Shown here: one piece after another, positions 1-64,000 of the stretch
How positions within the stretch are numbered: the stretch's first letter is position 1
Layout: every line of letters starts with the position of its first letter
Source of the DNA: Crassaminicella thermophila
Lineage (GTDB): Bacteria; Bacillota; Clostridia; Peptostreptococcales; Thermotaleaceae
Direction: 5' to 3'
Length of the DNA: 64,000 bases
Assembly: GCF_008152325.1 (NCBI RefSeq)
Contig: NZ_CP042243.1
Span: 1,059,026-1,123,025 of the forward strand
Position numbers and translations under genes: made by a program
The notes under the pieces: model-generated
Seen by the model: the letters and a program-made list of their open reading frames with translations, nothing else
What the model was told of the DNA's origin: nothing
Database searches by the model: none

Positions 1-2
1 CA

Positions 3-155
3 AGACCGATTATAAATAAATCATGGGAATATTTCTTTTATATAGATTTTGAGGGTAATTTGCATGAAAAAGTTGTGAAGGATGCAATTGAATTGATAGA
101 GAAGAACAGTAGCTTTTTTCAGCTTCTTGGAAACTATAAAGGGCATAAAGGATAG
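3..155 (+). CDS. pheA: Prephenate dehydratase, C-terminal end (partial)
   Basis: Only the last 50 codons are inside the window. They read RPIINKSWEYFFYIDFEGN, then an amphipathic helix and SSFFQLLGNYK. This is the typical end of the ACT regulatory domain of prephenate dehydratase, in which RPI-N--WEY-FY-D-EG is conserved and takes part in phenylalanine-dependent control. The enzyme converts prephenate to phenylpyruvate in the cytoplasm. The stop lies 12 nt before the aroE ATG, so it is probably the upstream member of an aromatic amino acid operon. The N-terminal catalytic part, and any fusion to chorismate mutase, cannot be seen. Confidence 0.85.
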   Translation, partial: RPIINKSWEYFFYIDFEGNLHEKVVKDAIELIEKNSSFFQLLGNYKGHKG

Positions 156-167
156 GTGGGATATGTA

Positions 168-989
168 ATGTTTTTTGGGCTTATAGGAGAAAAACTAAAG
201 CATAGTTTTTCTCCAATTATACATTCTATTATATTTGAAGAACTTAATATTAAAAGCTATTATCATTTATTTGAGGTGAAAAGAGAAGATTTAAAAGAAG
301 CGATATATGGTTTAAAGGCGTTAGGAGCAAAGGGTGTGAATGTAACGATTCCTTATAAGGTTGAAGTTATTAAATACCTAGATAGTATTTCAAGTGAAGC
401 TAAGCGGATCGGAGCAGTAAATACAATATGTTTTAAGGATAATGAAGCAATCGGATATAATACAGACTATTATGGTTTTGGAATTATGCTTGATAAGCAT
501 CATATTGATTTAAAGAATAAAAAAGCTGTTATATTAGGGACTGGTGGAGCTTCAAAAAGTGTTATTCAGTATCTTTTAGATAAAGGGATAGGAGATATTA
601 CTCTTGTAAGTAGAAATGTTGATTCTGGGAAAGAAAAATATAAAAATTTTAAAATTATGTCCTATGATAAAATAGGATTGTTAAAAGAGCAGGATTTAAT
701 TATTAACTGTACACCATGTGGAATGCATCCAAATGTTCAGAATTCACCTATAAGAAAAAAAGACATTTTCAATTTTAAAGTTGCAGTGGATTTAATATAT
801 AATCCATTAGAAACTTTATTTTTAAAATATGGGAAAGAAGAAGGATTAAAGACTATAAATGGACTTTATATGTTAGTAGGGCAGGCTGTAAAAGCACAAG
901 AATTTTGGAATGGTATAAAAATTAATAGTAGTGTTTGCGATAAAATTTATGAAAAAATTTGTGATATACAAGGTGGTTACAATGGCTGA
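168..989 (+). CDS. aroE: Shikimate dehydrogenase
   Basis: NADPH-dependent reduction of 3-dehydroshikimate to shikimate. About 273 residues, normal for AroE. The shikimate-binding half has KHSFSPIIHS near the N terminus, NVTIPYK with the catalytic Lys near residue 64, GAVNT and GYNTDYYGF with the catalytic Asp. The Rossmann half has VILGTGGASKS near 121 and NCTPCGMHP. A GTG 12 nt upstream is in frame, but ATG 168 is preferred: AGGTGGG lies 8 nt before it and the encoded N terminus MFFGLIGEKLKHS matches the family. The 3' end overlaps aroK by 8 nt, which implies translational coupling. Confidence 0.96.
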   Translation: MFFGLIGEKLKHSFSPIIHSIIFEELNIKSYYHLFEVKREDLKEAIYGLKALGAKGVNVTIPYKVEVIKYLDSISSEAKRIGAVNTICFKDNEAIGYNTDYYGFGIMLDKHHIDLKNKKAVILGTGGASKSVIQYLLDKGIGDITLVSRNVDSGKEKYKNFKIMSYDKIGLLKEQDLIINCTPCGMHPNVQNSPIRKKDIFNFKVAVDLIYNPLETLFLKYGKEEGLKTINGLYMLVGQAVKAQEFWNGIKINSSVCDKIYEKICDIQGGYNG

Positions 990-1524
990 AAATATATATA
1001 AAAATATTGTGCTTATTGGAATGCCAGGATGTGGAAAAACAACAATAGGAAAGCTTTTAGCTGAGAGATTGAATATGAAATTTTGTGATATAGACAAATA
1101 TATCGAAGAAAAAGAGGGAAGAAGTGTTTCAGATATTTTTAAAAAAGGAGAAGAATTTTTTAGAAGTATTGAAAATAAAGCAGTAAAAGAAGTAAGTAAG
1201 AATTGTCCGTTGGTTATATCAACAGGTGGAGGAGTTATTAAGTTAGCTGAAAATATAGAATTACTAAAGAAAAATGGACTGATTATATTTATAGATAGGT
1301 CAGTAGAAGATATTATTTCTGATGTTGATACAAGTACTAGACCACTATTAAAGGATGGAAAAGAAAAAATTTACAATTTATATAAAGAAAGGTATATTTT
1401 ATATAAAAAATATTGTGATTGTGAAATTAAAAATGATACAACATTAAAAATAGTAATAGATAGGATTGTTGCATGTCTAAATAGACATTTAGGAGATGAT
1501 AATTTTGAAAATATTAATTATTAA
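982..1524 (+). CDS. aroK: Shikimate kinase
   Basis: Phosphorylates shikimate to shikimate-3-phosphate with ATP. About 180 residues, typical of the single-domain enzyme. The Walker A loop GMPGCGKTTIGK is near residue 14. The shikimate-binding DIDKYIEEKEGRSV, with the conserved Asp, and F-R--E follow, then STGGGV, and a lid segment around STRPLL. An in-frame ATG lies upstream at 949, but ATG 982 has AAGGTGG at the proper distance and gives the family-like N terminus MAENIYKNIVLIG. It starts inside the end of aroE and overlaps aroQ at its own end. Confidence 0.96.
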   Translation: MAENIYKNIVLIGMPGCGKTTIGKLLAERLNMKFCDIDKYIEEKEGRSVSDIFKKGEEFFRSIENKAVKEVSKNCPLVISTGGGVIKLAENIELLKKNGLIIFIDRSVEDIISDVDTSTRPLLKDGKEKIYNLYKERYILYKKYCDCEIKNDTTLKIVIDRIVACLNRHLGDDNFENINY

Positions 1525-1939
1525 TGGACCAAATATTAATTTTTTAGGAATAAGGGAAAAACATATATATGGTGGAAAAACTTATAAGGAAATGTGTACT
1601 TATCTAAATGAAAAAGCAAAGGAACTATCATTAGAAATAGATATTGTTCAGAGTAACATAGAAGGAGAAATTGTAAACTTTATACAAGGAGCTTATAAAA
1701 AATATGATGGAATTATAATTAATCCTGCTGCATATACCCACTATAGTATTGCTATTTATGATGCTTTAAAAGCAGTTGACATTAAAGCTGTTGAAGTACA
1801 TATAAGTAATATACATTCAAGGGAAGAATATAGAAAAAAGTCTGTTACAGCTTCCGCATGTATTGGGCAAATTTGTGGTTTTGGAATCTATGGATATGTA
1901 CTTGCTATGATGGCATTGGCAAATACAAAAACAGGATAG
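1505..1939 (+). CDS. aroQ: Type II 3-dehydroquinate dehydratase
   Basis: Dehydrates 3-dehydroquinate to 3-dehydroshikimate. About 144 residues, the size of the small dodecameric type II enzyme. Visible motifs are INGPNINFLGIRE at the N terminus, IYGG with the catalytic Tyr, QSNIEGEI, INPAAYTHYS and EVHISNIHSREEYRKKS with the active-site His. An ATG at 1496 is only one base from the AGGAG at 1491-1495. TTG 1505 lies 9 nt downstream of that AGGAG and starts exactly at MKILIINGPN, so TTG is taken as the start. The gene overlaps the end of aroK by 20 nt. A terminator follows directly. Confidence 0.94.
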   Translation: MKILIINGPNINFLGIREKHIYGGKTYKEMCTYLNEKAKELSLEIDIVQSNIEGEIVNFIQGAYKKYDGIIINPAAYTHYSIAIYDALKAVDIKAVEVHISNIHSREEYRKKSVTASACIGQICGFGIYGYVLAMMALANTKTG

Positions 1940-1964
1940 TGTAAGGATACACTCCCTGTTTTTT
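1929..1964. terminator. Bidirectional rho-independent terminator
   Basis: AAACAGG (1929-1935) pairs with CCTGTTT (1955-1961). An inner AGTGT/ACACT stem sits around loop AAGGAT. T-rich sequence follows on the plus strand and the complement of an A-run follows on the minus strand. It separates aroQ from the convergent gene ending at 1969 and overlaps the 3' end of aroQ. Confidence 0.8.
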
Positions 1965-1968
1965 ATAT

Positions 1969-2694
1969 TTATTCTTCTTTAGGTGGATTATCATCATTTT
2001 CATCATTATTTTCCGTATCGCTATATTCATCATTATTATAGCTGTCTGATATATTATTATCTTCTTCTTCATCTAAGTCCTCATCATCATTAAATAAAGA
2101 CATTAATTTCATCATTTGGGCCATTTTTTTAAAGTCCCCAATTTTTTTTGCATATTCTGCTGGCAACATTGGTTCAATTGCTTCGATAATGTTATTGATC
2201 TGTGCAGACATATCTTTGTTACTTTCAAAATTTAAAGCCTTTTGTATGTTTAAAATATTTTTCACATCTTTTACTTTATCTAGTATTGAGAGTATAGTGG
2301 TAGCAGTTTGTATATGAGATTTGGTTTCTTCACTCATATTACTACCAAAAACATTTAGTGCTTCCTTTAAAAATTCTAAATTTTTGCTTCCAAGTATTCT
2401 ATTAGATTGCATTGCACTTTTTCGTAAATCGTTTAGTACAGTTGCTTTTTTGACGTTTTCCAATAAATGAGAGATTTTATCTAAGGTATTGCTGTTTATT
2501 GTAGGTGTTTTTGGTTTTTCGTAATTTTCTGAACTTAAATTTGAATAGGTGTTTTTATTTTTCAAAAACAATATAAGAAATATTGGAATGATGAATATAA
2601 ACATTCTATTGCTTTGTATGGGAAATCTACCAATGCTTATTTCATCTTCTGGCAATAAAATATCGTTAGAATCAACGGGAATAAGCTCGTTCAT
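1969..2694 (-). CDS. Hypothetical membrane-anchored protein with acidic tail
   Basis: Not recognised as a named family. The predicted product has 241 residues. After about 30 polar residues there is one hydrophobic segment (MFIFIIPIFLILFL, about residues 31-44). A mostly helical region with several Lys-rich stretches follows, and the last 35 residues are almost all Asp, Glu, Asn and Ser. An in-frame ATG exists 61 codons upstream, but ATG 2694 has a perfect AAGGAGG about 7 nt before it, and the upstream extension reads as non-coding. It is divergent from the small charged protein at 2844 and convergent with aroQ. A single transmembrane anchor with a large soluble domain is inferred; which side of the membrane it faces is unclear. 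Confidence 0.75.
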   Translation of the reverse strand: MNELIPVDSNDILLPEDEISIGRFPIQSNRMFIFIIPIFLILFLKNKNTYSNLSSENYEKPKTPTINSNTLDKISHLLENVKKATVLNDLRKSAMQSNRILGSKNLEFLKEALNVFGSNMSEETKSHIQTATTILSILDKVKDVKNILNIQKALNFESNKDMSAQINNIIEAIEPMLPAEYAKKIGDFKKMAQMMKLMSLFNDDEDLDEEEDNNISDSYNNDEYSDTENNDENDDNPPKEE

Positions 2695-2843
2695 ACTCCG
2701 CCTCCTTAAAACAATCTTTGTTCTATCATATGCTAGAGAAAAAATTGTGTTACGGCAAACTATGATATTTGAAGGTAATAAATATCTTAAAAATGTCATA
2801 GATTTAAGTGAGTGATGACTAAATTTATTATGGAGGTGAATTA

Positions 2844-3137
2844 ATGGGAAAATTAAATAAGAAAAAATTGGAAGCATTTATGAAATCAATGGGTGATATA
2901 GCACCAACAGATGAGCAAAAGAAAATGATAGAACAAATGTCTACAAAATATGGAGATAAAAATGAGGAAGAAATTATTAAAGAACTAAAAAAATTAAAGG
3001 CGAGTATGATTAAGAATACAAAGAAGTATAAAAAGCAGATGCAAGCATTAGAGCAGATGAAAGATTTTCTAGATGAAGAGCAGAAAAAGAAATTAGAAAA
3101 AATAATGAAATTTTTAAATGAAGAAGAGAAAAAATAG
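2844..3137 (+). CDS. Small charged helical protein, hypothetical
   Basis: 97 residues, no family recognised. The sequence is almost entirely Lys/Glu/Met/Leu and is predicted to be helical throughout, with heptad-like spacing from about residue 20 to the end (for example KKYKKQMQALEQMKDFLDEE). No Cys, no signal peptide and no transmembrane segment is seen. The start is secure: GGAGGTG lies 8 nt before ATG 2844. It is divergently arranged with the acidic membrane protein at 1969-2694 (149 nt between the starts), so the two could share a control region. Its stop codon lies in the left arm of the following terminator. Confidence 0.75.
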   Translation: MGKLNKKKLEAFMKSMGDIAPTDEQKKMIEQMSTKYGDKNEEEIIKELKKLKASMIKNTKKYKKQMQALEQMKDFLDEEQKKKLEKIMKFLNEEEKK

Positions 3138-3166
3138 GCTAAGATTTTCTTAGCCTACTTTTTTTT
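3135..3166. terminator. Bidirectional terminator holding both stop codons
   Basis: Perfect 10-bp stem TAGGCTAAGA (3135-3144) with TCTTAGCCTA (3148-3157) and a short T loop, then T-rich sequence on the plus strand and A-rich sequence to the left, which gives U's on the minus transcript. The TAG of the upstream gene and the TAG of the convergent gene are the two outer ends of the stem. Confidence 0.9.
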
Positions 3167-3679
3167 GCCTGCAATAATATAAATAATATCATCTAAAGAA
3201 GTATTAGTTTTTATATCAAAAGTACCAGATTTTAGTTTTGAAGCAATTTTAAGTTCTTCTACTCTAGATATAAACTTAGTAGTATTTTCAATAAGCCCTT
3301 TATCTTTTAATATCTTAGCAATACCTATACCAGGTGTACCACTAGGGATCTGAATATGTACAATAGTAGGTTGTGGTGAAGGATCAGCAGGTACTTTATC
3401 ATCAACAGAAGTACTAGGAATATCTTCTTCTTTTGAAATAACCTCTTCATCTGAATCAGATGAGTCTGCTTCTTCTTCAATGATAGGGAGGGTTGGTTCT
3501 TCAACCACTTTTATTTCATTACTATCAGAATTTACATTTACTTTTGCAATGTTTTCCTTAGAATAAGCTAATGAATCTGTTACTTTCCAAGTAATTATAG
3601 TAGACATTGTTAAAATAATAACAAAGGCTAAGAGTATGTCACTTATTTCATATAAAGCATCTTTCATTTTTTCGAACAT
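3155..3679 (-). CDS. MltG/YceG-like protein without catalytic domain
   Basis: 174 residues from ATG 3679 (GGAGG 9 nt before). N-terminal cytoplasmic helix MFEKMKDALYEISD, one transmembrane segment (about residues 15-33), an acidic Ser/Glu/Asp linker (about 55-95), a Pro-rich stretch, then a C-terminal domain IQIPSGTPGIGIAKILKDKG ... SGTFDIKTNTSLDDIIYII. That last part resembles the LysM-like N-terminal domain of endolytic transglycosylase MltG (YceG family). The MltG catalytic domain, with its essential Glu, is missing, so lytic activity is not expected. It may bind peptidoglycan or partner with a real MltG; this role is inferred. Confidence 0.7.
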   Translation of the reverse strand: MFEKMKDALYEISDILLAFVIILTMSTIITWKVTDSLAYSKENIAKVNVNSDSNEIKVVEEPTLPIIEEEADSSDSDEEVISKEEDIPSTSVDDKVPADPSPQPTIVHIQIPSGTPGIGIAKILKDKGLIENTTKFISRVEELKIASKLKSGTFDIKTNTSLDDIIYIIAGKKK

Positions 3680-3813
3680 AATATATAACCTCCCTTTATT
3701 GTTATATTTAAAGGATAGCATAACTTATCATATGTTTTCAATAGATAACTAATTTTAAAAGGAAATATGAAAAAAGCTACAGTTGTGGCATAATAGTATA
3801 GAGGTGAAAGAAA

Positions 3814-4785
3814 ATGAGAGAATTATGTATAGGGAAAAATGAAAAAAATCAAAGAATAGATAAATTTCTTAGAAAATATCTGTCAAAAGCTTCCCTGAGC
3901 TTTATTTACAAAATGATTAGAAAAAAAAATATTAAAGTTAATGGAAAAAAAGTAAATAGCGATTATATACTTAAAGAGGGAGATTCTATTCAATTGTATT
4001 TAAGCGAAAACACTATTGAAGGTTTTATTGAGAAGAAAGATATTAAAGAAGTAAAAAGAAACTTTGAAATTATATATGAAGATAAAAATGTATTATTAGT
4101 AGAAAAACCTCCAGGGCTTTTGGTTCATGAAGACATAAATGAAGATAAAAATACTTTGATAAATCAAGTGATAAAATACTTATATGATAAGAAAGAATAT
4201 AATCCTCAAGAAGAAAAGACATTTGTTCCTGCAAGTGTTAATAGGTTAGATCGAAATACAGGGGGTATTGTGATCATTGGAAAAAACAATCAAGCATTAC
4301 AAATCTTAAATGAGATGATTCGAAAGAAAGATTATATAAGAAAATACTATCTAACTATCGTAAGAGGAAACCTACAAGGTTATAAAGAACTAAAAGGATA
4401 TTTATTAAAAGATGAAAAAACTAATAAAGTAAAAGTGTTTAAGAAGAAGGTACCTAAAGCAAAAGAAATACATACCATTTATAGATCAATAAAAACGAAT
4501 GGTCATTATACTTTAATAGAAGTAGAAATTATAACAGGAAGAACCCATCAAATCCGAGCTCATTTGGCGAGTATGGGTTATCCTCTTATTGGAGATTGCA
4601 AATATGGTAATATAAAAGAAAATAGAATTTTTAAAGATAAGTTTGACTTAAAGCATCAATTTTTGCATGCTTATAAAATTTATTTTGAGAAAAGTATAGA
4701 TTCTTTAAAGTATTTGGAAGGAAAAAGCTATTTTTCATCTTTACCAAAAAAATTAGAGAAAATAAAAATTGCATTATTTACATGA
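3814..4785 (+). CDS. RluA-family pseudouridine synthase
   Basis: Isomerises uridine to pseudouridine in rRNA or tRNA. An N-terminal S4 RNA-binding domain (about residues 12-60, QRIDKFLRKYLSKASLSFIY ... IKVNGKKV) is followed by the RluA catalytic domain. The catalytic Asp lies in VNRLDRNTGGIVI near residue 150; the usual His before RLD is Asn here. YYLTIVRG and TGRTHQIRAHLASMGYPLIGD, the hallmark C-terminal motif, are intact. 323 residues, normal for RluC/RluD proteins. GAGGTG precedes ATG 3814. The exact target base cannot be told from sequence. Confidence 0.92.
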   Translation: MRELCIGKNEKNQRIDKFLRKYLSKASLSFIYKMIRKKNIKVNGKKVNSDYILKEGDSIQLYLSENTIEGFIEKKDIKEVKRNFEIIYEDKNVLLVEKPPGLLVHEDINEDKNTLINQVIKYLYDKKEYNPQEEKTFVPASVNRLDRNTGGIVIIGKNNQALQILNEMIRKKDYIRKYYLTIVRGNLQGYKELKGYLLKDEKTNKVKVFKKKVPKAKEIHTIYRSIKTNGHYTLIEVEIITGRTHQIRAHLASMGYPLIGDCKYGNIKENRIFKDKFDLKHQFLHAYKIYFEKSIDSLKYLEGKSYFSSLPKKLEKIKIALFT

Positions 4786-4836
4786 TTTACATAACATGAA
4801 GTACAAGGATGCAACGCTATTAAAGGGGGAGAACGA

Positions 4837-5610
4837 TTGGACAAGATAAATTATGCAATATGTAAAGCTTTGATAGATAGATATGATTATGCTGGTGCTA
4901 TTGAATGGATTAAAAAAAATGAAAATGTAGATAAAGATATTATAAAGCTGTTGTATTCATGTAAATATGCAATTAATTTTGATTTCGAATCAGCTTATTA
5001 TGTACTATCAGAAATAAAAGATAAAAGAATAGGATATCTAAAAGAAAATTTAAAAGAATTAAAGGACGGAAGAGCTGATGCAATATTTTCAGAGTTGATA
5101 GAAAATACTCAAATCAAACTAATCAATGGAAAATATATAGATTTTTTAAGTCGAATATATAGATTAAAAGAGGCTATTTTAAAATATATATTTGCTAAAA
5201 ATCATATAGATAAAAATAAATTTTCATTTATGACAGAAGTTGTGTCTAAAAGGATGATATTAAAAATTCTAAGGAAAAAGTACAAAATATATAATCCAAA
5301 TTTAGGTTTTGCTATTAGTAGTTATATAAATAAATACTTAAGCAAAGATAAAAGATATGAAGAAGTTTTAAAAATTTTGAATGCAACTAAAATGAATGAA
5401 ATTATTGAATTAAGACATGCATGCATAGCAGGACACGGCTTTAGAGGTATAAATAGAGAAAAGATTATTAGGATTTATGGAAGTCCATTGAACATAATAG
5501 ATGATTTTTGTATTGCATTAGAGAAAATAGGTGTAACTATTCGAAGAAATAAATATGCTAAGATAAATAAATATATATTAGAACGTTTACAAACAATGGA
5601 AAATTTATGA
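4837..5610 (+). CDS. Stand-alone HEPN-domain protein, Csm6 C-terminal-like
   Basis: 257 residues from TTG 4837, supported by AAAGGGGGAG upstream. Near residues 193-200 it reads RHACIAGH, preceded by MNEIIEL and followed by GFRGINREKIIRIYGS. This fits the HEPN RNase signature R-(N/H/D)-x(4-5)-H and the surroundings seen in the C-terminal half of type III-A Csm6 proteins (L--LRN--AH-----e--i----G-). The N-terminal part (IDRYDYAGAIEWI ... YAINFDFESAYYVL) also resembles the helical start of that Csm6 region. No CARF ligand-sensor domain is present and no CRISPR array or cas gene is in the window. RNase function is inferred from one motif; the protein could be an inactive relative. Confidence 0.6.
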   Translation: MDKINYAICKALIDRYDYAGAIEWIKKNENVDKDIIKLLYSCKYAINFDFESAYYVLSEIKDKRIGYLKENLKELKDGRADAIFSELIENTQIKLINGKYIDFLSRIYRLKEAILKYIFAKNHIDKNKFSFMTEVVSKRMILKILRKKYKIYNPNLGFAISSYINKYLSKDKRYEEVLKILNATKMNEIIELRHACIAGHGFRGINREKIIRIYGSPLNIIDDFCIALEKIGVTIRRNKYAKINKYILERLQTMENL

Positions 5611-5639
5611 TTGTTGAAATGAAAAATAAGTGATACAAT
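5611..5639 (+). promoter_or_regulatory. Sigma-A type promoter for signal peptidase gene
   Basis: TTGTTG (5611-5616), 17-nt spacer, TACAAT (5634-5639). It ends 36 nt before the lepB start codon. Two mismatches in the -35, good spacing. Confidence 0.5.
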
Positions 5640-5675
5640 AAAATGTATGAAGTTTTTAAATAAGGAGAGAGTAAG

Positions 5676-6197
5676 ATGAGGAAAGAGATTTTAGAATGGG
5701 TTAAAACGATTATAATATCTGTAGTCATTGCAATGGTTATTACAACTTTTATCCGACCTACTTTGGTTAAGGGATATTCCATGTATCCAACTTTAAATGA
5801 ATATGACTATTTAATTATTAATAAAATACCTTATATGATGCATGAACCAGAAAGAGGAGATATTGTTGTTTTTAAATCTCACTTACAAACAGCAGAAGGA
5901 AAAGAGAAAGATTTAATAAAAAGAGTGATTGCTGTAGCAGGAGATAAAATCAAAATAACAGATGGAGAAGTGTTTGTAAATGACAAAAAGCTAGATGAAC
6001 CATATATTAATGGAGATTATACACCAGGAGAGATGGAGCTTAAAGTACCAGAAGGCACTATATTTTGTATGGGAGATAATAGACAAAATAGTTTAGATAG
6101 TCGTGATGAAAGAGTAGGACCTGTTAAAATAAATACCGTTAGAGGAAAAGTTTTGGTTAGACTATATCCTTTTACAAAAATAGGAAAAGTTCAATAA
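5676..6197 (+). CDS. lepB: Type I signal peptidase
   Basis: Membrane-bound Ser/Lys endopeptidase that removes signal peptides from exported proteins. 173 residues, the short Gram-positive (SipS-like) form. One N-terminal transmembrane segment (about residues 9-27), then GYSMYPTL with the catalytic Ser near residue 36, LIKRVIAVAGD with the general-base Lys near residue 80, and GDNRQNSLDSR. GGAGAGAG lies upstream of ATG 5676. A second, diverged copy is at 18864, as is common in spore-forming Firmicutes, where paralogues differ in substrate or timing. Confidence 0.95.
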   Translation: MRKEILEWVKTIIISVVIAMVITTFIRPTLVKGYSMYPTLNEYDYLIINKIPYMMHEPERGDIVVFKSHLQTAEGKEKDLIKRVIAVAGDKIKITDGEVFVNDKKLDEPYINGDYTPGEMELKVPEGTIFCMGDNRQNSLDSRDERVGPVKINTVRGKVLVRLYPFTKIGKVQ

Positions 6198-6222
6198 AAA
6201 AGAGCGCAAAGCTCTTTTTTTT
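6196..6222 (+). terminator. Rho-independent terminator after lepB
   Basis: AAAAGAGC and GCTCTTTT pair around a GCAAA loop, followed by a run of T's. It starts at the lepB stop codon. Confidence 0.9.
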
Positions 6223-6287
6223 ATTGTTTATTTTTTGTATCAATTGCACATTATAATAATGAAAAATATTAAAGGAGGTTTATGATA

Positions 6288-6713
6288 ATGAAAGTTAGAG
6301 ATTTAATGACAAAAGAAGTATCTTTTGCAAATCCTAATACACCTATAAGTCAAATTGCAACTCAGATGAAAAATTTAGATGTAGGCTCTATTCCGGTTTG
6401 TGATAGCAATCAACGTGCAGTAGGGATTGTTACTGATAGAGATATTGTACTTCGTAGTGTTTCTAATGGAAATATTAATGCAAGTGCTCAGGATGTTATG
6501 TCAGGACAATTGATTTATGCAACGCCAGATATGCATGCTCATGAAGCAGCAAATATAATGGCACAGAATCAAATAAGAAGATTGCCAGTAGTAGAAAATG
6601 GAAAACTAGTAGGAATGTTATCCATTGGAGATTTAGCTACTGTAAATATATATGTAAATGAAGCAGGAGATGCATTAAGTGATATTTCACAGCCAAGTAA
6701 GCCAAAAATGTAA
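6288..6713 (+). CDS. CBS-domain pair protein
   Basis: Two CBS repeats fill the 141-residue protein: KVRDLMTKEVSFANPNTPI ... GIVTDRDIVLRSV (about residues 2-60) and AQDVMSGQLIYATPDMHAHE ... GMLSIGDLATV (about 66-122), plus a short Ser/Pro/Lys tail. Stand-alone CBS pairs bind adenosine nucleotides and usually regulate a partner; the ligand here is unknown. ATG 6282 sits only 3 nt from the GGAGG at 6274-6278. ATG 6288, at 9 nt, is the better start and gives the usual MKVRDLMT opening. It is flanked by terminators on both sides, so it is transcribed alone. Confidence 0.88.
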   Translation: MKVRDLMTKEVSFANPNTPISQIATQMKNLDVGSIPVCDSNQRAVGIVTDRDIVLRSVSNGNINASAQDVMSGQLIYATPDMHAHEAANIMAQNQIRRLPVVENGKLVGMLSIGDLATVNIYVNEAGDALSDISQPSKPKM

Positions 6714-6725
6714 TTAAAAAGATTG

Positions 6726-6762
6726 AAAGTTCCTGTAAAAACAGGAACTTTTTGATTTTTTA
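6726..6762 (+). terminator. Rho-independent terminator
   Basis: AAAGTTCCTGT (6726-6736) and ACAGGAACTTT (6741-6751) form a perfect 11-bp stem with an AAAA loop, followed by T-rich sequence. Confidence 0.92.
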
Positions 6763-6781
6763 AGAAGTTTATAGGTATAAT
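6752..6781 (+). promoter_or_regulatory. Possible sigma-A promoter
   Basis: TTGATT (6752-6757), 18-nt spacer, TATAAT (6776-6781). It overlaps the T-tail of the preceding terminator and lies 57 nt before the start of the TGS-domain gene. A second TATAAT-like box follows 10 nt later, so the exact start point is uncertain. Confidence 0.4.
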
Positions 6782-6838
6782 ATGGGGTATAATAGAATAG
6801 ACTGATAATATTTATTCTATTATAAGGGGGCTTGATAA

Positions 6839-7573
6839 ATGAATAATAAACAGAAAAAAATAAAAATTGTTATAAATAATAAGGAGTTAGAAGTAGCAGC
6901 AGGGATTTCTTTAAAAGAAATAAGCAAAAATTTTCAAAAAGAATACGTAGCAACTATTGTTGCAGCTAAAGTAAATAACCATTTAAGAGAATTAAATTAT
7001 TCAATATATAGTGATTGTAATATTGAGTTTATTGATTTAACTTCATCTGATGGTATTAGGATTTATCAGAGAAGTTTATCATTTGTATTTATAAGAGCTG
7101 CTATGGAAATATTATCAGGATGCAAAGTTACAGTAGAGCATTCATTAAGTAAAGGGTTGTATTGTGAAATACATTATAAAAGAACAATAACAAAAGAAGA
7201 TGTGAAAAGAATAGAATCTAGGATGAGAGAAATTATAGAAGAAGATGTACCATTTATAAAAGATAGTATTTCAGTAGAAGAAGCCAAAAGGATTTTTAAA
7301 GAACTAGGCATGGAAGCAAAAACAGAACTATTAGATTTTAGAAAAAGTCCAGAAATAAATATATATAGTTGTGGATGGTTAAAAAATTATTTTTATGGTT
7401 ATATGGTTCCAAGTACAGCTTATTTGAAATTATTTAAATTGAGATATTATGAGCCAGGAATTATTATTCAGTATCCTGAAAAAACAAATCCTAATAAATT
7501 ACCAGAATTTGTTGAGCAAAAGAAATTATCAAAAATATTTAGAGAAGCAGAAAAAAATGGGGAAATATTATGA
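6839..7573 (+). CDS. TGS/SAD-domain half of a split nucleoside kinase
   Basis: 244 residues. The N terminus (IKIVINNKELEVAAGISLKEI ... AAKVNNHLRELNYSI, about residues 8-70) is a TGS-type beta-grasp domain. Residues about 90-200 resemble the second additional domain of threonyl-tRNA synthetase (FIRAAMEIL ... HSLSKGLYCEIHY). In many Clostridia these domains are fused in one chain of about 550 residues to a P-loop uridine kinase-like domain. Here the reading frame ends at IFREAEKNGEIL-TGA, and the kinase half begins at an overlapping ATGA. Together the two proteins have the length and order of the fused protein. See findings for fission versus frameshift. Confidence 0.8.
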   Translation: MNNKQKKIKIVINNKELEVAAGISLKEISKNFQKEYVATIVAAKVNNHLRELNYSIYSDCNIEFIDLTSSDGIRIYQRSLSFVFIRAAMEILSGCKVTVEHSLSKGLYCEIHYKRTITKEDVKRIESRMREIIEEDVPFIKDSISVEEAKRIFKELGMEAKTELLDFRKSPEINIYSCGWLKNYFYGYMVPSTAYLKLFKLRYYEPGIIIQYPEKTNPNKLPEFVEQKKLSKIFREAEKNGEIL

Positions 7574-8505
7574 AAGTACCCTATGTTGCAAATTTAAATA
7601 AAATAATAATGAAAAAAGAGCATCCAGAACTAATTAGAATAGCAGAAGCACTCCATGAAAAGAAGATTGCACAAATTGCAGATATGATTACAGAAAAGAA
7701 AAAAAGAATTATCTTAATTGCAGGACCATCTTCATCAGGAAAAACGACTTTTGCTCAAAGGTTAGCTATACAACTAAAGGTAAATGGATTAAGGCCTGTA
7801 GCTTTATCTACGGATGATTATTTTGTGGATCGAAAATATACTCCAAGAGATGAAAATGGTGAGTATGATTTTGAAGCATTAGAAGCAGTAGATTTAGACT
7901 TATTCAATGAACATCTTGCAAAATTAATAAATGGAGAAAAAGTAGAGATTCCTACATTTAATTTTCATAAGGGTGTTAGAGAATATAGAGGAAAATTTAT
8001 GCAAATTGCAGATGATCAACCAATTATTATTGAAGGAATTCATGGATTAAATGATAGGCTAACAGCTGATATATCCCATGATAAAAAATTTAAGATATAT
8101 ATTAGTGCTCTTACGCAATTAAACATTGATAATCATAATAGAATTCCTACTACAGACACAAGACTTATTCGAAGGATTGTAAGGGATAGTAAGTTTAGAG
8201 GACATTCTCCATTGACAACGTTGAAGCTATGGAATTCAGTTAGAAGAGGAGAGAAAAAGAATATTTTTCCATTTCAGGAAGAGGCAGACGTTATGTTCAA
8301 TTCTGCATTAATATATGAGCTAGCTGTTCTAAAAAAATATGCAGAACCTTTACTAAAAGAAATATCAGACAAAGAAAAAGAATATACAGAGGCAAAAAGA
8401 TTACTTAAATTTCTTCATTATTTTTCTACTATTGAAGAAGATCACTTGATTCCACAGACTTCTATAATTAAAGAATTTATAGGAGGAAGTTGTTTTATAG
8501 ATTAA
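7570..8505 (+). CDS. Uridine kinase-like P-loop half of a split nucleoside kinase
   Basis: 311 residues. Walker A GPSSSGKTTFAQRL near residue 53, then STDDYFVDRKYTP with the substrate-proximal Asp residues, EIPTFNFHKGVREYRG and IIEGIHGLN; this is the arrangement of uridine kinase/phosphoribulokinase relatives. The first 50 residues (VPYVANLNKII ... ELIRIAEALHEKKIAQIAD) are the linker normally found inside the fused TGS-kinase protein. The start overlaps the upstream stop by 4 nt (ATGA), with GGGGA 6 nt before it, so coupled translation is possible. The exact nucleoside substrate is not known. Confidence 0.82.
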   Translation: MKVPYVANLNKIIMKKEHPELIRIAEALHEKKIAQIADMITEKKKRIILIAGPSSSGKTTFAQRLAIQLKVNGLRPVALSTDDYFVDRKYTPRDENGEYDFEALEAVDLDLFNEHLAKLINGEKVEIPTFNFHKGVREYRGKFMQIADDQPIIIEGIHGLNDRLTADISHDKKFKIYISALTQLNIDNHNRIPTTDTRLIRRIVRDSKFRGHSPLTTLKLWNSVRRGEKKNIFPFQEEADVMFNSALIYELAVLKKYAEPLLKEISDKEKEYTEAKRLLKFLHYFSTIEEDHLIPQTSIIKEFIGGSCFID

Positions 8506-8532
8506 TCCATTACATTATTGTAATGGATTTTT
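8504..8532 (+). terminator. Rho-independent terminator after nucleoside kinase
   Basis: AATCCATTACA (8504-8514) pairs perfectly with TGTAATGGATT (8519-8529) around a TTAT loop, then T's. The left arm starts inside the TAA stop. Confidence 0.92.
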
Positions 8533-8686
8533 CTACAGTAATGATAATTTCCCTCCTGCTAACAAAGAATTCCATGCTATATTATAATATGTGTATGAGA
8601 AAAAATATGTTCATAAAAGAATCGATGCATTGGTTTATCGTATTGATTCTAGGGTATAGTATATTATTGAAAAAGGAAGTGTTGAT

Positions 8687-9154
8687 GTGTTTGTTATTGT
8701 AATAATTTTTATGATTATAGGGTTAATAGGTGTTTTTATACCAGGATTACCAGGAAATGGATTGATATTTTTGTCAACTCTTGGATATGGGCTGCTAACA
8801 AAATTTGAGAAAATAAGTATGTCAATGATTATTTTTTTTGGTATTCTTACAATGTTAGCTTTTTTATTTGATTATGCAGCAAGTATTTTAGGTGCAAAAA
8901 AATTTGGAGCTACAAAAGCAGGAATCATAGGAGGTGTTTTAGGAGGACTTAGTGGTATATTGGTATTTAGTCTACCAGGATTATTAATAGGACAATTTCT
9001 TGGGACATTGATTGGAGAGTTATATTATGGAAAAGCGTTAAATGTATCAATAAAATCTGGCTTTGGAACGATTATTGGATATGTTTTAGGCGTTATTGTG
9101 AATACAACAATTGGACTTACAATAATCGGATTATTTATATTGAAAGTAAAATAA
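8687..9154 (+). CDS. DUF456 family membrane protein
   Basis: 155 residues, highly hydrophobic, with about four to five transmembrane segments. GLIGVFIPGLPGNGLIFLST near the N terminus and FDYAASILGAKKFGATKAGIIGGVLGG in the middle, followed by Gly-rich LLIGQFLGTLIGELYYG, are the signature of the DUF456 family. Function is unknown. GTG 8687 is taken as the start (AAGGAAGT upstream; no in-frame ATG near). The ATG two bases earlier is in another frame. Confidence 0.85.
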   Translation: MFVIVIIFMIIGLIGVFIPGLPGNGLIFLSTLGYGLLTKFEKISMSMIIFFGILTMLAFLFDYAASILGAKKFGATKAGIIGGVLGGLSGILVFSLPGLLIGQFLGTLIGELYYGKALNVSIKSGFGTIIGYVLGVIVNTTIGLTIIGLFILKVK

Positions 9155-9169
9155 AATGGAGTGATTATG

Positions 9170-9994
9170 ATGTTAAATATAGGTTCACATTTAAGTGTTT
9201 CTAAGGGATATGAAAATATGGGAAAGGTAGCCCTAAAAATGGGTGCAAATACCTTTCAATTTTTTACAAGAAATCCTAGGGGAGGTAGTGCGAAAGAATT
9301 AGATCTTGAAGATATAAAAAAGTTAAAGAAATTAATGGAAGAAAATAACTTCGCACCAATTTTGGCTCATGCACCCTATACATTAAATATGGCTTCATAC
9401 AAAGAAGATACTTGGAACTTTGCAAAGAGAGCTTTTGCTGATGATTTAAAAAGGCTAGAGATTATTCCTTGTTCGTTATACAATTTTCATCCAGGAAATC
9501 ATACAGGAAAAGGTGTAGAATATGGAATTGAGAGAATAGCAACGGTATTAAATGAAATTATGACAGGAAATGAAAGTACTATGGTTTTATTAGAAACCAT
9601 GTCGGGAAAAGGGACAGAAATAGGGGCTACTTTCGAGGAACTTAGAATGATTATAGATAAGGTAAAATATAGTGAATTGATAGGTATAACATTAGATACA
9701 TGTCATGTTTTTAGTGCTGGATATGATATTGTAAATAATCTAGATGGAGTATTAGAAGAATTTGATAAGATATTAGGACTAGATAGATTAAAAGCGATTC
9801 ATTTGAATGACAGTATGACTGAATTAGGAAGTCGTAAAGATAGGCATGCAGGAATAGGTGAAGGGAAAATAGGGCTTGAAGCTATTATAAATATTATTCA
9901 TCATCCTGTATTAAAAGATTTACCATTTTTCTTGGAAACTCCTTATGATGTAGAAGGACATCAAAGAGAAATTGAATTGTTAAAAATGTATTAA
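9170..9994 (+). CDS. nfo: Endonuclease IV (AP endonuclease)
   Basis: Cleaves DNA 5' to abasic sites in base excision repair; a TIM barrel with three zinc ions. About 274 residues, the standard length. Motifs: [56 protein letters not shown] (Glu ligand), [13 protein letters not shown] (Asp and His ligands), [30 protein letters not shown]. Among GTG 9161, ATG 9167 and ATG 9170, the last is 8 nt from GGAG and gives [14 protein letters not shown] terminator follows. Confidence 0.97.
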
Positions 9995-10007
9995 ATATTA
10001 TGGAGAG

Positions 10008-10037
10008 AAAACAGGAGAATAAGCTCCTGTTTTTTTG
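10008..10037 (+). terminator. Rho-independent terminator after nfo
   Basis: AAACAGGAG (10008-10016) pairs with CTCCTGTTT (10024-10032), loop AATAAG, followed by seven T's. Confidence 0.92.
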
Positions 10038-10052
10038 ATTTGATAAACAATA

Positions 10053-10081
10053 TTGACTTATCTGAATTTTTGTTCTATAAT
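10053..10081 (+). promoter_or_regulatory. Strong sigma-A promoter of TetR gene
   Basis: TTGACT (10053-10058), exactly 17 nt, TATAAT (10076-10081). Only one mismatch to consensus. The expected transcription start, about 10088, falls inside the palindrome that follows. Confidence 0.8.
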
Positions 10082-10085
10082 AAAA

Positions 10086-10103
10086 CTACCGAACGACAGG
10101 TAG
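10086..10103. promoter_or_regulatory. Probable TetR operator (auto-regulation)
   Basis: CTACC (10086-10090) and GGTAG (10099-10103) form an inverted repeat around eight bases with CG at the centre. It lies immediately after the -10 box and covers the predicted start point. Such placement is typical of autorepression by the TetR protein encoded 15 nt downstream. That the repressor binds here is inferred. Confidence 0.6.
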
Positions 10104-10117
10104 GCGAGGAGGATATT

Positions 10118-10702
10118 GTGAGTGTAGATAAAATTAAATCTGTTGCATTAAATTTGTTTGCTGTTCATGGCTATGAAGGAACTTCTCTATCTTATATTGC
10201 AGAAGGAGTAGGGATTAAAAAAGCTTCAATATATCATTATTTTAAATCTAAAGAGGATTTATTCTTAAGTATTTTTGATGATATTTTAAATGCTGAGATT
10301 CAACATATAAAAACAATTGCTGTAGAGATTGAATTTTATACTGTTGAAGAAAAATTGTATAGAATTTTTAAATATTACTATGAAAAAAATCAGACAAATA
10401 AAGCAGAAACAAACTTTTGGAAGAGAGCCATGTTATTTTCACCACCATCTTTATCAGAAAAGATTAAGAAAAAATTTACTACATATGAAAAGGCTTCTGA
10501 TGAAATGCTTTCAGCTATTTTTTATGAAGGAATGAAAAGAGGCGTAATCAAATCAAATAATATAAAGAATTTATTAGCTGCTTTTTATTGTTTAATAGAT
10601 GGTTTGTTTGTAGAAATTCAATATTATGGAGAAAAAGAATACAAACCAAGAATAGATAGCATTTGGAACGTGTTTTGGACAGGGATTATAAATATTGATT
10701 AA
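10118..10702 (+). CDS. TetR/AcrR family regulator
   Basis: 194 residues from GTG 10118 (GAGGAGG 5 nt before). The N-terminal helix-turn-helix (about residues 5-50) reads VALNLFAVHGYEGTSLSYIA, GVGIKKASIYHYFKSKEDLF, the classic TetR form. The C-terminal ligand domain is helical and unassigned. An operator-like inverted repeat overlaps its own promoter, so it is probably self-regulating. The next gene, arginase, follows after 54 nt in the same direction without an obvious terminator, so it could be cotranscribed or be a target. No efflux gene is adjacent to give a hint of the ligand. Confidence 0.92.
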   Translation: MSVDKIKSVALNLFAVHGYEGTSLSYIAEGVGIKKASIYHYFKSKEDLFLSIFDDILNAEIQHIKTIAVEIEFYTVEEKLYRIFKYYYEKNQTNKAETNFWKRAMLFSPPSLSEKIKKKFTTYEKASDEMLSAIFYEGMKRGVIKSNNIKNLLAAFYCLIDGLFVEIQYYGEKEYKPRIDSIWNVFWTGIINID

Positions 10703-10756
10703 GGAGAATTATTAAGTATATAAAAGATTTAAAAATATTTTGGGGAAGGTGTGTAT

Positions 10757-11653
10757 ATGGATATTAATTTGATTGGTATTCCTATTTTTTATGGTGCTGA
10801 TAAAAGAGGACCTGAATATGCTCCATCAAAACTTAGGGATAAAGATATCGTATCCGTTTTAAGCAAACACAATCATAGAGTTTATGATTTTGGAAATCTT
10901 CATGTTCCAGAAATAAAAGAATATAATAAATTCTATTCCCACCATAATTTAAAATATTTAAAAGCTATAGTAGAAGTAAATACAAATCTAGCTCATGTTG
11001 TATATTCATCTTTAAAAGCCAATAGTTTTCCACTTGTTATTGGAGGAGATCATTCGATTGGTTTAGGCAGTATTTCAGGAGTTAGTAAAGCATACAAAAA
11101 TATTGCTGTTATATGGATGGATGCCCATGGAGATATTAATACCCAAGATACCAGTGAAAGTGGAAATATTCATGGTATGTCTTTAGCAAATGCTATGGGA
11201 TTAGGGTATGAAGATTTGACGAACGTTTATTGTGAAAGAAAAAAAATTGCCCCTGAGAATGTTTTTATATTAGGTGCTAGAGATTTAGATGATGGAGAGA
11301 AAATATTGATCCAAGAAAAAAATCTTAATGTATATACGATAGAAAAAATTAGAGATAAGGGCATAGAGAAAGTGGTTAATGAAATTACACAAAAGCTGAA
11401 AAATAGAAATATTGAGGCTATACATCTAAGCTTTGATGTTGATTTTATTGATGCAAAATATGTACCTGGTACGGGTACACCAGTAGGGCAAGGAATGAAT
11501 GTTGAAGAAACGAAAAAACTTTTAAAAAGTTTAGCGGAAACAAAATTGATAAAATCTATGGATTTTGTAGAGTTAAATACATTATTGGATAAAGAGGATA
11601 TTACTGCTGATTTAGCAATTGACTTATTAGATTGGACTTTCAAATATATATAA
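10757..11653 (+). CDS. rocF: Arginase
   Basis: Mn-dependent hydrolysis of arginine to ornithine and urea. About 298 residues, ureohydrolase fold. Metal-binding motifs: GGDHSIGLG (His), WMDAHGDINTQDTSESGNIHGM (Asp-x-His-x-Asp cluster and the arginase-type NT--TS-SGN-HGM substrate loop), SFDVDFID (Asp-x-Asp). The substrate loop is closer to Bacillus RocF than to agmatinase. ATG 10757 is chosen over GTG 10751 because GGGGAAGG lies about 7 nt upstream. No ornithine-pathway genes or sigma54 site are next to it, unlike the Bacillus roc system. Confidence 0.93.
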   Translation: MDINLIGIPIFYGADKRGPEYAPSKLRDKDIVSVLSKHNHRVYDFGNLHVPEIKEYNKFYSHHNLKYLKAIVEVNTNLAHVVYSSLKANSFPLVIGGDHSIGLGSISGVSKAYKNIAVIWMDAHGDINTQDTSESGNIHGMSLANAMGLGYEDLTNVYCERKKIAPENVFILGARDLDDGEKILIQEKNLNVYTIEKIRDKGIEKVVNEITQKLKNRNIEAIHLSFDVDFIDAKYVPGTGTPVGQGMNVEETKKLLKSLAETKLIKSMDFVELNTLLDKEDITADLAIDLLDWTFKYI

Positions 11654-11696
11654 AAAATTTTGAAGTCATTGGAAAGAATTAAATTTCATATAAATA

Positions 11697-11725
11697 TTGA
11701 ATAAAAAGCTAATAGATAGTATACT
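11697..11725 (+). promoter_or_regulatory. Sigma-A promoter of AAA_28 ATPase gene
   Basis: TTGAAT (11697-11702), 17-nt spacer, TATACT (11720-11725), 42 nt before the ATG at 11768. Confidence 0.65.
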
Positions 11726-11767
11726 ATTTAAGTTGATAATAATATTATATGAGATGGAGTTGTACAA

Positions 11768-12331
11768 ATGGCTAAGAGAATTGCAGTTTTAGGTGGACCA
11801 AGATCTGGAAAAACTACTTTAATTCAGCAATTATATGTTGATATGAAAATTATGGGATATAATGTTGGATATGCATTTGAATATTCAACAGATTATTTAA
11901 GAGAAAAGGGCATGATTGAATCCATTGCTGAGCAATATGGCATTTATCTAGGACAAAAAAGATTAGAAGATAGCTTATCTGAGTATGAGTATGCTTTAAC
12001 AGATTATACTACGTTTGTGCCATATATTTATGGAAGATTTATGCTTGGTATGAAGAAAAGAACAAAAAAAGAAATTGAAATTTTAAAGGATTTATATATT
12101 TTAGCTCTAGAAGATATTCCTAAATATGATCATATTATTTATTTGCCTAGAGAGTTTGGATACGAACAGGATGGTATAAGATGGCAAGATGAAGAGCTAG
12201 CAAAGCAAGTAGATGAAGCTATTCTTATGTTTTTAAAATCTGAAAACATTCCTTATGTTGAAATTACTGGAACTACAAAAGAAAGAGCAAAAAAAGTATT
12301 GGAATTATTAGAAATTGATCAAGCTAAGTAA
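11768..12331 (+). CDS. P-loop ATPase of AAA_28 (NadR/Ttd14-like) type
   Basis: 187 residues. Walker A GGPRSGKTTLIQQL starts at residue 9. The rest (GYAFEYSTDYLREKG, YDHIIYLPREFGYEQDGIRWQDEE, IPYVEITGTTKERAKKVLELL) follows the pattern of the AAA_28 family, small kinase-like P-loop proteins related to the nicotinamide riboside kinase domain of NadR. Reaction and substrate are not known. It has its own promoter and a long stem-loop behind it, so it seems to be transcribed alone. GATGGAG precedes the ATG. Confidence 0.78.
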   Translation: MAKRIAVLGGPRSGKTTLIQQLYVDMKIMGYNVGYAFEYSTDYLREKGMIESIAEQYGIYLGQKRLEDSLSEYEYALTDYTTFVPYIYGRFMLGMKKRTKKEIEILKDLYILALEDIPKYDHIIYLPREFGYEQDGIRWQDEELAKQVDEAILMFLKSENIPYVEITGTTKERAKKVLELLEIDQAK

Positions 12332-12335
12332 TCAG

Positions 12336-12378
12336 ATAAATATTCCCACTTAACTTATTGTTGAGTGGGAATATTTAT
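12336..12378 (+). terminator. Long stem-loop after the ATPase gene
   Basis: About 16-18 bp stem (12336-12353 with 12361-12378), loop CTTATTG, starting 5 nt after the stop. No T-run follows, so it may stabilise the 3' end or terminate only partially. Confidence 0.55.
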
Positions 12379-12436
12379 AGAAATGATATGCTGATAAAGA
12401 AAATCTATGCTATAATCATTATAAAAATATATGTCA

Positions 12437-12474
12437 AAAAGATCTTTTCTAGAAAATGAAGAGATCTTTTCTTT
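12437..12474 (+). terminator. Leader hairpin upstream of AraC gene
   Basis: AAAAGATCTTTTC (12437-12449) pairs with GAAGAGATCTTTT (12458-12470), one G-T wobble, then CTTTT. It lies between a TATAAT box (12411-12416) and the AraC start (12508), where it could act as an attenuator or end leftover transcripts. This role is inferred from structure only. Confidence 0.4.
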
Positions 12475-12507
12475 TACAATGCTTTGTAATTCTTAAAGGA
12501 GGAATTT

Positions 12508-13395
12508 ATGAATAAAAACAGTTTGTTCAATCCATATTGGAGAGAGGGGCAATATCAGTTAAAAATACAAGCTTATTATTATCAGGAATTTAAAAATTAT
12601 ATTACGCCTAATAATCATAGGCATTGTAGGGCAGAAATTATGTATATAGTTAAAGGAGACTGTGAAGTATTGATAGGTAGTACTTCTGTTCCAATGAAAA
12701 AAGGAGATTTTATTTTAATCGATACGGATATTTTTCATCGTTTAAAAGTAAATGAGGAAGGATGCAGAATTTTAAATATTGAGTTTTTCTTTCACAAAAA
12801 ATTTTGTCCTTTCTTTACAATTGATCAATTGATTATGTACATGCCAAATTTAAAAAAATTTTTTTCTATTCAAGCACCTTATATATTGTTAAAGGATCCA
12901 GAAGAAAGGCTAGGGAGATTAATTAGATCATTGATTGGTCAATTAGATAACTTAGAAATAGGAAATGATTTTACACGGCAGATGCTTATTGGAGAGATAT
13001 TGATGACGATTTCAAATATTTATAATCAAGCAAAGAAGGTGGAAAAAGATCCCAAAAGTCAGTATGTAGCCCAGGCGATAGAATATATTCATCAATATTA
13101 TGATTATAATTTAACAGTTGCTGATATTGCAAAGCAAGTGAATTTACATGAAAGATATTTACAACATTTATTTAAGAAAAAAACAGGATATACAGTAAAT
13201 GCTTATTTGACAAAAACACGATTAAAAAAAGCAAAGCAATTGTTAGCGTGTACAAATATAGAAATTTCCAAAATCTGTGATTATATTGGAGTAAATAGTC
13301 AACAATATTTTTCGTATTTATTCAAAAAACATGTAGGAGTATCTCCACAAAATTATAGAAAAGAAAAAATGCAGTTAGGAATAAAAGGGACTTAA
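12508..13395 (+). CDS. AraC family regulator with cupin sensor
   Basis: 295 residues. N-terminal cupin-type half (about residues 25-110): NNHRHCRAEIMYIVKGDCEVLIG, MKKGDFILIDTDIFHRL. C-terminal AraC DNA-binding half (about 190-290) with two helix-turn-helix motifs: YDYNLTVADIAKQVNLHERY LQ and the signature region ICDYIGVNSQQYFSYLFKKHVGVSPQNYRK. AGGAGG lies before ATG 12508. It sits directly upstream of a sugar isomerase-like gene and a sugar-binding lipoprotein, so it probably controls them in response to a sugar ligand. A terminator separates it from them. Confidence 0.92.
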   Translation: MNKNSLFNPYWREGQYQLKIQAYYYQEFKNYITPNNHRHCRAEIMYIVKGDCEVLIGSTSVPMKKGDFILIDTDIFHRLKVNEEGCRILNIEFFFHKKFCPFFTIDQLIMYMPNLKKFFSIQAPYILLKDPEERLGRLIRSLIGQLDNLEIGNDFTRQMLIGEILMTISNIYNQAKKVEKDPKSQYVAQAIEYIHQYYDYNLTVADIAKQVNLHERYLQHLFKKKTGYTVNAYLTKTRLKKAKQLLACTNIEISKICDYIGVNSQQYFSYLFKKHVGVSPQNYRKEKMQLGIKGT

Positions 13396-13439
13396 GAAAA
13401 TGGATAAAAGTTACATCCGTATTTCTTAAGTTTTTTTTT
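13390..13439 (+). terminator. Rho-independent terminator after AraC gene
   Basis: ACTTAAGAAA (13390-13399) pairs with TTTCTTAAGT (13422-13431). The stem continues inward as TGGAT/ATCC. Nine or more T's follow. The left arm contains the AraC stop codon. Confidence 0.9.
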
Positions 13440-13557
13440 AAAATAAAACCTTATTTTGAAAGAAATAAATGTAAGAATTTACTATAATAATATATATAAT
13501 ATTTAGAAAATTTAGAAATAAAAGCTTAGCAAAGTGATAAAAGGAGGCGGTGTTTAC

Positions 13558-14391
13558 ATGAAAATTTGTTTTAATCAAGCAACAACGATGAAATATTCTA
13601 CGTTAGAAAAAGATTTAGAACTTTGTGAAAAATACGGTTACGATTTGATTGAAATCCGTATAGACAAATTAAAGGACTATCTGCAGAGAAATACAGTAGA
13701 AGATTTGGTTGAATTTTTTCATAATAGTCATATTAAAGCTTTTGCATTTAATGCTTTAGAGTTTATCAGTTTTAGAACAGAAGAAGATTTTAAGGGAATA
13801 TTAAAAGACTTCAAACTTATTTGTGATGTGGGTGAAAAAATAGGCTGTAGGCAAGTAGTAGTAGTGCCTAGTTTTGATGTAGGTGATTATACAGTAGAAG
13901 AAATAAAAAAAGAAACAGTTGGGAAGTTAAATATTTTAGCAGACATTGCTGAAAAAAGAAATTTTAAATTAGCTTTTGAGTTTGTTGGCTATCCAAACTG
14001 CTCAGTAAATAGATTTGAACAAGCTTATGATATTGTAAAAACTGTAAATAAAGAGCATGTTGGTATTGTATTAGATTGCTTTCATTTTCATGCGATGCTT
14101 TCTCAATTAGTAGATTTAAAAGCAATAGATGTAAATAAATTGTTTATTTTCCATATTGATGATGCAGAAAACCTACCTTTTGGTGTGTTACGTGATAAGC
14201 ATCGTTTATGGCCAGGAGATGGAGCTATTGATCTTGATGGTATATTAAAAACTTTAAAAGATATAGGATATGATGGAATGGTTTCTATAGAATTGTTTAG
14301 ACCAGAATACTGGGACTGGGATATAGAAGAGGCTATTAAAGTAGGAAAAGAAAAAACAATAGAAATTGTGTCAAAATACTTTGATCTATAA
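13558..14391 (+). CDS. Sugar phosphate isomerase/epimerase (AP endonuclease 2 fold)
   Basis: 277 residues from ATG 13558 (AAGGAGG 10 nt upstream). TIM-barrel metal enzyme of the IolE/IolI/xylose isomerase-like family. Recognisable metal-ligand strands: LAFEFVGYPNCSVN (Glu), VGIVLDCFHFHAM (Asp, His), LFIFHIDDAENLP (His/Asp), HRLWPGDGAIDLDGIL and MVSIELFRPEYW (Glu). The family acts on sugar or inositol derivatives; the actual substrate cannot be read off. Its neighbours, an AraC regulator upstream and a sugar-binding lipoprotein downstream, suggest uptake and catabolism of a carbohydrate or polyol. Confidence 0.85.
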   Translation: MKICFNQATTMKYSTLEKDLELCEKYGYDLIEIRIDKLKDYLQRNTVEDLVEFFHNSHIKAFAFNALEFISFRTEEDFKGILKDFKLICDVGEKIGCRQVVVVPSFDVGDYTVEEIKKETVGKLNILADIAEKRNFKLAFEFVGYPNCSVNRFEQAYDIVKTVNKEHVGIVLDCFHFHAMLSQLVDLKAIDVNKLFIFHIDDAENLPFGVLRDKHRLWPGDGAIDLDGILKTLKDIGYDGMVSIELFRPEYWDWDIEEAIKVGKEKTIEIVSKYFDL

Positions 14392-14451
14392 ATTGGTTTT
14401 GCAGATTAGAAAAATGTTTTGTTTAAAAAATTAAAATTCTAGGGGGATTTT

Positions 14452-15417
14452 ATGAAAAAATTAAATATATGGCTAGTCATTTGTTTATTATTGATAGCTA
14501 TATTGGCTGGATGTTCTTCTGCAGAAAATAATAAAAATTCTAAGGAGGTTAAAAAGGAAGAACATGCTATAAAAATAGGTGTTTCTATTTCAGACTTTGA
14601 TGATGTTTGGCTTATGTATATGAAGGATGCAATGGAATCTTATGGGAAAACTTTAGGAGGAAAAGTTGAAGTGGTTTTTGTGGATGGGAAAGATGATGCA
14701 AACAAGCAGTTAGCGCAAGTAGAAAACTTTATTGCACAAGAGTTTGATGTTATTGTTGTGAATCCAGTAAATACTCAAGCAACACAGCCAATGACAGATG
14801 CTGCTTTACAAGCTGGAGTGAAATTAGTATATGTAAATAGGCTACCAGATTATTTACCAGAAGGAGTTACTTTTGTAGGATCTGATTCTGTTATAGCAGG
14901 AAATCTTCAAATGGAGTATCTAGCTGAAAAATTAAATGGAAAAGGAAATGTTGTAATTATGCAAGGATCTTTTGATAGTGAAGCAACTTATAATCGTACA
15001 GATGGCGTTAAGATGATTGCAGATAAATATCCCAATATACATATCATAAAAGTAGATACAGCTAATTTTTCAAGAGAAGAAGGGATGATGCTTATGGAGA
15101 ATTGGCTTTCTACAGGCGATCAAATAGATGCAGTTGCAGCGAATAATGATGAAATGGCTATTGGTGCAATTCAAGCGATTGAGGCTGCTGGTAAACTAGG
15201 AGAAATTCTAGTGGGAGGGATAGATGCTACACCAGAAGCACTTTCAGAAATGGAAAAAGGAAGACTTGCTTGTACTATATTTCAAGATGCAACGGGACAA
15301 GGAGAAGGAGCAATTAAAGCAGCATATAATTTAGCTATAGGAAAAAACGTTGAACAGAAAGTTTGGATACCTTTTCAGCTTGTAACGCCTGAAAATATAG
15401 ATAAATTTAAGAAATAA
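14452..15417 (+). CDS. Sugar ABC transporter substrate-binding lipoprotein
   Basis: 321 residues. Lipoprotein signal peptide with lipobox LAGC (Cys about 21), followed by a Ser/Asn/Lys-rich linker and a two-lobed type I periplasmic-binding fold of the RbsB family (IKIGVSISDFDDVWLMYMKD, FDVIVVNPVNTQATQPM, GVKLVYVNRLP, AIGAIQAIEAAGKLGEILVGG, GRLACTIFQDATGQGEGA). It would sit on the outer face of the membrane and deliver a sugar to a permease. No permease or ATPase gene follows; instead there is a broken terminator and an IS end. It must borrow a transporter encoded elsewhere or serve as a sensor. GGGGG precedes the ATG. Confidence 0.92.
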   Translation: MKKLNIWLVICLLLIAILAGCSSAENNKNSKEVKKEEHAIKIGVSISDFDDVWLMYMKDAMESYGKTLGGKVEVVFVDGKDDANKQLAQVENFIAQEFDVIVVNPVNTQATQPMTDAALQAGVKLVYVNRLPDYLPEGVTFVGSDSVIAGNLQMEYLAEKLNGKGNVVIMQGSFDSEATYNRTDGVKMIADKYPNIHIIKVDTANFSREEGMMLMENWLSTGDQIDAVAANNDEMAIGAIQAIEAAGKLGEILVGGIDATPEALSEMEKGRLACTIFQDATGQGEGAIKAAYNLAIGKNVEQKVWIPFQLVTPENIDKFKK

Positions 15418-15450
15418 TTATAAAGTAATATAGCAATATATTCTTCCCGT

Positions 15451-15473
15451 AAAAAATAAACAGTATAATCGTC
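15451..15473. repeat. Left arm of a terminator split by insertion
   Basis: These 23 bases are the reverse complement of 18295-18317 with one mismatch that would be a G-U pair. Together with TAATTA (15474-15479) as loop they rebuild a long stem with T-rich ends, fitting a bidirectional terminator between the sugar-binding protein gene and the convergent RusA gene. The two arms are now 2.8 kb apart. Confidence 0.8.
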
Positions 15474-15547
15474 TAATTAGATGATATGCTCCCTTTATGG
15501 TAGACAGTTAAAATAATGAAACTGTCGCCATGGGGGGAGTATTTTTT

Positions 15548-15685
15548 ATGGGAAGAAAAAGTAAATTTTCATATGCGGTAAAAATTTCAGCTGTTGAGGA
15601 TTATCTTTCCGCTGAACGCAGCATGACTCAAATCGTTAACGAATTAGAGATTGTAAAAAGTATGGGTTCTAAATTATCAGGCTAA
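15548..15685 (+). pseudogene. IS3-family transposase orfA remnant
   Basis: Opens with MGRKSKFSYAVKISAVEDYL then SAERSMTQIVNELEI, the standard helix-turn-helix start of IS150-type OrfA. After VK it jumps to SMGSKLSG and a stop, as if the middle of the domain (normally about 20 residues before the SMGS motif) were deleted. 45 residues compared with about 100 or more for a whole OrfA. A GGGGGGAG ribosome site precedes it. Non-functional. Confidence 0.8.
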
Positions 15686-15915
15686 TAGCCCAGAAAGCTT
15701 AATGGAGTGCCCTAAGAATAGATTTTACTCTTAATTCTAATTCTGTAATCTTTAATCTCTTATTAGTCAAACTTGTAAACTGGTGTTAAAAGAATTTATT
15801 GAATATATAAACATTAGAGGAATTATTTGGGAAATGTCGAATATACTATTTTGGAATAAATTTCTATATTTGAGCATCATAGGTATAAAGCAGAAGGGAG
15901 GCGATTATAGAAAGA

Positions 15916-16470
15916 ATGCTTATGATTTATAAAATTACTTTTATAACTGGTATTTTGTATGCTGTTACTTCTTTAGTATTGGGACATTTATTTGATGCGG
16001 TAGATATGGACTTTGATGGAGATATGCATATTCATTTTTTTACAATTTTACCTATTAAGCCTATTACTATTATTGCCTTTATTACTGTATTTGGAGGAGT
16101 AGGGATTATGTGTAGTAACAAAGGAGTAAGGCCAATTTTTACTTTTTTGATTGCTATATTCCTTGCTTATGCTATCGCCTTATTGGTTTACAGGTTTATA
16201 ATGATTCCCTTATATAAGGTACAAAATACTAGTGCTGCATCACAAAAAGAATTGATAGGACTAGATGCAGTTGTAAAATCTTCTATTATGGAAAGGGGTT
16301 TTGGACAGATAGCTTATGTAAAAAATGGGAATACATATTATTCTCCCGCAAAGCATGTGAAAGGGGAATATATAGAAGCAGGAACAAAAGTTTTTATAGT
16401 AGATATAAAAGATAATATCTATTATGTAGAAAAAAAGAATTTCTATTATGAAATAGAAGTAAATATTTAA
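15916..16470 (+). CDS. NfeD-like membrane protein (YuaF type)
   Basis: 184 residues. Transmembrane segments lie at about residues 3-23, 46-66 and 73-97; a soluble C-terminal beta-rich OB-like domain (about 112-180; ELIGLDAVVKSSIMERGFGQIAY, AGTKVFIVDI) follows. This is the architecture of short NfeD proteins that are encoded with flotillin, as in Bacillus yuaF-floT. NfeD partners are thought to assist flotillin membrane scaffolds. ATG 15916 lies 13-14 nt from GGGAGG, a long spacing; ATG 15922 is an alternative. The stop is 15 nt before floT. The pair lies inside the IS-bounded unit. Confidence 0.82.
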   Translation: MLMIYKITFITGILYAVTSLVLGHLFDAVDMDFDGDMHIHFFTILPIKPITIIAFITVFGGVGIMCSNKGVRPIFTFLIAIFLAYAIALLVYRFIMIPLYKVQNTSAASQKELIGLDAVVKSSIMERGFGQIAYVKNGNTYYSPAKHVKGEYIEAGTKVFIVDIKDNIYYVEKKNFYYEIEVNI

Positions 16471-16485
16471 AAGGAGATGAAGTAA

Positions 16486-18003
16486 ATGGGAGAATTTTTA
16501 ATACCTATAGGGATTGTAGGTGTAATTATTATTTTAGTGATTGGTGTTTTGTCTATGTGGAAAAAGGTTCCACAAGATAAAGCAATTGTTGTAACAGGAT
16601 TAAAAAAGAGAGTGATATCAGGAGGAGGGGGGCTTGTAATACCTTTATTCGAAAGAACTGACTTGATTTCACTAGAAAATATGAAGATTGATATTAGAAC
16701 AGAAAGAGCATTAACAGAGCAAGGGGTAGGCATTATTGTAGATGGGGTTACTGTCATTAAGGTAAAATCAGATGAAGAATCTATTTACTCAGCAGTAGAG
16801 CAATTTAATACAGGACGCGAAGCAGAAACTATTGAGTTTGTAAAAGAGACCGCAAAGGATGTATTAGAAGGAAAATTACGTGAGATTATTTCAAAAATGA
16901 CTGTAGAAGAAATCCATCAAGATCGAGAAAAATTTTCTTCACAGGTTCAAGAGGTAGCAGCGGTAGATCTTGCCGGAATGGGACTTGAGATAAAGGCTTT
17001 TACAATTAAAGATATTTCAGATACAAATGGATACTTAGATGCTTTAGGAAAGAAAAGAATCGCAGAAGTAAAAAGAGATGCAGAAATTGCTGAAGCTAAT
17101 GCAAGAGCTGAAAGGGATATAAAAAAAGCTCAAGCTGAAAGAGAAGCAAAAGTCAATACGGCTATTGCTTTTAAAGAAGGAGAGAAGGCAAGACTTGAAG
17201 CAGAAACGGAAATCGCAGAATTTAGCAAGAATAAGGAATTAAAGGTACAAGCATATAGAAAAGACCAGGAAACAGAAAAGGCAAAGGCTGACCTTGCTTA
17301 CGAAATTGAGGGCAATAAGGTTAGAAAAGAAGTGACTGAAACAGAAATGGCTGTAGAGCTTCTTAAAAAGGAAAGAGCTATTGAAATTGCAGAAAGAGAA
17401 GCTGCAAGACGTGAAAAAGAACTTGAAGCAAATGTTAAAAAGCAAGCAGAAGCACAAAAATATAAGGATATTCAAGAAGCTGAAGCGAGAGCTCAAGCTA
17501 TGAAATTAGAAGCAGAAGCAAAAAGATTTAAGGAAATTCAAGAAGCAGAAGCACGTGCTACAGCTATTAAGATAGAAGGGGAAGCTAAGGCTGAAGCTAT
17601 CAAATTAGAAGGGGAAGCAGAAGCGAAGGTTATTGAACAAAAAGGTATAGCAGAAGCTGAAGCAATGGCTAAGAAAGCAGAGGCCTTCAAGCAATACAAC
17701 GAAGCTGCTGTTATTCAAATGCTTGTTGAGAAATTACCTGAAATTGCAAAAAGCATTTCAGAGCCTCTTTCAAAAACAGAAAAAATTGTTATTGTGGATA
17801 ATGGAGGAGATGGAAAAAATAATGGTGCAGCTAAGGTTTCAAACTATATAAGCAGTATGATATCACAAGTTCCAGAGGTTGTAGAAGCTACAACTGGAAT
17901 CAATTTGTTAGATCTTCTTAAAGATAAAGTAGATGTAAAGCATGTAAACAAACAAGAAAAAATAGAAGAGAATGATCATTTCTTTGAGAAGGTAGAAGGT
18001 TAA
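16486..18003 (+). CDS. floT: Flotillin
   Basis: 505 residues, typical size. One N-terminal hydrophobic segment (about 5-22), a PHB/SPFH domain (about 25-200; VPQDKAIVVTGLKKRVISGGG, EGKLREIISKMTVEEIHQDR, AAVDLAGMGLEIKAFTIKDI), then a long Ala/Glu/Lys coiled coil (about 195-400) with repeated EAEA/KAEA units, and a C-terminal flotillin region (KKAEAFKQYNEAAVIQMLVEKLP, LSKTEKIVIVDNGGDG). Flotillins form scaffolds of ordered membrane domains and influence membrane fluidity and signalling. AAGGAGATG precedes ATG 16486. Cotranscribed with the upstream nfeD and followed by a hairpin. Confidence 0.95.
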   Translation: MGEFLIPIGIVGVIIILVIGVLSMWKKVPQDKAIVVTGLKKRVISGGGGLVIPLFERTDLISLENMKIDIRTERALTEQGVGIIVDGVTVIKVKSDEESIYSAVEQFNTGREAETIEFVKETAKDVLEGKLREIISKMTVEEIHQDREKFSSQVQEVAAVDLAGMGLEIKAFTIKDISDTNGYLDALGKKRIAEVKRDAEIAEANARAERDIKKAQAEREAKVNTAIAFKEGEKARLEAETEIAEFSKNKELKVQAYRKDQETEKAKADLAYEIEGNKVRKEVTETEMAVELLKKERAIEIAEREAARREKELEANVKKQAEAQKYKDIQEAEARAQAMKLEAEAKRFKEIQEAEARATAIKIEGEAKAEAIKLEGEAEAKVIEQKGIAEAEAMAKKAEAFKQYNEAAVIQMLVEKLPEIAKSISEPLSKTEKIVIVDNGGDGKNNGAAKVSNYISSMISQVPEVVEATTGINLLDLLKDKVDVKHVNKQEKIEENDHFFEKVEG

Positions 18004-18006
18004 AGT

Positions 18007-18051
18007 AAAGGCATCTCCTTAGGATAGAAATTATTCTTAGGAGGTGCCTTT
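18007..18051 (+). terminator. Terminator-like hairpin after floT
   Basis: 20-bp imperfect stem (18007-18026 with 18032-18051), loop GAAAT, one mismatch and two or three wobbles. Only a short T-run (CCTTT) follows. Confidence 0.7.
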
Positions 18052-18221
18052 GCTAATTATATTGTAGATAAATAATTTGAAAATGAACGTTAAACAAATA
18101 CATTTCCTTAACCTTTCTTTCTCTCTATTTCTTTCAGTACGTCTAATCTTATGATATTCTCATTCATTTTTTATTCTGAAAAAGTATATCAGTTTTTTGT
18201 AACTTTTCCTACATTTTCATT

Positions 18222-18260
18222 ATGCCATTGGAATATCGTAATCAGACCTTAGTAGCATAA
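18222..18260 (+). pseudogene. IS3-family transposase orfB 3' remnant
   Basis: The 12 codons MPLEYRNQTLVA followed by TAA resemble the conserved end of IS3-family OrfB (SP-EYR-Q-L-). The stop lies 34 nt before the right inverted repeat, which is the usual spacing in this IS group. Upstream codons do not continue the transposase, so only the very end survives. The region between the floT hairpin and this point shows no other coding signal. Confidence 0.6.
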
Positions 18261-18294
18261 TTTTTTACTTGTCTACTTGACAGGGAGCAGTTCA

Positions 18295-18317
18295 GATGAT
18301 TATACTGTTTATTTTTT
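18295..18317. repeat. Right arm of the split terminator
   Basis: Complement of 15451-15473 (22 of 23 positions; the odd one makes a G-U pair). It ends in a T-run on the plus strand, 8 nt before the stop of the convergent RusA gene. Confidence 0.8.
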
Positions 18318-18325
18318 ATAAAGAA

Positions 18326-18736
18326 TTATGAATTGATTGGTTCAATAGAATAACTTACTTTATATTTACTACATTCATATAGTTCTATTTCAATTCTAGG
18401 ATTTTCTTTGTCAATATAATCAAATAGCAAAACAGGTTTTAGTTGTTTATCATTTTCGATGATTCCGCTTTTTTCAATACCGTCGCAGATACTTTTAGGA
18501 TAATTGTGTAAATCACCCATTCTACGATTTTGGAAATAAAGCTTTATAATTGTAATGATACTTCCCTTTAAAGGCTCACCATTATATTGCTGGTTAATGT
18601 ATCCTGCAATTTTATTTTCGTATGCAATGTATTTACTGTGTTTACCTTGCTTAGGCATCCAAATATGTCCATGTATATTTTTAAGTTTAAAATTAGATTT
18701 GCTAATGGGTTTACCTGGTACAGTTATTTTTATCAT
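18326..18736 (-). CDS. RusA-like Holliday junction resolvase
   Basis: 136 residues from ATG 18736 (GGAGGTG upstream). The N terminus ITVPGKPISKSN and the motif GDLHNYPKSICDGIEKSG followed by IIENDKQL match RusA, where Asp residues in D--N--K---D-L and the D in -DD-Q- coordinate magnesium. Here the first Asp, the DG Asp and the ND Asp are present. RusA enzymes resolve four-way DNA junctions and are mostly of prophage origin; no other phage gene is nearby, so this may be a domesticated or stray copy. It was originally convergent with the sugar-binding protein gene across the split terminator. Confidence 0.78.
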   Translation of the reverse strand: MIKITVPGKPISKSNFKLKNIHGHIWMPKQGKHSKYIAYENKIAGYINQQYNGEPLKGSIITIIKLYFQNRRMGDLHNYPKSICDGIEKSGIIENDKQLKPVLLFDYIDKENPRIEIELYECSKYKVSYSIEPINS

Positions 18737-18863
18737 TTTTACACCTCCACAGGATATTCTAACATATTCACTGCATATAATAAATTAATAAAATATTTTC
18801 ATTGTATTATAAAAAATTCATAAATGGAAATAATGCATATAAAAGCTTTTAGGATGTGATTAT

Positions 18864-19385
18864 ATGTTAGAAGGTCTATTTAAGAGATGCTTTGTTTTTA
18901 TAGCTATATTAATTTTCATAGAGAGGTTTATTTTTGGATTTACAATTGTACAAGGCATGTCTATGCAGCCTACACTTCATAATAATGATAAATTATTTAT
19001 TAATAAGATTATATATTTATTTACAAAACCTAAGTATGGAGATATTATTATCTTTCATCCTCCTATTGAAGAAAGAAAAAATGAATTATTTATTAAACGT
19101 GTAATTGCTGTAGAAGGGGATGTATTTTTAATAAAAGAAGGTAGATTATATATTAATGGTAAAGAAATAAATGAATCATATATTTGCAATGAGGAATATA
19201 AAGAAAGATTATATCAAGTAACTAGTGGAAAGGTACCAAAAGGTATGGTATTTGTAATGGGAGATAATAGAAATGATAGCAATGATAGCAGATGCTTTGG
19301 ATTCGTTCCGACGAATAATATAGAAGGAAAAGCGGATATTCGAATATTACCGATAGATTCTATACAAGTTTTTTCTATCCAATAG
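18864..19385 (+). CDS. Type I signal peptidase, second copy
   Basis: 173 residues. N-terminal transmembrane segment (about 6-26), GMSMQPTL with the catalytic Ser near 36, LFIKRVIAVEGD with the catalytic Lys near 80, GDNRNDSNDSRCFGFV. It is diverged from the copy at 5676 in the middle region. The ribosome site is weak (AGGATG). It is divergent from the RusA gene and shares a terminator with the hydantoinase gene. Two or more type I signal peptidases are usual in spore formers; a condition-specific role is possible but not shown. Confidence 0.93.
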   Translation: MLEGLFKRCFVFIAILIFIERFIFGFTIVQGMSMQPTLHNNDKLFINKIIYLFTKPKYGDIIIFHPPIEERKNELFIKRVIAVEGDVFLIKEGRLYINGKEINESYICNEEYKERLYQVTSGKVPKGMVFVMGDNRNDSNDSRCFGFVPTNNIEGKADIRILPIDSIQVFSIQ

Positions 19386-19409
19386 AAAAGGGAGATTTTT
19401 CTCCCTTTT
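19386..19409. terminator. Bidirectional terminator
   Basis: AAAAGGGAGA (19386-19395) and TCTCCCTTTT (19400-19409) with a TTTT loop. It serves the signal peptidase gene and the convergent hydantoinase gene. Confidence 0.88.
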
Positions 19410-20778
19410 ATTTACGACCTTTGCATTTTATAAATTGACCATGGCCTGGTGTACCTAAAAACTGACCATCTTTATATACAAGTTTACCTCTGCTGAAAGT
19501 CATTACTGGATATCCTTTAAGTTCTATACCTTCCCAAATAGTATGATCAACATCAGAATGCATATTTTCCTTAGAAACAACAAACTTTTTATTTGGATCA
19601 TAAATTACAATATCTGCATCACTTCCTGCTGCGATTGTACCTTTTTGAGGTGCACAACCAAATATTTTTGCTACATTTGTAGAACAAACTTCTACAACTT
19701 TATTAAATGAAATACGTCCTTTATTTGCTTCGCTTAACATATATGGGTAAAGATTTTCTATGCCCATACAACCATTTGGAATTTTTGTAAAATCATCTTT
19801 TCCCCAATCTTTTTCATAGCTTTGGAATGGACAATGATCAGTTGCAACAGTTTGAATACTACCATTAAGAATACCTTTCCAAAGTGCTTCTTGACTTTCT
19901 TTCCCTTTTATTGGAGGAGAGCAAACAAAGTTTCTTCCATCTTCACGTTTATATACTTCATTTGTAAAGTGTAAATATTGTGGGCAAGTTTCTGCATAAA
20001 TTTCATACCCTTCATTACGTGCTTTAGTTACTTCTTCTAAACCTTCTTTGTTTGCAAGATGAACAATATAAAGAGGAGCATCAAAAGCTTTTGCCCAGTG
20101 AATAGCGCGTTTATTTGCTTCCGCTTCTACAAATTCTGGACGACTTAAGTAATGATACCAAGCAGATGTTTTTCCTTCAGAAAGGAATTTTTCTATACGC
20201 ATATCAATTAAATCTGGATTTTCAGCATGTACAGCAATTAAAGCACCAATATCTTTTGATTTTTCTAATGCTTTTGCAAGTACACCATCGTCTACCATCA
20301 AACCTTCTTTTTTATATACCATGAAAAGTTTAAAGCTAGGAACACCATATTCTACAGATTCTTTCATTTCTTCTAATATTTCAGGTGTTAAATCTGTAAT
20401 TGCAGTGTGAAAAGAATAGTCAACACATGCTTGTGGATCACAAATGGTGCGTCTTCCTTCAACAGCTTCAATAAGACCTTGACCTTTTCTTTGAATAACA
20501 AAATCGAATACGGTTGTTACACCACCACAAGCTGCAGCACGAGTTCCAGCTTCATAGCTATCGGCAGATGTAGTTCCACCAAAAGGCATTTCTAAATGAG
20601 TATGTGCATCAATAGCTCCTGGTAATACATATTTTCCAGAAGCATCAACTAATTTTGCTCCTTCTGTTTGAGTAATATTTTTGCCAATCATAATAATTTT
20701 ACCATCTTCAACAGCAATATCAGCTTTATAAGTATCTGTAGCAGTAATAATAGTACCATTTTTAATAACTAAATCCAT
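19408..20778 (-). CDS. hydA: Dihydropyrimidinase / D-hydantoinase
   Basis: 456 residues, amidohydrolase fold. The dinuclear zinc ligands are visible: DAHTHLEMPFGG (two His near residue 57), SFKLFMVYK with the carboxylated Lys near 148, AVHAEN (His), YIVHLANKEG (His) and ATDHCPF (Asp). It opens the ring of dihydropyrimidines or 5-substituted hydantoins. The start has GGAGGAATGACATT before the ATG. A 22-bp palindrome lies 37-58 nt upstream. The gene follows the NCS1 permease on the same strand, so permease and hydrolase form an import-and-hydrolyse pair. No carbamoylase is in the window, so the product's further path is not shown. Allantoinase is less likely given the sequence pattern. Confidence 0.92.
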   Translation of the reverse strand: MDLVIKNGTIITATDTYKADIAVEDGKIIMIGKNITQTEGAKLVDASGKYVLPGAIDAHTHLEMPFGGTTSADSYEAGTRAAACGGVTTVFDFVIQRKGQGLIEAVEGRRTICDPQACVDYSFHTAITDLTPEILEEMKESVEYGVPSFKLFMVYKKEGLMVDDGVLAKALEKSKDIGALIAVHAENPDLIDMRIEKFLSEGKTSAWYHYLSRPEFVEAEANKRAIHWAKAFDAPLYIVHLANKEGLEEVTKARNEGYEIYAETCPQYLHFTNEVYKREDGRNFVCSPPIKGKESQEALWKGILNGSIQTVATDHCPFQSYEKDWGKDDFTKIPNGCMGIENLYPYMLSEANKGRISFNKVVEVCSTNVAKIFGCAPQKGTIAAGSDADIVIYDPNKKFVVSKENMHSDVDHTIWEGIELKGYPVMTFSRGKLVYKDGQFLGTPGHGQFIKCKGRK

Positions 20779-20814
20779 AATGTCATTCCTCCTTAACGTA
20801 TTGATTATTATTTT

Positions 20815-20836
20815 AATTGCTGTATATACAGCAATT
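20815..20836. promoter_or_regulatory. Perfect 22-bp palindrome upstream of hydA
   Basis: Half-site AATTGCTGTAT repeated in inverted orientation with no gap; the centre reads TGTATATACA. It lies in the 111-nt gap between permease stop and hydA start. GT-TATAC cores of this kind are bound by HutC-type GntR repressors and similar dimers. No terminator-like T-run follows, so an operator is more likely than a terminator. Identity of the binder is unknown. Confidence 0.55.
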
Positions 20837-20850
20837 TATTTTCGTTATGA

Positions 20851-20880
20851 AAGAGGGTTCAGCATATACCGATCCCTCTT
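20851..20880 (-). terminator. Weak hairpin between permease and hydA
   Basis: AAGAGGG (20851-20857) can pair with CCCTCTT (20874-20880) over a 16-nt loop, just after the permease stop in transcription direction. There is no long U-run, so it may only reduce read-through into hydA. Confidence 0.35.
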
Positions 20881-20889
20881 ATAAAAGTA

Positions 20890-22419
20890 TTAAGCATTTT
20901 CAGGGTTTTGTACTCTTTCAGTAATCTGCAATTCTTCTTCAGCTGAAACAAGAGAGGAAGTATCATTTTTCATTAAAACAGGATAAATAACAATTGCAAA
21001 AAGGAATCCTATTATCCAACCGTTTTCAGCAAAGAAACTTAAACTAGGAATTACTTTTCCAAGTAATGGAAGAATTGCGGCGAGTATCCATGTATATACT
21101 GCTTTTTTATTAAAACCATTATTATACCAATAACGGCTTTCTTCACCTTTGAAAAGATCATCAAGATCAATAACCTTTTTACGATAGATATAGTAATCAG
21201 CAATATACATACCAGCAAGAGGGCCTAAAAATAGACCATAAGTTCCCAACCATCCAAAGATATATGCACCAGCACTTGAGAGAAGTTTCCAAGGCATTAT
21301 GGCAACACCAGCAAAACCAGTTATTAGTGCACCTGTTCTATAAGAAATTTTTTGTGGGTTTAAGTTAGAAATACCGTTTGCTGGAGCAACAACATTTGCA
21401 GCTATATTTGTGGTTAATGTAGCAACAGCAATACCAATTGCTCCAAGTAAAGCGGCAATAGGACTACCGATATTTGCAACAACTGCTACAGGATCCCAAA
21501 GAAATTCACCAAAAATAATACCAGTTGCACCTGTAACGAAAACACCGACAAAGGCAAATGCTGCCATTGTTGTTGGTAAGCCAAGTAACTGACCTCTAAA
21601 CTGATCTTTTTGACTTTTTGCATAACGGCTAAAATCAGGAATGTTTAATGCAAGGGTAGACCAGAAAGCAATATTTGCAGTTAAGCCTGATAAGAATATT
21701 TTCCAAAATTGGCCTGGTTTATAAGTTGCAGGCATATTTAAGACATCACTGACACTTTTACCTAGTGCATGAACATTTTTTAAAGCCCAAATCATAAGTC
21801 CTAAAGAAAGAACACCAAGGATAGGAGCTCCCCATGATTCCATGAACTTGATTGCTTCTTCTCCTTTGTAAGCAATCCATACATTTAAAGCCCAGAAGAT
21901 AAAGAATGATACCCAAATACCACCTGACCAAGCAGCCCACGTAGGACTCATAACACCGATAACAGCATTTAAAGCGCCGCCACCGATCCAACATTGAATA
22001 CCGAACCATCCTGCAGCTATAACTGCACGAGCAATTGAAGCAATATGAGAACCTTTAATACCAAAAGCCAAGCGAGCGAAAACAGGATATGGAATTCCAT
22101 ATTTTGTACCTGCATGAGAATTTAGCTGCATAGGGATTAAAACGATTAAGTTCCCTAAGCATATATTCAAGATTGCCTGCCACCAAGAAAGACCAGCAGC
22201 CATTAATCCAGATGCCATCATATATGTAGGAATACAAACAGACATACCAACCCATAAAGCAGCAATGTTATAAGTTTTCCAAGTTCTTTCCGACAATTTA
22301 GTTGGTGCTAAATCATCATTATAGTATACGTTATTTTTCAAATTATTACGTGCACTTTCAGTTAATTCAAAAAGGCCATTTACTTCCCGTTGCGTTCGAA
22401 TCTTAATATTTTCTGCCAT
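20890..22419 (-). CDS. NCS1 family permease (hydantoin/allantoin/cytosine type)
   Basis: 509 residues with about 12 transmembrane segments. The N-terminal cytoplasmic motif (NDDLAPTKLSERTWKTYN-AALWVGMSV) is the hallmark of NCS1 transporters such as Mhp1 and PucI; GLSWWQAILNICLGNLIVLIP, GIQCWIGGGALNA and NIPDFSRYAKSQKDQFRGQ are also conserved. Sodium- or proton-coupled import of a nucleobase-like compound; pairing with hydantoinase suggests hydantoins, dihydropyrimidines or allantoin. GGGGGTG precedes ATG 22419. A sigma54-type promoter lies about 133 nt upstream of the ATG. Confidence 0.92.
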   Translation of the reverse strand: MAENIKIRTQREVNGLFELTESARNNLKNNVYYNDDLAPTKLSERTWKTYNIAALWVGMSVCIPTYMMASGLMAAGLSWWQAILNICLGNLIVLIPMQLNSHAGTKYGIPYPVFARLAFGIKGSHIASIARAVIAAGWFGIQCWIGGGALNAVIGVMSPTWAAWSGGIWVSFFIFWALNVWIAYKGEEAIKFMESWGAPILGVLSLGLMIWALKNVHALGKSVSDVLNMPATYKPGQFWKIFLSGLTANIAFWSTLALNIPDFSRYAKSQKDQFRGQLLGLPTTMAAFAFVGVFVTGATGIIFGEFLWDPVAVVANIGSPIAALLGAIGIAVATLTTNIAANVVAPANGISNLNPQKISYRTGALITGFAGVAIMPWKLLSSAGAYIFGWLGTYGLFLGPLAGMYIADYYIYRKKVIDLDDLFKGEESRYWYNNGFNKKAVYTWILAAILPLLGKVIPSLSFFAENGWIIGFLFAIVIYPVLMKNDTSSLVSAEEELQITERVQNPENA

Positions 22420-22551
22420 TAAGCATACACCCCCGTAAAATATAAAAGCATAAAATGAATAGAAAGTAGAATTATTAGAAATTCACCTCCTTATTTGAGA
22501 AATTTATAGAATTGGCAATAGATAAGATGTTTAGTATTAAACTATAGTATT

Positions 22552-22567
22552 TGCAATATTTGTGCCA
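22552..22567 (-). promoter_or_regulatory. Sigma54 (RpoN/SigL) promoter of permease-hydA operon
   Basis: On the minus strand it reads TGGCACAAATATTGCA: TGGCAC, five bases, TTGCA, with GG and GC exactly 10 nt apart. This matches the -24/-12 consensus in all key positions. Transcription would start near 22540 and give a leader of about 120 nt before the permease ATG. Such promoters need an enhancer-binding activator; none is encoded in the window. Confidence 0.75.
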
Positions 22568-22703
22568 AAGCTGATTTAGGCAAAAAAGCTTATAAACAGA
22601 GAGGTTGTTTTCAGAAAAATAATAAAATTTTGAAAAACAGATACATTTCTGAATCGGGAAATATGAAAGAATATATAGAATATTATTAAAATACGAAGAA
22701 TGC

Positions 22704-22716
22704 TTGTATTATACAA
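22704..22716. promoter_or_regulatory. Palindrome upstream of the sigma54 promoter, possible enhancer site
   Basis: TTGTA-TTA-TACAA, a 13-bp inverted repeat about 140 nt upstream of the -24 box, in the range used by sigma54 activators. Its TGTAT/ATACA core is like that of the palindrome before hydA. Inverted copies of TGTATCATT at about 22737 and 22812 are further candidates. The remaining 22420-22977 interval is AT-rich with no coding signal seen. Confidence 0.3.
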
Positions 22717-22977
22717 ATTTCGTTCAGATTTATTTTTGTATCATTAATTATAATATAAAATTCTATAAAGTATTAAAAATCGCCATAGATCAATAAGTAT
22801 TTTTTATGATAAATGATACATAAACGAATCAAAAATGATAATATTAATGATTATTTGCATAAAAATATATAATTACGTTTTAAATTATGATTTTTGAAAA
22901 ATAATTGGAGAGATGGACAAGAAGTATGAATAAAATGGATTAAGGACTTATAGATAAGGAAGATAAGGGGGATGATT

Positions 22978-25347
22978 ATGAACAAATACAAAGAACTACC
23001 TTATACAAAATTAAAAAAAATGTATAACCCCGATAACTTCACTTTTAATTCCACAGAAGAATTAATGGCTGTTGAAGGAATCATAGGGCAAGATAGAGCT
23101 GCAAAGGCAATGGAATTTGGGTTAAGAGTTAAAAATGCAAAATATAATATATTTGTTGTTGGATTAAAGGGGACAGGGAAAAAAAGTTATGTAAAAAAAA
23201 TTGTTGAAAAGAATGCAAAGGGAGAAAATATTCCAGATGATTGGTGTTATGTTTACAATTTTGATAATTCTAGTCGTCCCATTGCGTTAAATATGCCTCC
23301 TGGAATGGGAAAAATATTTTGTGATGATATGAATGAATTAATAAACGAACTATTGGAAGAGGTGCCAAAAGCATTTACAGATGAAGAGTATGAGAAAGAG
23401 AAGTCAGAAATTATTAAAAAATATCAAGAAGAAAGGAATAAATTATTTGATCAACTAACGCAATATTGCTTAGACAATGGTTTTGCTATAAAAAATACGA
23501 ATAAGGGGTTTGCACTTGCTCCATTAATAGATGGAAAAGCAATTAGTGATTTAGAATATCAAGAATTGGATCAAGAACAGAAAAAAGAGATTGAGAGAAA
23601 GGCAGAAAATGTAGAAATAAAATCTATAGAATTATTAAAAAAGATAAAAGGCATTGAGCTAAAAGCTAAAGAAGACATAGAAGCATTAGACAATGAAATA
23701 GCAAGATTAATTGTAAAGCCATTTATAGATGCACTGATTGATAAGTATAAAGAACATAATAAAGTAATAACATACTTAAAAAAAGTAGAAGAAGATATTA
23801 TTGAAAACATATATGATTTTGATTTATCAGGAGAGGAACAAGAGGAAGCATTTGAAGATGGCTTTTTAAAAAAATATAAGGTAAACTTATTTATTGATAA
23901 TAGTGAAAATATTGGTGCTCCTGTAATTGTTGAATATAATCCAACGTATCAAAATCTTATAGGAAAAATTGAGTATGAAAATGAGCAAGGAACATTAAAA
24001 ACAGATTTTACAATGATTAAACCAGGTGCTATTCATAAAGCGAATGGAGGTTATTTAATACTTCAGGCCAATCAAGTTCTTTTAAATATTAAATCGTGGG
24101 ATGCATTAAAAAGGGTATTAGAGACAGGAGAAGTATGTATTGAGAGTCTTAGAACACAACTAGGAATTGTTGATATTATTTCTTTAAAGCCTGAACCTAT
24201 ACCAACAAACTTTAAAGTAATACTTATCGGGAATCCATATATATATCATCTTTTATATTCTTATGAGGAGAATTTTGAAAAGCTATTTAAGATTAAAGTA
24301 GATTTTGACTCTGTAATGGAAGCAAAGACAGAGAATGCTTTTAAAATAGCTCAATTTATTAGTTCATATTGTAAGGAGGAAGGTCTTAAGCATTTAGATG
24401 CTGGTGGTGTTGCAAGAATTTTAGAATATAGTCACCGTATTTCAGGAACACAGAAAAAACTCACAACAAGATTTGATAAACTTATAGAAATATTAATTGA
24501 AGCAGATGTTTGGGCTGAAATAGATCATAGCGAATTTATCACACAAGATCATGTGAAAAAGGCATATTTAGAAAAGGTTTACAGAAACAATAAAATAGAA
24601 GAAAAGATTGAGGAAATGTACAAAAATGGAAAAATATTATTTGATATGAAAGGAAAAAAAGTAGGAAAAATTCACGGATTATCAGTTATTGATTTAGGAG
24701 ATTATATGTTTGGAAAGCCATCTGTTATTACTGTTACAACTTTTGCTGGAAATAAAGGGATTGTAAATATTGAAAGAGAAGTGGATATGAGTGGAAGTAT
24801 TCATGATAAGGGAATTATGATTTTAGAAGGATATCTTTGTGAAAAATTCGCACAAGAGCACCCATTATCATTAACAGCAAAAATTTGTTTTGAACAAAGC
24901 TATAGTGGAATAGATGGAGATAGTGCATCTAGTACAGAACTTTATGCTTTATTATCAAGTTTAAGTGATACACCTATAAAGCAGTATATTGCAGTAACAG
25001 GTTCTGTAAATCAAAAAGGAGAAATACAGCCGGTAGGAGGTGTAAGTGAAAAGATTGAGGGTTTCTTTGCTTTATGCAAGCATTATGGCCTTACAGGAGA
25101 ACATGGGGTAATGATTCCACATCAAAATATAGAAGATTTGGTGCTTAATGATGAAGTAATAGAAGCGGTGAAGAAAGGAAAGTTTCATATCTATCCAATT
25201 GCTACAATTAGAGAAGGGATAGAAATATTGACGGATAAAGAATTTGATGAGATTTGTGACAGTGTAAAAAATAAACTGAATCAATATGAAGGCTCAGAAA
25301 ATAGCTCATCAAAATTTAGAGGAAATAGGTTTTTTAGGAGGAAATAG
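22978..25347 (+). CDS. Lon-like ATP-dependent protease (AAA_32 type)
   Basis: About 789 residues. N-terminal RNA/DNA-helicase-like AAA region with GIIGQDRAAKAMEFGLRVKN and the modified P-loop VGLKGTGKKS near residue 62, a long charged helical insert (about 125-290), the second AAA part (GGYLILQANQVLL, LIGNPYIYHLLYSY), and the C-terminal Lon protease domain with the catalytic Ser in DGDSASSTEL (about residue 649) and the Lys in GGVSEKIEGF (about 692). This resembles the putative Lon-like proteases of Clostridia rather than classic LonA. ATG 22978 is preferred to ATG 22972 because of the spacing to AAGGGGG. A terminator follows. Confidence 0.92.
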   Translation: MNKYKELPYTKLKKMYNPDNFTFNSTEELMAVEGIIGQDRAAKAMEFGLRVKNAKYNIFVVGLKGTGKKSYVKKIVEKNAKGENIPDDWCYVYNFDNSSRPIALNMPPGMGKIFCDDMNELINELLEEVPKAFTDEEYEKEKSEIIKKYQEERNKLFDQLTQYCLDNGFAIKNTNKGFALAPLIDGKAISDLEYQELDQEQKKEIERKAENVEIKSIELLKKIKGIELKAKEDIEALDNEIARLIVKPFIDALIDKYKEHNKVITYLKKVEEDIIENIYDFDLSGEEQEEAFEDGFLKKYKVNLFIDNSENIGAPVIVEYNPTYQNLIGKIEYENEQGTLKTDFTMIKPGAIHKANGGYLILQANQVLLNIKSWDALKRVLETGEVCIESLRTQLGIVDIISLKPEPIPTNFKVILIGNPYIYHLLYSYEENFEKLFKIKVDFDSVMEAKTENAFKIAQFISSYCKEEGLKHLDAGGVARILEYSHRISGTQKKLTTRFDKLIEILIEADVWAEIDHSEFITQDHVKKAYLEKVYRNNKIEEKIEEMYKNGKILFDMKGKKVGKIHGLSVIDLGDYMFGKPSVITVTTFAGNKGIVNIEREVDMSGSIHDKGIMILEGYLCEKFAQEHPLSLTAKICFEQSYSGIDGDSASSTELYALLSSLSDTPIKQYIAVTGSVNQKGEIQPVGGVSEKIEGFFALCKHYGLTGEHGVMIPHQNIEDLVLNDEVIEAVKKGKFHIYPIATIREGIEILTDKEFDEICDSVKNKLNQYEGSENSSSKFRGNRFFRRK

Positions 25348-25378
25348 GGATTGGATTATATCCAGTCTCTATTTTTTT
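25342..25378 (+). terminator. Rho-independent terminator after Lon-like gene
   Basis: 14-bp stem (25342-25355 with 25361-25374, two wobbles), loop TTATA, then a T-run. The left arm contains the TAG stop. Confidence 0.88.
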
Positions 25379-25579
25379 AGAATGCATTAGAAAGAGGAAT
25401 TTCTATAGCTTTGTTGAATAGAAAAAATTACATATTATCGATTAATTTTCATATGTATGAATAAGAAATGGATAAGGTTTATTGCTACAAAAAATAAAAT
25501 AGGGAATAATAAGGATTAAAATGAAAAATACAATATTTTAGTAATTTTTAGGGAAAAATCTAAGAAGGAGGTTTTTATT

Positions 25580-26767
25580 ATGACAAATATTCATGAACTA
25601 CCTTTTTTAAAAGAAAAAATTGAAGAACTAAAAAAAGAAGGAGTTTATAGAAAACTCCCGGTACTTGAGGGGCCAAATGAGGCGGAGATTATTTTAAATG
25701 GTAAAAAAGTAATAAATTTATCTTCCAATAACTATTTAGGATTTGCAAATCATCCAAGACTGAAAAAAGCGGCTATTGATGCGGTACAAAAGTATGGGGT
25801 CGGAGCGGGAGCTGTAAGAACAATTATAGGTAATATGGATATTCATGAAGAAATGGAAAGTTTATTGGCAAAATTTAAAAGAGAAGAAGCTGTTATGTCA
25901 TTTCAATCTGGATTTAATTGTAATGCAGGAGCCATACAGGCTATTACAGAGGATGGGGACTTAATTATTTCTGATGAATTAAATCATGCAAGTATTATTG
26001 ATGGAGCAAGACTTAGCAAGGCAAAAAAGACAGTATATAAGCATAATGATATGGATCACCTTGAAAAAGTGTTAAAAGAAAATAAAGACAAATATAAAAA
26101 TATACTCATCATTACAGATGGTGTATTTAGTATGGATGGGGATATTGCAGATTTACCATCAATTGTAGATTTAGCAGAAAAATATGGCGCAATGACTTAT
26201 GTTGATGATGCTCATGGTTCAGGGGTATTAGGTGAAAGTGGACGTGGAACTGTAGATCATTTTAATTTGCATGGTAGGATTGATTTTAGTATCGGTACTT
26301 TATCAAAGGCTATCGGTGTTATTGGAGGATATGTAGCAGGGAGTAAAATTGCTCAAGATTGGTTAAACCATAGGGGAAGACCAATTTTATTTAGTACAGC
26401 TCTTCCTCCAGCAGCTGTTGGTGCAATTATTGAGGCGATAAAAATGCTTATGGAAACTACAGAATATACGGATAGATTATGGGAAAATGCCAAGTATTTT
26501 AAGGAGAAATTAGGAAAATTAGGATTTGATACAGGAAATAGTCAAACACCAATTACTCCTGTAATTATTGGTGAGGAATCTAAGACAATGGATTTTTCAA
26601 GAAGGTTATTTGATGAAGGGGTTTTTGTTTCAGGAATTGTATTTCCAACAGTGCCAAAAGGAACTGGTAGGGTAAGGTGTATGGTAACAGCAGGGCATAC
26701 AAAAGAACAATTAGATAGAGCAGTAGCAGCATTTGAGAAAGTTGGAAAAGAAATGCATTTAATTTGA
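25580..26767 (+). CDS. kbl: Glycine C-acetyltransferase (2-amino-3-ketobutyrate CoA ligase)
   Basis: 395 residues, PLP enzyme of the alpha-oxoamine synthase family. It cleaves 2-amino-3-ketobutyrate with CoA to glycine and acetyl-CoA in threonine breakdown. Motifs: [73 protein letters not shown], and the PLP Lys in [13 protein letters not shown]. Very close to Kbl; BioF (8-amino-7-oxononanoate synthase) is a second reading, but the NNYLGF/GMAGVRFICG-type context and the N terminus favour Kbl. No threonine dehydrogenase is adjacent. GGAGG lies before ATG 25580. Confidence 0.85.
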
Positions 26768-26771
26768 TAAA

Positions 26772-26801
26772 AAAGAAATAGGTGGATTCACCTATTTCTT
26801 T
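26772..26801. terminator. Bidirectional terminator
   Basis: AAAGAAATAGGTG (26772-26784) pairs perfectly with CACCTATTTCTTT (26789-26801), loop GATT. It serves kbl and the convergent TetR gene, whose stop lies within it. Confidence 0.9.
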
Positions 26802-27370
26802 ATGCCATGCAATAATATATCATGTAAATCTTCTATATTTATTTCTTTTGAAAAATCATCCTTTGCAAAAATCTTGCTATAGAGTATATGATGGACGCTT
26901 CCCATAAATGTTAATGCAGCAGTATAAGGATTTATTTTTCTAAAAATATTTTTATCAATACCCTCTTTTATAGCATTTGCAATAAGATTAATTAATTTTT
27001 TTCGTTTTTTGCCCATAATTTGATGTACATCTATACCAATACTATGGGCTTCTTGCATAAATAATTGTGCTAGATCGCCGTGCTTTGTCATTATTTTTTC
27101 TTCAAGAAGAATATAATATTTGAATTTATTAGTGATATTTTTTTCTTCATTCATAACTTTTAATACTTTATTATAATATTGATCTGCAAGATATTCCATC
27201 ATTTCTATAAACAATTGTTTTTTGCTGTCAAAATATTCATATATTGTGCCTTTTCCTACACCTGCTTCAGTAGCAATGTCACTAACCTTTGTTTTATGAA
27301 ATCCTTTTTTACAAAACATTTTTATTGAAGCTTCAATAATTAATTGTTTTTTTCCTTTTGTATTATCCAT
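26792..27370 (-). CDS. TetR family repressor of RND pump operon
   Basis: 192 residues. N-terminal TetR helix-turn-helix (about 8-55): LIIEASIKMFCKKGFHKTKV, SDIATEAGVGKGTIYEYF, DSKKQLFIEMM. The helical C-terminal domain is of the DUF-type seen with multidrug pumps. Last gene of the adaptor-pump-regulator operon, starting 13 nt after the pump stop with CGGAGG before its ATG. The TGACC-GGTCA operator in the operon leader is its likely target, giving feedback control of the whole operon. Confidence 0.93.
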   Translation of the reverse strand: MDNTKGKKQLIIEASIKMFCKKGFHKTKVSDIATEAGVGKGTIYEYFDSKKQLFIEMMEYLADQYYNKVLKVMNEEKNITNKFKYYILLEEKIMTKHGDLAQLFMQEAHSIGIDVHQIMGKKRKKLINLIANAIKEGIDKNIFRKINPYTAALTFMGSVHHILYSKIFAKDDFSKEINIEDLHDILLHGIKK

Positions 27371-27383
27371 TTGAACCTCCGAG

Positions 27384-30300
27384 CTAAAGCTTTACATGAA
27401 TTTTTTCTTTTTTTCTTTTAGGTTTTAATTTAGTTTTTATTTTAATTAGGATATCATCAAAAATGGTGTATACAACAGGTATAAAGGCTAGTGTAAGAAC
27501 TGTTGATAATAATAAGCCACCTACAACAACTGTAGCCATTGGAGCTTGTGTTGATGCACCTTCTCCAATACCTAAAGCAAGGGGAAGTAAGCCTAATACT
27601 GTGGTTAATGTTGTCATAAGAATAGGTCTAAATCTTATGGCTGCTGCTTTGGTAATGGCTTCTCTTCTTTTTAGTCCTCTTTCTCTTAGTTGATTAATAT
27701 AATCTATTAAAACAATGGCATTATTTACAACGATACCAGAGAGCATGATAATTCCAATAAATGCTGGAACGGATAAAGAACGTCTTGTTATAAAAAGGCC
27801 AATAAAACCACCAGATAGTGCAAATGGAACAGAAAGCATTACAGTAAAAGGATGAAGCAATGATTCAAATTGTGATGCCAAAATCATATATACGATAATG
27901 ATTGATAGGATCAAAGCTTTTGCAAGACTTGAGAATGCTTCCATCATATCTTGATGTTGTCCTGTAAAGCTATAATGATAACCTGATGGTAATGGATATT
28001 TTTCAAGTTCTTTTTTTATATCATCTGTTACAGATTTTAAATCTCTTCCAGATAATTGAGATGAAATATTTACTGTTCGAATTTGATTGATTCTTTTAAT
28101 CTGTGTAGGAGAATTTCCATATTCTATATTTGCTATCTGTCCAATAGGAACCATAATACCTGTAGGAGATTTTATTAATATTTGCTTCATATTTTCAATA
28201 GATTTTTTTGCTCTATCATCCAAAGAAATATTTATATCAATTTCATCTCCATCGTATTTGAAATTAGTAGCTTTTACTCCGTCAATTGCTGCTTTAAGGA
28301 TGTTTGCTAAATCATATGTGCTGATACCATAAAAAGAAGCTATTTCTCTGTTTAAAACTACTCTTGCTTCTGGTTCTCCTTCTTCTGTATCTAAGCCTAC
28401 TTCTGCTGTACCTGGAATAGATTTTACAATTGCTTCAAAATCTTTACCTATTGATTTTAGTAGTTGAATGTCATCACCTTTTAGTTCTATTTCAATGGCA
28501 GCACTTTGAGGACCTCCTTTAAGCATTGAGGAAGTTTCACTAACAGTGATATTTGCACCAGCAATTGTTGACACTTTATTTCTTACTTCATTTACAATTT
28601 CTTCTGTAGAGCGTTTTCTATACTTTTCTTTTTTTAATGTACATATTACTGTTGAACTGTTTGATACGGATGTAGAAAATCCTAAACTTGATGAAACTAT
28701 GGTGAAAATTTTTTCTTTTTCAGGAATATCTGAAACAATTTTTTCTACTTGTTTAACAATTTTATCGGTATCTTCTAAGCTAGTACCAAATGGAACTTCT
28801 ACATTTACATTAAACATTCCTTCATCTTCTTTTGGAAAGAATTCTCCACCGATCATACTAACTAAAGCAGTAGAAGATATTAATATAGCTAATCCAACCA
28901 ATACAGTTATTTTTCTATGTTTTAGTGTAAATTTTAATATTTTTCCATAAAATTTTGATATATAATCTATAAACTTTGAAAAAGAGTCTAGTATTTTTCC
29001 TAAAGAAATACCTGAATGTTTTCTTGCTTTTACTTCGCCAACTTTAAGTATTTTAGATGATAACATTGGTACAACTGTAAGAGATATTATTAAAGAAGCA
29101 AGTAATGAAAATGTTACTGTAAAAGAAAGTTGTTTGAATACAATAGATGTAAAACCTTTTACAAAAACAATTGGTAAGAATACAGCGATTGTTGTCATTG
29201 TAGAAGCGAATACTGCCATTCCAACTTCTTTTGCTCCGAGGATTGCAGCTTCTTTTCTTGAGTATCCTTCTTCTCTATAACGATAAATGTTTTCTAAAAC
29301 AACTATTGAGTTGTCAACAAGCATTCCTATTCCTAATGCTAATCCTCCTAAAGAGATTAAGTTTATTGTAAGATCTCCAAAAAACATAAGAGCAAAGGTA
29401 GAAATAATTGATACAGGAATAGCAATACCAACAATAAAAGTTGAACGTATATTTCTTAAGAATAAATATAAAATTACAACAGCAAGTAAACCACCAACTA
29501 TTGCATTTTTTGTAACATTATTGATTGATTTATTGATGAATTCTGATTGATCCATTCCTATAACTATGTTGATTTGAGGATAATCTCTTTCAACAGCAGA
29601 GATTTCCTTTAGTACTTTTTCTGCAACCTTCACTGTATTTGCAACAGATTGCTTTTTAATTCCAATCCCTAGTGCATTTTTTTTATTTACTCTTATTAAA
29701 CTTTCTCTTTCTTTGTAACATAATTCAATGCTAGCTATATCAGAAAGCTTTATGATTTCCCCATTTCTAAGGACAATAGGGACTGATTTAATATCATTTA
29801 TGCTTTTGAATTCACCAGTTGTTCTTGCTAATAATTCTTTAGAACCTTTATTTACTTTGCCACCAGGCAAGTTTAAGTTTTCAGATCTTAATATATTTTT
29901 AATTTGAGGTAATGTTAATCCATAACCAGATAATTTTTCTTGGTCTATCTTTATTCGTACTTCTCTTTCATTTCCACCGAATATATCAACAGATGCTACT
30001 CCATCTATCCTTTCAAATCGAGATGATATTTCATCTTCAATAAGGCGTTGGAGTTTTCCTTTTTCCATATCAGAAGAAATACCTAGTTGTATGATTGGCT
30101 GTGCATTTGGATCTATTTTAAGAACCATAGGTGTAGATGCGTCATCGGGTAAAGCACCTTTTACTAAGTCAACTTTTTCTCTCATTTCAAGAGCAGCTAT
30201 ATCCATGTCTACATCGGATTCAAATTCTGCTACAATAATAGCATTTCCTTCTCTAGAGTAAGAAGATAGTTTTTTTAATTTATTAACAGTAGCAATAGAT

Positions 30301-30506
30301 TTTTCTAGTGGTTTTGTAATAAGGGTTTCGATTTCCTCAGGTGCTGCTCCACTATAATTTACAGAAACAATTGCTACTGGAATTTCCATTTCAGGATAAA
30401 GATCAATTGGGAGCATATTCAAGCAAACAGCACCTAATAGAATTGCTATTAGCATAAACATGAGGGTGCTAACAGGTCTATTGACCGATATTTTTGATAA
30501 ATTCAT
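27384..30506 (-). CDS. RND-family efflux permease (AcrB/SwrC-like)
   Basis: 1040 residues with the duplicated RND layout: transmembrane helix 1 near the N terminus, large extracytoplasmic loop, helices 2-6, and a repeat. MNLSKISVNRPVSTLMFMLI, YSGAAPEEIETLITKPLEKSI, and helix 4 LALGIGMLVDNSIVVLENIYR, carrying the proton-relay Asp region, are diagnostic; PVVYTIFDD ends the second half. Gram-positive homologues (SwrC/YerP) export surfactant-like or lipophilic compounds. It works with the membrane-fusion lipoprotein encoded just upstream. There is no TolC-like partner, as expected for a monoderm cell. Confidence 0.95.
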   Translation of the reverse strand: MNLSKISVNRPVSTLMFMLIAILLGAVCLNMLPIDLYPEMEIPVAIVSVNYSGAAPEEIETLITKPLEKSIATVNKLKKLSSYSREGNAIIVAEFESDVDMDIAALEMREKVDLVKGALPDDASTPMVLKIDPNAQPIIQLGISSDMEKGKLQRLIEDEISSRFERIDGVASVDIFGGNEREVRIKIDQEKLSGYGLTLPQIKNILRSENLNLPGGKVNKGSKELLARTTGEFKSINDIKSVPIVLRNGEIIKLSDIASIELCYKERESLIRVNKKNALGIGIKKQSVANTVKVAEKVLKEISAVERDYPQINIVIGMDQSEFINKSINNVTKNAIVGGLLAVVILYLFLRNIRSTFIVGIAIPVSIISTFALMFFGDLTINLISLGGLALGIGMLVDNSIVVLENIYRYREEGYSRKEAAILGAKEVGMAVFASTMTTIAVFLPIVFVKGFTSIVFKQLSFTVTFSLLASLIISLTVVPMLSSKILKVGEVKARKHSGISLGKILDSFSKFIDYISKFYGKILKFTLKHRKITVLVGLAILISSTALVSMIGGEFFPKEDEGMFNVNVEVPFGTSLEDTDKIVKQVEKIVSDIPEKEKIFTIVSSSLGFSTSVSNSSTVICTLKKEKYRKRSTEEIVNEVRNKVSTIAGANITVSETSSMLKGGPQSAAIEIELKGDDIQLLKSIGKDFEAIVKSIPGTAEVGLDTEEGEPEARVVLNREIASFYGISTYDLANILKAAIDGVKATNFKYDGDEIDINISLDDRAKKSIENMKQILIKSPTGIMVPIGQIANIEYGNSPTQIKRINQIRTVNISSQLSGRDLKSVTDDIKKELEKYPLPSGYHYSFTGQHQDMMEAFSSLAKALILSIIIVYMILASQFESLLHPFTVMLSVPFALSGGFIGLFITRRSLSVPAFIGIIMLSGIVVNNAIVLIDYINQLRERGLKRREAITKAAAIRFRPILMTTLTTVLGLLPLALGIGEGASTQAPMATVVVGGLLLSTVLTLAFIPVVYTIFDDILIKIKTKLKPKRKKEKIHVKL

Positions 30507-30517
30507 AATACCAACTC

Positions 30518-31633
30518 CTATTTAATAATTTCTATTTTGTTTCCTTCTTCTAAGTAGTTTTGACCTTTTATAACGATAATGTCACCCTCTTTTAATCCTT
30601 TTAGTATTTCAACATACTTACCATTATCAAGACCTAATGATACTTTCTGTTCTTTTGCTTGATTATTATCAATTAGAAATACTACTTCATTTCCATCCTT
30701 TATGACTATTGCATCAGATGGAATTGCAATTATATTTTCTTTTTTATCAGAAACTATGCTAATTTCTGCGAACATACCAGCTTTTACTAAAGCATCTTTA
30801 TTATCTAAAGCTATTTTTATAGGATAAGTAAGACCATTTTTTGTAGGGGCTGGAGATAAAGCTGAAATTTTTCCTTTAAAAGGTTTTTGACTGGCTGATT
30901 TTATAAATACATCAACCTCATCTCCTTTATGAACCTTATTTATAAGATGTTCAGATATAGATGTTTCGATAATTACTGTGTCTAAGTTTGCAATAGTTAC
31001 AGCAGGCATGTTAGATGAAGCCATTTCTCCTTTATTGATACCTACAGAAGTAATAAAACCAGAAATTGGAGCTTTAACGATACAATCTGAAAGCTTCAAT
31101 TTTGCATTTTCAAGATTTATTCTTGCTTGTTCTACTGAAGCTTTTGCAGCTTCTAATTTTGCATCTGATGCTTGAAGTTTTGATTGTTCAAATGCTTGTT
31201 TAGAAATGGCACCTTGTTTGTATAAGACTTTACTTCTTTCGAAATTTCTTTTACTGTTTTCAAAACTTTCTTTTGTTAAATTAAAATTTGCAACAGCAAG
31301 ATTATATGCTGCTTCGGCTTGTTTTACGGCATTTAACATATCTTGCTGATCTAATTTAAAAAGTATATCTCCCTTTTTAACTCTATCACCAATTTCAACA
31401 TTTACGCTTGTTACCTTTCCAGGAATTTTAGGAACTATGCTAGATTCTTCAAAAGGTTTTATTTTTCCTGATAATGTAGTTTTAAGTATTAAATTCTTTT
31501 TTGATACTTTTTCAGTTTTTACACGGATTAACTTTTCTTGTTTTGCAAAAACCTTATTTTTCTTTTCACAGCCTGTTGATAATAGAGTAATCAATAAAAT
31601 TGCTGTGAATATTAAGATGATTTTTCTTTTCAT
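30518..31633 (-). CDS. RND efflux membrane-fusion lipoprotein (HlyD/MdtA type)
   Basis: 371 residues. Lipoprotein signal with LLSTGC (Cys about 22), then biotinyl-lipoyl-like halves (IVPKIPGKVTSVNVEIGDRV, CIVKAPISGFITSVGI) flanking a long alpha-hairpin coiled coil (about residues 95-180, Ala/Glu/Lys/Asn-rich), a beta-barrel (GDEVDVFIKSASQKPFKGKI), and the C-terminal membrane-proximal domain. First gene of the operon; the pump gene begins 11 nt after its stop. GGAGGG lies before the ATG and the TetR operator lies just upstream of that. Confidence 0.94.
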   Translation of the reverse strand: MKRKIILIFTAILLITLLSTGCEKKNKVFAKQEKLIRVKTEKVSKKNLILKTTLSGKIKPFEESSIVPKIPGKVTSVNVEIGDRVKKGDILFKLDQQDMLNAVKQAEAAYNLAVANFNLTKESFENSKRNFERSKVLYKQGAISKQAFEQSKLQASDAKLEAAKASVEQARINLENAKLKLSDCIVKAPISGFITSVGINKGEMASSNMPAVTIANLDTVIIETSISEHLINKVHKGDEVDVFIKSASQKPFKGKISALSPAPTKNGLTYPIKIALDNKDALVKAGMFAEISIVSDKKENIIAIPSDAIVIKDGNEVVFLIDNNQAKEQKVSLGLDNGKYVEILKGLKEGDIIVIKGQNYLEEGNKIEIIK

Positions 31634-31649
31634 TCTATCCCTCCAAAAC

Positions 31650-31663
31650 TGACCAGTCGGTCA
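31650..31663. promoter_or_regulatory. TetR operator in leader of efflux operon
   Basis: TGACCAGTCGGTCA: arms TGACC and GGTCA around AGTC, the common TetR-type motif. It lies 16-30 nt before the adaptor ATG and downstream of the predicted start point, where bound repressor would block elongation. Confidence 0.8.
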
Positions 31664-31679
31664 ATGTATTTTTAAGTAA

Positions 31680-31708
31680 ATTTTATATGTATAGAATAGA
31701 AGAGTCAA
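31680..31708 (-). promoter_or_regulatory. Sigma-A promoter of efflux operon
   Basis: On the minus strand TTGACT (31703-31708), 17 nt, TAAAAT (31680-31685). Confidence 0.65.
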
Positions 31709-31852
31709 GAAAAACTTTTTTATAATACATGAACGTATTATTATAATTTTTTACTGTATAATATAGATAAACAATTTAAAAAAGAAAAATAAAAAAACGT
31801 TCATTCCAGATAACTTTTGAAAAAACTAAACTTCATTCCATGAAAAAATACT

Positions 31853-31968
31853 AAACCTTCAAAACTCACGTTCGTTCAAACAATGAAGGTTTTTAACGTA
31901 TTTTTTTATGTAATTTCAGTAAGTTTTTTTAGCAACGGAAATCTCGAATGAAATAAAGAGATTTCGTT
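31853..31968. other. Two hairpins in a 400-nt non-coding gap
   Basis: The 31709-32111 interval has no coding signal. AAACCTTCA (31853-31861) pairs with TGAAGGTTT (31884-31892), followed by T-rich sequence, which looks like a terminator on the plus strand. A second stem pairs AACGGAAATCTC (31934-31945, one bulge) with GAGATTTCGTT (31958-31968). A direct repeat TTCATTCCA occurs at 31800 and 31832, and a TATAAT-like box is near 31757. A small RNA or a degenerate repeat element is possible. Confidence 0.4.
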
Positions 31969-32111
31969 GGCGATATGAGCAGTTGCAAAATCAACATGCG
32001 AATTTTAAGCAAAAGTTATCAGAGTCATTCACTTATCTTTTTATATTTCTTTTTTAAATATCGATATTGTTTATCTTTATAAATATATGAATTTTACATG
32101 AGGTGATGATA

Positions 32112-32393
32112 ATGATCGTAGGAACATGTAGTATGGAGCTATTTATGTATGAGCCGAATTCATTAAAAGAAAAAAGACAAATTATTAAGAGCCTAATTGG
32201 CAGGATTCAATCAAGATTTAATACTTCGATAGCAGAGGTAGATATGCATGATAGATGGAGAAGTGCGGTTATAGGATTTGCTTGTGTGAGTACAACTAGC
32301 AAACATGCAAATCAAATGCTTCAGAATATAATAAAGTTTATAGAATGGGATAATAGGGTAGAAATTATAAAGTATAATATTGAAATATTGTAG
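32112..32393 (+). CDS. DUF503 family protein (YlxP-like)
   Basis: About 93 residues. MIVGTCSMELFMYEPNSLKEKRQIIKSL, RFNTSIAEVDMHDRWRSAVIGFACVS and HANQMLQNIIKFIEWDNRVEI are the family's conserved segments. YlxP-type proteins are often encoded near translation genes; the molecular function is not settled. ATG 32112 is chosen from three in-frame starts because GAGGTG lies 6 nt upstream. The endonuclease III gene follows after 30 nt and is probably cotranscribed. Confidence 0.88.
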   Translation: MIVGTCSMELFMYEPNSLKEKRQIIKSLIGRIQSRFNTSIAEVDMHDRWRSAVIGFACVSTTSKHANQMLQNIIKFIEWDNRVEIIKYNIEIL

Positions 32394-32423
32394 GCTTTTT
32401 AAAATAAGCCGGATGGAGGAATT

Positions 32424-33059
32424 ATGAATAGGAAAGTAAAAAAAATATTAGATTTGCTAAGTAAAGAATATCCAAATGCAGCATGTGAGTTAAATTACAA
32501 TACGCCTTTTCAACTTTTAATTGCTACTGTATTGTCTGCTCAAACAACTGATAAAAAAGTAAATGAAGTTACCAAAGATTTGTTTAAAAAATATCCAACT
32601 GTATATGATTTTTCAAAATTAACAATACAAGAATTAGAAAACAAAATTAGAAAAATTGGACTTTATAGAAATAAAGCTAAAAATATTCTAAAAACAGTGA
32701 AGATATTAATAGAAAAATTCAATGGAGAAGTGCCTAGTAATTTTGATGATTTGGTGTCTTTGCATGGAGTGGGTAGAAAAACTGCTAATGTAATTTTAGC
32801 AAATGCATTTAATATTCCAACTATTGCTGTTGATACTCATGTTTTTAGGGTAAGCAACAGAATTGGATTAGCAAGCTCTGATGATGTTTTACAGACAGAG
32901 TATGATCTTCAGAAAAACATTTCTAAAGAAGAATGGATTCATGCACATCATTTATTAATATGGCATGGAAGAAATATATGTACTGCAAGGAAGCCAAAGT
33001 GTGAAATATGTCCTATAAATATGTATTGTAAATATTATAAAGAATTATATGATTCCTAA
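32424..33059 (+). CDS. nth: Endonuclease III
   Basis: DNA glycosylase/AP lyase for oxidised pyrimidines. 211 residues. Helix-hairpin-helix LVSLHGVGRKTANVILANAF with the catalytic Lys (about residue 118), then AVDTHVFRVSNRIGL with the catalytic Asp, and the C-terminal 4Fe-4S loop CTARKPKCEICPINMYC (C-x6-C-x2-C-x5-C). QTTDKKVN near residue 41 is also typical. GGAGG lies before the ATG; a terminator follows. Confidence 0.97.
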   Translation: MNRKVKKILDLLSKEYPNAACELNYNTPFQLLIATVLSAQTTDKKVNEVTKDLFKKYPTVYDFSKLTIQELENKIRKIGLYRNKAKNILKTVKILIEKFNGEVPSNFDDLVSLHGVGRKTANVILANAFNIPTIAVDTHVFRVSNRIGLASSDDVLQTEYDLQKNISKEEWIHAHHLLIWHGRNICTARKPKCEICPINMYCKYYKELYDS

Positions 33060-33064
33060 AATTG

Positions 33065-33086
33065 ACTCCGGAATATCCGGAGTTTT
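33065..33086 (+). terminator. Rho-independent terminator after nth
   Basis: ACTCCGGA (33065-33072) pairs with TCCGGAGT (33076-33083), a 3-nt loop, and T's behind. Confidence 0.92.
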
Positions 33087-33246
33087 TGCTATAGAATTTA
33101 GTAATTTAATGTAAATTTATTTTTATAGTATATTATTGTTGTATAATATTTTATTAAGATGATTAAGGAAAAATAGAGAGGAAAATGTAAAATTATGAAG
33201 AATATAATAAAAAGCTGAAGTTTCAAAATTGAAAGAGGTGCAAAAA

Positions 33247-35268
33247 ATGGCAGAATCTACGATAGTCAGAGTAAGTCCTCATGAAATTATTTTTTCACTA
33301 GATATTGGAACAAAGAGTGTTGTTGGTATTATAGGGAAAAAAGAAGAAGATAAATTTTATATAATAGATTTTGAGATCATGGAATATTCAAGTCGTGCAA
33401 TGTATGATGGACAAATCCATGATATTGATAAGGTTGCAAATGTTGCAAGAAAAGTAAAGGAAAATCTTGAAAATCGATTAGGTTTTAAACTGACACAAGT
33501 GGCAATAGCTGCTGCTGGTAGAGCATTAAAGACTTGTCGTGTTCAAGTAAGTAGAGAAATTGATAGCACAAAAGAAATTGATCAAACTATGATTAACAGC
33601 CTAGAAATGGAAGGTATTCAAAAGGCACAAGAAATGTTAGATGAAGAGATGAATTCTACGGATACAAAGTACTATTGTGTAGGCTATACGGTTGTAAATT
33701 ATTACTTGAATAATAGTATAATAACGTCTCTTAAGGGGCATAAAGGCGATAGGATAGATGCTGATATTTTAGCTACTTTTTTACCTCATATTGTTGTAGA
33801 TAGTTTATATACGGTAATGAATAAAATAGGATTAGAAGTGATGCATTTAACTCTTGAGCCTATTGCTGCGATTCATGTTTCAATTCCTCCAAAATTAAGA
33901 TTGCTAAATTTAGCTTTGATAGATATTGGAGCTGGCACATCAGATATTGCAATTACTCAAGATGGAACAATTGTATCCTATGCAATGGCATCTGTTGCAG
34001 GAGATGAAATAACAGAAGCAATTGCAAAAGAGTTTTTGCTTGATTTTGATACTGCAGAAAAGTTAAAAATAGAATTAAACAAAAAAGATAGCCATACATT
34101 TGAAGATATTGTTGGAATTTCATATACTATGACAACGGAAGAAATAATAGAAAAAATAGCAGATGTAATTGAAAATCTTGCTTCTGAGATAGCAAAGAAA
34201 GTAATTCAGTATAATGGAAAATCACCAAGTGCAGTATTTTGTATAGGAGGAGGAAGTCAAATTCCTACTTTAACAAACTATTTGGCGACTAAATTAGGAT
34301 TAAGACAAGAAAGGGTAGTTGTTAGAGGGACTGAGATCATTGAGAATGTAGAATTTGAGTGTAATGAACTTAAAGGACCAGAATTTATTACACCAATTGG
34401 CATAGGCATTATTAGTGTAAAAGATGGAGAAGATAATTTTATACGTATATGTGTTAATGAAAATACTATTCAATTGTTCCATGCAAAAAAGCTTTTTGTA
34501 TCTGATGCTTTAATTAAAGCTGGATTTAATGCTAAGAAGCTTATTGCTAGAAGGGGAAAAAATTTAAATATTACTGTAAATGGAGAAAAGAAAATCATCA
34601 AAGGCGGTATAGGAGAACCAGCAAAGATATACTTAAATGGAAAGCTTAGTAGCTTAGATGCTCAAATTAATAATAAAGATGAGATTATAGTTGAAACAGC
34701 TGTTGATGGTTTAGATGCATGTTTATCTTTAAATGAGTTTATAAAAGACATAAATTCTGTAAATTTTAATGGTTTAGACATAAGTCTAATTAATAAATTA
34801 TTGGTAAATGGAAAAGAAGTTTCAATGGAATACCAAATAAAAGATGGTGATAGTATTACGTTTGTAAAGATTAATACTGTAGAGGAACTTCTAAATAGAT
34901 TTAATATGCATTATCAGGATTATTGTGTATATGTAAATGGGTCAGAGGTAGGAAAAGACTTTGTATTATCTCATAAAGACGAAATTGTTACTAGCAAGAG
35001 AAAACAAACATTAGCAATAGAGAAGAAAGATAAAGAGATAAGTAAATCCAATCAAAAAAATCATACTATTGAGGTTTTTGTAAATGAAGAAAGAATTCAG
35101 ATACAAAAGAAAGAAAGACAACTTATTTTTGTAGATATATTCGATTATTTTGATTTTGATAGAACGAAGGTAAAAGGGATACTTGTTTTAAAATTAAATG
35201 GCGAGAGAGCTAATTATACCGATAAGATAAAAGATGGAGATAAGATAGAGATTTATTGGGGAAAATAA
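33247..35268 (+). CDS. FtsA/PilM-like ATPase-fold protein with extended C terminus
   Basis: About 673 residues. The first 380 or so form an actin-like fold: FSLDIGTKSVVGIIG (phosphate 1), KTCRVQVSRE and VAIAAAGRA, LIDIGAGTSDIAI (phosphate 2), CIGGGSQIPTL (adenosine). This resembles FtsA-like cell division proteins of Clostridia. The remaining 290 residues contain at least four copies of a beta-grasp-like pattern, hydrophobic-x-VNG/LNG ... IKDGD-I, for example LLVNGKEVSMEYQIKDGDSI and LKLNGERANYTDKIKDGDKI. FtsA proper is about 410 residues and ends in a membrane helix; neither holds here. ATG 33247 has GAGGTG 7 nt upstream. Confidence 0.82.
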   Translation: MAESTIVRVSPHEIIFSLDIGTKSVVGIIGKKEEDKFYIIDFEIMEYSSRAMYDGQIHDIDKVANVARKVKENLENRLGFKLTQVAIAAAGRALKTCRVQVSREIDSTKEIDQTMINSLEMEGIQKAQEMLDEEMNSTDTKYYCVGYTVVNYYLNNSIITSLKGHKGDRIDADILATFLPHIVVDSLYTVMNKIGLEVMHLTLEPIAAIHVSIPPKLRLLNLALIDIGAGTSDIAITQDGTIVSYAMASVAGDEITEAIAKEFLLDFDTAEKLKIELNKKDSHTFEDIVGISYTMTTEEIIEKIADVIENLASEIAKKVIQYNGKSPSAVFCIGGGSQIPTLTNYLATKLGLRQERVVVRGTEIIENVEFECNELKGPEFITPIGIGIISVKDGEDNFIRICVNENTIQLFHAKKLFVSDALIKAGFNAKKLIARRGKNLNITVNGEKKIIKGGIGEPAKIYLNGKLSSLDAQINNKDEIIVETAVDGLDACLSLNEFIKDINSVNFNGLDISLINKLLVNGKEVSMEYQIKDGDSITFVKINTVEELLNRFNMHYQDYCVYVNGSEVGKDFVLSHKDEIVTSKRKQTLAIEKKDKEISKSNQKNHTIEVFVNEERIQIQKKERQLIFVDIFDYFDFDRTKVKGILVLKLNGERANYTDKIKDGDKIEIYWGK

Positions 35269-35273
35269 AATAA

Positions 35274-35301
35274 ACTAGAGAAGTTTCTCTAGTTGTTTTT
35301 T
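35274..35301. terminator. Bidirectional terminator between ftsA-like gene and tRNA
   Basis: ACTAGAGA (35274-35281) and TCTCTAGT (35286-35293), T-run on the plus strand, and a T-rich stretch on the minus strand after the tRNA 3' end. Confidence 0.88.
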
Positions 35302-35376
<75 letters not shown>

Positions 35377-35431
35377 ATGATTGTTTTTCAATATTATTAT
35401 ATGAAGGAATTTAAAATATATTCCTTTTTTT

Positions 35432-35458
35432 AAAAAAAGAGGGAGATAAACTCCCTCT
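35432..35458 (-). terminator. Isolated minus-strand terminator
   Basis: AGAGGGAG (35438-35445) with CTCCCTCT (35451-35458), loop ATAAA. Followed on the minus strand by seven T's. No annotated minus-strand gene precedes it; the next gene is on the plus strand. A second hairpin, AAGGAAT/ATTCCTT at 35404-35426 with T's on the plus strand, lies beside it. The rest of 35459-35626 is AT-rich and shows nothing else clear. Confidence 0.6.
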
Positions 35459-35626
35459 ATCTATAAAAGGGGGAAAACGAGCTGTGGATCCATGTCCACT
35501 ACATATTATGCATGTATAAAGAAAATGTGATAGAAATTTAATTCCCTATAAATTATGATGTATATTAGTAATATAGGCTTTTATAAAGAATATATATTAA
35601 TAAAACACAAGAGGGGAGGAGGCACT

Positions 35627-37060
35627 TTGGGAATAGATAAAAAAGACAAAGTAAAAAAAACAAATGCTCGTATTGGACTTATTATTGTTTTATTAAGTTT
35701 TCTTCTTTCTACTACGGCAATAGCATTTTTTTTGCTTTATAGAGATACAATTTATGATGGTGTGACTATAGAAAATTTAGATGTTGGAGGATTATCTATT
35801 ACAGAGGCGCAGAAAAAAATTAGAAACCATTTTGACAAGCTATTGGAAGATGGGAAAATTCATTTTGTTTATGGAGATAAAGTCTGGCATATTAATAGTG
35901 TAGATATAGGGGTTACATATGATTATATAAGTGCTGTGAATAAAGCTTATAGTATTGGAAGAGAAGGGAATTATTTTGAAAGATTGCAAGAAATACTTTC
36001 TTTATATAAAATGCCTCACAATATAATTTTAAAGCCTATTTACGACCATAAAAAGGTAGATAGTGTTATATATAATATACAAAATGTTATTGACAAGCCA
36101 CCGAAAGATGCAACAATTCGTAGGAAAAATGGAAAATTTTTTATTAAAGATGAAGAAATAGGTCTTGTATTGAATATGGATAAAACAAAGTTACTTTTGG
36201 CGGAGGAATTGAATAAATATAGGGTGCAAAATGAAATTACAGTTGAGCTTCCTGTTGAAACGGTTTCACCTCGTATTACTTCAGAAAGTTTAAGTACTAT
36301 TCATGAATTGCTAGGAGAGTATGTCACAAAATTTAATGCTGGTAATATAAGTAGAACAGAGAATATTAGATTAGCAGCAAAAGCAATAAATGGTACTGTA
36401 TTAATGCCGAAAGAGACATTTTCTTTTAATGATATAGTAGGGCCAAGAACTAGGGAGAGGGGATACAAACCTGCAAAAGTAATATTTAAGGGAGAATTGG
36501 TTGAAGGATTAGGTGGAGGTGTTTGCCAGGCATCTAGTACTTTGTATAATGCTGTCTTATTAAGTAATTTAGATATTATTGAAAGATATAAACATACAAT
36601 TCCTTCTACCTATGTCCCAAAAGGGAGAGATGCAACAGTTTCTTATGGGGTCTTAGATTTTAAATTTGAAAATTCATATGCTAATCCTATTTATATTGAG
36701 AGCTATGTTCGTAAAAACTTAATCATTGTGAAGATCTATGGACATAAAATATATAATAAGACTGTAAAAATAGTATCAAAAGTAAATGAAGTTGTTAAAA
36801 GACCTATTGAAATTAGATATGATAATAATTTGCTAGAAGGACAAGAAAGAATAGAACAAAAAGGAAGAGATGGATATAAAGTTACAACATATAAGATTAT
36901 TTATGAAAATGGGAAAGTAATAGAAAGAAAACAGATTTCAAAAGATTATTATAAACCGCAAAAGCAAATTATTGTAAAAGGGACTAAAAAACTTCCTGTG
37001 TCCAATCAAGAAAAAATTAAATCAGAGGAAGAAAGTTCTCCTTCATCAGAAAATTATTAG
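35627..37060 (+). CDS. VanW family protein with YoaR-like and G5-type regions
   Basis: About 477 residues from TTG 35627 (GGGGAGGAGG just upstream). One N-terminal transmembrane anchor (about 15-37). Peptidoglycan-binding YoaR-like repeats (ENLDVGGLSITEAQKKI, VWHINSVDIGVTYD), then the VanW domain (TENIRLAAKAINGTVLMPKETFSFNDIVGPRT, EGLGGGVCQASSTLYNAVLLS, HTIPSTYVPKGRDATVSYG), then a C-terminal G5-like beta region and a Ser-rich tail. Likely anchored outside the membrane and acting at the cell wall. The biochemical role of VanW is not known; the name comes from a vancomycin cluster and does not mean resistance. Confidence 0.9.
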   Translation: MGIDKKDKVKKTNARIGLIIVLLSFLLSTTAIAFFLLYRDTIYDGVTIENLDVGGLSITEAQKKIRNHFDKLLEDGKIHFVYGDKVWHINSVDIGVTYDYISAVNKAYSIGREGNYFERLQEILSLYKMPHNIILKPIYDHKKVDSVIYNIQNVIDKPPKDATIRRKNGKFFIKDEEIGLVLNMDKTKLLLAEELNKYRVQNEITVELPVETVSPRITSESLSTIHELLGEYVTKFNAGNISRTENIRLAAKAINGTVLMPKETFSFNDIVGPRTRERGYKPAKVIFKGELVEGLGGGVCQASSTLYNAVLLSNLDIIERYKHTIPSTYVPKGRDATVSYGVLDFKFENSYANPIYIESYVRKNLIIVKIYGHKIYNKTVKIVSKVNEVVKRPIEIRYDNNLLEGQERIEQKGRDGYKVTTYKIIYENGKVIERKQISKDYYKPQKQIIVKGTKKLPVSNQEKIKSEEESSPSSENY

Positions 37061-37077
37061 CAGAAACAGGTGAGGAA

Positions 37078-37764
37078 ATGAATCAAGCATTATATAACAA
37101 AGAGGTAAGCTGTCCTATATGCAAAAATATTTTTCATACAAAAAAGGTTAGGAGCTCTGCTATTAGGATAAAAAAAAGAGATACAGATTTTTGTGTATAT
37201 TACAATGGAGAAAATCCAATTTTTTATGCAGTATTTGTATGTCCAAACTGTGGATATGCTGCATTAGAGAGTGTATTTGAAAGGATAAGCCCTACAGGGA
37301 AGAAAATAATTACGTCTAGGGTTTCAAATCAATGGGTACAAAGAGATTTTGGAGGGGAAAGAACGAATCAGGAGGCAATTGAGGTTTATAAACTTGCATT
37401 GTTGTGTGGGCAATTATCAAATGAAAAGAAAGGAATATTAGGTACTATTTGCCTTAGATTAGCATGGTTTTATAGGTTTATAGGAGAAGATAAGGAATTA
37501 CATTTTTTGAAACATGCTAAGAATTGTTTTGAAGAAGCTTTTTTATATGAACAATTACCTATTGGGAATCTTGATGAAGTTTCAATGCTGTATTTATTAG
37601 GAGAACTAAATAGAAGATTAGGAAAATATGAAGATGCAATTAACTGGTTTAATAAAGCTGTAAGTAATCCAGCAATAAAGAGAAAGAAAAAGTTAGAGAT
37701 GCAAGCAAGGGAACAGTGGATTCTAGCAAAGGAAGAATATAAAAAGATAAAGAGTGAAGCTTAG
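37078..37764 (+). CDS. DUF2225 protein with zinc-ribbon and TPR-like parts
   Basis: 228 residues. N-terminal double CxxC: VSCPICKNIFHTKKVRSSA and VFVCPNCGYAALESVF, probably one zinc site, then TPR-like helices (about 100-225) with LGELNRRLGKYEDAINWFNKA. DUF2225 proteins are widespread in Clostridia, with unknown function. GAGGTGAGG lies before the ATG, 17 nt after the VanW stop, so the two are probably cotranscribed. A terminator follows. Confidence 0.88.
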   Translation: MNQALYNKEVSCPICKNIFHTKKVRSSAIRIKKRDTDFCVYYNGENPIFYAVFVCPNCGYAALESVFERISPTGKKIITSRVSNQWVQRDFGGERTNQEAIEVYKLALLCGQLSNEKKGILGTICLRLAWFYRFIGEDKELHFLKHAKNCFEEAFLYEQLPIGNLDEVSMLYLLGELNRRLGKYEDAINWFNKAVSNPAIKRKKKLEMQAREQWILAKEEYKKIKSEA

Positions 37765-37776
37765 TATAAACAAAGG

Positions 37777-37809
37777 AAAAGTTGCTACAAAAGAGTAGTG
37801 ACTTTTTTT
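37777..37809 (+). terminator. Rho-independent terminator after DUF2225 gene
   Basis: AAAAGTTGCTAC (37777-37788) and GTAGTGACTTTT (37795-37806), two wobbles, followed by T's. Confidence 0.85.
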
Positions 37810-37841
37810 CTTTTTTAATTGATATTTGGGGGAGGGTAAAT

Positions 37842-39194
37842 ATGAACCAACTATTCGTTACGCTTGGAATGTTAGAATTATTAAGACATAAATTTAATAC
37901 ACAAAAAAGAAAACCGATTGTATTTGTACCAGGTTTATATGGATCTATGAGCGATGAAATTATTTCTGGAACAGGAGATTGGGGATTTGGTATGGCAGCT
38001 TCTGTGTATGAACCTTTTATTAGGAGTTTGGAAGAGATGGGGTATAAAAAAAATGAGGATTTATTTATTGCATTTTATGATTGGAGAAAGGAATGTACAT
38101 TTTGTGCAAGACGTTATTTAAGAGATGTAATTGATAAAGCAAAGAAAAAATGTAAAAGTAGAAAAGTGAATATTATATGCCATAGTATGGGAGGATTAGT
38201 AGCTAGAGCTTATGTACAAAGTAAAAATTATAGATATGATGTAGATCATTTAATTATGATTGCTACACCCAATGGAGGAGCTGTAAATGCATATTGTTTT
38301 TGGGCAGGAGGTATGCTTCCTTATAAAAGAAACATAAAGTCAAATATTTTTAGAACACTTTTAGAAGGTTACTTATGGGTCTTAGAGAAATTATATAGTG
38401 CTAAAAATGAAATGGAGACAATACACAAGCATCTAAAAAGTGCAAAAGATTTGCTACCAAGCCATCAATATGGAGATTATCTTTATTATTTAAATAAAGA
38501 TGGAAACCTTTGTTATGTATCTTGTGAAAAAATGGCATATCAAAATGATTTTTTAAATCAATTAAATGAAAGAGAATATTTACTAAAACGAAGAAGGGTG
38601 AAGGTTACTTTAATTGGAGGAAAAGGTGTTCAGACAAATAATTACTTGCAGATTGATAAGCGTTATAAAGATAAGGAAAATAAATGGCTTGATGGAAAGG
38701 TTATAGGAATTTCTAAATCAGAAGAAGGTGATGGAACTGTAATGCTAAGAAGTGTATTTGCAATAGAAGGAGATTCTTATGTATTTCAAGCTACACATGT
38801 AGATATATTGAAAAAGTGTAGATTTGTTATAGGGAAAAAGTTAGGGATAAAGGAAAATAATATATATAGAAAAAATGATGAGTCACTGAACAATTATATA
38901 AGTATTCTTGTAAATGGAGTAGGGGACCTATTTATAAGATCTGTCACAAAAGAAGGAATTATTACAATATATGATGGGATAAAAAGTATGGATGGAGTTT
39001 ATGTAGAGAAATATGATGAAGGGTTAAAATGGATTATTTTGGTAGGGATTTCAAGGGATAGACTGTATATGGAGTATATACCAAAGGAAAATGGAAAAAT
39101 GGAGATTCAAATAGATGATAGTTTTGGAATGAGAAAGAAAATTCAAGAAAGAGAGGTAAGGAAGAATCAAGCTTATCGTTTGAATTTATCCTAA
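37842..39194 (+). CDS. Alpha/beta hydrolase, LCAT/lipase-like
   Basis: About 450 residues. IVFVPGLYGSMS (oxyanion loop) near residue 28, FYDWRKECTFCARRYLRD, and the nucleophile elbow IICHSMGGLVARAYV (Ser near 118), all as in the LCAT/PGAP1-like lipase group. EEGDGTVMLRS supplies a plausible acid, and FQATHVDIL the His. There is no signal peptide, so it may act inside the cell. The last 120 residues form a separate, unrecognised domain. ATG 37842 has GGGGGAGGG before it; a longer frame upstream runs through the previous terminator and is not believed. Confidence 0.82.
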   Translation: MNQLFVTLGMLELLRHKFNTQKRKPIVFVPGLYGSMSDEIISGTGDWGFGMAASVYEPFIRSLEEMGYKKNEDLFIAFYDWRKECTFCARRYLRDVIDKAKKKCKSRKVNIICHSMGGLVARAYVQSKNYRYDVDHLIMIATPNGGAVNAYCFWAGGMLPYKRNIKSNIFRTLLEGYLWVLEKLYSAKNEMETIHKHLKSAKDLLPSHQYGDYLYYLNKDGNLCYVSCEKMAYQNDFLNQLNEREYLLKRRRVKVTLIGGKGVQTNNYLQIDKRYKDKENKWLDGKVIGISKSEEGDGTVMLRSVFAIEGDSYVFQATHVDILKKCRFVIGKKLGIKENNIYRKNDESLNNYISILVNGVGDLFIRSVTKEGIITIYDGIKSMDGVYVEKYDEGLKWIILVGISRDRLYMEYIPKENGKMEIQIDDSFGMRKKIQEREVRKNQAYRLNLS

Positions 39195-39260
39195 TAGGGG
39201 TTATGACTAAAAATTGCATATTAATGAAAAATTTGATATAGTTTATTTAAAGTAAAGAAA

Positions 39261-39288
39261 GTCCCTGCAAATAGGGACATATTTTTTT
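39261..39288 (+). terminator. Rho-independent terminator after lipase gene
   Basis: GTCCCT (39261-39266) and AGGGAC (39273-39278), loop GCAAAT, then ATAT and seven T's. Confidence 0.82.
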
Positions 39289-39316
39289 GGAAGTTAGATT
39301 TCAAAGAGGTGATAAC

Positions 39317-39877
39317 ATGAAAGGAAAGATTACATTAGTTACAGGTGGAGCAAGAAGTGGTAAAAGTAATTATGCAGAAAAATTAGCAAAGACTTCTGTA
39401 CAGCCTGTAGCATATTTGGCTACAGCTATTCCTTTTGACGAAGGAATGAAAGATAGAATTAAAAAGCATAAAGCATCACGACCAAGTGAGTGGACAACGT
39501 ATGAAGGTTATAAAGATTTATACAAAATTGTAAAAGAAATTGCAAAAGAACATGGGACTATTTTGTTAGATTGTATTACGATTATGGTAACAAACTTAAT
39601 GTTTGAGCATGAGGCTGACTGGGATAAAATCAGTTATGAAGCAATTGATAAAATTGAAGAGGAAATAACAAATCAGATAATGAAATTAATAGAAAGCGTT
39701 CGGAAAAATAATATTTGGTGTATTATGGTTACAAATGAGGTAGGAATGGGAATTGTACCAGATAACAGGTTATCTCGAATATATAGAGATATAGTAGGAA
39801 GGATTAATCAAATTATTGCAAAAGAAGCAGATGAGGTGTACTTTACTGTTTCTGGATTGCCTATGAAATTAAAATAG
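39317..39877 (+). CDS. cobU: Adenosylcobinamide kinase/phosphate guanylyltransferase
   Basis: Phosphorylates adenosylcobinamide and transfers GMP to it (nucleotide loop assembly). About 186 residues. P-loop TGGARSGKSNYAEKLA near residue 8, AYLATAIPFDEGMKDRIKKH with the guanylylated His, RPSEWTTYEG, LLDCITIMVTNLM, VTNEVGMGIVPDNRLSRIYRD. ATG 39317 has GAGGTG at 5-6 nt. First gene of cobU-cobS-cobC; no riboswitch is seen before it. Confidence 0.96.
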   Translation: MKGKITLVTGGARSGKSNYAEKLAKTSVQPVAYLATAIPFDEGMKDRIKKHKASRPSEWTTYEGYKDLYKIVKEIAKEHGTILLDCITIMVTNLMFEHEADWDKISYEAIDKIEEEITNQIMKLIESVRKNNIWCIMVTNEVGMGIVPDNRLSRIYRDIVGRINQIIAKEADEVYFTVSGLPMKLK

Positions 39878-39891
39878 GAGGAAGTATACCG

Positions 39892-40617
39892 ATGAAGAAA
39901 TTTATTTTGATGGTTCAGTTTTTAACAAGAATACCAATAAATGTTTATCTAAAGGTTGATGAAAAGGATTTCTCAGATGGTATTAAATATTTTCCATTAG
40001 TAGGACTTATTATAGGAATGTTTATAGTTTCTTTTTACTATATAGGATATAATATAGGCGGAGGATTTTTAGCTTCAATTATGGCTGTAGTCATTGAAGT
40101 TTTTATTACGGGAGGATTACACCTTGATGGTCTAGGTGATACTTTTGATGGAATCTACAGTAACCGTTCTAAGGATAAAATGCTAGAAATTATGAAGGAC
40201 AGTAGATTAGGGACAAATGCAGCTTTAGCAATATTTTTAACAATTCTTTTAAAAATTGCTTTAATATATAGTTTACATATTCCGAATGTTTATCCAGTAT
40301 TATTGCTTATGCCAGTTTTTTCTAGGTTGTGTATTGTTTATGGTGCAAGATTTTCAGTTTATGCAAGGACTAGCGGTATGGGAAATATGTTTATAGGAAA
40401 GACCAATAACAAACATGTAATAATTGCTATGTTAATCAGTAGTTTGTTATCTTTTTTAAACTTTTGGTCATTCCCTTTTATCTTTATTGGATTATTGTTT
40501 AGTATTTTTTACATAAGACATATTAGCAGCAAAATTGGTGGGATGACAGGCGATACATTAGGTGCTTTGTGTGAGTTATCAGAATTAGTTTATTTATTTT
40601 ATGTTGTGATTATCTAG
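39892..40617 (+). CDS. cobS: Adenosylcobinamide-GDP ribazoletransferase
   Basis: Joins adenosylcobinamide-GDP to alpha-ribazole(-phosphate) at the membrane. 241 residues with about six transmembrane segments. The N-terminal QFLTRIPI, FPLVGLIIG and the metal-binding ITGGLHLDGLGDTFDGIYS-type motif (TGGLHLDGLGDTFDG) are present; MKDSRLGTNAALAI and GGMTGDTLGA follow. GGAGGAAG precedes the ATG, 14 nt after cobU. Confidence 0.96.
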   Translation: MKKFILMVQFLTRIPINVYLKVDEKDFSDGIKYFPLVGLIIGMFIVSFYYIGYNIGGGFLASIMAVVIEVFITGGLHLDGLGDTFDGIYSNRSKDKMLEIMKDSRLGTNAALAIFLTILLKIALIYSLHIPNVYPVLLLMPVFSRLCIVYGARFSVYARTSGMGNMFIGKTNNKHVIIAMLISSLLSFLNFWSFPFIFIGLLFSIFYIRHISSKIGGMTGDTLGALCELSELVYLFYVVII

Positions 40618-40632
40618 AAAGCAGGTGATGGT

Positions 40633-41223
40633 TTGCTTAAGATAATACTTGTAAGGCATGGAGAGACAGAAAATAATTGTGATGGACTTTATTGTGGTTG
40701 GAATGATATTTTTTTGACTGAAAAAGGATTAATGCAAGCAAAAAAGGTTAGTGAAAAATTAAAAGAAGAAAATTTCGATTATATTATCAGTAGTGATTTA
40801 GATAGAACAATGAAAACGGCAGAAATTATTAATCAGTATCATCATGTAGAGATTATTTTAGAAAGCAATATAAGAGAAATGAATTTTGGTTTGTGGGAAG
40901 GATTAAGCTATAAAGAGATAAAAGAAAAGTATCCAAAAGAGGTAAAGGAATGGGAAAACGATTGGATTGATTATGTTACGCCAAATGGAGAAAGTGTAAA
41001 ACAAATGTATGAGAGGGTTACAAAAGCAATAGATAAAATTATCCATAAAAATAAAAGAGGAAATATCCTAATTGTTGCACATGCAGGATCTATTCGTGCT
41101 ATATTAGCATATTTAATCGGCAGAGGAATGAAAGATTATTGGAAATATAAAATAGATAATTGTGGTATTTGTATTATTGAGATAATAGATAAATTTCCAG
41201 TTTTAACTGCTTTGAATCAGTAA
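40633..41223 (+). CDS. cobC: Histidine phosphatase, likely alpha-ribazole phosphatase
   Basis: 196 residues from TTG 40633, with GCAGGTGATGG upstream. Phosphoglycerate-mutase-like fold: LVRHGETENN with the phosphorylated His near residue 8, SSDLDRTMKTAEII, REMNFGLWEGLSYKEI, and VAHAGSIRAILAYLIG with the second His. General histidine phosphatases look alike, so the specific reaction (removal of phosphate from adenosylcobalamin-phosphate or alpha-ribazole-phosphate) is assigned from its position behind cobU and cobS. Confidence 0.85.
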   Translation: MLKIILVRHGETENNCDGLYCGWNDIFLTEKGLMQAKKVSEKLKEENFDYIISSDLDRTMKTAEIINQYHHVEIILESNIREMNFGLWEGLSYKEIKEKYPKEVKEWENDWIDYVTPNGESVKQMYERVTKAIDKIIHKNKRGNILIVAHAGSIRAILAYLIGRGMKDYWKYKIDNCGICIIEIIDKFPVLTALNQ

Positions 41224-41225
41224 TA

Positions 41226-41252
41226 TACATTTATTGAAATAAATGTAGAATT
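41226..41252 (+). terminator. Weak hairpin after cobC
   Basis: TACATTTAT (41226-41234) and ATAAATGTA (41239-41247), loop TGAA, then ATTTTG. All A-T rich; may end the cobU-S-C transcript before the riboswitch. Confidence 0.45.
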
Positions 41253-41279
41253 TTGATAGGATGAAACAAGGAAAATAAA

Positions 41280-41437
41280 AAAATAGGTGTCGTAAGACTT
41301 AATAAGGAAGTTCGGTGAAATTCCGACACAGCCCCCGCTACTGTAAGTGAGGATGAAATCGAAAAATGTCACCTGTAGAATACAGGGAAGACATCGAGAG
41401 TAAGTTGATTCACAAGTCAGGAGACTTGCCTATTTTA
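41280..41437 (+). promoter_or_regulatory. Cobalamin riboswitch
   Basis: Conserved core segments in order: AAGTTCGGTGAAATTCCGAC (41308-41327), then CACAGCCCCCGCTACTGTAA, GTGAGGATGAAATC, TGTCACC with CAGGGAAGACATCGAGAG, and the B12 box GTCAGGAGACTTGCC (41416-41430). Outer P1 stem AAAATAGG (41280-41287) with CCTATTTT (41429-41436). It precedes the cbiA-to-hemL operon, so adenosylcobalamin should shut off corrin and early tetrapyrrole synthesis together. Confidence 0.95.
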
Positions 41438-41488
41438 TGCGTTATGTACCTTCGGTGGGAAGGGAACAGGAACTGAAACTTGTTCGTG

Positions 41489-41516
41489 CCCTGGCCAGCG
41501 CTGGTCAGGGTATTTT
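41489..41516 (+). terminator. Expression-platform terminator of the riboswitch
   Basis: CCCTGGCCA (41489-41497) and TGGTCAGGG (41502-41510), loop GCGC, then TATTTTAAT. The spacer 41438-41488 has alternative pairings (CCTTC/GAAGG, GAACA/TGTTC) that could form the anti-terminator. Confidence 0.7.
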
Positions 41517-41546
41517 AATGCGAAATTTTTTGAAGGGATGATGAAT

Positions 41547-42950
41547 ATGAAGTTTCCTAGATTTGTACTAGCTGGAACTCAAAGTGGAGTAGGAAAAACC
41601 ACAATATCAATAGGAATTATGGCTGCTTTTAAAAAAAGAGGATTAAACGTACAACCATTTAAGGTAGGACCTGATTATATAGACCCTGCTTTTCATAGTT
41701 TTGTAACAAAAAATAAATCTAGAAATTTGGATAGCTGGATGATTAAACCGAATATTATTATGAGTTTGTTTTTAAAAAATTCTCTATGTAAGGATATATC
41801 TATTGTAGAAGGGGTTATGGGTTTATATGATGGGTATGGAACCAAAAAAGATGAGGGAAGCACTGCTCATGTTTCAAAGATTATTCAAGCACCTGTTATT
41901 TTAATTGTTGATGGAAAAGGTATGTCTTCAAGTGCAGCGGCTCAAGTATTAGGATATAAGTTATATGATGAATGTGTTGATATAAAAGGAATAATTATTA
42001 ACAATATTTCAGGAGATTCGCACTACAATTTATTAAAAGAAAGTATTGAAAGAGATACAAAAATCAAATGTGTAGGGTATTTAAGGTCAAATGCTCATAT
42101 TGCTTTAGAGAGTAGACATTTAGGATTGATTCCTAGTGTTGAATTAAAGGGTTTAGAGAAAAAAATAGAAGAAATTGCTGAAATGGTAGAAGAAACCATA
42201 GATTTAGATGCATTAATAATGATTGCAAATGAAGCAAAATCTATTGAGTATCAACCACCAAAAGTAAAAGAAATTGTAAAAAATATAAATATAGGTGTTG
42301 CATTAGATAAATCTTTTAATTTTTATTATGAAGATAATTTGGATTTATTAAAAGATTTAGGAGCAAACTTAATTTACTTTAGTCCTATAGAAGATGAAGA
42401 TCTTCCTGAAAATTTACATGGATTATATATAGGAGGAGGCTTTCCGGAGGTATTTGCAAAAGAACTGGAAAAAAATATAAAGATGAGAGAAAAAATAAAA
42501 GAAGCAATCAAAAATGGGATACCAACTTATGCTGAATGTGGAGGATTCATGTATTTATCTAAAGCTATAACTACATTAGAAGATGAAAAATATGAGATGG
42601 TTGGAATATTTGATACGGAAGCTAAAATGACGAAGAGATTACAAAGATTTGGGTACGTCCATGTAAATATAGAAAAACCTTGTGCTATTGCTAAAGAAAA
42701 AAATCATGTTAAAGCCCATGAATTTCATCGTTCTATGATTGATGAGAATACACAAAATGAATATGTATATGTAGTGGATAAAATTAGAAATGGAGAAAAA
42801 ATAAAAACTTGGAAATGTGGATTGAAAAAGTATAATGCCTTAGGAGCATATGCCCATATACATTTTTATAGTAACACAGGTATTGCAAAGGATTTTATAG
42901 AAAATTGCATGCTATACAGAGATAGGAGTAGTGAAAAAAATGAAAAATAA
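41547..42950 (+). CDS. cbiA: Cobyrinic acid a,c-diamide synthase
   Basis: ATP- and glutamine-dependent amidation of carboxyls a and c. About 467 residues. The N-terminal dethiobiotin-synthetase-like ATP domain ([42 protein letters not shown]) is followed by a class I glutamine amidotransferase-like domain with the Cys in [11 protein letters not shown] (about residue 334) and AHEFHRS. Three closely spaced in-frame ATGs; 41547 is 9 nt from GAAGGG and gives [14 protein letters not shown]. First gene after the riboswitch. Confidence 0.96.
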
Positions 42951-44466
42951 AAGTTTGATGTTTCAAGGTACAGCATCTTCTGTAGGAAAAAGTTTATTAA
43001 CAGCAGCCTTTTGCAGGATTTTTCATCAAGATGGTTACAAGGTAGCTCCTTTTAAATCACAGAATATGGCCCTAAATTCTTATATTACAAAAGAAGGTTT
43101 AGAGATGGGTAGGGCTCAGGTAGTACAAGCAGAAGCATCGTGTATAGAACCGAGTGTACTGATGAACCCTGTTCTTTTAAAACCAACAACGGATAAAAAA
43201 TGTCAGGTAATTCTTAATGGTAAAGTGCATAAGAATATGTCTGCTAAAGAATATCATGAATTTAAGCCAGCTTTATTAGAAATGGTAAAAGAGTCTTTTG
43301 AAAAATTAGCAAAAAACAATGATATAGTTGTAATAGAAGGAGCAGGAAGTCCAGCAGAAATCAATTTAAGGGATAAGGATATTGTGAATATGGGTATGGC
43401 AGACTTAGTAGATGCTCCTGTAATATTAATTGGAGATATTGATCGTGGTGGTGTTTTTGCATCTATATATGGAACTATTATGTTGCTTACAGAAGAAGAG
43501 AGAAAAAGAGTAAAAGGAGTTATTATCAATAAATTTAGAGGAGATTTAGAAATCTTAAAACCTGGGATTAAGATGTTAGAAGAATTAATTAAAATACCAG
43601 TTTTAGGAGTAGTCCCATATTATAATGTACAGATAGAAGATGAGGATAGTCTAGCAGAGAGATTTAGAAGTCAAAGCCGAAGAAATGGACAAATAGAGGT
43701 TGCAGTATTATATCTTCCTCATGTGTCAAACTTTACAGATTTTAATGTGTTTGAAACACAAGAGGATGTAAATTTGCGATATATTATGAAAGGACAGCGC
43801 ATTGGAAATCCTGATATACTCATTATTCCAGGTTCTAAAAATACCATTGAGGATTTGGTGTATTTAAGGGAAACAGGATTAGAAGAAGAAATTTTAAGAC
43901 TAAATAGGCAAGGGAAATTAATAATAGGCATATGTGGCGGATACCAAATGTTAGGAAAAAAGATTTGTGACCCACATGAGACAGAAAGCAATATCAAAGA
44001 AATTAATGGATTAGGGCTTTTAGATACGGAGACAATTTTTGAATTAGAAAAGACAACAACACAGGTTGAAGCGGAAATAATTGCTTCTGTACAAAATGCT
44101 TTAAAAGGAACACAAGGCATGATTGTTAAGGGATATGAAATACATATGGGGCAAACAAAATTAGGAGAAGATAGTTTTGTTCTAAATCATATAAAAAAGA
44201 GATTAAATCAAGAAGTTTGCATTGAAGATGGAGCTATAAATAGTACAGGAAATGTAATAGGAACTTATATACATGGTATTTTTGATAATATTCAATTTAC
44301 AAGAAAGCTTCTTAACAATATTAGAAAAGAGAAGGGATTAGATGAAAAAGAAAGTAATGTAGAAAGCTTTGAAGAATTCAAAGAAAGAGAATATGATAAG
44401 CTTGCAAAAATTGTTAGAGAAAATGTAGATTTAGAAAAAATATATAAAATTGTTCAGGGTGAGTAA
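42940..44466 (+). CDS. cbiP: Cobyric acid synthase
   Basis: Amidates four carboxyls of the corrin ring using glutamine and ATP. About 508 residues. The ATP domain has [20 protein letters not shown] and [25 protein letters not shown], then [17 protein letters not shown]; the glutamine amidotransferase domain has [11 protein letters not shown] with the Cys, and [10 protein letters not shown] with the His. GTG 42931 is an alternative start very close to GGAG; ATG 42940 is taken here with moderate certainty. It overlaps the end of cbiA by 11 nt. Confidence 0.95.
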
Positions 44467-44468
44467 GC

Positions 44469-45434
44469 ATGTTGACAATCGTAATGGGCTATTTTGCTGA
44501 TTTAATATGGGGAGATCCTTATTGGATACCCCATCCTATAAGATTTATTGGAATGGGAATAAAAAATACTGAAAACTTTTTAAGAAAATTCTGCAAGAAT
44601 TCTAATGATGAAAAATTATTAGGTATTCTGTTAACCTTGATAATTGTTAGTTGCTCATATCTGATAACGTTTTTACTCATTAAGATAGCAGGGTGGATAA
44701 ATCCATATTTCGGACATTTTTTAGAAGCTTTCTTGATTTTTCAGATATTAGCAAGTAAAAGTTTAGATACTGAAAGTAGAAAAGTACTAAACCAGTTAAA
44801 AAAAGGAGATTTGAAAGAGTCAAGAAAGTATTTGTCATATATTGTTGGAAGAGAAACAAATGAGCTTAATGAAGATGAAATTATAAGAGCTACGGTAGAA
44901 ACTATTGCAGAGAATGCTTCTGATGGGATAATTGCACCATTGTTTTTTATTTTTATTGGGGGTGCTCCATTAGGAATAGCTTATAAAGCAGTTAATACAT
45001 TAGATTCTATGGTAGGATATAAAAATGAAAAATATTTATATTTTGGCTGGGCTTCAGCCAAATTTGATGACTTAATAAATTATATACCAGCTAGGCTAAC
45101 AGCATTGTTTATGGTGATTGCTTCTTTTCTTAGGGGATATGATTGGAAAAATAGCATACGAATCATAAAAAGAGATAGAAAAAATCATAAAAGTCCTAAT
45201 TGTGCTTATCCAGAATCAGCAGTAGCAGGAGCTCTTAGGATACAAATTGGAGGAACTAATACATATTTTGGAAAGAAGGTTTATAAACCTACTATAGGAG
45301 ATTCATTAAGAGCATTAGAACGTGAAGATATCGATAAAAGTATAAAAATTATGTATACTACATCTGCTGTAGCGATGATAGTTTTTCTTATAATAAAATT
45401 TATACTTTTGTTGTTATTAGGAGGGGTAAGATGA
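44469..45434 (+). CDS. cbiB: Adenosylcobinamide-phosphate synthase
   Basis: Attaches the aminopropanol (phosphate) arm to adenosylcobyric acid. 321 residues, integral membrane, about five segments. GYFADLIWGDPYWIPHPIRFIGMGI at the N terminus, LSYIVGRETNELNEDEIIRATVETIAENASDGIIAP and AGALRIQIGGTNTYFG are typical. The gene begins 2 nt after cbiP and overlaps cobD by 4 nt (ATGA). Confidence 0.95.
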   Translation: MLTIVMGYFADLIWGDPYWIPHPIRFIGMGIKNTENFLRKFCKNSNDEKLLGILLTLIIVSCSYLITFLLIKIAGWINPYFGHFLEAFLIFQILASKSLDTESRKVLNQLKKGDLKESRKYLSYIVGRETNELNEDEIIRATVETIAENASDGIIAPLFFIFIGGAPLGIAYKAVNTLDSMVGYKNEKYLYFGWASAKFDDLINYIPARLTALFMVIASFLRGYDWKNSIRIIKRDRKNHKSPNCAYPESAVAGALRIQIGGTNTYFGKKVYKPTIGDSLRALEREDIDKSIKIMYTTSAVAMIVFLIIKFILLLLLGGVR

Positions 45435-46513
45435 AGTGTGTAAAGCATGGTGGAAATATATATGAAATTGCAGATAAGCTAGGAGTAGGAAAGGAAGAAA
45501 TTATTGATTTTAGTGCAAATATTAACCCCCTTGGACTGCCCGATTCATACAAAGAAGCGTTAGTTAAAAATATAAATATTATTGAAAACTATCCTGACCC
45601 TAAGTATAGAGGCTTGGTTGAAGCAATTGCAAATTATCATCATATAGACAATAAGTATATTACTGTAGGTAACGGTGCTACTGAAGTGATTTTTTCTATT
45701 ATTGAAAATTTGAAACCAAGGAGAAGTTTGATTCTCGCTCCTACTTTTTTAGAATATGAAAGGGCACTTATAAGAGCAGGAAGTTATGTTGAATATTATT
45801 ATTTAAAGGAAGAAAATGATTTTCAAATAGAGGATGAATTTTTAAAAGATATAGATGAAAATTTAGATTTAATTATTCTTTGTAATCCTAATAATCCAAC
45901 AAGTCAACTTATTGATAAAAATAGAATGGTTAAGATTATAAACCATTGTAAAAAGAATAATATATCCTTAATGATTGATGAAGCTTTTGTTGATTTTGTT
46001 GATGACCCTGATCAAGTAACTATGCTTTCATTTGTCAAAGATTATAAAAATCTATATATTATTAGGGCATTAACAAAGTTTTTTGCCATTCCTGGATTAA
46101 GAATAGGATATGGAATTACATCTAATGAAAACTTATTAAAAAATATAAATGATTATAAAGAACCATGGACGATTAATAGTTATGCAGCTATGGCAGGAGA
46201 AGTAGTGTTAAAAGATCAATTCTATATTAAAAGAAGCAGAGAATGGATTATGGCTGAAAAAGTACATTTTTATAGCCAATTAAAGAAAATTAATAGTATC
46301 AAAGTGTACAAGCCAAAAGCAAATTACATATTATTTAAGCTGCTAGGGGATAAAAAAGATTTGAGAGAAGCATTACTTAAAAAGAAGATTTTAATAAGAA
46401 GCTGTAGCAATTATATAAATATGAACAATTCTTTTTATAGAATTGCAATTAAGGATAGAAAAACAAATGAAAAATTTATAAAAGCATTAAAAGAGGTATT
46501 ATATGAAAGTTAA
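45431..46513 (+). CDS. cobD: Threonine-phosphate decarboxylase
   Basis: PLP enzyme making (R)-1-amino-2-propanol phosphate. 360 residues, histidinol-phosphate aminotransferase-like. HGGNIYEIADKLGV, DFSANINPLGLP, LCNPNNPTSQLI, DEAFVDF, and the PLP Lys in RALTKFFAIPGLRIGYG. The N-terminal HGG---A motif and the position between cbiB and the threonine kinase gene separate it from HisC. It overlaps the following gene by 11 nt. Confidence 0.93.
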   Translation: MKCVKHGGNIYEIADKLGVGKEEIIDFSANINPLGLPDSYKEALVKNINIIENYPDPKYRGLVEAIANYHHIDNKYITVGNGATEVIFSIIENLKPRRSLILAPTFLEYERALIRAGSYVEYYYLKEENDFQIEDEFLKDIDENLDLIILCNPNNPTSQLIDKNRMVKIINHCKKNNISLMIDEAFVDFVDDPDQVTMLSFVKDYKNLYIIRALTKFFAIPGLRIGYGITSNENLLKNINDYKEPWTINSYAAMAGEVVLKDQFYIKRSREWIMAEKVHFYSQLKKINSIKVYKPKANYILFKLLGDKKDLREALLKKKILIRSCSNYINMNNSFYRIAIKDRKTNEKFIKALKEVLYES

Positions 46514-47387
46514 AACTATGTGTCCAGCTTCATGTGGAGAACTTTTACAGGGAGAACTTAATGGAGGAGAAAAATTAATATCTTATCCTATAGATATTTA
46601 TACAGTAGCTGTGATAGAAGAAGTCAAAAATCCAGTTAGAGATATGAGAATAAGAAAGGCTACAGAAGCTATTTATAAAACTTTAGATTATTTTGGTATG
46701 CATCAAAAGATAGGCGATACTCTAGCTCTTAATATTGAGTCAGATATTACTATTGAGAAAGGGATGGCAAGCAGTACAGCAGACATTGCAGCAACAGCGG
46801 TTGCTACAGCAGCATTAATTGGGAAAAAGCTATCAAATGATGCCCTTGCACGAATTTGTACGGAAATTGAGCCTACAGATAGTACTATATTTAAGATGTT
46901 GACGCTTTTTGATCATTTAAATGGCATAAGGATTAGAAGCTTTGACTGGAATCCATGTCTAGATGTATTGGTTTTGGAATCAGATAAAAAGTTAAATACG
47001 GAAGAATTTAGAAGACAGGATTATAAATTTTTAAGAAAGAAAAATAAACAAAAAGTAGAAAAGGCTTATGAAATATTTGTATCTAGCTATGAAAGAAAAG
47101 ATTTTTCACTTTTAGGAAAAGCTGCAACAATGAGTGCTTTAGCAAACCAAAATATTTTATATAAAGAGAAACTAAAAGAGATTATGGACATTTCTTTTAG
47201 GTATGGATGTTATGGTGTAAATGTTGCCCATAGTGGTACAGTAATAGGCATTATATTTGAAAAAAGTAAAGTAGATGTAGAGAAATTAATAGAAGCATTA
47301 AGAGAAAAATTAATCTACTTATATTATAGTAAGTACTATATCACAAAAATGGTAGAAGGTGGAGTTCGTATATTGGATGAAAATTAG
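46503..47387 (+). CDS. pduX: L-threonine kinase (GHMP family)
   Basis: Phosphorylates L-threonine to supply CobD. 294 residues. CPASCGELLQGEL at the start and the GHMP ATP-binding motif KGMASSTADIAATAVA near residue 95 are diagnostic. Also VNVAHSGTVIGIIF. The order cobD-pduX supports a joint function in making the aminopropanol arm. No strong ribosome site is seen, but the start overlaps the cobD end, so coupling is likely. Confidence 0.9.
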   Translation: MKVKTMCPASCGELLQGELNGGEKLISYPIDIYTVAVIEEVKNPVRDMRIRKATEAIYKTLDYFGMHQKIGDTLALNIESDITIEKGMASSTADIAATAVATAALIGKKLSNDALARICTEIEPTDSTIFKMLTLFDHLNGIRIRSFDWNPCLDVLVLESDKKLNTEEFRRQDYKFLRKKNKQKVEKAYEIFVSSYERKDFSLLGKAATMSALANQNILYKEKLKEIMDISFRYGCYGVNVAHSGTVIGIIFEKSKVDVEKLIEALREKLIYLYYSKYYITKMVEGGVRILDEN

Positions 47388-47399
47388 GAGGAGATAAAG

Positions 47400-48017
47400 A
47401 TGGATTATATAAAGGTACCACATCTTATAGAAGAGAAAAGCTTTGAGATTATAACAGAAGAATTAGGAGATAAAACTTTTCCAGAAGAGATAGGGAAAAT
47501 TATCAAGCGAGTGATTCATACAACAGCAGATTTTCAATATGCAGATATTACTGTGATTTCTCCTGATGCTATTGCATCTGCAAAAAAAGCTATAAAATCA
47601 GGAGCTCATATTGTTACAGATACAAAAATGGCAATGTCAGGGATTAATAAGGCAAGACTTTTGAAATATAAAGGAGAGGTACACTGCTATATATCTGATG
47701 AAGATGTAGCAAAGAAAGCAAAAGAACAAGGGATAACAAGAGCAATGGCTGCAATGGAAAAAGCTATTGGTGATGAAAAAAATAAGATTTTTGTTATAGG
47801 AAATGCACCTACTGCTTTATTTAAATTAAAGCAATTTATTGAAGAAGGAAAAGTAAAGCCCGATCTTGTTGTAGGTGTACCAGTAGGTTTTGTAGGAGCA
47901 GCTGAATCTAAAGAAGCCTTTGAAAAATTGAATGTTCCATATATTGTAACAAGAGGTCGTAAAGGTGGAAGTACAGTAGCAGCAGCTATTGTGAATGCTA
48001 TTTTGTATATGCTGTAG
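47400..48017 (+). CDS. cbiC: Precorrin-8X / cobalt-precorrin-8 methylmutase
   Basis: Moves the C11 methyl to C12, forming (cobalto)hydrogenobyrinic acid. 205 residues. IIKRVIHTTADFQYAD with the catalytic His near residue 44, IVTDTKMAMSGINKARL, IGNAPTALFKL and VVGVPVGFVGAAESKE-AF. GGAGGAG before ATG. Lies 12 nt after pduX. Confidence 0.96.
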   Translation: MDYIKVPHLIEEKSFEIITEELGDKTFPEEIGKIIKRVIHTTADFQYADITVISPDAIASAKKAIKSGAHIVTDTKMAMSGINKARLLKYKGEVHCYISDEDVAKKAKEQGITRAMAAMEKAIGDEKNKIFVIGNAPTALFKLKQFIEEGKVKPDLVVGVPVGFVGAAESKEAFEKLNVPYIVTRGRKGGSTVAAAIVNAILYML

Positions 48018-48034
48018 GCAAAAGAGGGGAAAAA

Positions 48035-49156
48035 ATGTTAGATAGATACATTGTAAAAGATGGAAAAAAAATGCGATATGGATATACTACGGGTTCATGT
48101 GCTGCTGCTGCTTCTAAGGCAGCAGCGATTATGGCTGTTACTGGAAAAAAAGTAGATTTTGTGAGGATTGATACACCAAAAGGATGGAAATTAGATATAA
48201 AAGTGAAAGAATATAAAATAGGAGATAATTATGCTACTTGCTCTGTAGAGAAAGACGGCGGAGATGATCCTGATAATACCCATGGAATTTTGATAACTTC
48301 TTCTGTTAAGATTGTTGATGAGCCTAAAATAGAGATAAAAGGTGGAAAAGGAGTGGGTATTGTTACAAAACCAGGATTAGCTATTTTACCTGGGAATCCT
48401 GCTATTAATCCAGTTCCAAAGATGATGATAAAAAAAGAAGTAGCAGAGGTTTTACCAGAAAACAAAGGAGCTATTATTACTATATCTGTTCCAAAAGGAG
48501 AAGAAATTGCAAAAAAGACATTTAATCCTAGATTAGGTATTGTTGGAGGAATTTCTATTTTAGGAACATCTGGTATTGTTGTTCCTATGTCAGAGGAAGC
48601 TTTTAAAGAGTCTTTAGCTCTTGAAATTAAAATGGCTGCACAAGAAGGTATAGAAAAACTAATACTTGTTCCCGGAAATTATGGAAAAGACATGGCTATA
48701 AAGTATTATAAACTTGATGAAAGATATGTGATTAGAACAAGTAATTTTATAGGATTTATGCTTGAGCAATGTGTAGAGAATGGAATAAAAGAGGTATTGA
48801 TGATTGGCCATATTGGAAAATTTGTCAAATTAGCGGGAGGAATTTTTCATACCCATAGTAAGGTAGCTGATGGACGAATGGAAATATTAGCTGCAAATAT
48901 AGCTCTTCTAGGAGGATCATGTGAGTTTATAGAAGAATTACTTGAATGTGTTACAACCGAAGCAGCTATAGAGATGATAAAACAAAGGGGTTATGAGAAA
49001 GTTTTTGAAGCATTATGCAATAAAGCAGAAAATAGATGTAAGACTAGAGTATATGATGAATTAAATGTGGGGGTTATTATGTTTTCTATGGATAAAAAAA
49101 TTTTAGGGGTAGGTATACAGGCAAAAAAAATATTGGAGGAATTTAAAAATGCATAA
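48035..49156 (+). CDS. cbiD: Cobalt-precorrin-5B C1-methyltransferase
   Basis: Anaerobic-pathway methyltransferase. 373 residues. RYGYTTGSCAAAASKAAA at the N terminus, DPDNTHGI, GKGVGIVTKPGLAILPGNPAINP, LGIVGGISILGTSGIVVPMSE, MIGHIGKFVKLAGGIFHTHSK. It marks the oxygen-independent (early cobalt insertion) route. It overlaps cbiE by 8 nt. Confidence 0.96.
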   Translation: MLDRYIVKDGKKMRYGYTTGSCAAAASKAAAIMAVTGKKVDFVRIDTPKGWKLDIKVKEYKIGDNYATCSVEKDGGDDPDNTHGILITSSVKIVDEPKIEIKGGKGVGIVTKPGLAILPGNPAINPVPKMMIKKEVAEVLPENKGAIITISVPKGEEIAKKTFNPRLGIVGGISILGTSGIVVPMSEEAFKESLALEIKMAAQEGIEKLILVPGNYGKDMAIKYYKLDERYVIRTSNFIGFMLEQCVENGIKEVLMIGHIGKFVKLAGGIFHTHSKVADGRMEILAANIALLGGSCEFIEELLECVTTEAAIEMIKQRGYEKVFEALCNKAENRCKTRVYDELNVGVIMFSMDKKILGVGIQAKKILEEFKNA

Positions 49157-49778
49157 GATTTACGTGCTTGGTATTGGGCCAGGAAGTAAAGAATATATAT
49201 TACCTATCACTACAAAAATAATTAAAGACAGTGATGTTTTAATAGGAGGAGAAAGAAATTTACAAAATTTTAAAGATTCAGGAAAGGAAATAAAATATAT
49301 AGGTAAAAATTTAAAAGAATTGATTAAATATACAAAAGAACATATGCAAAAAAAGAAAATTTCTTATTTACTATCAGGGGATACAGGGTTTTATAGTATG
49401 CTAAAGTTTTTAAAGAAACACTTTAAAAATGAAGAGTTAGAAGTTATACCAGGAATTAGTTCGTATCAATACTTAATGGCGAAAATTAATGATACATGGC
49501 ATGATGCATATATAGGAAGTTTACATGGCAGAAGTTTTGATTTTATAAAAAAAGTAAAAAAGCATCATAAAGTAATTTTACTTACAGACTATAAATATTC
49601 TCCAAAGGAGATTGCAAAATTAATGATTCAATCTCAAATAAATGGAAAAATAATGATTGTAGGAGAAAATTTATCTTATGAAAATGAAAAGATTACAATT
49701 GCTTCTCCTAAAGAAATTATAAAGATGTCTGATTTTCAGATGTCAGTGGTGGTGATAAAAGATGAAATGGAAGTTTAA
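49149..49778 (+). CDS. cbiE: Cobalt-precorrin-7 C5-methyltransferase
   Basis: 209 residues, tetrapyrrole methylase fold. YVLGIGPGSKEYILPITTKI, DVLIGGERNL, YLLSGDTGFYSML and VIPGISSYQYLMAKI. In many bacteria it is fused to CbiT (CobL); here it is separate, but overlaps cbiT by 17 nt. GGAGG precedes the ATG. Confidence 0.94.
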   Translation: MHKIYVLGIGPGSKEYILPITTKIIKDSDVLIGGERNLQNFKDSGKEIKYIGKNLKELIKYTKEHMQKKKISYLLSGDTGFYSMLKFLKKHFKNEELEVIPGISSYQYLMAKINDTWHDAYIGSLHGRSFDFIKKVKKHHKVILLTDYKYSPKEIAKLMIQSQINGKIMIVGENLSYENEKITIASPKEIIKMSDFQMSVVVIKDEMEV

Positions 49779-50355
49779 AACACCTGGAATTCCGGATAAA
49801 TTTTTTATTCGAGGAAATGTTCCTATGACGAAGGAAGAAGTAAGAGCTGTTACTCTTTCAAAGTTGAGATTGAGAAAAGATTCTATTATGGTGGATGTGG
49901 GTGCTGGTACAGGGTCTATTGCCATTGAAGCAGCGCACGTTTGCACAAATGGAGAAGTTATCGCTATTGAAAAAAATTCTGAAGGAATAGAATTAATAAA
50001 ACAAAACAGTGAAAAATTTGGCGTTTATTTAAAAATTCTTCATGGAAATGCAGCAGAATGTTTAAAAGAAATAAATAAATTTGATAGGGTTATCATTGGT
50101 GGTAGTGGAGGAGAATTAGAAGAAATTATAAAAATTTGCTATGAAAAACTAACAACAGAAGGTATATGCGTGATAAATTGTATAACAATTGAAACATTGT
50201 ATGAATCAATGAAGTATCTGAAAGAGATAGGATTTAGCATGATAGATGTTGTTTCTGTAAATGTGTCTAGAGGGAAATTGGTTGGAAGATATACACTGAT
50301 GGAAGCTTTAAATCCAATTTACATTATTTCAGGTATAAAAACAAATTTATTATAA
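49762..50355 (+). CDS. cbiT: Cobalt-precorrin-6B C15-methyltransferase (decarboxylating)
   Basis: 197 residues, class I SAM methyltransferase. MTKEEVRAVTLSKLRL, then motif I IMVDVGAGTGSIAIEAA near residue 40, VIAIEKNSEGIELI, and FDRVIIGGSGGELEEI. Works with CbiE on C5/C15 methylation and loss of the C12 acetate carboxyl. No cbiL follows, although it commonly does. Confidence 0.94.
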   Translation: MKWKFKTPGIPDKFFIRGNVPMTKEEVRAVTLSKLRLRKDSIMVDVGAGTGSIAIEAAHVCTNGEVIAIEKNSEGIELIKQNSEKFGVYLKILHGNAAECLKEINKFDRVIIGGSGGELEEIIKICYEKLTTEGICVINCITIETLYESMKYLKEIGFSMIDVVSVNVSRGKLVGRYTLMEALNPIYIISGIKTNLL

Positions 50356-50368
50356 AGGGGGAAAAATA

Positions 50369-51118
50369 ATGGTATATTTTATAGGTGCAGGGCCAGGAGA
50401 TCCTGATTTAATTACTGTCAAAGGAAAGAAAATTGTAGAACAAGCAGATGTTATTATTTATGCAGGTTCTTTAGTAAATAAACAAATTATAGATTGTAGA
50501 AAAAAAGATGCGATTGTTTATAATAGTGCCTCTATGACCCTAGAAGAGGTAATAGATACAATAGAAAAAGCTGAAAAAGAAGGAAAACTTGTAGCTAGAG
50601 TACATACAGGAGATCCGAGTATTTATGGTGCCATAAGAGAGCAAATGGATTTATTAGAAGAAAAGGGAATTGATTATAAGATTATACCAGGAGTAAGTTC
50701 TTTTGTAGGAGCTGCAGCTGCTATTAATAAAGAATTTACCCTACCAGGGGTTACACAAACTGTAATATTAACAAGAATGGAAGGAAGAACACCAGTTCCA
50801 GAAAAAGAAAGTCTTGAAAGTTTGGCTAAGCATAGAGCTTCTATGTGTATATTCTTATCTGTACATATGATTGATGAAGTAATAAAGCGGCTTTCTACCC
50901 ATTATCCTATGAATACACCAATTGCGGTCATTCAAAAAGCTACTTGGGATGATCAAAAAATAGTCCTCGGAACACTACAAAATATTGCTCAAAAAGTAAA
51001 AATAGCAGGCATTACAAAAACAGCACAAATTCTAGTAGGCGATTTCCTGGGAAATGAATACGAATATTCAAAGCTTTATGATAAGAATTTTAGCCATGAA
51101 TATAGGTCTGCAAAATAA
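50369..51118 (+). CDS. cbiF: Cobalt-precorrin-4 C11-methyltransferase
   Basis: 249 residues. VYFIGAGPGDPDLITVKGKKIVEQADVIIYAGSLV, LVARVHTGDPSIYGAIREQMDLL, DYKIIPGVSSFVGAAAA and EGRTPVPEKESLESLAKH, the last being typical of CobM/CbiF and not of CbiL or CobA. AAGGGGG before ATG. Its TAA shares bases with the cbiG ATG. Confidence 0.95.
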   Translation: MVYFIGAGPGDPDLITVKGKKIVEQADVIIYAGSLVNKQIIDCRKKDAIVYNSASMTLEEVIDTIEKAEKEGKLVARVHTGDPSIYGAIREQMDLLEEKGIDYKIIPGVSSFVGAAAAINKEFTLPGVTQTVILTRMEGRTPVPEKESLESLAKHRASMCIFLSVHMIDEVIKRLSTHYPMNTPIAVIQKATWDDQKIVLGTLQNIAQKVKIAGITKTAQILVGDFLGNEYEYSKLYDKNFSHEYRSAK

Positions 51119-52188
51119 TGGATAAAGCAATCATTACCCTTACAAAAGGTGGAACTGAGCTTGGGATGAAATTATTAGAACACATAGATAAAGCTGTTTT
51201 ATACACAAATCCCAAGTTTTATATAAAAGAGAAGCATGTAAAGAAAATAGATGGCAAAATTGTTGAATTTATAGGAAAGATATTCAACAAATATAAATGC
51301 TTGATTTTTATCATGGCTACGGGAATCGTTGTAAGATCTATAGCTCCTTATATTAAAGATAAAAAAATAGATCCAGCTGTTATTGTTTTAGATGAAGAGG
51401 GGAAAAATGTAATTAGTTTATTGTCAGGTCATATTGGAGGAGCTAATGAGTATACAAATAAAATTGCAAGTATTTTAAATGCAAATCCTGTGATTACTAC
51501 AGCATCTGATGTAAAAAATACTTTAGCTGTAGATACATTAGCTATGGAACTTAATTGTGAAATAGAAGATTTTCAAGATGCTACAAAGGTTACAGCACAC
51601 ATTGTAAATGGAGAAAAGGTTGGAATTATTTCGGATATTTGTATTGGTAGAGTATTGCCTGAAAACATGGTAGAAATTGATTTTAAAAATAAACCACATG
51701 AAGAATTTAAAGGATTTATTTATATTACGGATAAAAGAATTTTAAGTCCTGTAGAAAGTGATTGCGTTGTACTTAGACCCAAAAATATTGTTATAGGCAT
51801 TGGTTGTAGGCGCAAAAAGCCTGTTGATAAAATTATAGAAGCTATTGAGGATAGTCTAATATCTTTGAATATATCAAAAAAGAGCATAAAGCATATTGCT
51901 ACTGTAGATGTAAAAAAGAATGAAGAAGGGATAATACAAGCAGCAAAATTATTAGGAGTACCTTTAGTAATTGTAGATAGAGAAAAAATTAAAGAAGTAG
52001 AAGATCAATTTAAAGGTTCAGAATTTGTAAAAAAAAGAATAGGCGTTTGTGCAGTAAGTGAACCAGTAGCATTTTTAAGCAGTGAAAGTGGTCAAATGAT
52101 TCAAAAAAAGAAAGTTTATGATGGTATAACGATTGCAGTATTTAGAGAAGGTGAGAAGAAAAATGGAAATTGTTGTAATCGGAATTAA
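51118..52188 (+). CDS. cbiG: Cobalt-precorrin-5A hydrolase
   Basis: Opens the lactone and releases acetaldehyde. 356 residues. IFIMATGIVVRSIAPYIKDK, VIVLDEEGKNVISLLSGHIGGANE, GIGCRRKKPVDKIIEAIE, and the C-terminal ATVDVKKNEEGIIQAAKLLGVPL. Starts at TAATG with the cbiF stop; the 3' end overlaps hemA by 26 nt. Confidence 0.95.
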   Translation: MDKAIITLTKGGTELGMKLLEHIDKAVLYTNPKFYIKEKHVKKIDGKIVEFIGKIFNKYKCLIFIMATGIVVRSIAPYIKDKKIDPAVIVLDEEGKNVISLLSGHIGGANEYTNKIASILNANPVITTASDVKNTLAVDTLAMELNCEIEDFQDATKVTAHIVNGEKVGIISDICIGRVLPENMVEIDFKNKPHEEFKGFIYITDKRILSPVESDCVVLRPKNIVIGIGCRRKKPVDKIIEAIEDSLISLNISKKSIKHIATVDVKKNEEGIIQAAKLLGVPLVIVDREKIKEVEDQFKGSEFVKKRIGVCAVSEPVAFLSSESGQMIQKKKVYDGITIAVFREGEKKNGNCCNRN

Positions 52189-53461
52189 TCACAAAAATTC
52201 CCCACTTGAGATTAGAGAAAAAGTTTCATTTTCAAAAAGTAATCTAGAAAAAGCATATGCACTATTGAAAAGGAATGCATATATAGATGAAGTTGTAATT
52301 TTATCGACTTGTAATCGAAGTGAGATTACTGCAGTTGTTACAGATGTTGATAAAGGTATAAGTTCACTTAAAACATTTTATAGTCATTTTTTTTATTTAG
52401 AAAATACATTACTTGAAAAGCATTTCTTTATAAATGTATCAGATCATGCAGTAAAACATGTTTTTCAGCTAGCAGCAGGACTGGAGTCTTTAGTTTTAGG
52501 GGAAGATCAAATATTAGGACAAGTAAGACAGGCACATTCATATGCTTTAGAAATAGGAATGACGGGCAAAATACTCAATAAATTGTATCGAGAAGCCATT
52601 ACAACTGCAAAAAGAATAAAAAGAGAAACGGCTATATCACAAAATTCTTTGTCTATTAGTTCTATTGCTGTAAAATTTGTTGAGCAGATATTCGGAGATT
52701 TAACTAACAAAAAGGTATTGGTTATTGGTGTTGGAAAAATGAGTCGAATAGCAATAGAAAACCTAATCTATAAAGGGGTAAAAGAAATATATGTAACGAA
52801 TAGAACGGTAGGTCATGCTATAGATTTATCTGAAAGATATAAAGAAATTCGTGTTATTGAATTTCAAGAAAGATATAAGATGATTCCAAATATAGATATT
52901 ATTATTACTTCAACGAGTGCACCCCATTATGTGCTAAAGAAAGAAGAGGTTAAAAAGTATCATTGTAAAGGGGATAAGCTTTGTATTGTGGATATTGCAG
53001 TTCCAAGAGATGTAGATCCTGAAATTGGAAAGCTTCAAGGTGTTTCTTTATATGCATTAGATGAACTAAAAAGAGTATCTATTGAAAACATGGAGTCAAG
53101 ATTAGAAGCAGCAAAAGAAGCTATTGAGATGATCATTGAAGAATGTATTAAGTTTGAAAATTGGTATAATTGTCTACCAGTGTTTCCAGTTATAGAAGAA
53201 ATACAAGATCATAGCTTAGAAATATTAGAAGAAGAAATGGAAAGCTTAATGAAAAGACTTGATAAAGTTTCAACGAAAGATAAAGAACTGATTGAAATTG
53301 TTATGAGAAGTTTAACAAAAAAACTTATAAAGAGGCCTATTTTAAACTTAAAGAGAGCAGGAGAAGATCGAAAAGGCAAATTATATGCAAAAATTGCTAG
53401 TGAATTGTTTGGAATGAATGCATACAGTTGTAAAAAAGATTGGGGGCAAAAAAATGCTTAA
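52163..53461 (+). CDS. hemA: Glutamyl-tRNA reductase
   Basis: First step of the C5 route, glutamyl-tRNA to glutamate-1-semialdehyde. About 432 residues. MEIVVIGINHKNSPLEIREKV, the nucleophilic Cys in LSTCNRSEIT (about residue 49), GLESLVLGEDQILGQVRQA, the Rossmann VLVIGVGKMSRIA, VTNRTVGHA, DIAVPRDVDPEI. ATG 52163 has AAGGTGAGAAG before it. Inserted between cbiG and cbiH, so supply of the tetrapyrrole precursor is co-regulated with corrin synthesis. Confidence 0.96.
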   Translation: MEIVVIGINHKNSPLEIREKVSFSKSNLEKAYALLKRNAYIDEVVILSTCNRSEITAVVTDVDKGISSLKTFYSHFFYLENTLLEKHFFINVSDHAVKHVFQLAAGLESLVLGEDQILGQVRQAHSYALEIGMTGKILNKLYREAITTAKRIKRETAISQNSLSISSIAVKFVEQIFGDLTNKKVLVIGVGKMSRIAIENLIYKGVKEIYVTNRTVGHAIDLSERYKEIRVIEFQERYKMIPNIDIIITSTSAPHYVLKKEEVKKYHCKGDKLCIVDIAVPRDVDPEIGKLQGVSLYALDELKRVSIENMESRLEAAKEAIEMIIEECIKFENWYNCLPVFPVIEEIQDHSLEILEEEMESLMKRLDKVSTKDKELIEIVMRSLTKKLIKRPILNLKRAGEDRKGKLYAKIASELFGMNAYSCKKDWGQKNA

Positions 53462-54194
53462 AACTGGAAAAATATATGTAGTAGGATTAGGACCTGGAGA
53501 TAGATTGCATATGAGCGAGAGAGCGCGCAGGGCTATTTTAGATTCTGAAGCAGTGGTAGGATATAAAACGTATATTCATTTGATAGAAGATTTACTTGAA
53601 GGTAAAGAAGTAATTGACTCAGGAATGAGAAAAGAAGTAGAAAGATGTAATCTAACTTTAGATAAGGCACTAGAAGGAAAAAATGTTTCAATTATTAGCA
53701 GTGGAGATGCAGGCGTTTATGGGATGGCAGGGATTATGCTTGAAGTAGTAAATGAGAAGAAGGTGCAAGTGGAAATAGAAGTGATACCGGGAATTACTGC
53801 TGCTAATGCAGCGGCATCAGTCCTCGGAGCGCCGATGATGCATGATTTTGCAGTTATATCTTTAAGTGATTTATTGACAGACTGGGAATTAATAAAGAAA
53901 AGGATTGAATGTGCATCTATAGGAGATTTTGTAGTAGCATTATATAATCCTAAAAGTAAAGGTAGAGTACATCAAATAGAAGAAGCGAGAGAGATTATGT
54001 TAAAACATAAATTACCAAATACACCTGTAGGAATTGTAAGGAATGCAAAAAGAAGTGGTGAAGAAGTTGTAATCACTGATTTAGAAAATATGTTAAATCA
54101 TTCTATTGATATGTTTACAGTTGTTATAATAGGAAATGCAAAAACTTATGTTAAAAATGGAAAAATGATTACGCCTAGAGGGTATCATCTATGA
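53454..54194 (+). CDS. cbiH: Cobalt-precorrin-3 C17-methyltransferase
   Basis: Ring contraction and C17 methylation. About 246 residues. IYVVGLGPGDRLHMSERARRAI, AVVGYKTYIHLIEDLL, VSIISSGDAGVYGMAGIMLEV, EVIPGITAANAAASVLGAP, and FVVALYNPKSKGR. ATG 53454 has TGGGGGC upstream and overlaps the hemA end by 8 nt. Confidence 0.95.
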   Translation: MLKTGKIYVVGLGPGDRLHMSERARRAILDSEAVVGYKTYIHLIEDLLEGKEVIDSGMRKEVERCNLTLDKALEGKNVSIISSGDAGVYGMAGIMLEVVNEKKVQVEIEVIPGITAANAAASVLGAPMMHDFAVISLSDLLTDWELIKKRIECASIGDFVVALYNPKSKGRVHQIEEAREIMLKHKLPNTPVGIVRNAKRSGEEVVITDLENMLNHSIDMFTVVIIGNAKTYVKNGKMITPRGYHL

Positions 54195-54955
54195 TTATGG
54201 TTTTGAGTGGTACAAAAGACGGCAGAGAAGTTGTAAAGCTTCTTTTAGAGTGTGGCTATCCATTGATTGTAACAACAGCTACAACTTATGGTGCAAGCTT
54301 GATAGAAAAGAAAGAACTATGTACAGTTATACCTAAAAAACTGAGCAAAAAAGAGATGGAAAAATTAATTGTGAATAAAAAAATAAAATTGCTAATTGAT
54401 GCAACCCATCCTTATGCAGAAGAAGTTTCAGAAAATGCCATGAAAGCCTGTGAAAATACAAATATTATTTATTATCGATATGAAAGAAAAAAATCCAAAA
54501 TAGATGTATATAAAGAGATTATTCAATATGTTCCAAGTTATGAAAAAGCAGTAGAAAAATTAAAAGATTTTAAAGGAAACATCTTGTTAACAACAGGAAG
54601 CAAAACATTAGAAATGTTTGCAAATTGTTTGGATGAAAGCAGGTTGTTTCCACGTGTACTGCCAGTTAGCGATGTAATTAAAAAATGTGAAATGCTTAAG
54701 ATAAAACCATCAAATATTATTGCGATGCAAGGACCATTTTCTATGGAAATGAATATGGAAATGATAAAAAAATATAAAATAGATATTTTGGTATCTAAAG
54801 AAAGCGGTAATATGGGAGGGACTCTTGAAAAATTAGAAGCTGCTAAAAAAATGAAAATCCCAGTATTGTTAATTGAAAGACCAAAGATAGAATATAAAAA
54901 TATATTAAGTAGTGTAGAGGACTTAATGAATAAAGTGAGTGAAATATATGGCTAA
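54191..54955 (+). CDS. cbiJ: Cobalt-precorrin-6A reductase
   Basis: NADH-dependent reduction of the macrocycle. 254 residues. MVLSGTKDGREVVKLLLECGY, VTTATTYGASLI, LLIDATHPYAEEVSENAMKAC, YYRYERKK, NILLTTGSKTLEMF and SKESGNMGGTLEKLEAAKKMKIPVL. ATGA overlap with the cbiH stop; 8-nt overlap with the next gene. Confidence 0.94.
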   Translation: MIMVLSGTKDGREVVKLLLECGYPLIVTTATTYGASLIEKKELCTVIPKKLSKKEMEKLIVNKKIKLLIDATHPYAEEVSENAMKACENTNIIYYRYERKKSKIDVYKEIIQYVPSYEKAVEKLKDFKGNILLTTGSKTLEMFANCLDESRLFPRVLPVSDVIKKCEMLKIKPSNIIAMQGPFSMEMNMEMIKKYKIDILVSKESGNMGGTLEKLEAAKKMKIPVLLIERPKIEYKNILSSVEDLMNKVSEIYG

Positions 54956-55596
54956 ATACTATCCTATTATGTTAGATATTTCTAATAAAAGATGCGTTGT
55001 TATTGGAGGGGGTAATGTAGCAGAGAGAAAAGTTAATTCTCTATTAGAACATGGTGCAAAAGTTACTGTTATAAGTCCTAAGATAACAGAGAAACTAAGA
55101 GAATTTCAACTAAAGAATAAAATCAAATGGATAAAAAGAGAGTATCGATTAGGAGACATTAAGGGCTATTATTTAGTATATGTTGCAACAGATAATAGGA
55201 AGGTTAATGAAAGTTGTTTAGAAGAAGCAAAAAGAAGAAGACATATTAATAAATGTTGTAGATCAACCAGCTATGTGTAATTTTATCGTTCCTGCTTCCG
55301 TAAAAAGGGGAGATTTACATATAACTGTTTCAACAAATGGAAAAAGTCCTATGCTATCTAAAAAAATAAAAGAAGATTTAGAAGAAACCTTTGGAGAAGA
55401 ATATATTGAATATATAAATGCTTTGGGGGATTTAAGAAAGCTTGTTTTAGAAGAGATTGATGATATAAAAATAAGGAAAAAAGTATTTCAAAAATTTATA
55501 TATAATGATTTATTAAATCAGTATAAAAGAGGAGAAATTGAAGATATAAAAAAAGCTTTAAATGAGTTATATAATAAAGTCATACAAGAATTCTAG
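54948..55596 (+). pseudogene. sirC: Precorrin-2 dehydrogenase, interrupted by a frameshift
   Basis: Should oxidise precorrin-2 to sirohydrochlorin with NAD (Met8/CysG N-terminal family). The first frame has YYPIMLDISNKRCVVIGGGNVAERKVNSLL and VYVATDNRKVNESCLEEAKRR and then loses homology and stops at 55280. Skipping one base near 55239, in the repeat AGAAGAAGA, restores DILINVVDQPAMCNFIVPAS and the rest (KRGDLHITVSTNGKSPMLSK) to 55596. The joined protein has the usual length of about 215 residues. Either a real inactivating mutation or a one-base sequence error. Start ATG 54948 overlaps cbiJ. Confidence 0.88.
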
Positions 55597-55615
55597 ATTG
55601 GAAAAGGTGAAAAAT

Positions 55616-56548
55616 ATGATAAAAAAGAAAGTTGTTGTTGGTTCAAGGGCAAGTGATCTTGCTTTGAATCAAACCTATTGGGTAATTGATCGATTAAGAG
55701 AAAATTTTCCTCAATTCACGTATGAAGTAGTAAAAATTAGAACAATCGGGGATAAAATTTTAGATAAAACATTGAATAAAATTGGTGGAAAAGGTCTATT
55801 TGTAAAAGAAATTGAAGCAGCTCTTCTGAATAATGAAATTGATATGGCTGTACATAGCATGAAGGATGTACCAACAGAGATGGTTAACGATTTAATGATA
55901 GGAGCTATCACAGATAGAGAAGATGTAAGGGATGTTTTAATTAGTAAAGATGGATTAGGGCTTGAAAGTCTAAGAATTGGTGCTAGAATTGGTACAAGCA
56001 GTTTAAGAAGGGCAGCACAACTTTTATCTTATAGACCTGATTTTGTGATTGAGCCTATTCGTGGAAATATTGCAACACGAATGAATAAAATAGAAACAAT
56101 GGACTTAGATGGTGTTATTTTAGCAGCTGCGGGAATCTTGCGAATGGGGTGGAAAGACAAAATTTCGGAGTATATTTCTAATAATATATGTACGCCAGCT
56201 GTTGGGCAAGGAGCATTAGGGATACAAATTAGAAAAGATGATGATTTTATGAAGTCTATTGTAAAAAAGTTAAATAATTCTGATGTTGAGATTGCAGTAA
56301 AAGCAGAAAGAAGCTTTATGAAAACACTAAATGGAGGATGTCATGTTCCAATAGGTGCATATGCACAGACACAAGGAGATAGAATTTTTATGACAACAGT
56401 CATTGCCTCACCAGATGGAAAAGATTTAATTAAATTACAGGATGTGTGTGAAAAAGAGAACTTTGAAGCACTTGGTGTAAAAATGGCAAAGGAAAGCCTA
56501 AAGAATGGTGGAGAGAAAATATTAAAAAATATTGAGGTAGGTGACTAA
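55616..56548 (+). CDS. hemC: Porphobilinogen deaminase
   Basis: Joins four porphobilinogens to hydroxymethylbilane. About 310 residues. VVVGSRASDLALNQTYWVI, VVKIRTIGDKILDKTLNKIGGKGLFVKEIE, DMAVHSMKDVPTEM, RIGTSSLRRAAQLL, GQGALGIQIRKDD and the dipyrromethane-cofactor Cys in NGGCHVPIGAYA. ATG 55616 has AAAGGTG 7 nt upstream. Confidence 0.97.
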   Translation: MIKKKVVVGSRASDLALNQTYWVIDRLRENFPQFTYEVVKIRTIGDKILDKTLNKIGGKGLFVKEIEAALLNNEIDMAVHSMKDVPTEMVNDLMIGAITDREDVRDVLISKDGLGLESLRIGARIGTSSLRRAAQLLSYRPDFVIEPIRGNIATRMNKIETMDLDGVILAAAGILRMGWKDKISEYISNNICTPAVGQGALGIQIRKDDDFMKSIVKKLNNSDVEIAVKAERSFMKTLNGGCHVPIGAYAQTQGDRIFMTTVIASPDGKDLIKLQDVCEKENFEALGVKMAKESLKNGGEKILKNIEVGD

Positions 56549-56549
56549 C

Positions 56550-58067
56550 GTGGCGATAGGAAAAGTTTTTTTAATAGGAGCGGGTCCTGGAGACTACAAA
56601 TTAATAACGTTAAAGGGAATAGAGTGTATTCAAAAAGCAGATGTTGTATTATATGATAGATTGGCAAGCCCTAAATTATTAAAATTTGCTAGAGAAGATG
56701 CAGAGTTAATTTATGTAGGAAAAGCTCCAAATAATCATGCATATACACAAGAAGAAATTAATGATGTACTTGTTAAAAAAGCTTCAGAAGGAAAAATAGT
56801 TGCTAGATTAAAAGGAGGAGATCCTTTTGTTTTTGGAAGAGGTGGAGAAGAAGCACAGAAACTAAAGGAAAATGGAATAAGTTTTGAAATTGTTCCTGGG
56901 ATTACTTCAGCTATATCAGTGCCAGCTTATTCAGGTATACCTGTAACCCATAGAAATGTAAGTTCTTCTTTTCATGTTATTACTGGCAATGAGGATCCAA
57001 CAAAAGAAGAAAATGTAGTAGATTATAAAGCTCTAGCGAAAATAGAAGGAACCCTTATTTTTCTAATGGGTGTAAAAAATATTGGGAAAATATGTGAAAG
57101 TCTTATAAAATATGGTCAAAGTCCTGATAGACCAGTAGCAGTAATTATGAAAGGAACTACAATAGAACAAAAAATGATTAAAGGAACTTTATCAAATATT
57201 TATGATAAAGTAAAAGAGAATGATTTTAAGAATCCATCCATTATTATTATAGGTGAGGTTGTAAATTTATCTGAAGTATTAGGGTGGTATGAAAAAAAAG
57301 CTTTATTTGGAAAGAAAGTATTAGTTACAAGAACAAGACAACAAGCAAGTTATTTATCGAGAAAACTTGAAAGTTTAGGGGCTGAAGCAATAGAGTTTCC
57401 AACGATAAAAATAGAAAAGCCAAAAGTTTTTGATGAAATAGACAAAGCTATAGGGAAAATAGAGCAGTATCAGTGGATCATATTTACGAGTGTGAATGGT
57501 GTTGTTGCATTTTTTGAGCGAATGAAGCGATTAAACTTTGATATAAGATTATTGTATAATGCTAAGCTTGTTGCTATAGGACCTGCTACTGCTAAGAGTT
57601 TAGAAGATAGAGGCTTTACTATTGAATATGTGCCAGAAGAATATAGAGCAGAAGGAATTATTGAAGGGCTAAAAGACAAGATAAAAGAGGGAGATTTTGT
57701 GCTTTTACCAAGAGCAGATATTGCAAGAGAAGTGTTAATCAAAGAGTTACAAAATATAGGTGCGAAAGTTGACAATATACATGTTTATCATACAGTTGTG
57801 CCGAAACAAGATAGAGAGAAGCTATTAAAAATACTTAAAGATGATGGAATAGATGTGATTACTTTTACTAGTTCTTCTACAGTGAAAAATTTCATGGAGA
57901 TTTTAGGAGAAGAAAACAGATTTTTATTAAAAGATAAAAAAATGGCTGTTATTGGACCGATTACAGAAGAAACTGCAAAAGACTTAGGATTAAATGTTGT
58001 TATAAAGGCAAAAGAGTATACCATTGATGGTCTTGTTACAGCAATAAAAAATTATTATAATCAGTAA
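56550..58067 (+). CDS. cobA-hemD: CobA-HemD fusion: uroporphyrinogen-III methyltransferase/synthase
   Basis: About 505 residues with two enzymes. Residues 1-240: SAM uroporphyrinogen-III C2/C7 methyltransferase (VFLIGAGPGDYKLITLKG, VVLYDRLAS, RLKGGDPFVFGRGGEEA, VPGITSAISVPAYSGIPVTHR), giving precorrin-2. Residues about 250-505: uroporphyrinogen-III synthase (KKVLVTRTRQQASYLSRKLESLGAEAIEFPTI, VFTSVNGV-like IFTSVNGVVAFFERM, DVITFTSSSTVKNFMEILG, AVIGPITEETAKDLG). The fusion is common in Clostridia. GTG 56550 is preferred to the in-frame GTG 56541 because AGGTAGGTG lies before it. Confidence 0.95.
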   Translation: MAIGKVFLIGAGPGDYKLITLKGIECIQKADVVLYDRLASPKLLKFAREDAELIYVGKAPNNHAYTQEEINDVLVKKASEGKIVARLKGGDPFVFGRGGEEAQKLKENGISFEIVPGITSAISVPAYSGIPVTHRNVSSSFHVITGNEDPTKEENVVDYKALAKIEGTLIFLMGVKNIGKICESLIKYGQSPDRPVAVIMKGTTIEQKMIKGTLSNIYDKVKENDFKNPSIIIIGEVVNLSEVLGWYEKKALFGKKVLVTRTRQQASYLSRKLESLGAEAIEFPTIKIEKPKVFDEIDKAIGKIEQYQWIIFTSVNGVVAFFERMKRLNFDIRLLYNAKLVAIGPATAKSLEDRGFTIEYVPEEYRAEGIIEGLKDKIKEGDFVLLPRADIAREVLIKELQNIGAKVDNIHVYHTVVPKQDREKLLKILKDDGIDVITFTSSSTVKNFMEILGEENRFLLKDKKMAVIGPITEETAKDLGLNVVIKAKEYTIDGLVTAIKNYYNQ

Positions 58068-58079
58068 AGGGGGAGCAAG

Positions 58080-59057
58080 ATGACACTTGTGAACAGACCA
58101 AGGAGATTAAGAAGAAATTCTGCTATAAGAAGTTTGATTAAAGAGACGAAACTTGATGTGAATGATTTTATTTATCCATTGTTTGTAGTAGAAGGAAAAG
58201 GGATAAAGAGAGAAATAGAAAGTTTATCTAATAATTACCACTTTTCTGTGGATCAGTTAAAGGATGAAATAAATGAAATTACAGAATTAGGAATAAAAGC
58301 AATTATATTATTTGGATTGCCTGATAAAAAAGATTGCTTTGGAAGTGAAGCTTATAATGATAATGGAATCGTGCAAAAAGCAATAAGAGAAATAAAAAAA
58401 GTAAATAAAAATTTATTAGTTATTACCGATATTTGCATGTGTCAATATACAGATCATGGACATTGCGGCATTATTAAAGAGGATTATGTAGATAATGATG
58501 AAACATTAAAATATTTAGCTAAAATTGCTCTATCCCATGCAAAAGCTGGTGCTGATATGGTAGCTCCTTCAGACATGATGGATGGAAGAATTGGTGTAAT
58601 TAGAAGCATTTTGGATCAGAATGGTTTTATGGATGTTTCGATTATGGCTTATAGTGCAAAATACGCTTCTGCTTTTTATGGACCTTTTAGGGTGGCTGCT
58701 AATTCAGCTCCAGGATTTGGAGATCGAAAAACTTATCAAATGGATCCTGCAAATAGTGATGAAGCACTAAGAGAAGTTGAACTTGATCTTAAAGAAGGGG
58801 CAGATATTGTTATGGTAAAACCTGCTCTTGCTTATCTAGATGTTATTAGACGTGTAAAGGATAATTTTAATGTACCAATAGCGGCTTATAATGTAAGTGG
58901 TGAATATGCAATGATCAAGGCAGCAGCAGAAAAAGGATTAATCCATGAACAAAAAATTGTTTTAGAAAAACTTGTAGCTATGAAAAGAGCAGGAGCAGAT
59001 ATGATTATTACATACCATGCAAAGGATGCTGCAAGATGGTTAAGAGAGGAGTGGTAA
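58080..59057 (+). CDS. hemB: Delta-aminolevulinic acid dehydratase
   Basis: Condenses two aminolevulinates to porphobilinogen. 325 residues. [31 protein letters not shown], the zinc Cys segment [30 protein letters not shown], the Schiff-base Lys in [14 protein letters not shown] and in [21 protein letters not shown] before ATG 58080, 12 nt after cobA-hemD. Confidence 0.97.
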
Positions 59058-59058
59058 T

Positions 59059-60348
59059 ATGAATTTTAATAAATCTAAAATATTATTTGAAGAAGCTAAA
59101 AAATTTATTCCTGGTGGAGTAAATAGTCCTGTAAGAGCATTTAGATCTGTTTCTGTTGATCCTCCTTTTATTATGAAAGGAAAGGGAAGTAAAATATATG
59201 ATGTAGATGGAAATGAATATATTGATTATATTGGATCTTGGGGACCTTTGATTTTAGGACATGCGCATGATAAAGTTGTAGAGGCTTTAAAAGAAGTTAT
59301 AGATATGGGAACAAGCTATGGTGCACCTACAGAGATAGAAACAAGGCTTGCCAAATTAGTCTGTGAAGCAGTACCTTCTGTTGAAATGATAAGAATGGTA
59401 AATTCAGGAACAGAAGCAACCATGAGTGCTTTAAGGCTAGCAAGAGGTTATACTGGAAGAAAAATGATTGTAAAATTTGAAGGAAATTATCATGGACATT
59501 CAGACAGTTTATTGATCAAAGCCGGTTCAGGTGCGTTAACCCATGGTGTACCTGATAGTCCAGGAGTTCCGATAGAAATTGCAAAAAATACAATAACAGC
59601 AGGTTACAATGATATAGATGGCATAAAGAAAATATTTGAAACTTATGGAGAAGAAATTGCAGGGGTAATTATTGAGCCGATAGCAGGAAACATGGGAGTT
59701 GTACCAGCTACTCAAGAATTTATGGATACTCTTAGAAAGATTACAAATGAGTATGGTGCATTACTCATTATTGATGAAGTTATGACAGGCTTTCGCGTAT
59801 CTTACCATTGTGCGCAAAGCTTATATAAAATAGAACCAGATATTACTACTTTTGGAAAAATAATAGGTGGAGGACTTCCTGTAGGAGCATATGGAGGGAA
59901 AAAAGAAATAATGGAAAAGATTTCACCTGTAGGTCCAGTGTATCAGGCAGGTACATTATCAGGAAATCCTCTAGCAATGACAGCAGGTTATGTTACATTA
60001 AAAATATTAAAAGACAATCCAGAAATTTATGATGATTTAGAAAAAAAATCAAAAAAGTTATCAGATGGATTTAAAGAAAATGCTGAGAAACTAGGTATAA
60101 AAGCAAGCTTTAATAGAGTAGGATCTATGCTTTGTATGTTTTTTACAGATAAAGCTGTTGTTGATTTTAAATCGGCTATGACGAGTGATACAAATAAATT
60201 TTCATTGTACTTTGAAGAAATGTTAAAACAGGGAATATATTTGGCTCCATCACAATTTGAAGCAGCCTTTGTTTCAGCAGCACATAGCCAAGAAGATATA
60301 GAAAAGACAATACAAGCAAATTATAATGCTTTGAAAAAGATTGTTTAA
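59059..60348 (+). CDS. hemL: Glutamate-1-semialdehyde 2,1-aminomutase
   Basis: PLP enzyme giving 5-aminolevulinate. 429 residues. [73 protein letters not shown] and the PLP Lys in [18 protein letters not shown]. Starts one base after the hemB stop; last gene of the tetrapyrrole operon. With hemA it completes the C5 route. Confidence 0.97.
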
Positions 60349-60409
60349 TAAATATTATTTTCATGGTATAATGCTATAGAAAAAAATAAAATAAGAAGGA
60401 GAAGCAAGA

Positions 60410-60907
60410 ATGAGTTTATATGAGAATTGGAAAAAAATAGCTTATGAACATGAAACACAACAAAGCTTTGATAAATTTTGGAATGAGTATGCTGATACAG
60501 AGAAAAAAATCTATGAAGATGTATTAGAAAATCATACAAAAGCCTTTGAAGGTGTAGTAAAAGAATTAGCACAAAAGTATGATACGTCTAATGAATACTT
60601 TATAGGTTTCTTAGATGGAATAAATGATAGCTTAAAGAATGCTTTAGATGTAGAAACGATTACAGAAGATAGTGCTGTTAATCTAGAAATTGATTTTGAG
60701 AAGCTTTATTATAATATGTTAGAAGCGAAAGCTGATTATTTATACAATCTACCGCAGTGGGAAAAAATATTGGACAAAGAAAAAAGAAAAGAGATTACAA
60801 AAGCTCAAAGAAGTGCAAAAACAGTTGTAAAAGAAAATAAAATTGGTAGAAATGAACTATGTCCATGTGGGAGTGGTAAAAAATACAAAAAATGTTGTGG
60901 AAAATAA
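60410..60907 (+). CDS. SEC-C motif protein
   Basis: 165 residues. The N-terminal 140 are acidic and helical and unrecognised. The C terminus [18 protein letters not shown] is a complete SEC-C zinc-binding motif like that at the end of SecA. Such stand-alone proteins are common in Clostridia; they may bind SecB-like or ribosomal partners, but this is not established. AAGGAGAAG before ATG 60410. Own terminator behind. Confidence 0.88.
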
Positions 60908-60942
60908 AAACTTTCCTTGGGGTTTACCCCAAGGAAAGTTTT
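60907..60942. terminator. Strong bidirectional terminator
   Basis: AAAACTTTCCTTGGGG (60907-60922) pairs perfectly with CCCCAAGGAAAGTTTT (60927-60942), loop TTTA, with T's or A's on both sides. Shared by the SEC-C gene and the convergent aminotransferase gene. Confidence 0.95.
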
Positions 60943-62135
60943 TATTTCTTTTTAGGATATGTATCTAAAGCAACTTTTAAGATATGCATAGCTTGCTTTA
61001 AATCATCTTCATTAAGAATATATGCAATTCTTACTTCATCTAAACCAGAATTTGGTGTTGCATAAAATCCTTTAGCAGGTGTAAGCATAATGGTTTCATT
61101 ATCTAAATGAAAATCTGTTAAGAGCCATTTTACAAAATCTTCGGCATCTTCAATAGGTAACTTGGCAATTACATAAAAAGCCCCCTTAGGTTCTTGACAG
61201 ATGATACCAGGAATTTCTTGAAGACCTTTATATACAACATCTCTTCTTTTTCTGTATTCATTTATAACTTCTTCGAAATATTTATCAGAAACATTAAAAA
61301 GTTCAGTAGCACCAATCTGTTCAAGGGTTGGACAGCATAATCTGCTTTGACAAAACTTTAGGATTTGTGCAATTAGTTCTTTGTTTTTACTTAAAATAGC
61401 ACCTATTCTAGCACCACATGCACTAAATCTTTTTGAAACACTATCGATCATAATCACACGGTCTTCGATATCTTTGATATTACCAAAGCTTGTATATCCT
61501 GAATCGCTATATACAAATTCTCTATAAACTTCATCAGCAATAATAAATAGGTCATGTTTTTTTGCTATATCAGCTAAGAGCATAATTTCTTCCTTCGTAT
61601 AAACAACACCTGTAGGGTTACCAGGATTTGATAACAATATAGCTCTTGTCTTATTTGTAATTTTTTGTTCAATTACTTCTCTTTCTGGTAAATGAAATCC
61701 AAATTCAGCTTTTGTCGTAATAGGGATTACTTTTATTCCTGCCATATTAGCAAATCCATTATAGTTTGGATAAAATGGTTCAGGAATTATGATTTCATCA
61801 TTATAATCTCCAATAGCTTGTAGTGTAAATAATAAAGCTTCACTACCACCATTTGTTATTAAAACTTCATCTTTTTCAAAATGCATATCATATTTTTTGT
61901 AATATTTTATAATTGCATCAATTAATTGAGGCATTCCTTGAGAAGAAGAGTAAGCTAATACTTTTTCATTAAAATTCTTAACAGCTAACATAAAATTTTC
62001 CGGTGTTGCAATATCAGGTTGACCAATATTTAAATGATAAATTTTTTTCCCCTGCTGTTTTGCAGCATCAGCAAAAGGTGCTAGTTTTCTCATGGGAGAT
62101 GATGGCATAGATATAATTCTTTCAGAAAGATGCAT
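60942..62135 (-). CDS. Class I/II PLP aminotransferase (aspartate aminotransferase-like)
   Basis: About 397 residues. IYHLNIGQPDIATPENF, YSSSQGMPQLIDAIIKYY, LITNGGSEALLFTLQAI, LSNPGNPTGVVYTKEE, IIADEVYREFVY, the PLP Lys in MIDSVSKRFSACGARIGAI and the C-terminal VRIAYILNEDDLKQA with the carboxylate-binding Arg. Similar to aspartate aminotransferases of the Ig subgroup; the exact amino donor cannot be told. Two adjacent ATGs (62138, 62135); AGGAGG is 5 or 8 nt away. A longer frame upstream is not supported. Confidence 0.88.
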   Translation of the reverse strand: MHLSERIISMPSSPMRKLAPFADAAKQQGKKIYHLNIGQPDIATPENFMLAVKNFNEKVLAYSSSQGMPQLIDAIIKYYKKYDMHFEKDEVLITNGGSEALLFTLQAIGDYNDEIIIPEPFYPNYNGFANMAGIKVIPITTKAEFGFHLPEREVIEQKITNKTRAILLSNPGNPTGVVYTKEEIMLLADIAKKHDLFIIADEVYREFVYSDSGYTSFGNIKDIEDRVIMIDSVSKRFSACGARIGAILSKNKELIAQILKFCQSRLCCPTLEQIGATELFNVSDKYFEEVINEYRKRRDVVYKGLQEIPGIICQEPKGAFYVIAKLPIEDAEDFVKWLLTDFHLDNETIMLTPAKGFYATPNSGLDEVRIAYILNEDDLKQAMHILKVALDTYPKKK

Positions 62136-62333
62136 CATATATTCCTCCTTAGCATATAAAGTAAAAATTAACAAATATTGAAATTATCAAAAAATAAAGA
62201 ATGATATTAATTTTGTAGCACTTTTATAATATCAAACTAGGTAGTTGCAGTCAAGTATAAATAATATATAATACAGTATACTATAATCATTTATGTATAT
62301 AAATTTGATCTAAAATAATATGCGAAGGATCAT

Positions 62334-62364
62334 AAAAAAGATTGGGAATTCTCCCAATCTTTTT
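62334..62364 (-). terminator. Terminator behind the small YjcZ-like gene
   Basis: AAAAGATTGGGA (62336-62347) and TCCCAATCTTTT (62352-62363), 4-nt loop, with T's on the minus strand (A's at 62334-62339). Confidence 0.88.
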
Positions 62365-62368
62365 ACTG

Positions 62369-62491
62369 CTAGTAGCGACCATAGAAATATGGATAGCAGA
62401 ATAATATTACTAATAATAAGAAGAAGAATAGTAAGCTACTATCACAGCCACCAAACAATCCTCCAATGCCGCCATATTGTTTATCAGCCAT
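62369..62491 (-). CDS. 40-residue Gly-rich membrane protein, YjcZ-like
   Basis: MADKQYGGIGGLFGGCDSS is followed by LLFFFLLLVILF and a Tyr-rich end CYPYFYGRY. A perfect AAGGAGGTG lies 6 nt before ATG 62491, and a strong terminator starts 5 nt after the stop, so the gene has full expression signals. Short proteins with a Gly/Tyr-rich head and a single hydrophobic helix resemble the YjcZ-type proteins made during sporulation in Firmicutes. The family link is by composition and layout only. The gap 62139-62368 outside this terminator is AT-rich promoter-like sequence for the aminotransferase. Confidence 0.75.
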   Translation of the reverse strand: MADKQYGGIGGLFGGCDSSLLFFFLLLVILFCYPYFYGRY

Positions 62492-62624
62492 TATTACACC
62501 TCCTTATGGATTATGTAATTTTTTTATTCTTTTTCTCTAATATAGAGTACGCAAGTATAAGGATATGTGTTACACTGTAATTGGATTTCTATCAATAGAA
62601 TGAAAAGAGAAAAAGGTGATAACC

Positions 62625-63958
62625 ATGGATTTGTTTGATATAATAAGAGAAAAAAATTTGAAAAAAGATGCACCTTTAGCAGAGCGATTAAAGCCACAGA
62701 AATTAGAAGACTTTGTAGGACAAGAACATATTTTAGGAAAAGGGAAACTTTTATGGAGAGCTATAAAAGCAGACAGAATCACTTCATTGATTTTATACGG
62801 TCCGCCAGGGACTGGAAAAACTAGCTTAGCAAAGGTTATTGCAAATTCTACTAAATCTAAATTTGTTCAATTAAATGCAGTAACTTCAGGAGTAAAGGAT
62901 TTAAAAGAAGTAGTAAAAGATGCAGAATATTTACTAGGAATGAATGGTAAAAAGACGATACTTTTTTTCTTGATGAAATACATAGATTTAATAAAGCACA
63001 GCAAGACGGATTATTGCCTTATGTTGAAAATGGAACATTAACATTAATCGGTGCTACTACTGAAAATCCATTTTATGAAGTAAACAAAGCTTTGATTTCT
63101 AGGTCTATGCTATTTCAATTAGAGCCATTAGGAGTTAATGATATTAAAAAAATAATAGAAAGGGCAATAACTGATGTTGAAAATGGATTAGGAATGTTTT
63201 CTATCTATTTGCATGATGAAGCCTTAGATTTTCTATGTAATGTAGCAAATGGAGATGCAAGAAAAGCTTTAAATGCATTAGAATTAGCAGTACTTACAAC
63301 AGAAAAAAATGAAAATGGAAAGATTGATATAAATTTAGAGGTAATAAAAGAATGTTTGCAGAAAAAACAAATTCATTATGATAAAAATTATGATGCCCAT
63401 TATAATGTTATATCTGCATTTATTAAGAGTATGAGAGGATCTGATCCTGATGCGACTCTTCATTATCTTGCTAGGATGATTTATGCAGGAGAAGATCCAG
63501 TATATATTGCTAGAAGAATTGTGATTGCTGCTTCAGAAGATGTAGGATTGGCAGATCCTAATGCATTAGTCGTTGCAAATAGTGCAGCTCAAGCAGTTCA
63601 ATTTATTGGAATGCCTGAATCTAGGATTATTCTTGCGCAGGCAGCTGTTTATGTAGCAACAGCACCAAAAAGTAATGCAAGTTATGTAGGAATAAATAAA
63701 GCATTAAGAGATATAAAAGAAAGAGATATTGGACAAATACCACAACATATAAGAGATATGACAGCTCAAAATATAGAAAAAAAGTATAAAAAACAAATGG
63801 AATGGAATCAGCCATATTTGTATCCACATGATTATCCAAATGCATATGTAGAGCAACAATACTTGCCAGATAATTTATTAGATGTAAAATATTATGAACC
63901 GAAAAATAATGGATATGAAACAATGATAAAAGAAAGGTTGAATCAATTTAAAAAATAA
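62625..63958 (+). pseudogene. rarA: RarA/MgsA clamp-loader-like ATPase, frame break at T7
   Basis: Replication-associated recombination protein (AAA+ relative of DnaX). First frame from ATG 62625 (AAGGTGAT upstream): PLAERLKPQKLEDFVGQEHIL, Walker A LILYGPPGTGKTSLAKVIA, KTILF, then out of frame with stop at 63041. The second frame gives DEIHRFNKAQQDGLLPYVEN (Walker B) and GATTENPFYEVNKALISRS through to 63958. The shift lies at 62962-62969, where T TTT TTC is in the right phase for a -1 slip. The joined product would be about 445 residues, normal for RarA. Mutation, sequence error or frameshifting are all possible. Confidence 0.88.
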
Positions 63959-64000
63959 AATATATATTGTTTAAATTAAAATCGTTGAACATGAGTTGTA

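Follow-up and report, generated by a model that had tools for sequence, protein, structure and literature searches.

A complete nfeD-floT operon enclosed by the ends of a decayed IS3-family element inside a split terminator of Crassaminicella thermophila

How does an operon for a membrane-scaffold protein come to lie between the two ends of an insertion sequence (IS)? The question is raised by a locus in the 3.08 Mb, two-contig genome of Crassaminicella thermophila (G000), which we analyzed in a window of 64,000 nucleotides (G000:C1:1059026-1123025; unprefixed positions are those of the window). A complete two-gene flotillin operon is enclosed there by both surviving ends of a decayed IS3-family element (Table 1). 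Although the structure is genuine, it has the look of an isolated relic rather than of one member in a family of mobile flotillin cassettes.

Table 1. Parts of the locus, with window coordinates and the evidence for each.
Feature	Coordinates	Strand	Evidence
Sugar-binding (periplasmic-binding-type) protein gene, left neighbor	14452..15417	+	Pfam Peripla_BP_4
Left arm of the split bidirectional terminator	15450..15474	+	25 nt, 96% complementary to 18294-18318; joined flanks fold
Left IS3-family remnant: left inverted repeat, start hairpin and decayed orfA start	15482..15745 (right border approximate)	+	Alignment to complete IS copies; left-end pattern
orfA remnant, 45 codons, the first 35 alignable in frame	15548..15682	+	Pairwise OrfA alignment; weak Pfam match
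Complete nfeD-floT transcription unit, including upstream region and terminator	15788..18051	+	Homologous to DNA of relatives between 15787/15788 and about 18045; terminator stem read from sequence
nfeD-like (YuaF-type) gene	15916..16470	+	Weak Pfam NfeD match below cut-off; place before floT
floT, flotillin with SPFH domain	16486..18003	+	Pfam Band_7 and Flot
Stretch without clear relatives, with short minus-strand frame MNENIIRLDVLKEIERKKG	18052..18224	.	Short weak matches only
Right IS remnant: orfB tail and right inverted repeat	18225..18294	+	Alignment to L248, last 25 bases identical
Right arm of the split terminator	18294..18318	+	25-nt complementarity to left arm; joined-flank fold
rusA, convergent right neighbor	18326..18736	-	Pfam RusA

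Direct reading bore out the inverted IS ends reported in a preliminary description of this DNA. The left end, TGATATGCTCCCTTTATGGTAGACA at 15482, matches the reverse complement of the right end, TGAACTGCTCCCTGTCAAGTAGACA, which finishes at 18294, in 19 of 25 positions; the terminal repeats are of the TG...CA form and the two ends stand in correct mutual orientation. What is left of transposase coding in the window amounts to two coding tips, the start of orfA and the tail of orfB. The 45-codon orfA frame described earlier is present, and its first 35 codons only could be aligned in frame to the OrfA of a complete IS (14/35 identical, pairwise E 2e-08); its match to Pfam HTH_Tnp_1 (E 0.001, 19.6 bits) stays under the cut-off of 24.1. 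The frame is lost after about codon 35, and frameshifted DNA similarity to IS interiors extends to about 15745. At the other side, the 70 bp of the right remnant align to a complete IS over its final orfB codons and its right end, in the orientation claimed, the window ending in PLEYRNQTLVA and the relative in PIEYRTQTLVA, each followed by a stop codon. In this alignment, the remnant is 8 nt shorter than the corresponding part of the complete copy L248. The window's right end is closest to that of L248 and its left end to that of another copy, L245. The OrfB of L248 scored 291 bits against NCBIfam transpos_IS3 (cut-off 160) and its OrfA 74 bits, below it; through such complete relatives, the window ends are assigned to a group of the IS3 family, the family named at the outset. 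The IS in the window is dead: no transposase remains, and the element is unable to move itself.

Several smaller features accompany these remnants. The left IS end (15482-15545) can form a hairpin right before the orfA start, which might silence orfA in read-through transcripts. A TTGACA in the right IS end and a TATACT in the terminator arm, 18 nt apart (18277-18306), give an 11/12 promoter-like match directed into rusA antisense, in a scan that returned 14 such sites where 11.6 are expected by chance. For the source of 18052-18224, BLAST against the fetched loci and a family search gave short weak matches only; its minus-strand frame follows promoter-like sequence, and the same searches found no relative of it.

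The outer arms are what ties the two IS ends together. When the flanks are joined, they fold, on each strand, into a single long hairpin (-31.6 and -30.0 kcal/mol), as claimed for a single bidirectional terminator; 300 base shuffles of the plus strand gave a mean of -11.5 kcal/mol (sd 2.8, lowest -22.9). An 18-base arm, with up to three mismatches allowed, occurs at two places in the window, itself and the opposite arm, against a chance mean of 0.18, and two places were likewise reached in 1 of 100 shuffles. GATGA is found at both borders as reported (15480-15484 and 18295-18299), and the target duplication matches over 2 bp only, readable as a GAT duplication on the assumption that the left border has lost one T. 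Because the arms pair across the whole unit, both outer ends most simply arrived in one insertion, into the loop of a bidirectional terminator. The same complementarity disfavors an in situ model, in which a separate IS landed on each side of a resident operon. Joint arrival, common to the two histories first proposed for the locus, is thus upheld by the arms, which do not separate arrival as a unit from a later exchange of the interior. The comparison with close relatives recommended there revealed no empty site, since in each of the 12 relatives, compared by eye and with window proteins in tblastn, the DNA downstream of rusA is unlike that of the window; rusA and sipP are adjacent in most relatives examined. 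No relative examined carried nfeD-floT at this place without IS ends, and the ends did not prove unrelated to IS3, so that on both counts the preliminary description held.

The group to which these ends are assigned usually targets the loops of terminator-like hairpins, which are predicted to be terminators from their A-runs, T-runs and fold energies; a general terminator scan reported none of the hairpins of the flank tests. In 14 copies with both ends (the window, L011, L012, L013 and L263 being excluded), duplex energy averaged -16.25 kcal/mol for the true pairs of left and right flanks and -7.79 for swapped ones; the observed total was reached in 0 of 20,000 permutations. With the window, L011 and L012 added (17 pairs, L263 and L013 excluded), 14 pairs outscored 15 or all 16 of their swaps; among the weaker ones, L267 beat 13, and L258 and L260 only 10. 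The strongest pair of all those compared was that of the window. Target duplications of 3 or 4 bp accompany 12 of the 14 other copies. At L011 and L012 the flanks form hairpins, not clearly terminators, that immediately precede copies of a 301-aa gene. Short IS remnants or copies lie in a hairpin directly upstream of this gene at these two loci and near 759948, 2482811 and 2979147 of G000:C1 (L283, L284 and L285); its product begins MPRCARVKTE or MPRTARVKSE, and we take it to resemble Y1-type transposases.

Left ends of the group are present in 41 of 297 genomes of the order. Ten occur in C. thermophila, the window's counted in: six belong to longer copies, five of which have both ends (1719-1730 bp), and three more are short remnants. 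These resident copies are of another subtype than the window remnant (72-74% over about 125-155 bp), whose ends fit a subtype of 1675-1677 bp found in other families of the order. Some palindromes, each about 66 bp long and built of the IS left end (L171/L190, G010:C14:1138808-1138873; L273; and L282, which sits between terminator-like arms), look like MITE derivatives of the same group. A stretch of a Terrisporobacter plasmid (NZ_CP154627.1:12478-12610), under a hypothetical gene, matches the left end and its outside arm (window 15450-15586) at 76.6% over 137 bases.

The interior is nfeD-floT, as had been stated. FloT passes the cut-offs of Pfam Band_7 and Flot and misses the NCBIfam FloT equivalog (442.9 vs 700 bits), and the product of the upstream gene scores 19.2 bits against Pfam NfeD (cut-off 29.1) and is NfeD-like by place and length only. 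A weak NfeD match is common among YuaF-type partners, according to the available part of an earlier survey (PMC2636767). Homology to relatives starts at 15787/15788, spans the upstream region and both genes, and stops at the floT terminator at about 18045: the cargo is a single, entire transcription unit. Purifying selection acts on both genes (dN/dS against three relatives 0.07-0.08 for floT and 0.15-0.29 for nfeD). Today nfeD-floT is probably an ordinary operon of the host that has a control region and a terminator of its own and is seated in a former terminator loop. Elsewhere in the window, a cobalamin riboswitch was recognized at 41268-41447 (+, 115.3 bits).

The nearest floT relatives belong to the same family as C. 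thermophila. FloT is 91.3-92.2% identical to its counterparts in three genomes of genus g8, and RpoB 91.2-92.9% (the RpoB of G012 was not found). Because the identity of FloT resembles that of RpoB, we read floT as ancestral to this lineage; a foreign origin is unsupported, as the two proteins agree in divergence. The comparison of FloT with core genes proposed earlier, carried out as pairwise identities, thus has FloT tracking RpoB and offers no apparent sign of nfeD-floT traveling between species as an IS passenger. A floT match was absent from G007, also of genus g8. The fit of nfeD is worse: its identity to G012 and G014 is 83.2% in C. thermophila and 81.7-82.8% in G015, values that would speak against a purely vertical reading. 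At synonymous sites, nfeD (window 15916-16470) diverges from G015 by 0.32, about half of the 0.62-0.69 to G012 and G014, and floT has no such difference. In G012 and G014 (L044 and L045), nfeD-floT precedes a preT-like gene, preA and an NCS1 transporter gene, in the order preT-preA-transporter. The window has an 87%-identical NCS1 transporter 2.9 kb from floT, past rusA and sipP, and preA about 58 kb upstream. Given the transporter near floT here and the adjoining gene order in G012 and G014, the pair may have moved a short way only. Within 16486-22419, the transporter and a dihydropyrimidinase lie near floT, arranged otherwise than in L044 and L045.

Whether such cassettes recur was addressed by surveys of floT loci and of IS ends. 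A search for other nfeD-floT pairs with ends of this kind, advised in the preliminary description, came back empty: among 116 floT segments (1,165,027 bases, some loci included twice and many with a flank of just 1.5 kb), only that of the window had both IS ends, and none of the 115 others carried the two. Single left-end-like matches occurred in few segments, and the best of them (L142) was rejected, as the rest of the end is absent and it looks like a hairpin of its own. Neither a second floT nor a further copy of the whole unit was found in G000. A plasmid search with the whole unit returned four records with partial matches only, of which floT and the left end each account for two. When left ends were surveyed with up to two candidates scored per genome, at least 52 candidates were obtained; 38 of the 50 outside G000 and two further ones were taken, and L276 was dropped from these 40 since its left end is not recognizable. 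The remaining 39 loci comprised ten complete IS, one internally deleted copy (L279), one shell with other transposase-like DNA (L263), five loci cut off by a contig end at most 0.5 kb away, and 22 whose fetched stretch (about 3 to 5.8 kb) had no recognizable right end of the complete-IS kind; several of these 22 are 66-bp MITE-like copies. The interior of L263 has matches of 30-35% to the OrfA and OrfB of the group on the opposite strand, its other frames having been judged by eye. L274, where a distant sequence is complementary to the left flank, yet no right end is present, was left out of the counts. Right ends, surveyed with up to three candidates scored per genome, gave 12 loci outside G000, namely ten with transposase similarity (L326 with an OrfA fragment only), a deleted copy of about 200 bp (L329) and one locus at a contig end (L331). 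Non-transposase cargo between two recognized ends was seen in none of the 39 left-end and 12 right-end loci examined (stretches of up to 5.8 kb). Since no other floT segment has both ends and no other shell among the loci examined has cargo, a recurring flotillin cassette is unlikely.

Which history, then, led to this arrangement? We favor, with a probability of about 0.48, just short of even, a composite of two IS copies in the same orientation around nfeD-floT that moved into the terminator loop and later lost the inner parts of both IS. An IS3-family element of the loop-favoring group would have brought both surviving ends into the terminator between the sugar-binding protein gene and rusA in one transposition. 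The moving unit would already have been a composite transposon, IS - nfeD-floT - IS, and the inner part of each copy would have been lost afterwards. What remained would be the intact operon, preceded by the left end plus orfA start and followed by the orfB tail plus right end. The operon would thus have been present at insertion, two IS copies would have been involved, and the donor would have been of the same lineage. This history is supported by the decay of the IS remnants while the cargo was conserved, and the matching outer arms speak against separate insertions beside a resident operon. Both ends with their orientation, the IS3 assignment of complete relatives, the usual target of the group, a cargo that is one entire transcription unit and the RpoB-like divergence of FloT also count in its favor. 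A precedent for a terminator-targeting IS moving a metabolic gene is TnSha1/IS1272, in the portion of that report at hand (PMC4923244). Against it count the two further deletions needed, the stretch 18052-18224, which it does not explain, and the imperfect target duplication. Only one outer end is left of each putative flanking copy, other DNA can come to fill a shell of this group, as L263 indicates, and the surveyed shells had no other cargo. As no second floT copy in the genome, no empty site in the 12 relatives and no donor scar were found, we infer whole-unit transposition rather than demonstrate it.

The strongest competitor, which we regard as a serious though lesser candidate, is that the terminator first received a solitary IS, whose interior nfeD-floT later replaced in situ by illegitimate or homologous recombination. 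The same end state and the same matched arms are predicted. That interiors can be exchanged is indicated by L263, decayed IS copies are frequent in our sample, and 18052-18224 is extra DNA of neither IS nor operon origin. On the other hand, the cargo is cleanly one transcription unit, and no border of a second mobile element was recognized around nfeD-floT. Ranking the composite history above interior replacement is a judgement and not a measurement.

It is improbable, by comparison, that the locus is a working mobile cassette that complete IS copies could mobilize in trans. The mobile insertion cassettes (MIC231 and kin) resemble the window in having passenger genes between IS ends and lacking a transposase, and a cognate transposase can activate them, as far as the accessible portions of two reports go (PMC3129680 and PMC2266710 for the structure, PMC3129680 for activation). 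The window likewise has both ends, passenger genes and no transposase, and its genome holds complete copies of the same group, though of another subtype. However, recurrent copies are lacking, the unit being single in the genome and absent from the 115 other floT segments; the ends of the resident copies differ from those of the window; the target duplication is imperfect; and the window offers one decayed, only hypothetically mobile example bounded by IS3-family ends. That chance or an assembly artefact produced sequences merely resembling an IS insertion is barely credible, for although weak inverted repeats are frequent in AT-rich regions (17 pairs listed), the arm match is far above chance and both ends, rightly oriented, match complete IS copies of other genomes.

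Among known systems, TnSha1/IS1272 of Staphylococcus (IS1182 family) also combines a hairpin-targeting IS, with several of the hairpins confirmed as terminators, and an ordinary chromosomal metabolic gene, fabI. It differs in IS family, in having kept its transposase, in partly deleting the hairpin without duplication, and in occupying many sites, as described in the part of PMC4923244 available, whereas the window has IS3-family ends, a loop insertion, no transposase and one site, and most copies of its group have duplications of 3-4 bp. Within the IS3 family, IS1397 and ISKpn1 insert specifically into palindromic sequences as well; their targets are REP or palindromic units (PMC1525189, in part), those of the window's group terminator-like hairpins of varied sequence. 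Word searches, mostly outside subscription journals, returned no recognizable description of terminator-loop targeting by IS3-family elements. The yuaF-yuaG (floT) SPFH2-NfeD operons resemble the window in gene order and in the weak conservation of the NfeD-type partner; an argument is made for SPFH operons having been transferred laterally, and no IS shell is described, the word stem "transpos" being absent, in the text of PMC2636767 as available.

The locus is a scar: a membrane-scaffold operon has come to lie at a site made ready by a terminator-seeking IS. We consider it unlikely, if worth stating, that IS3-family elements drawn to terminator loops tend to enclose transcription units in their entirety, nfeD-floT being a captured complete operon moved in this manner; the proposal is made because such IS settle at operon borders without breaking genes. 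If it is true, terminator-targeting IS would be operon shufflers. The locus also exposes an IS3-family group residing mostly in terminator-like loops, a target preference by which genes are spared and which might help to account for the movement of operons.
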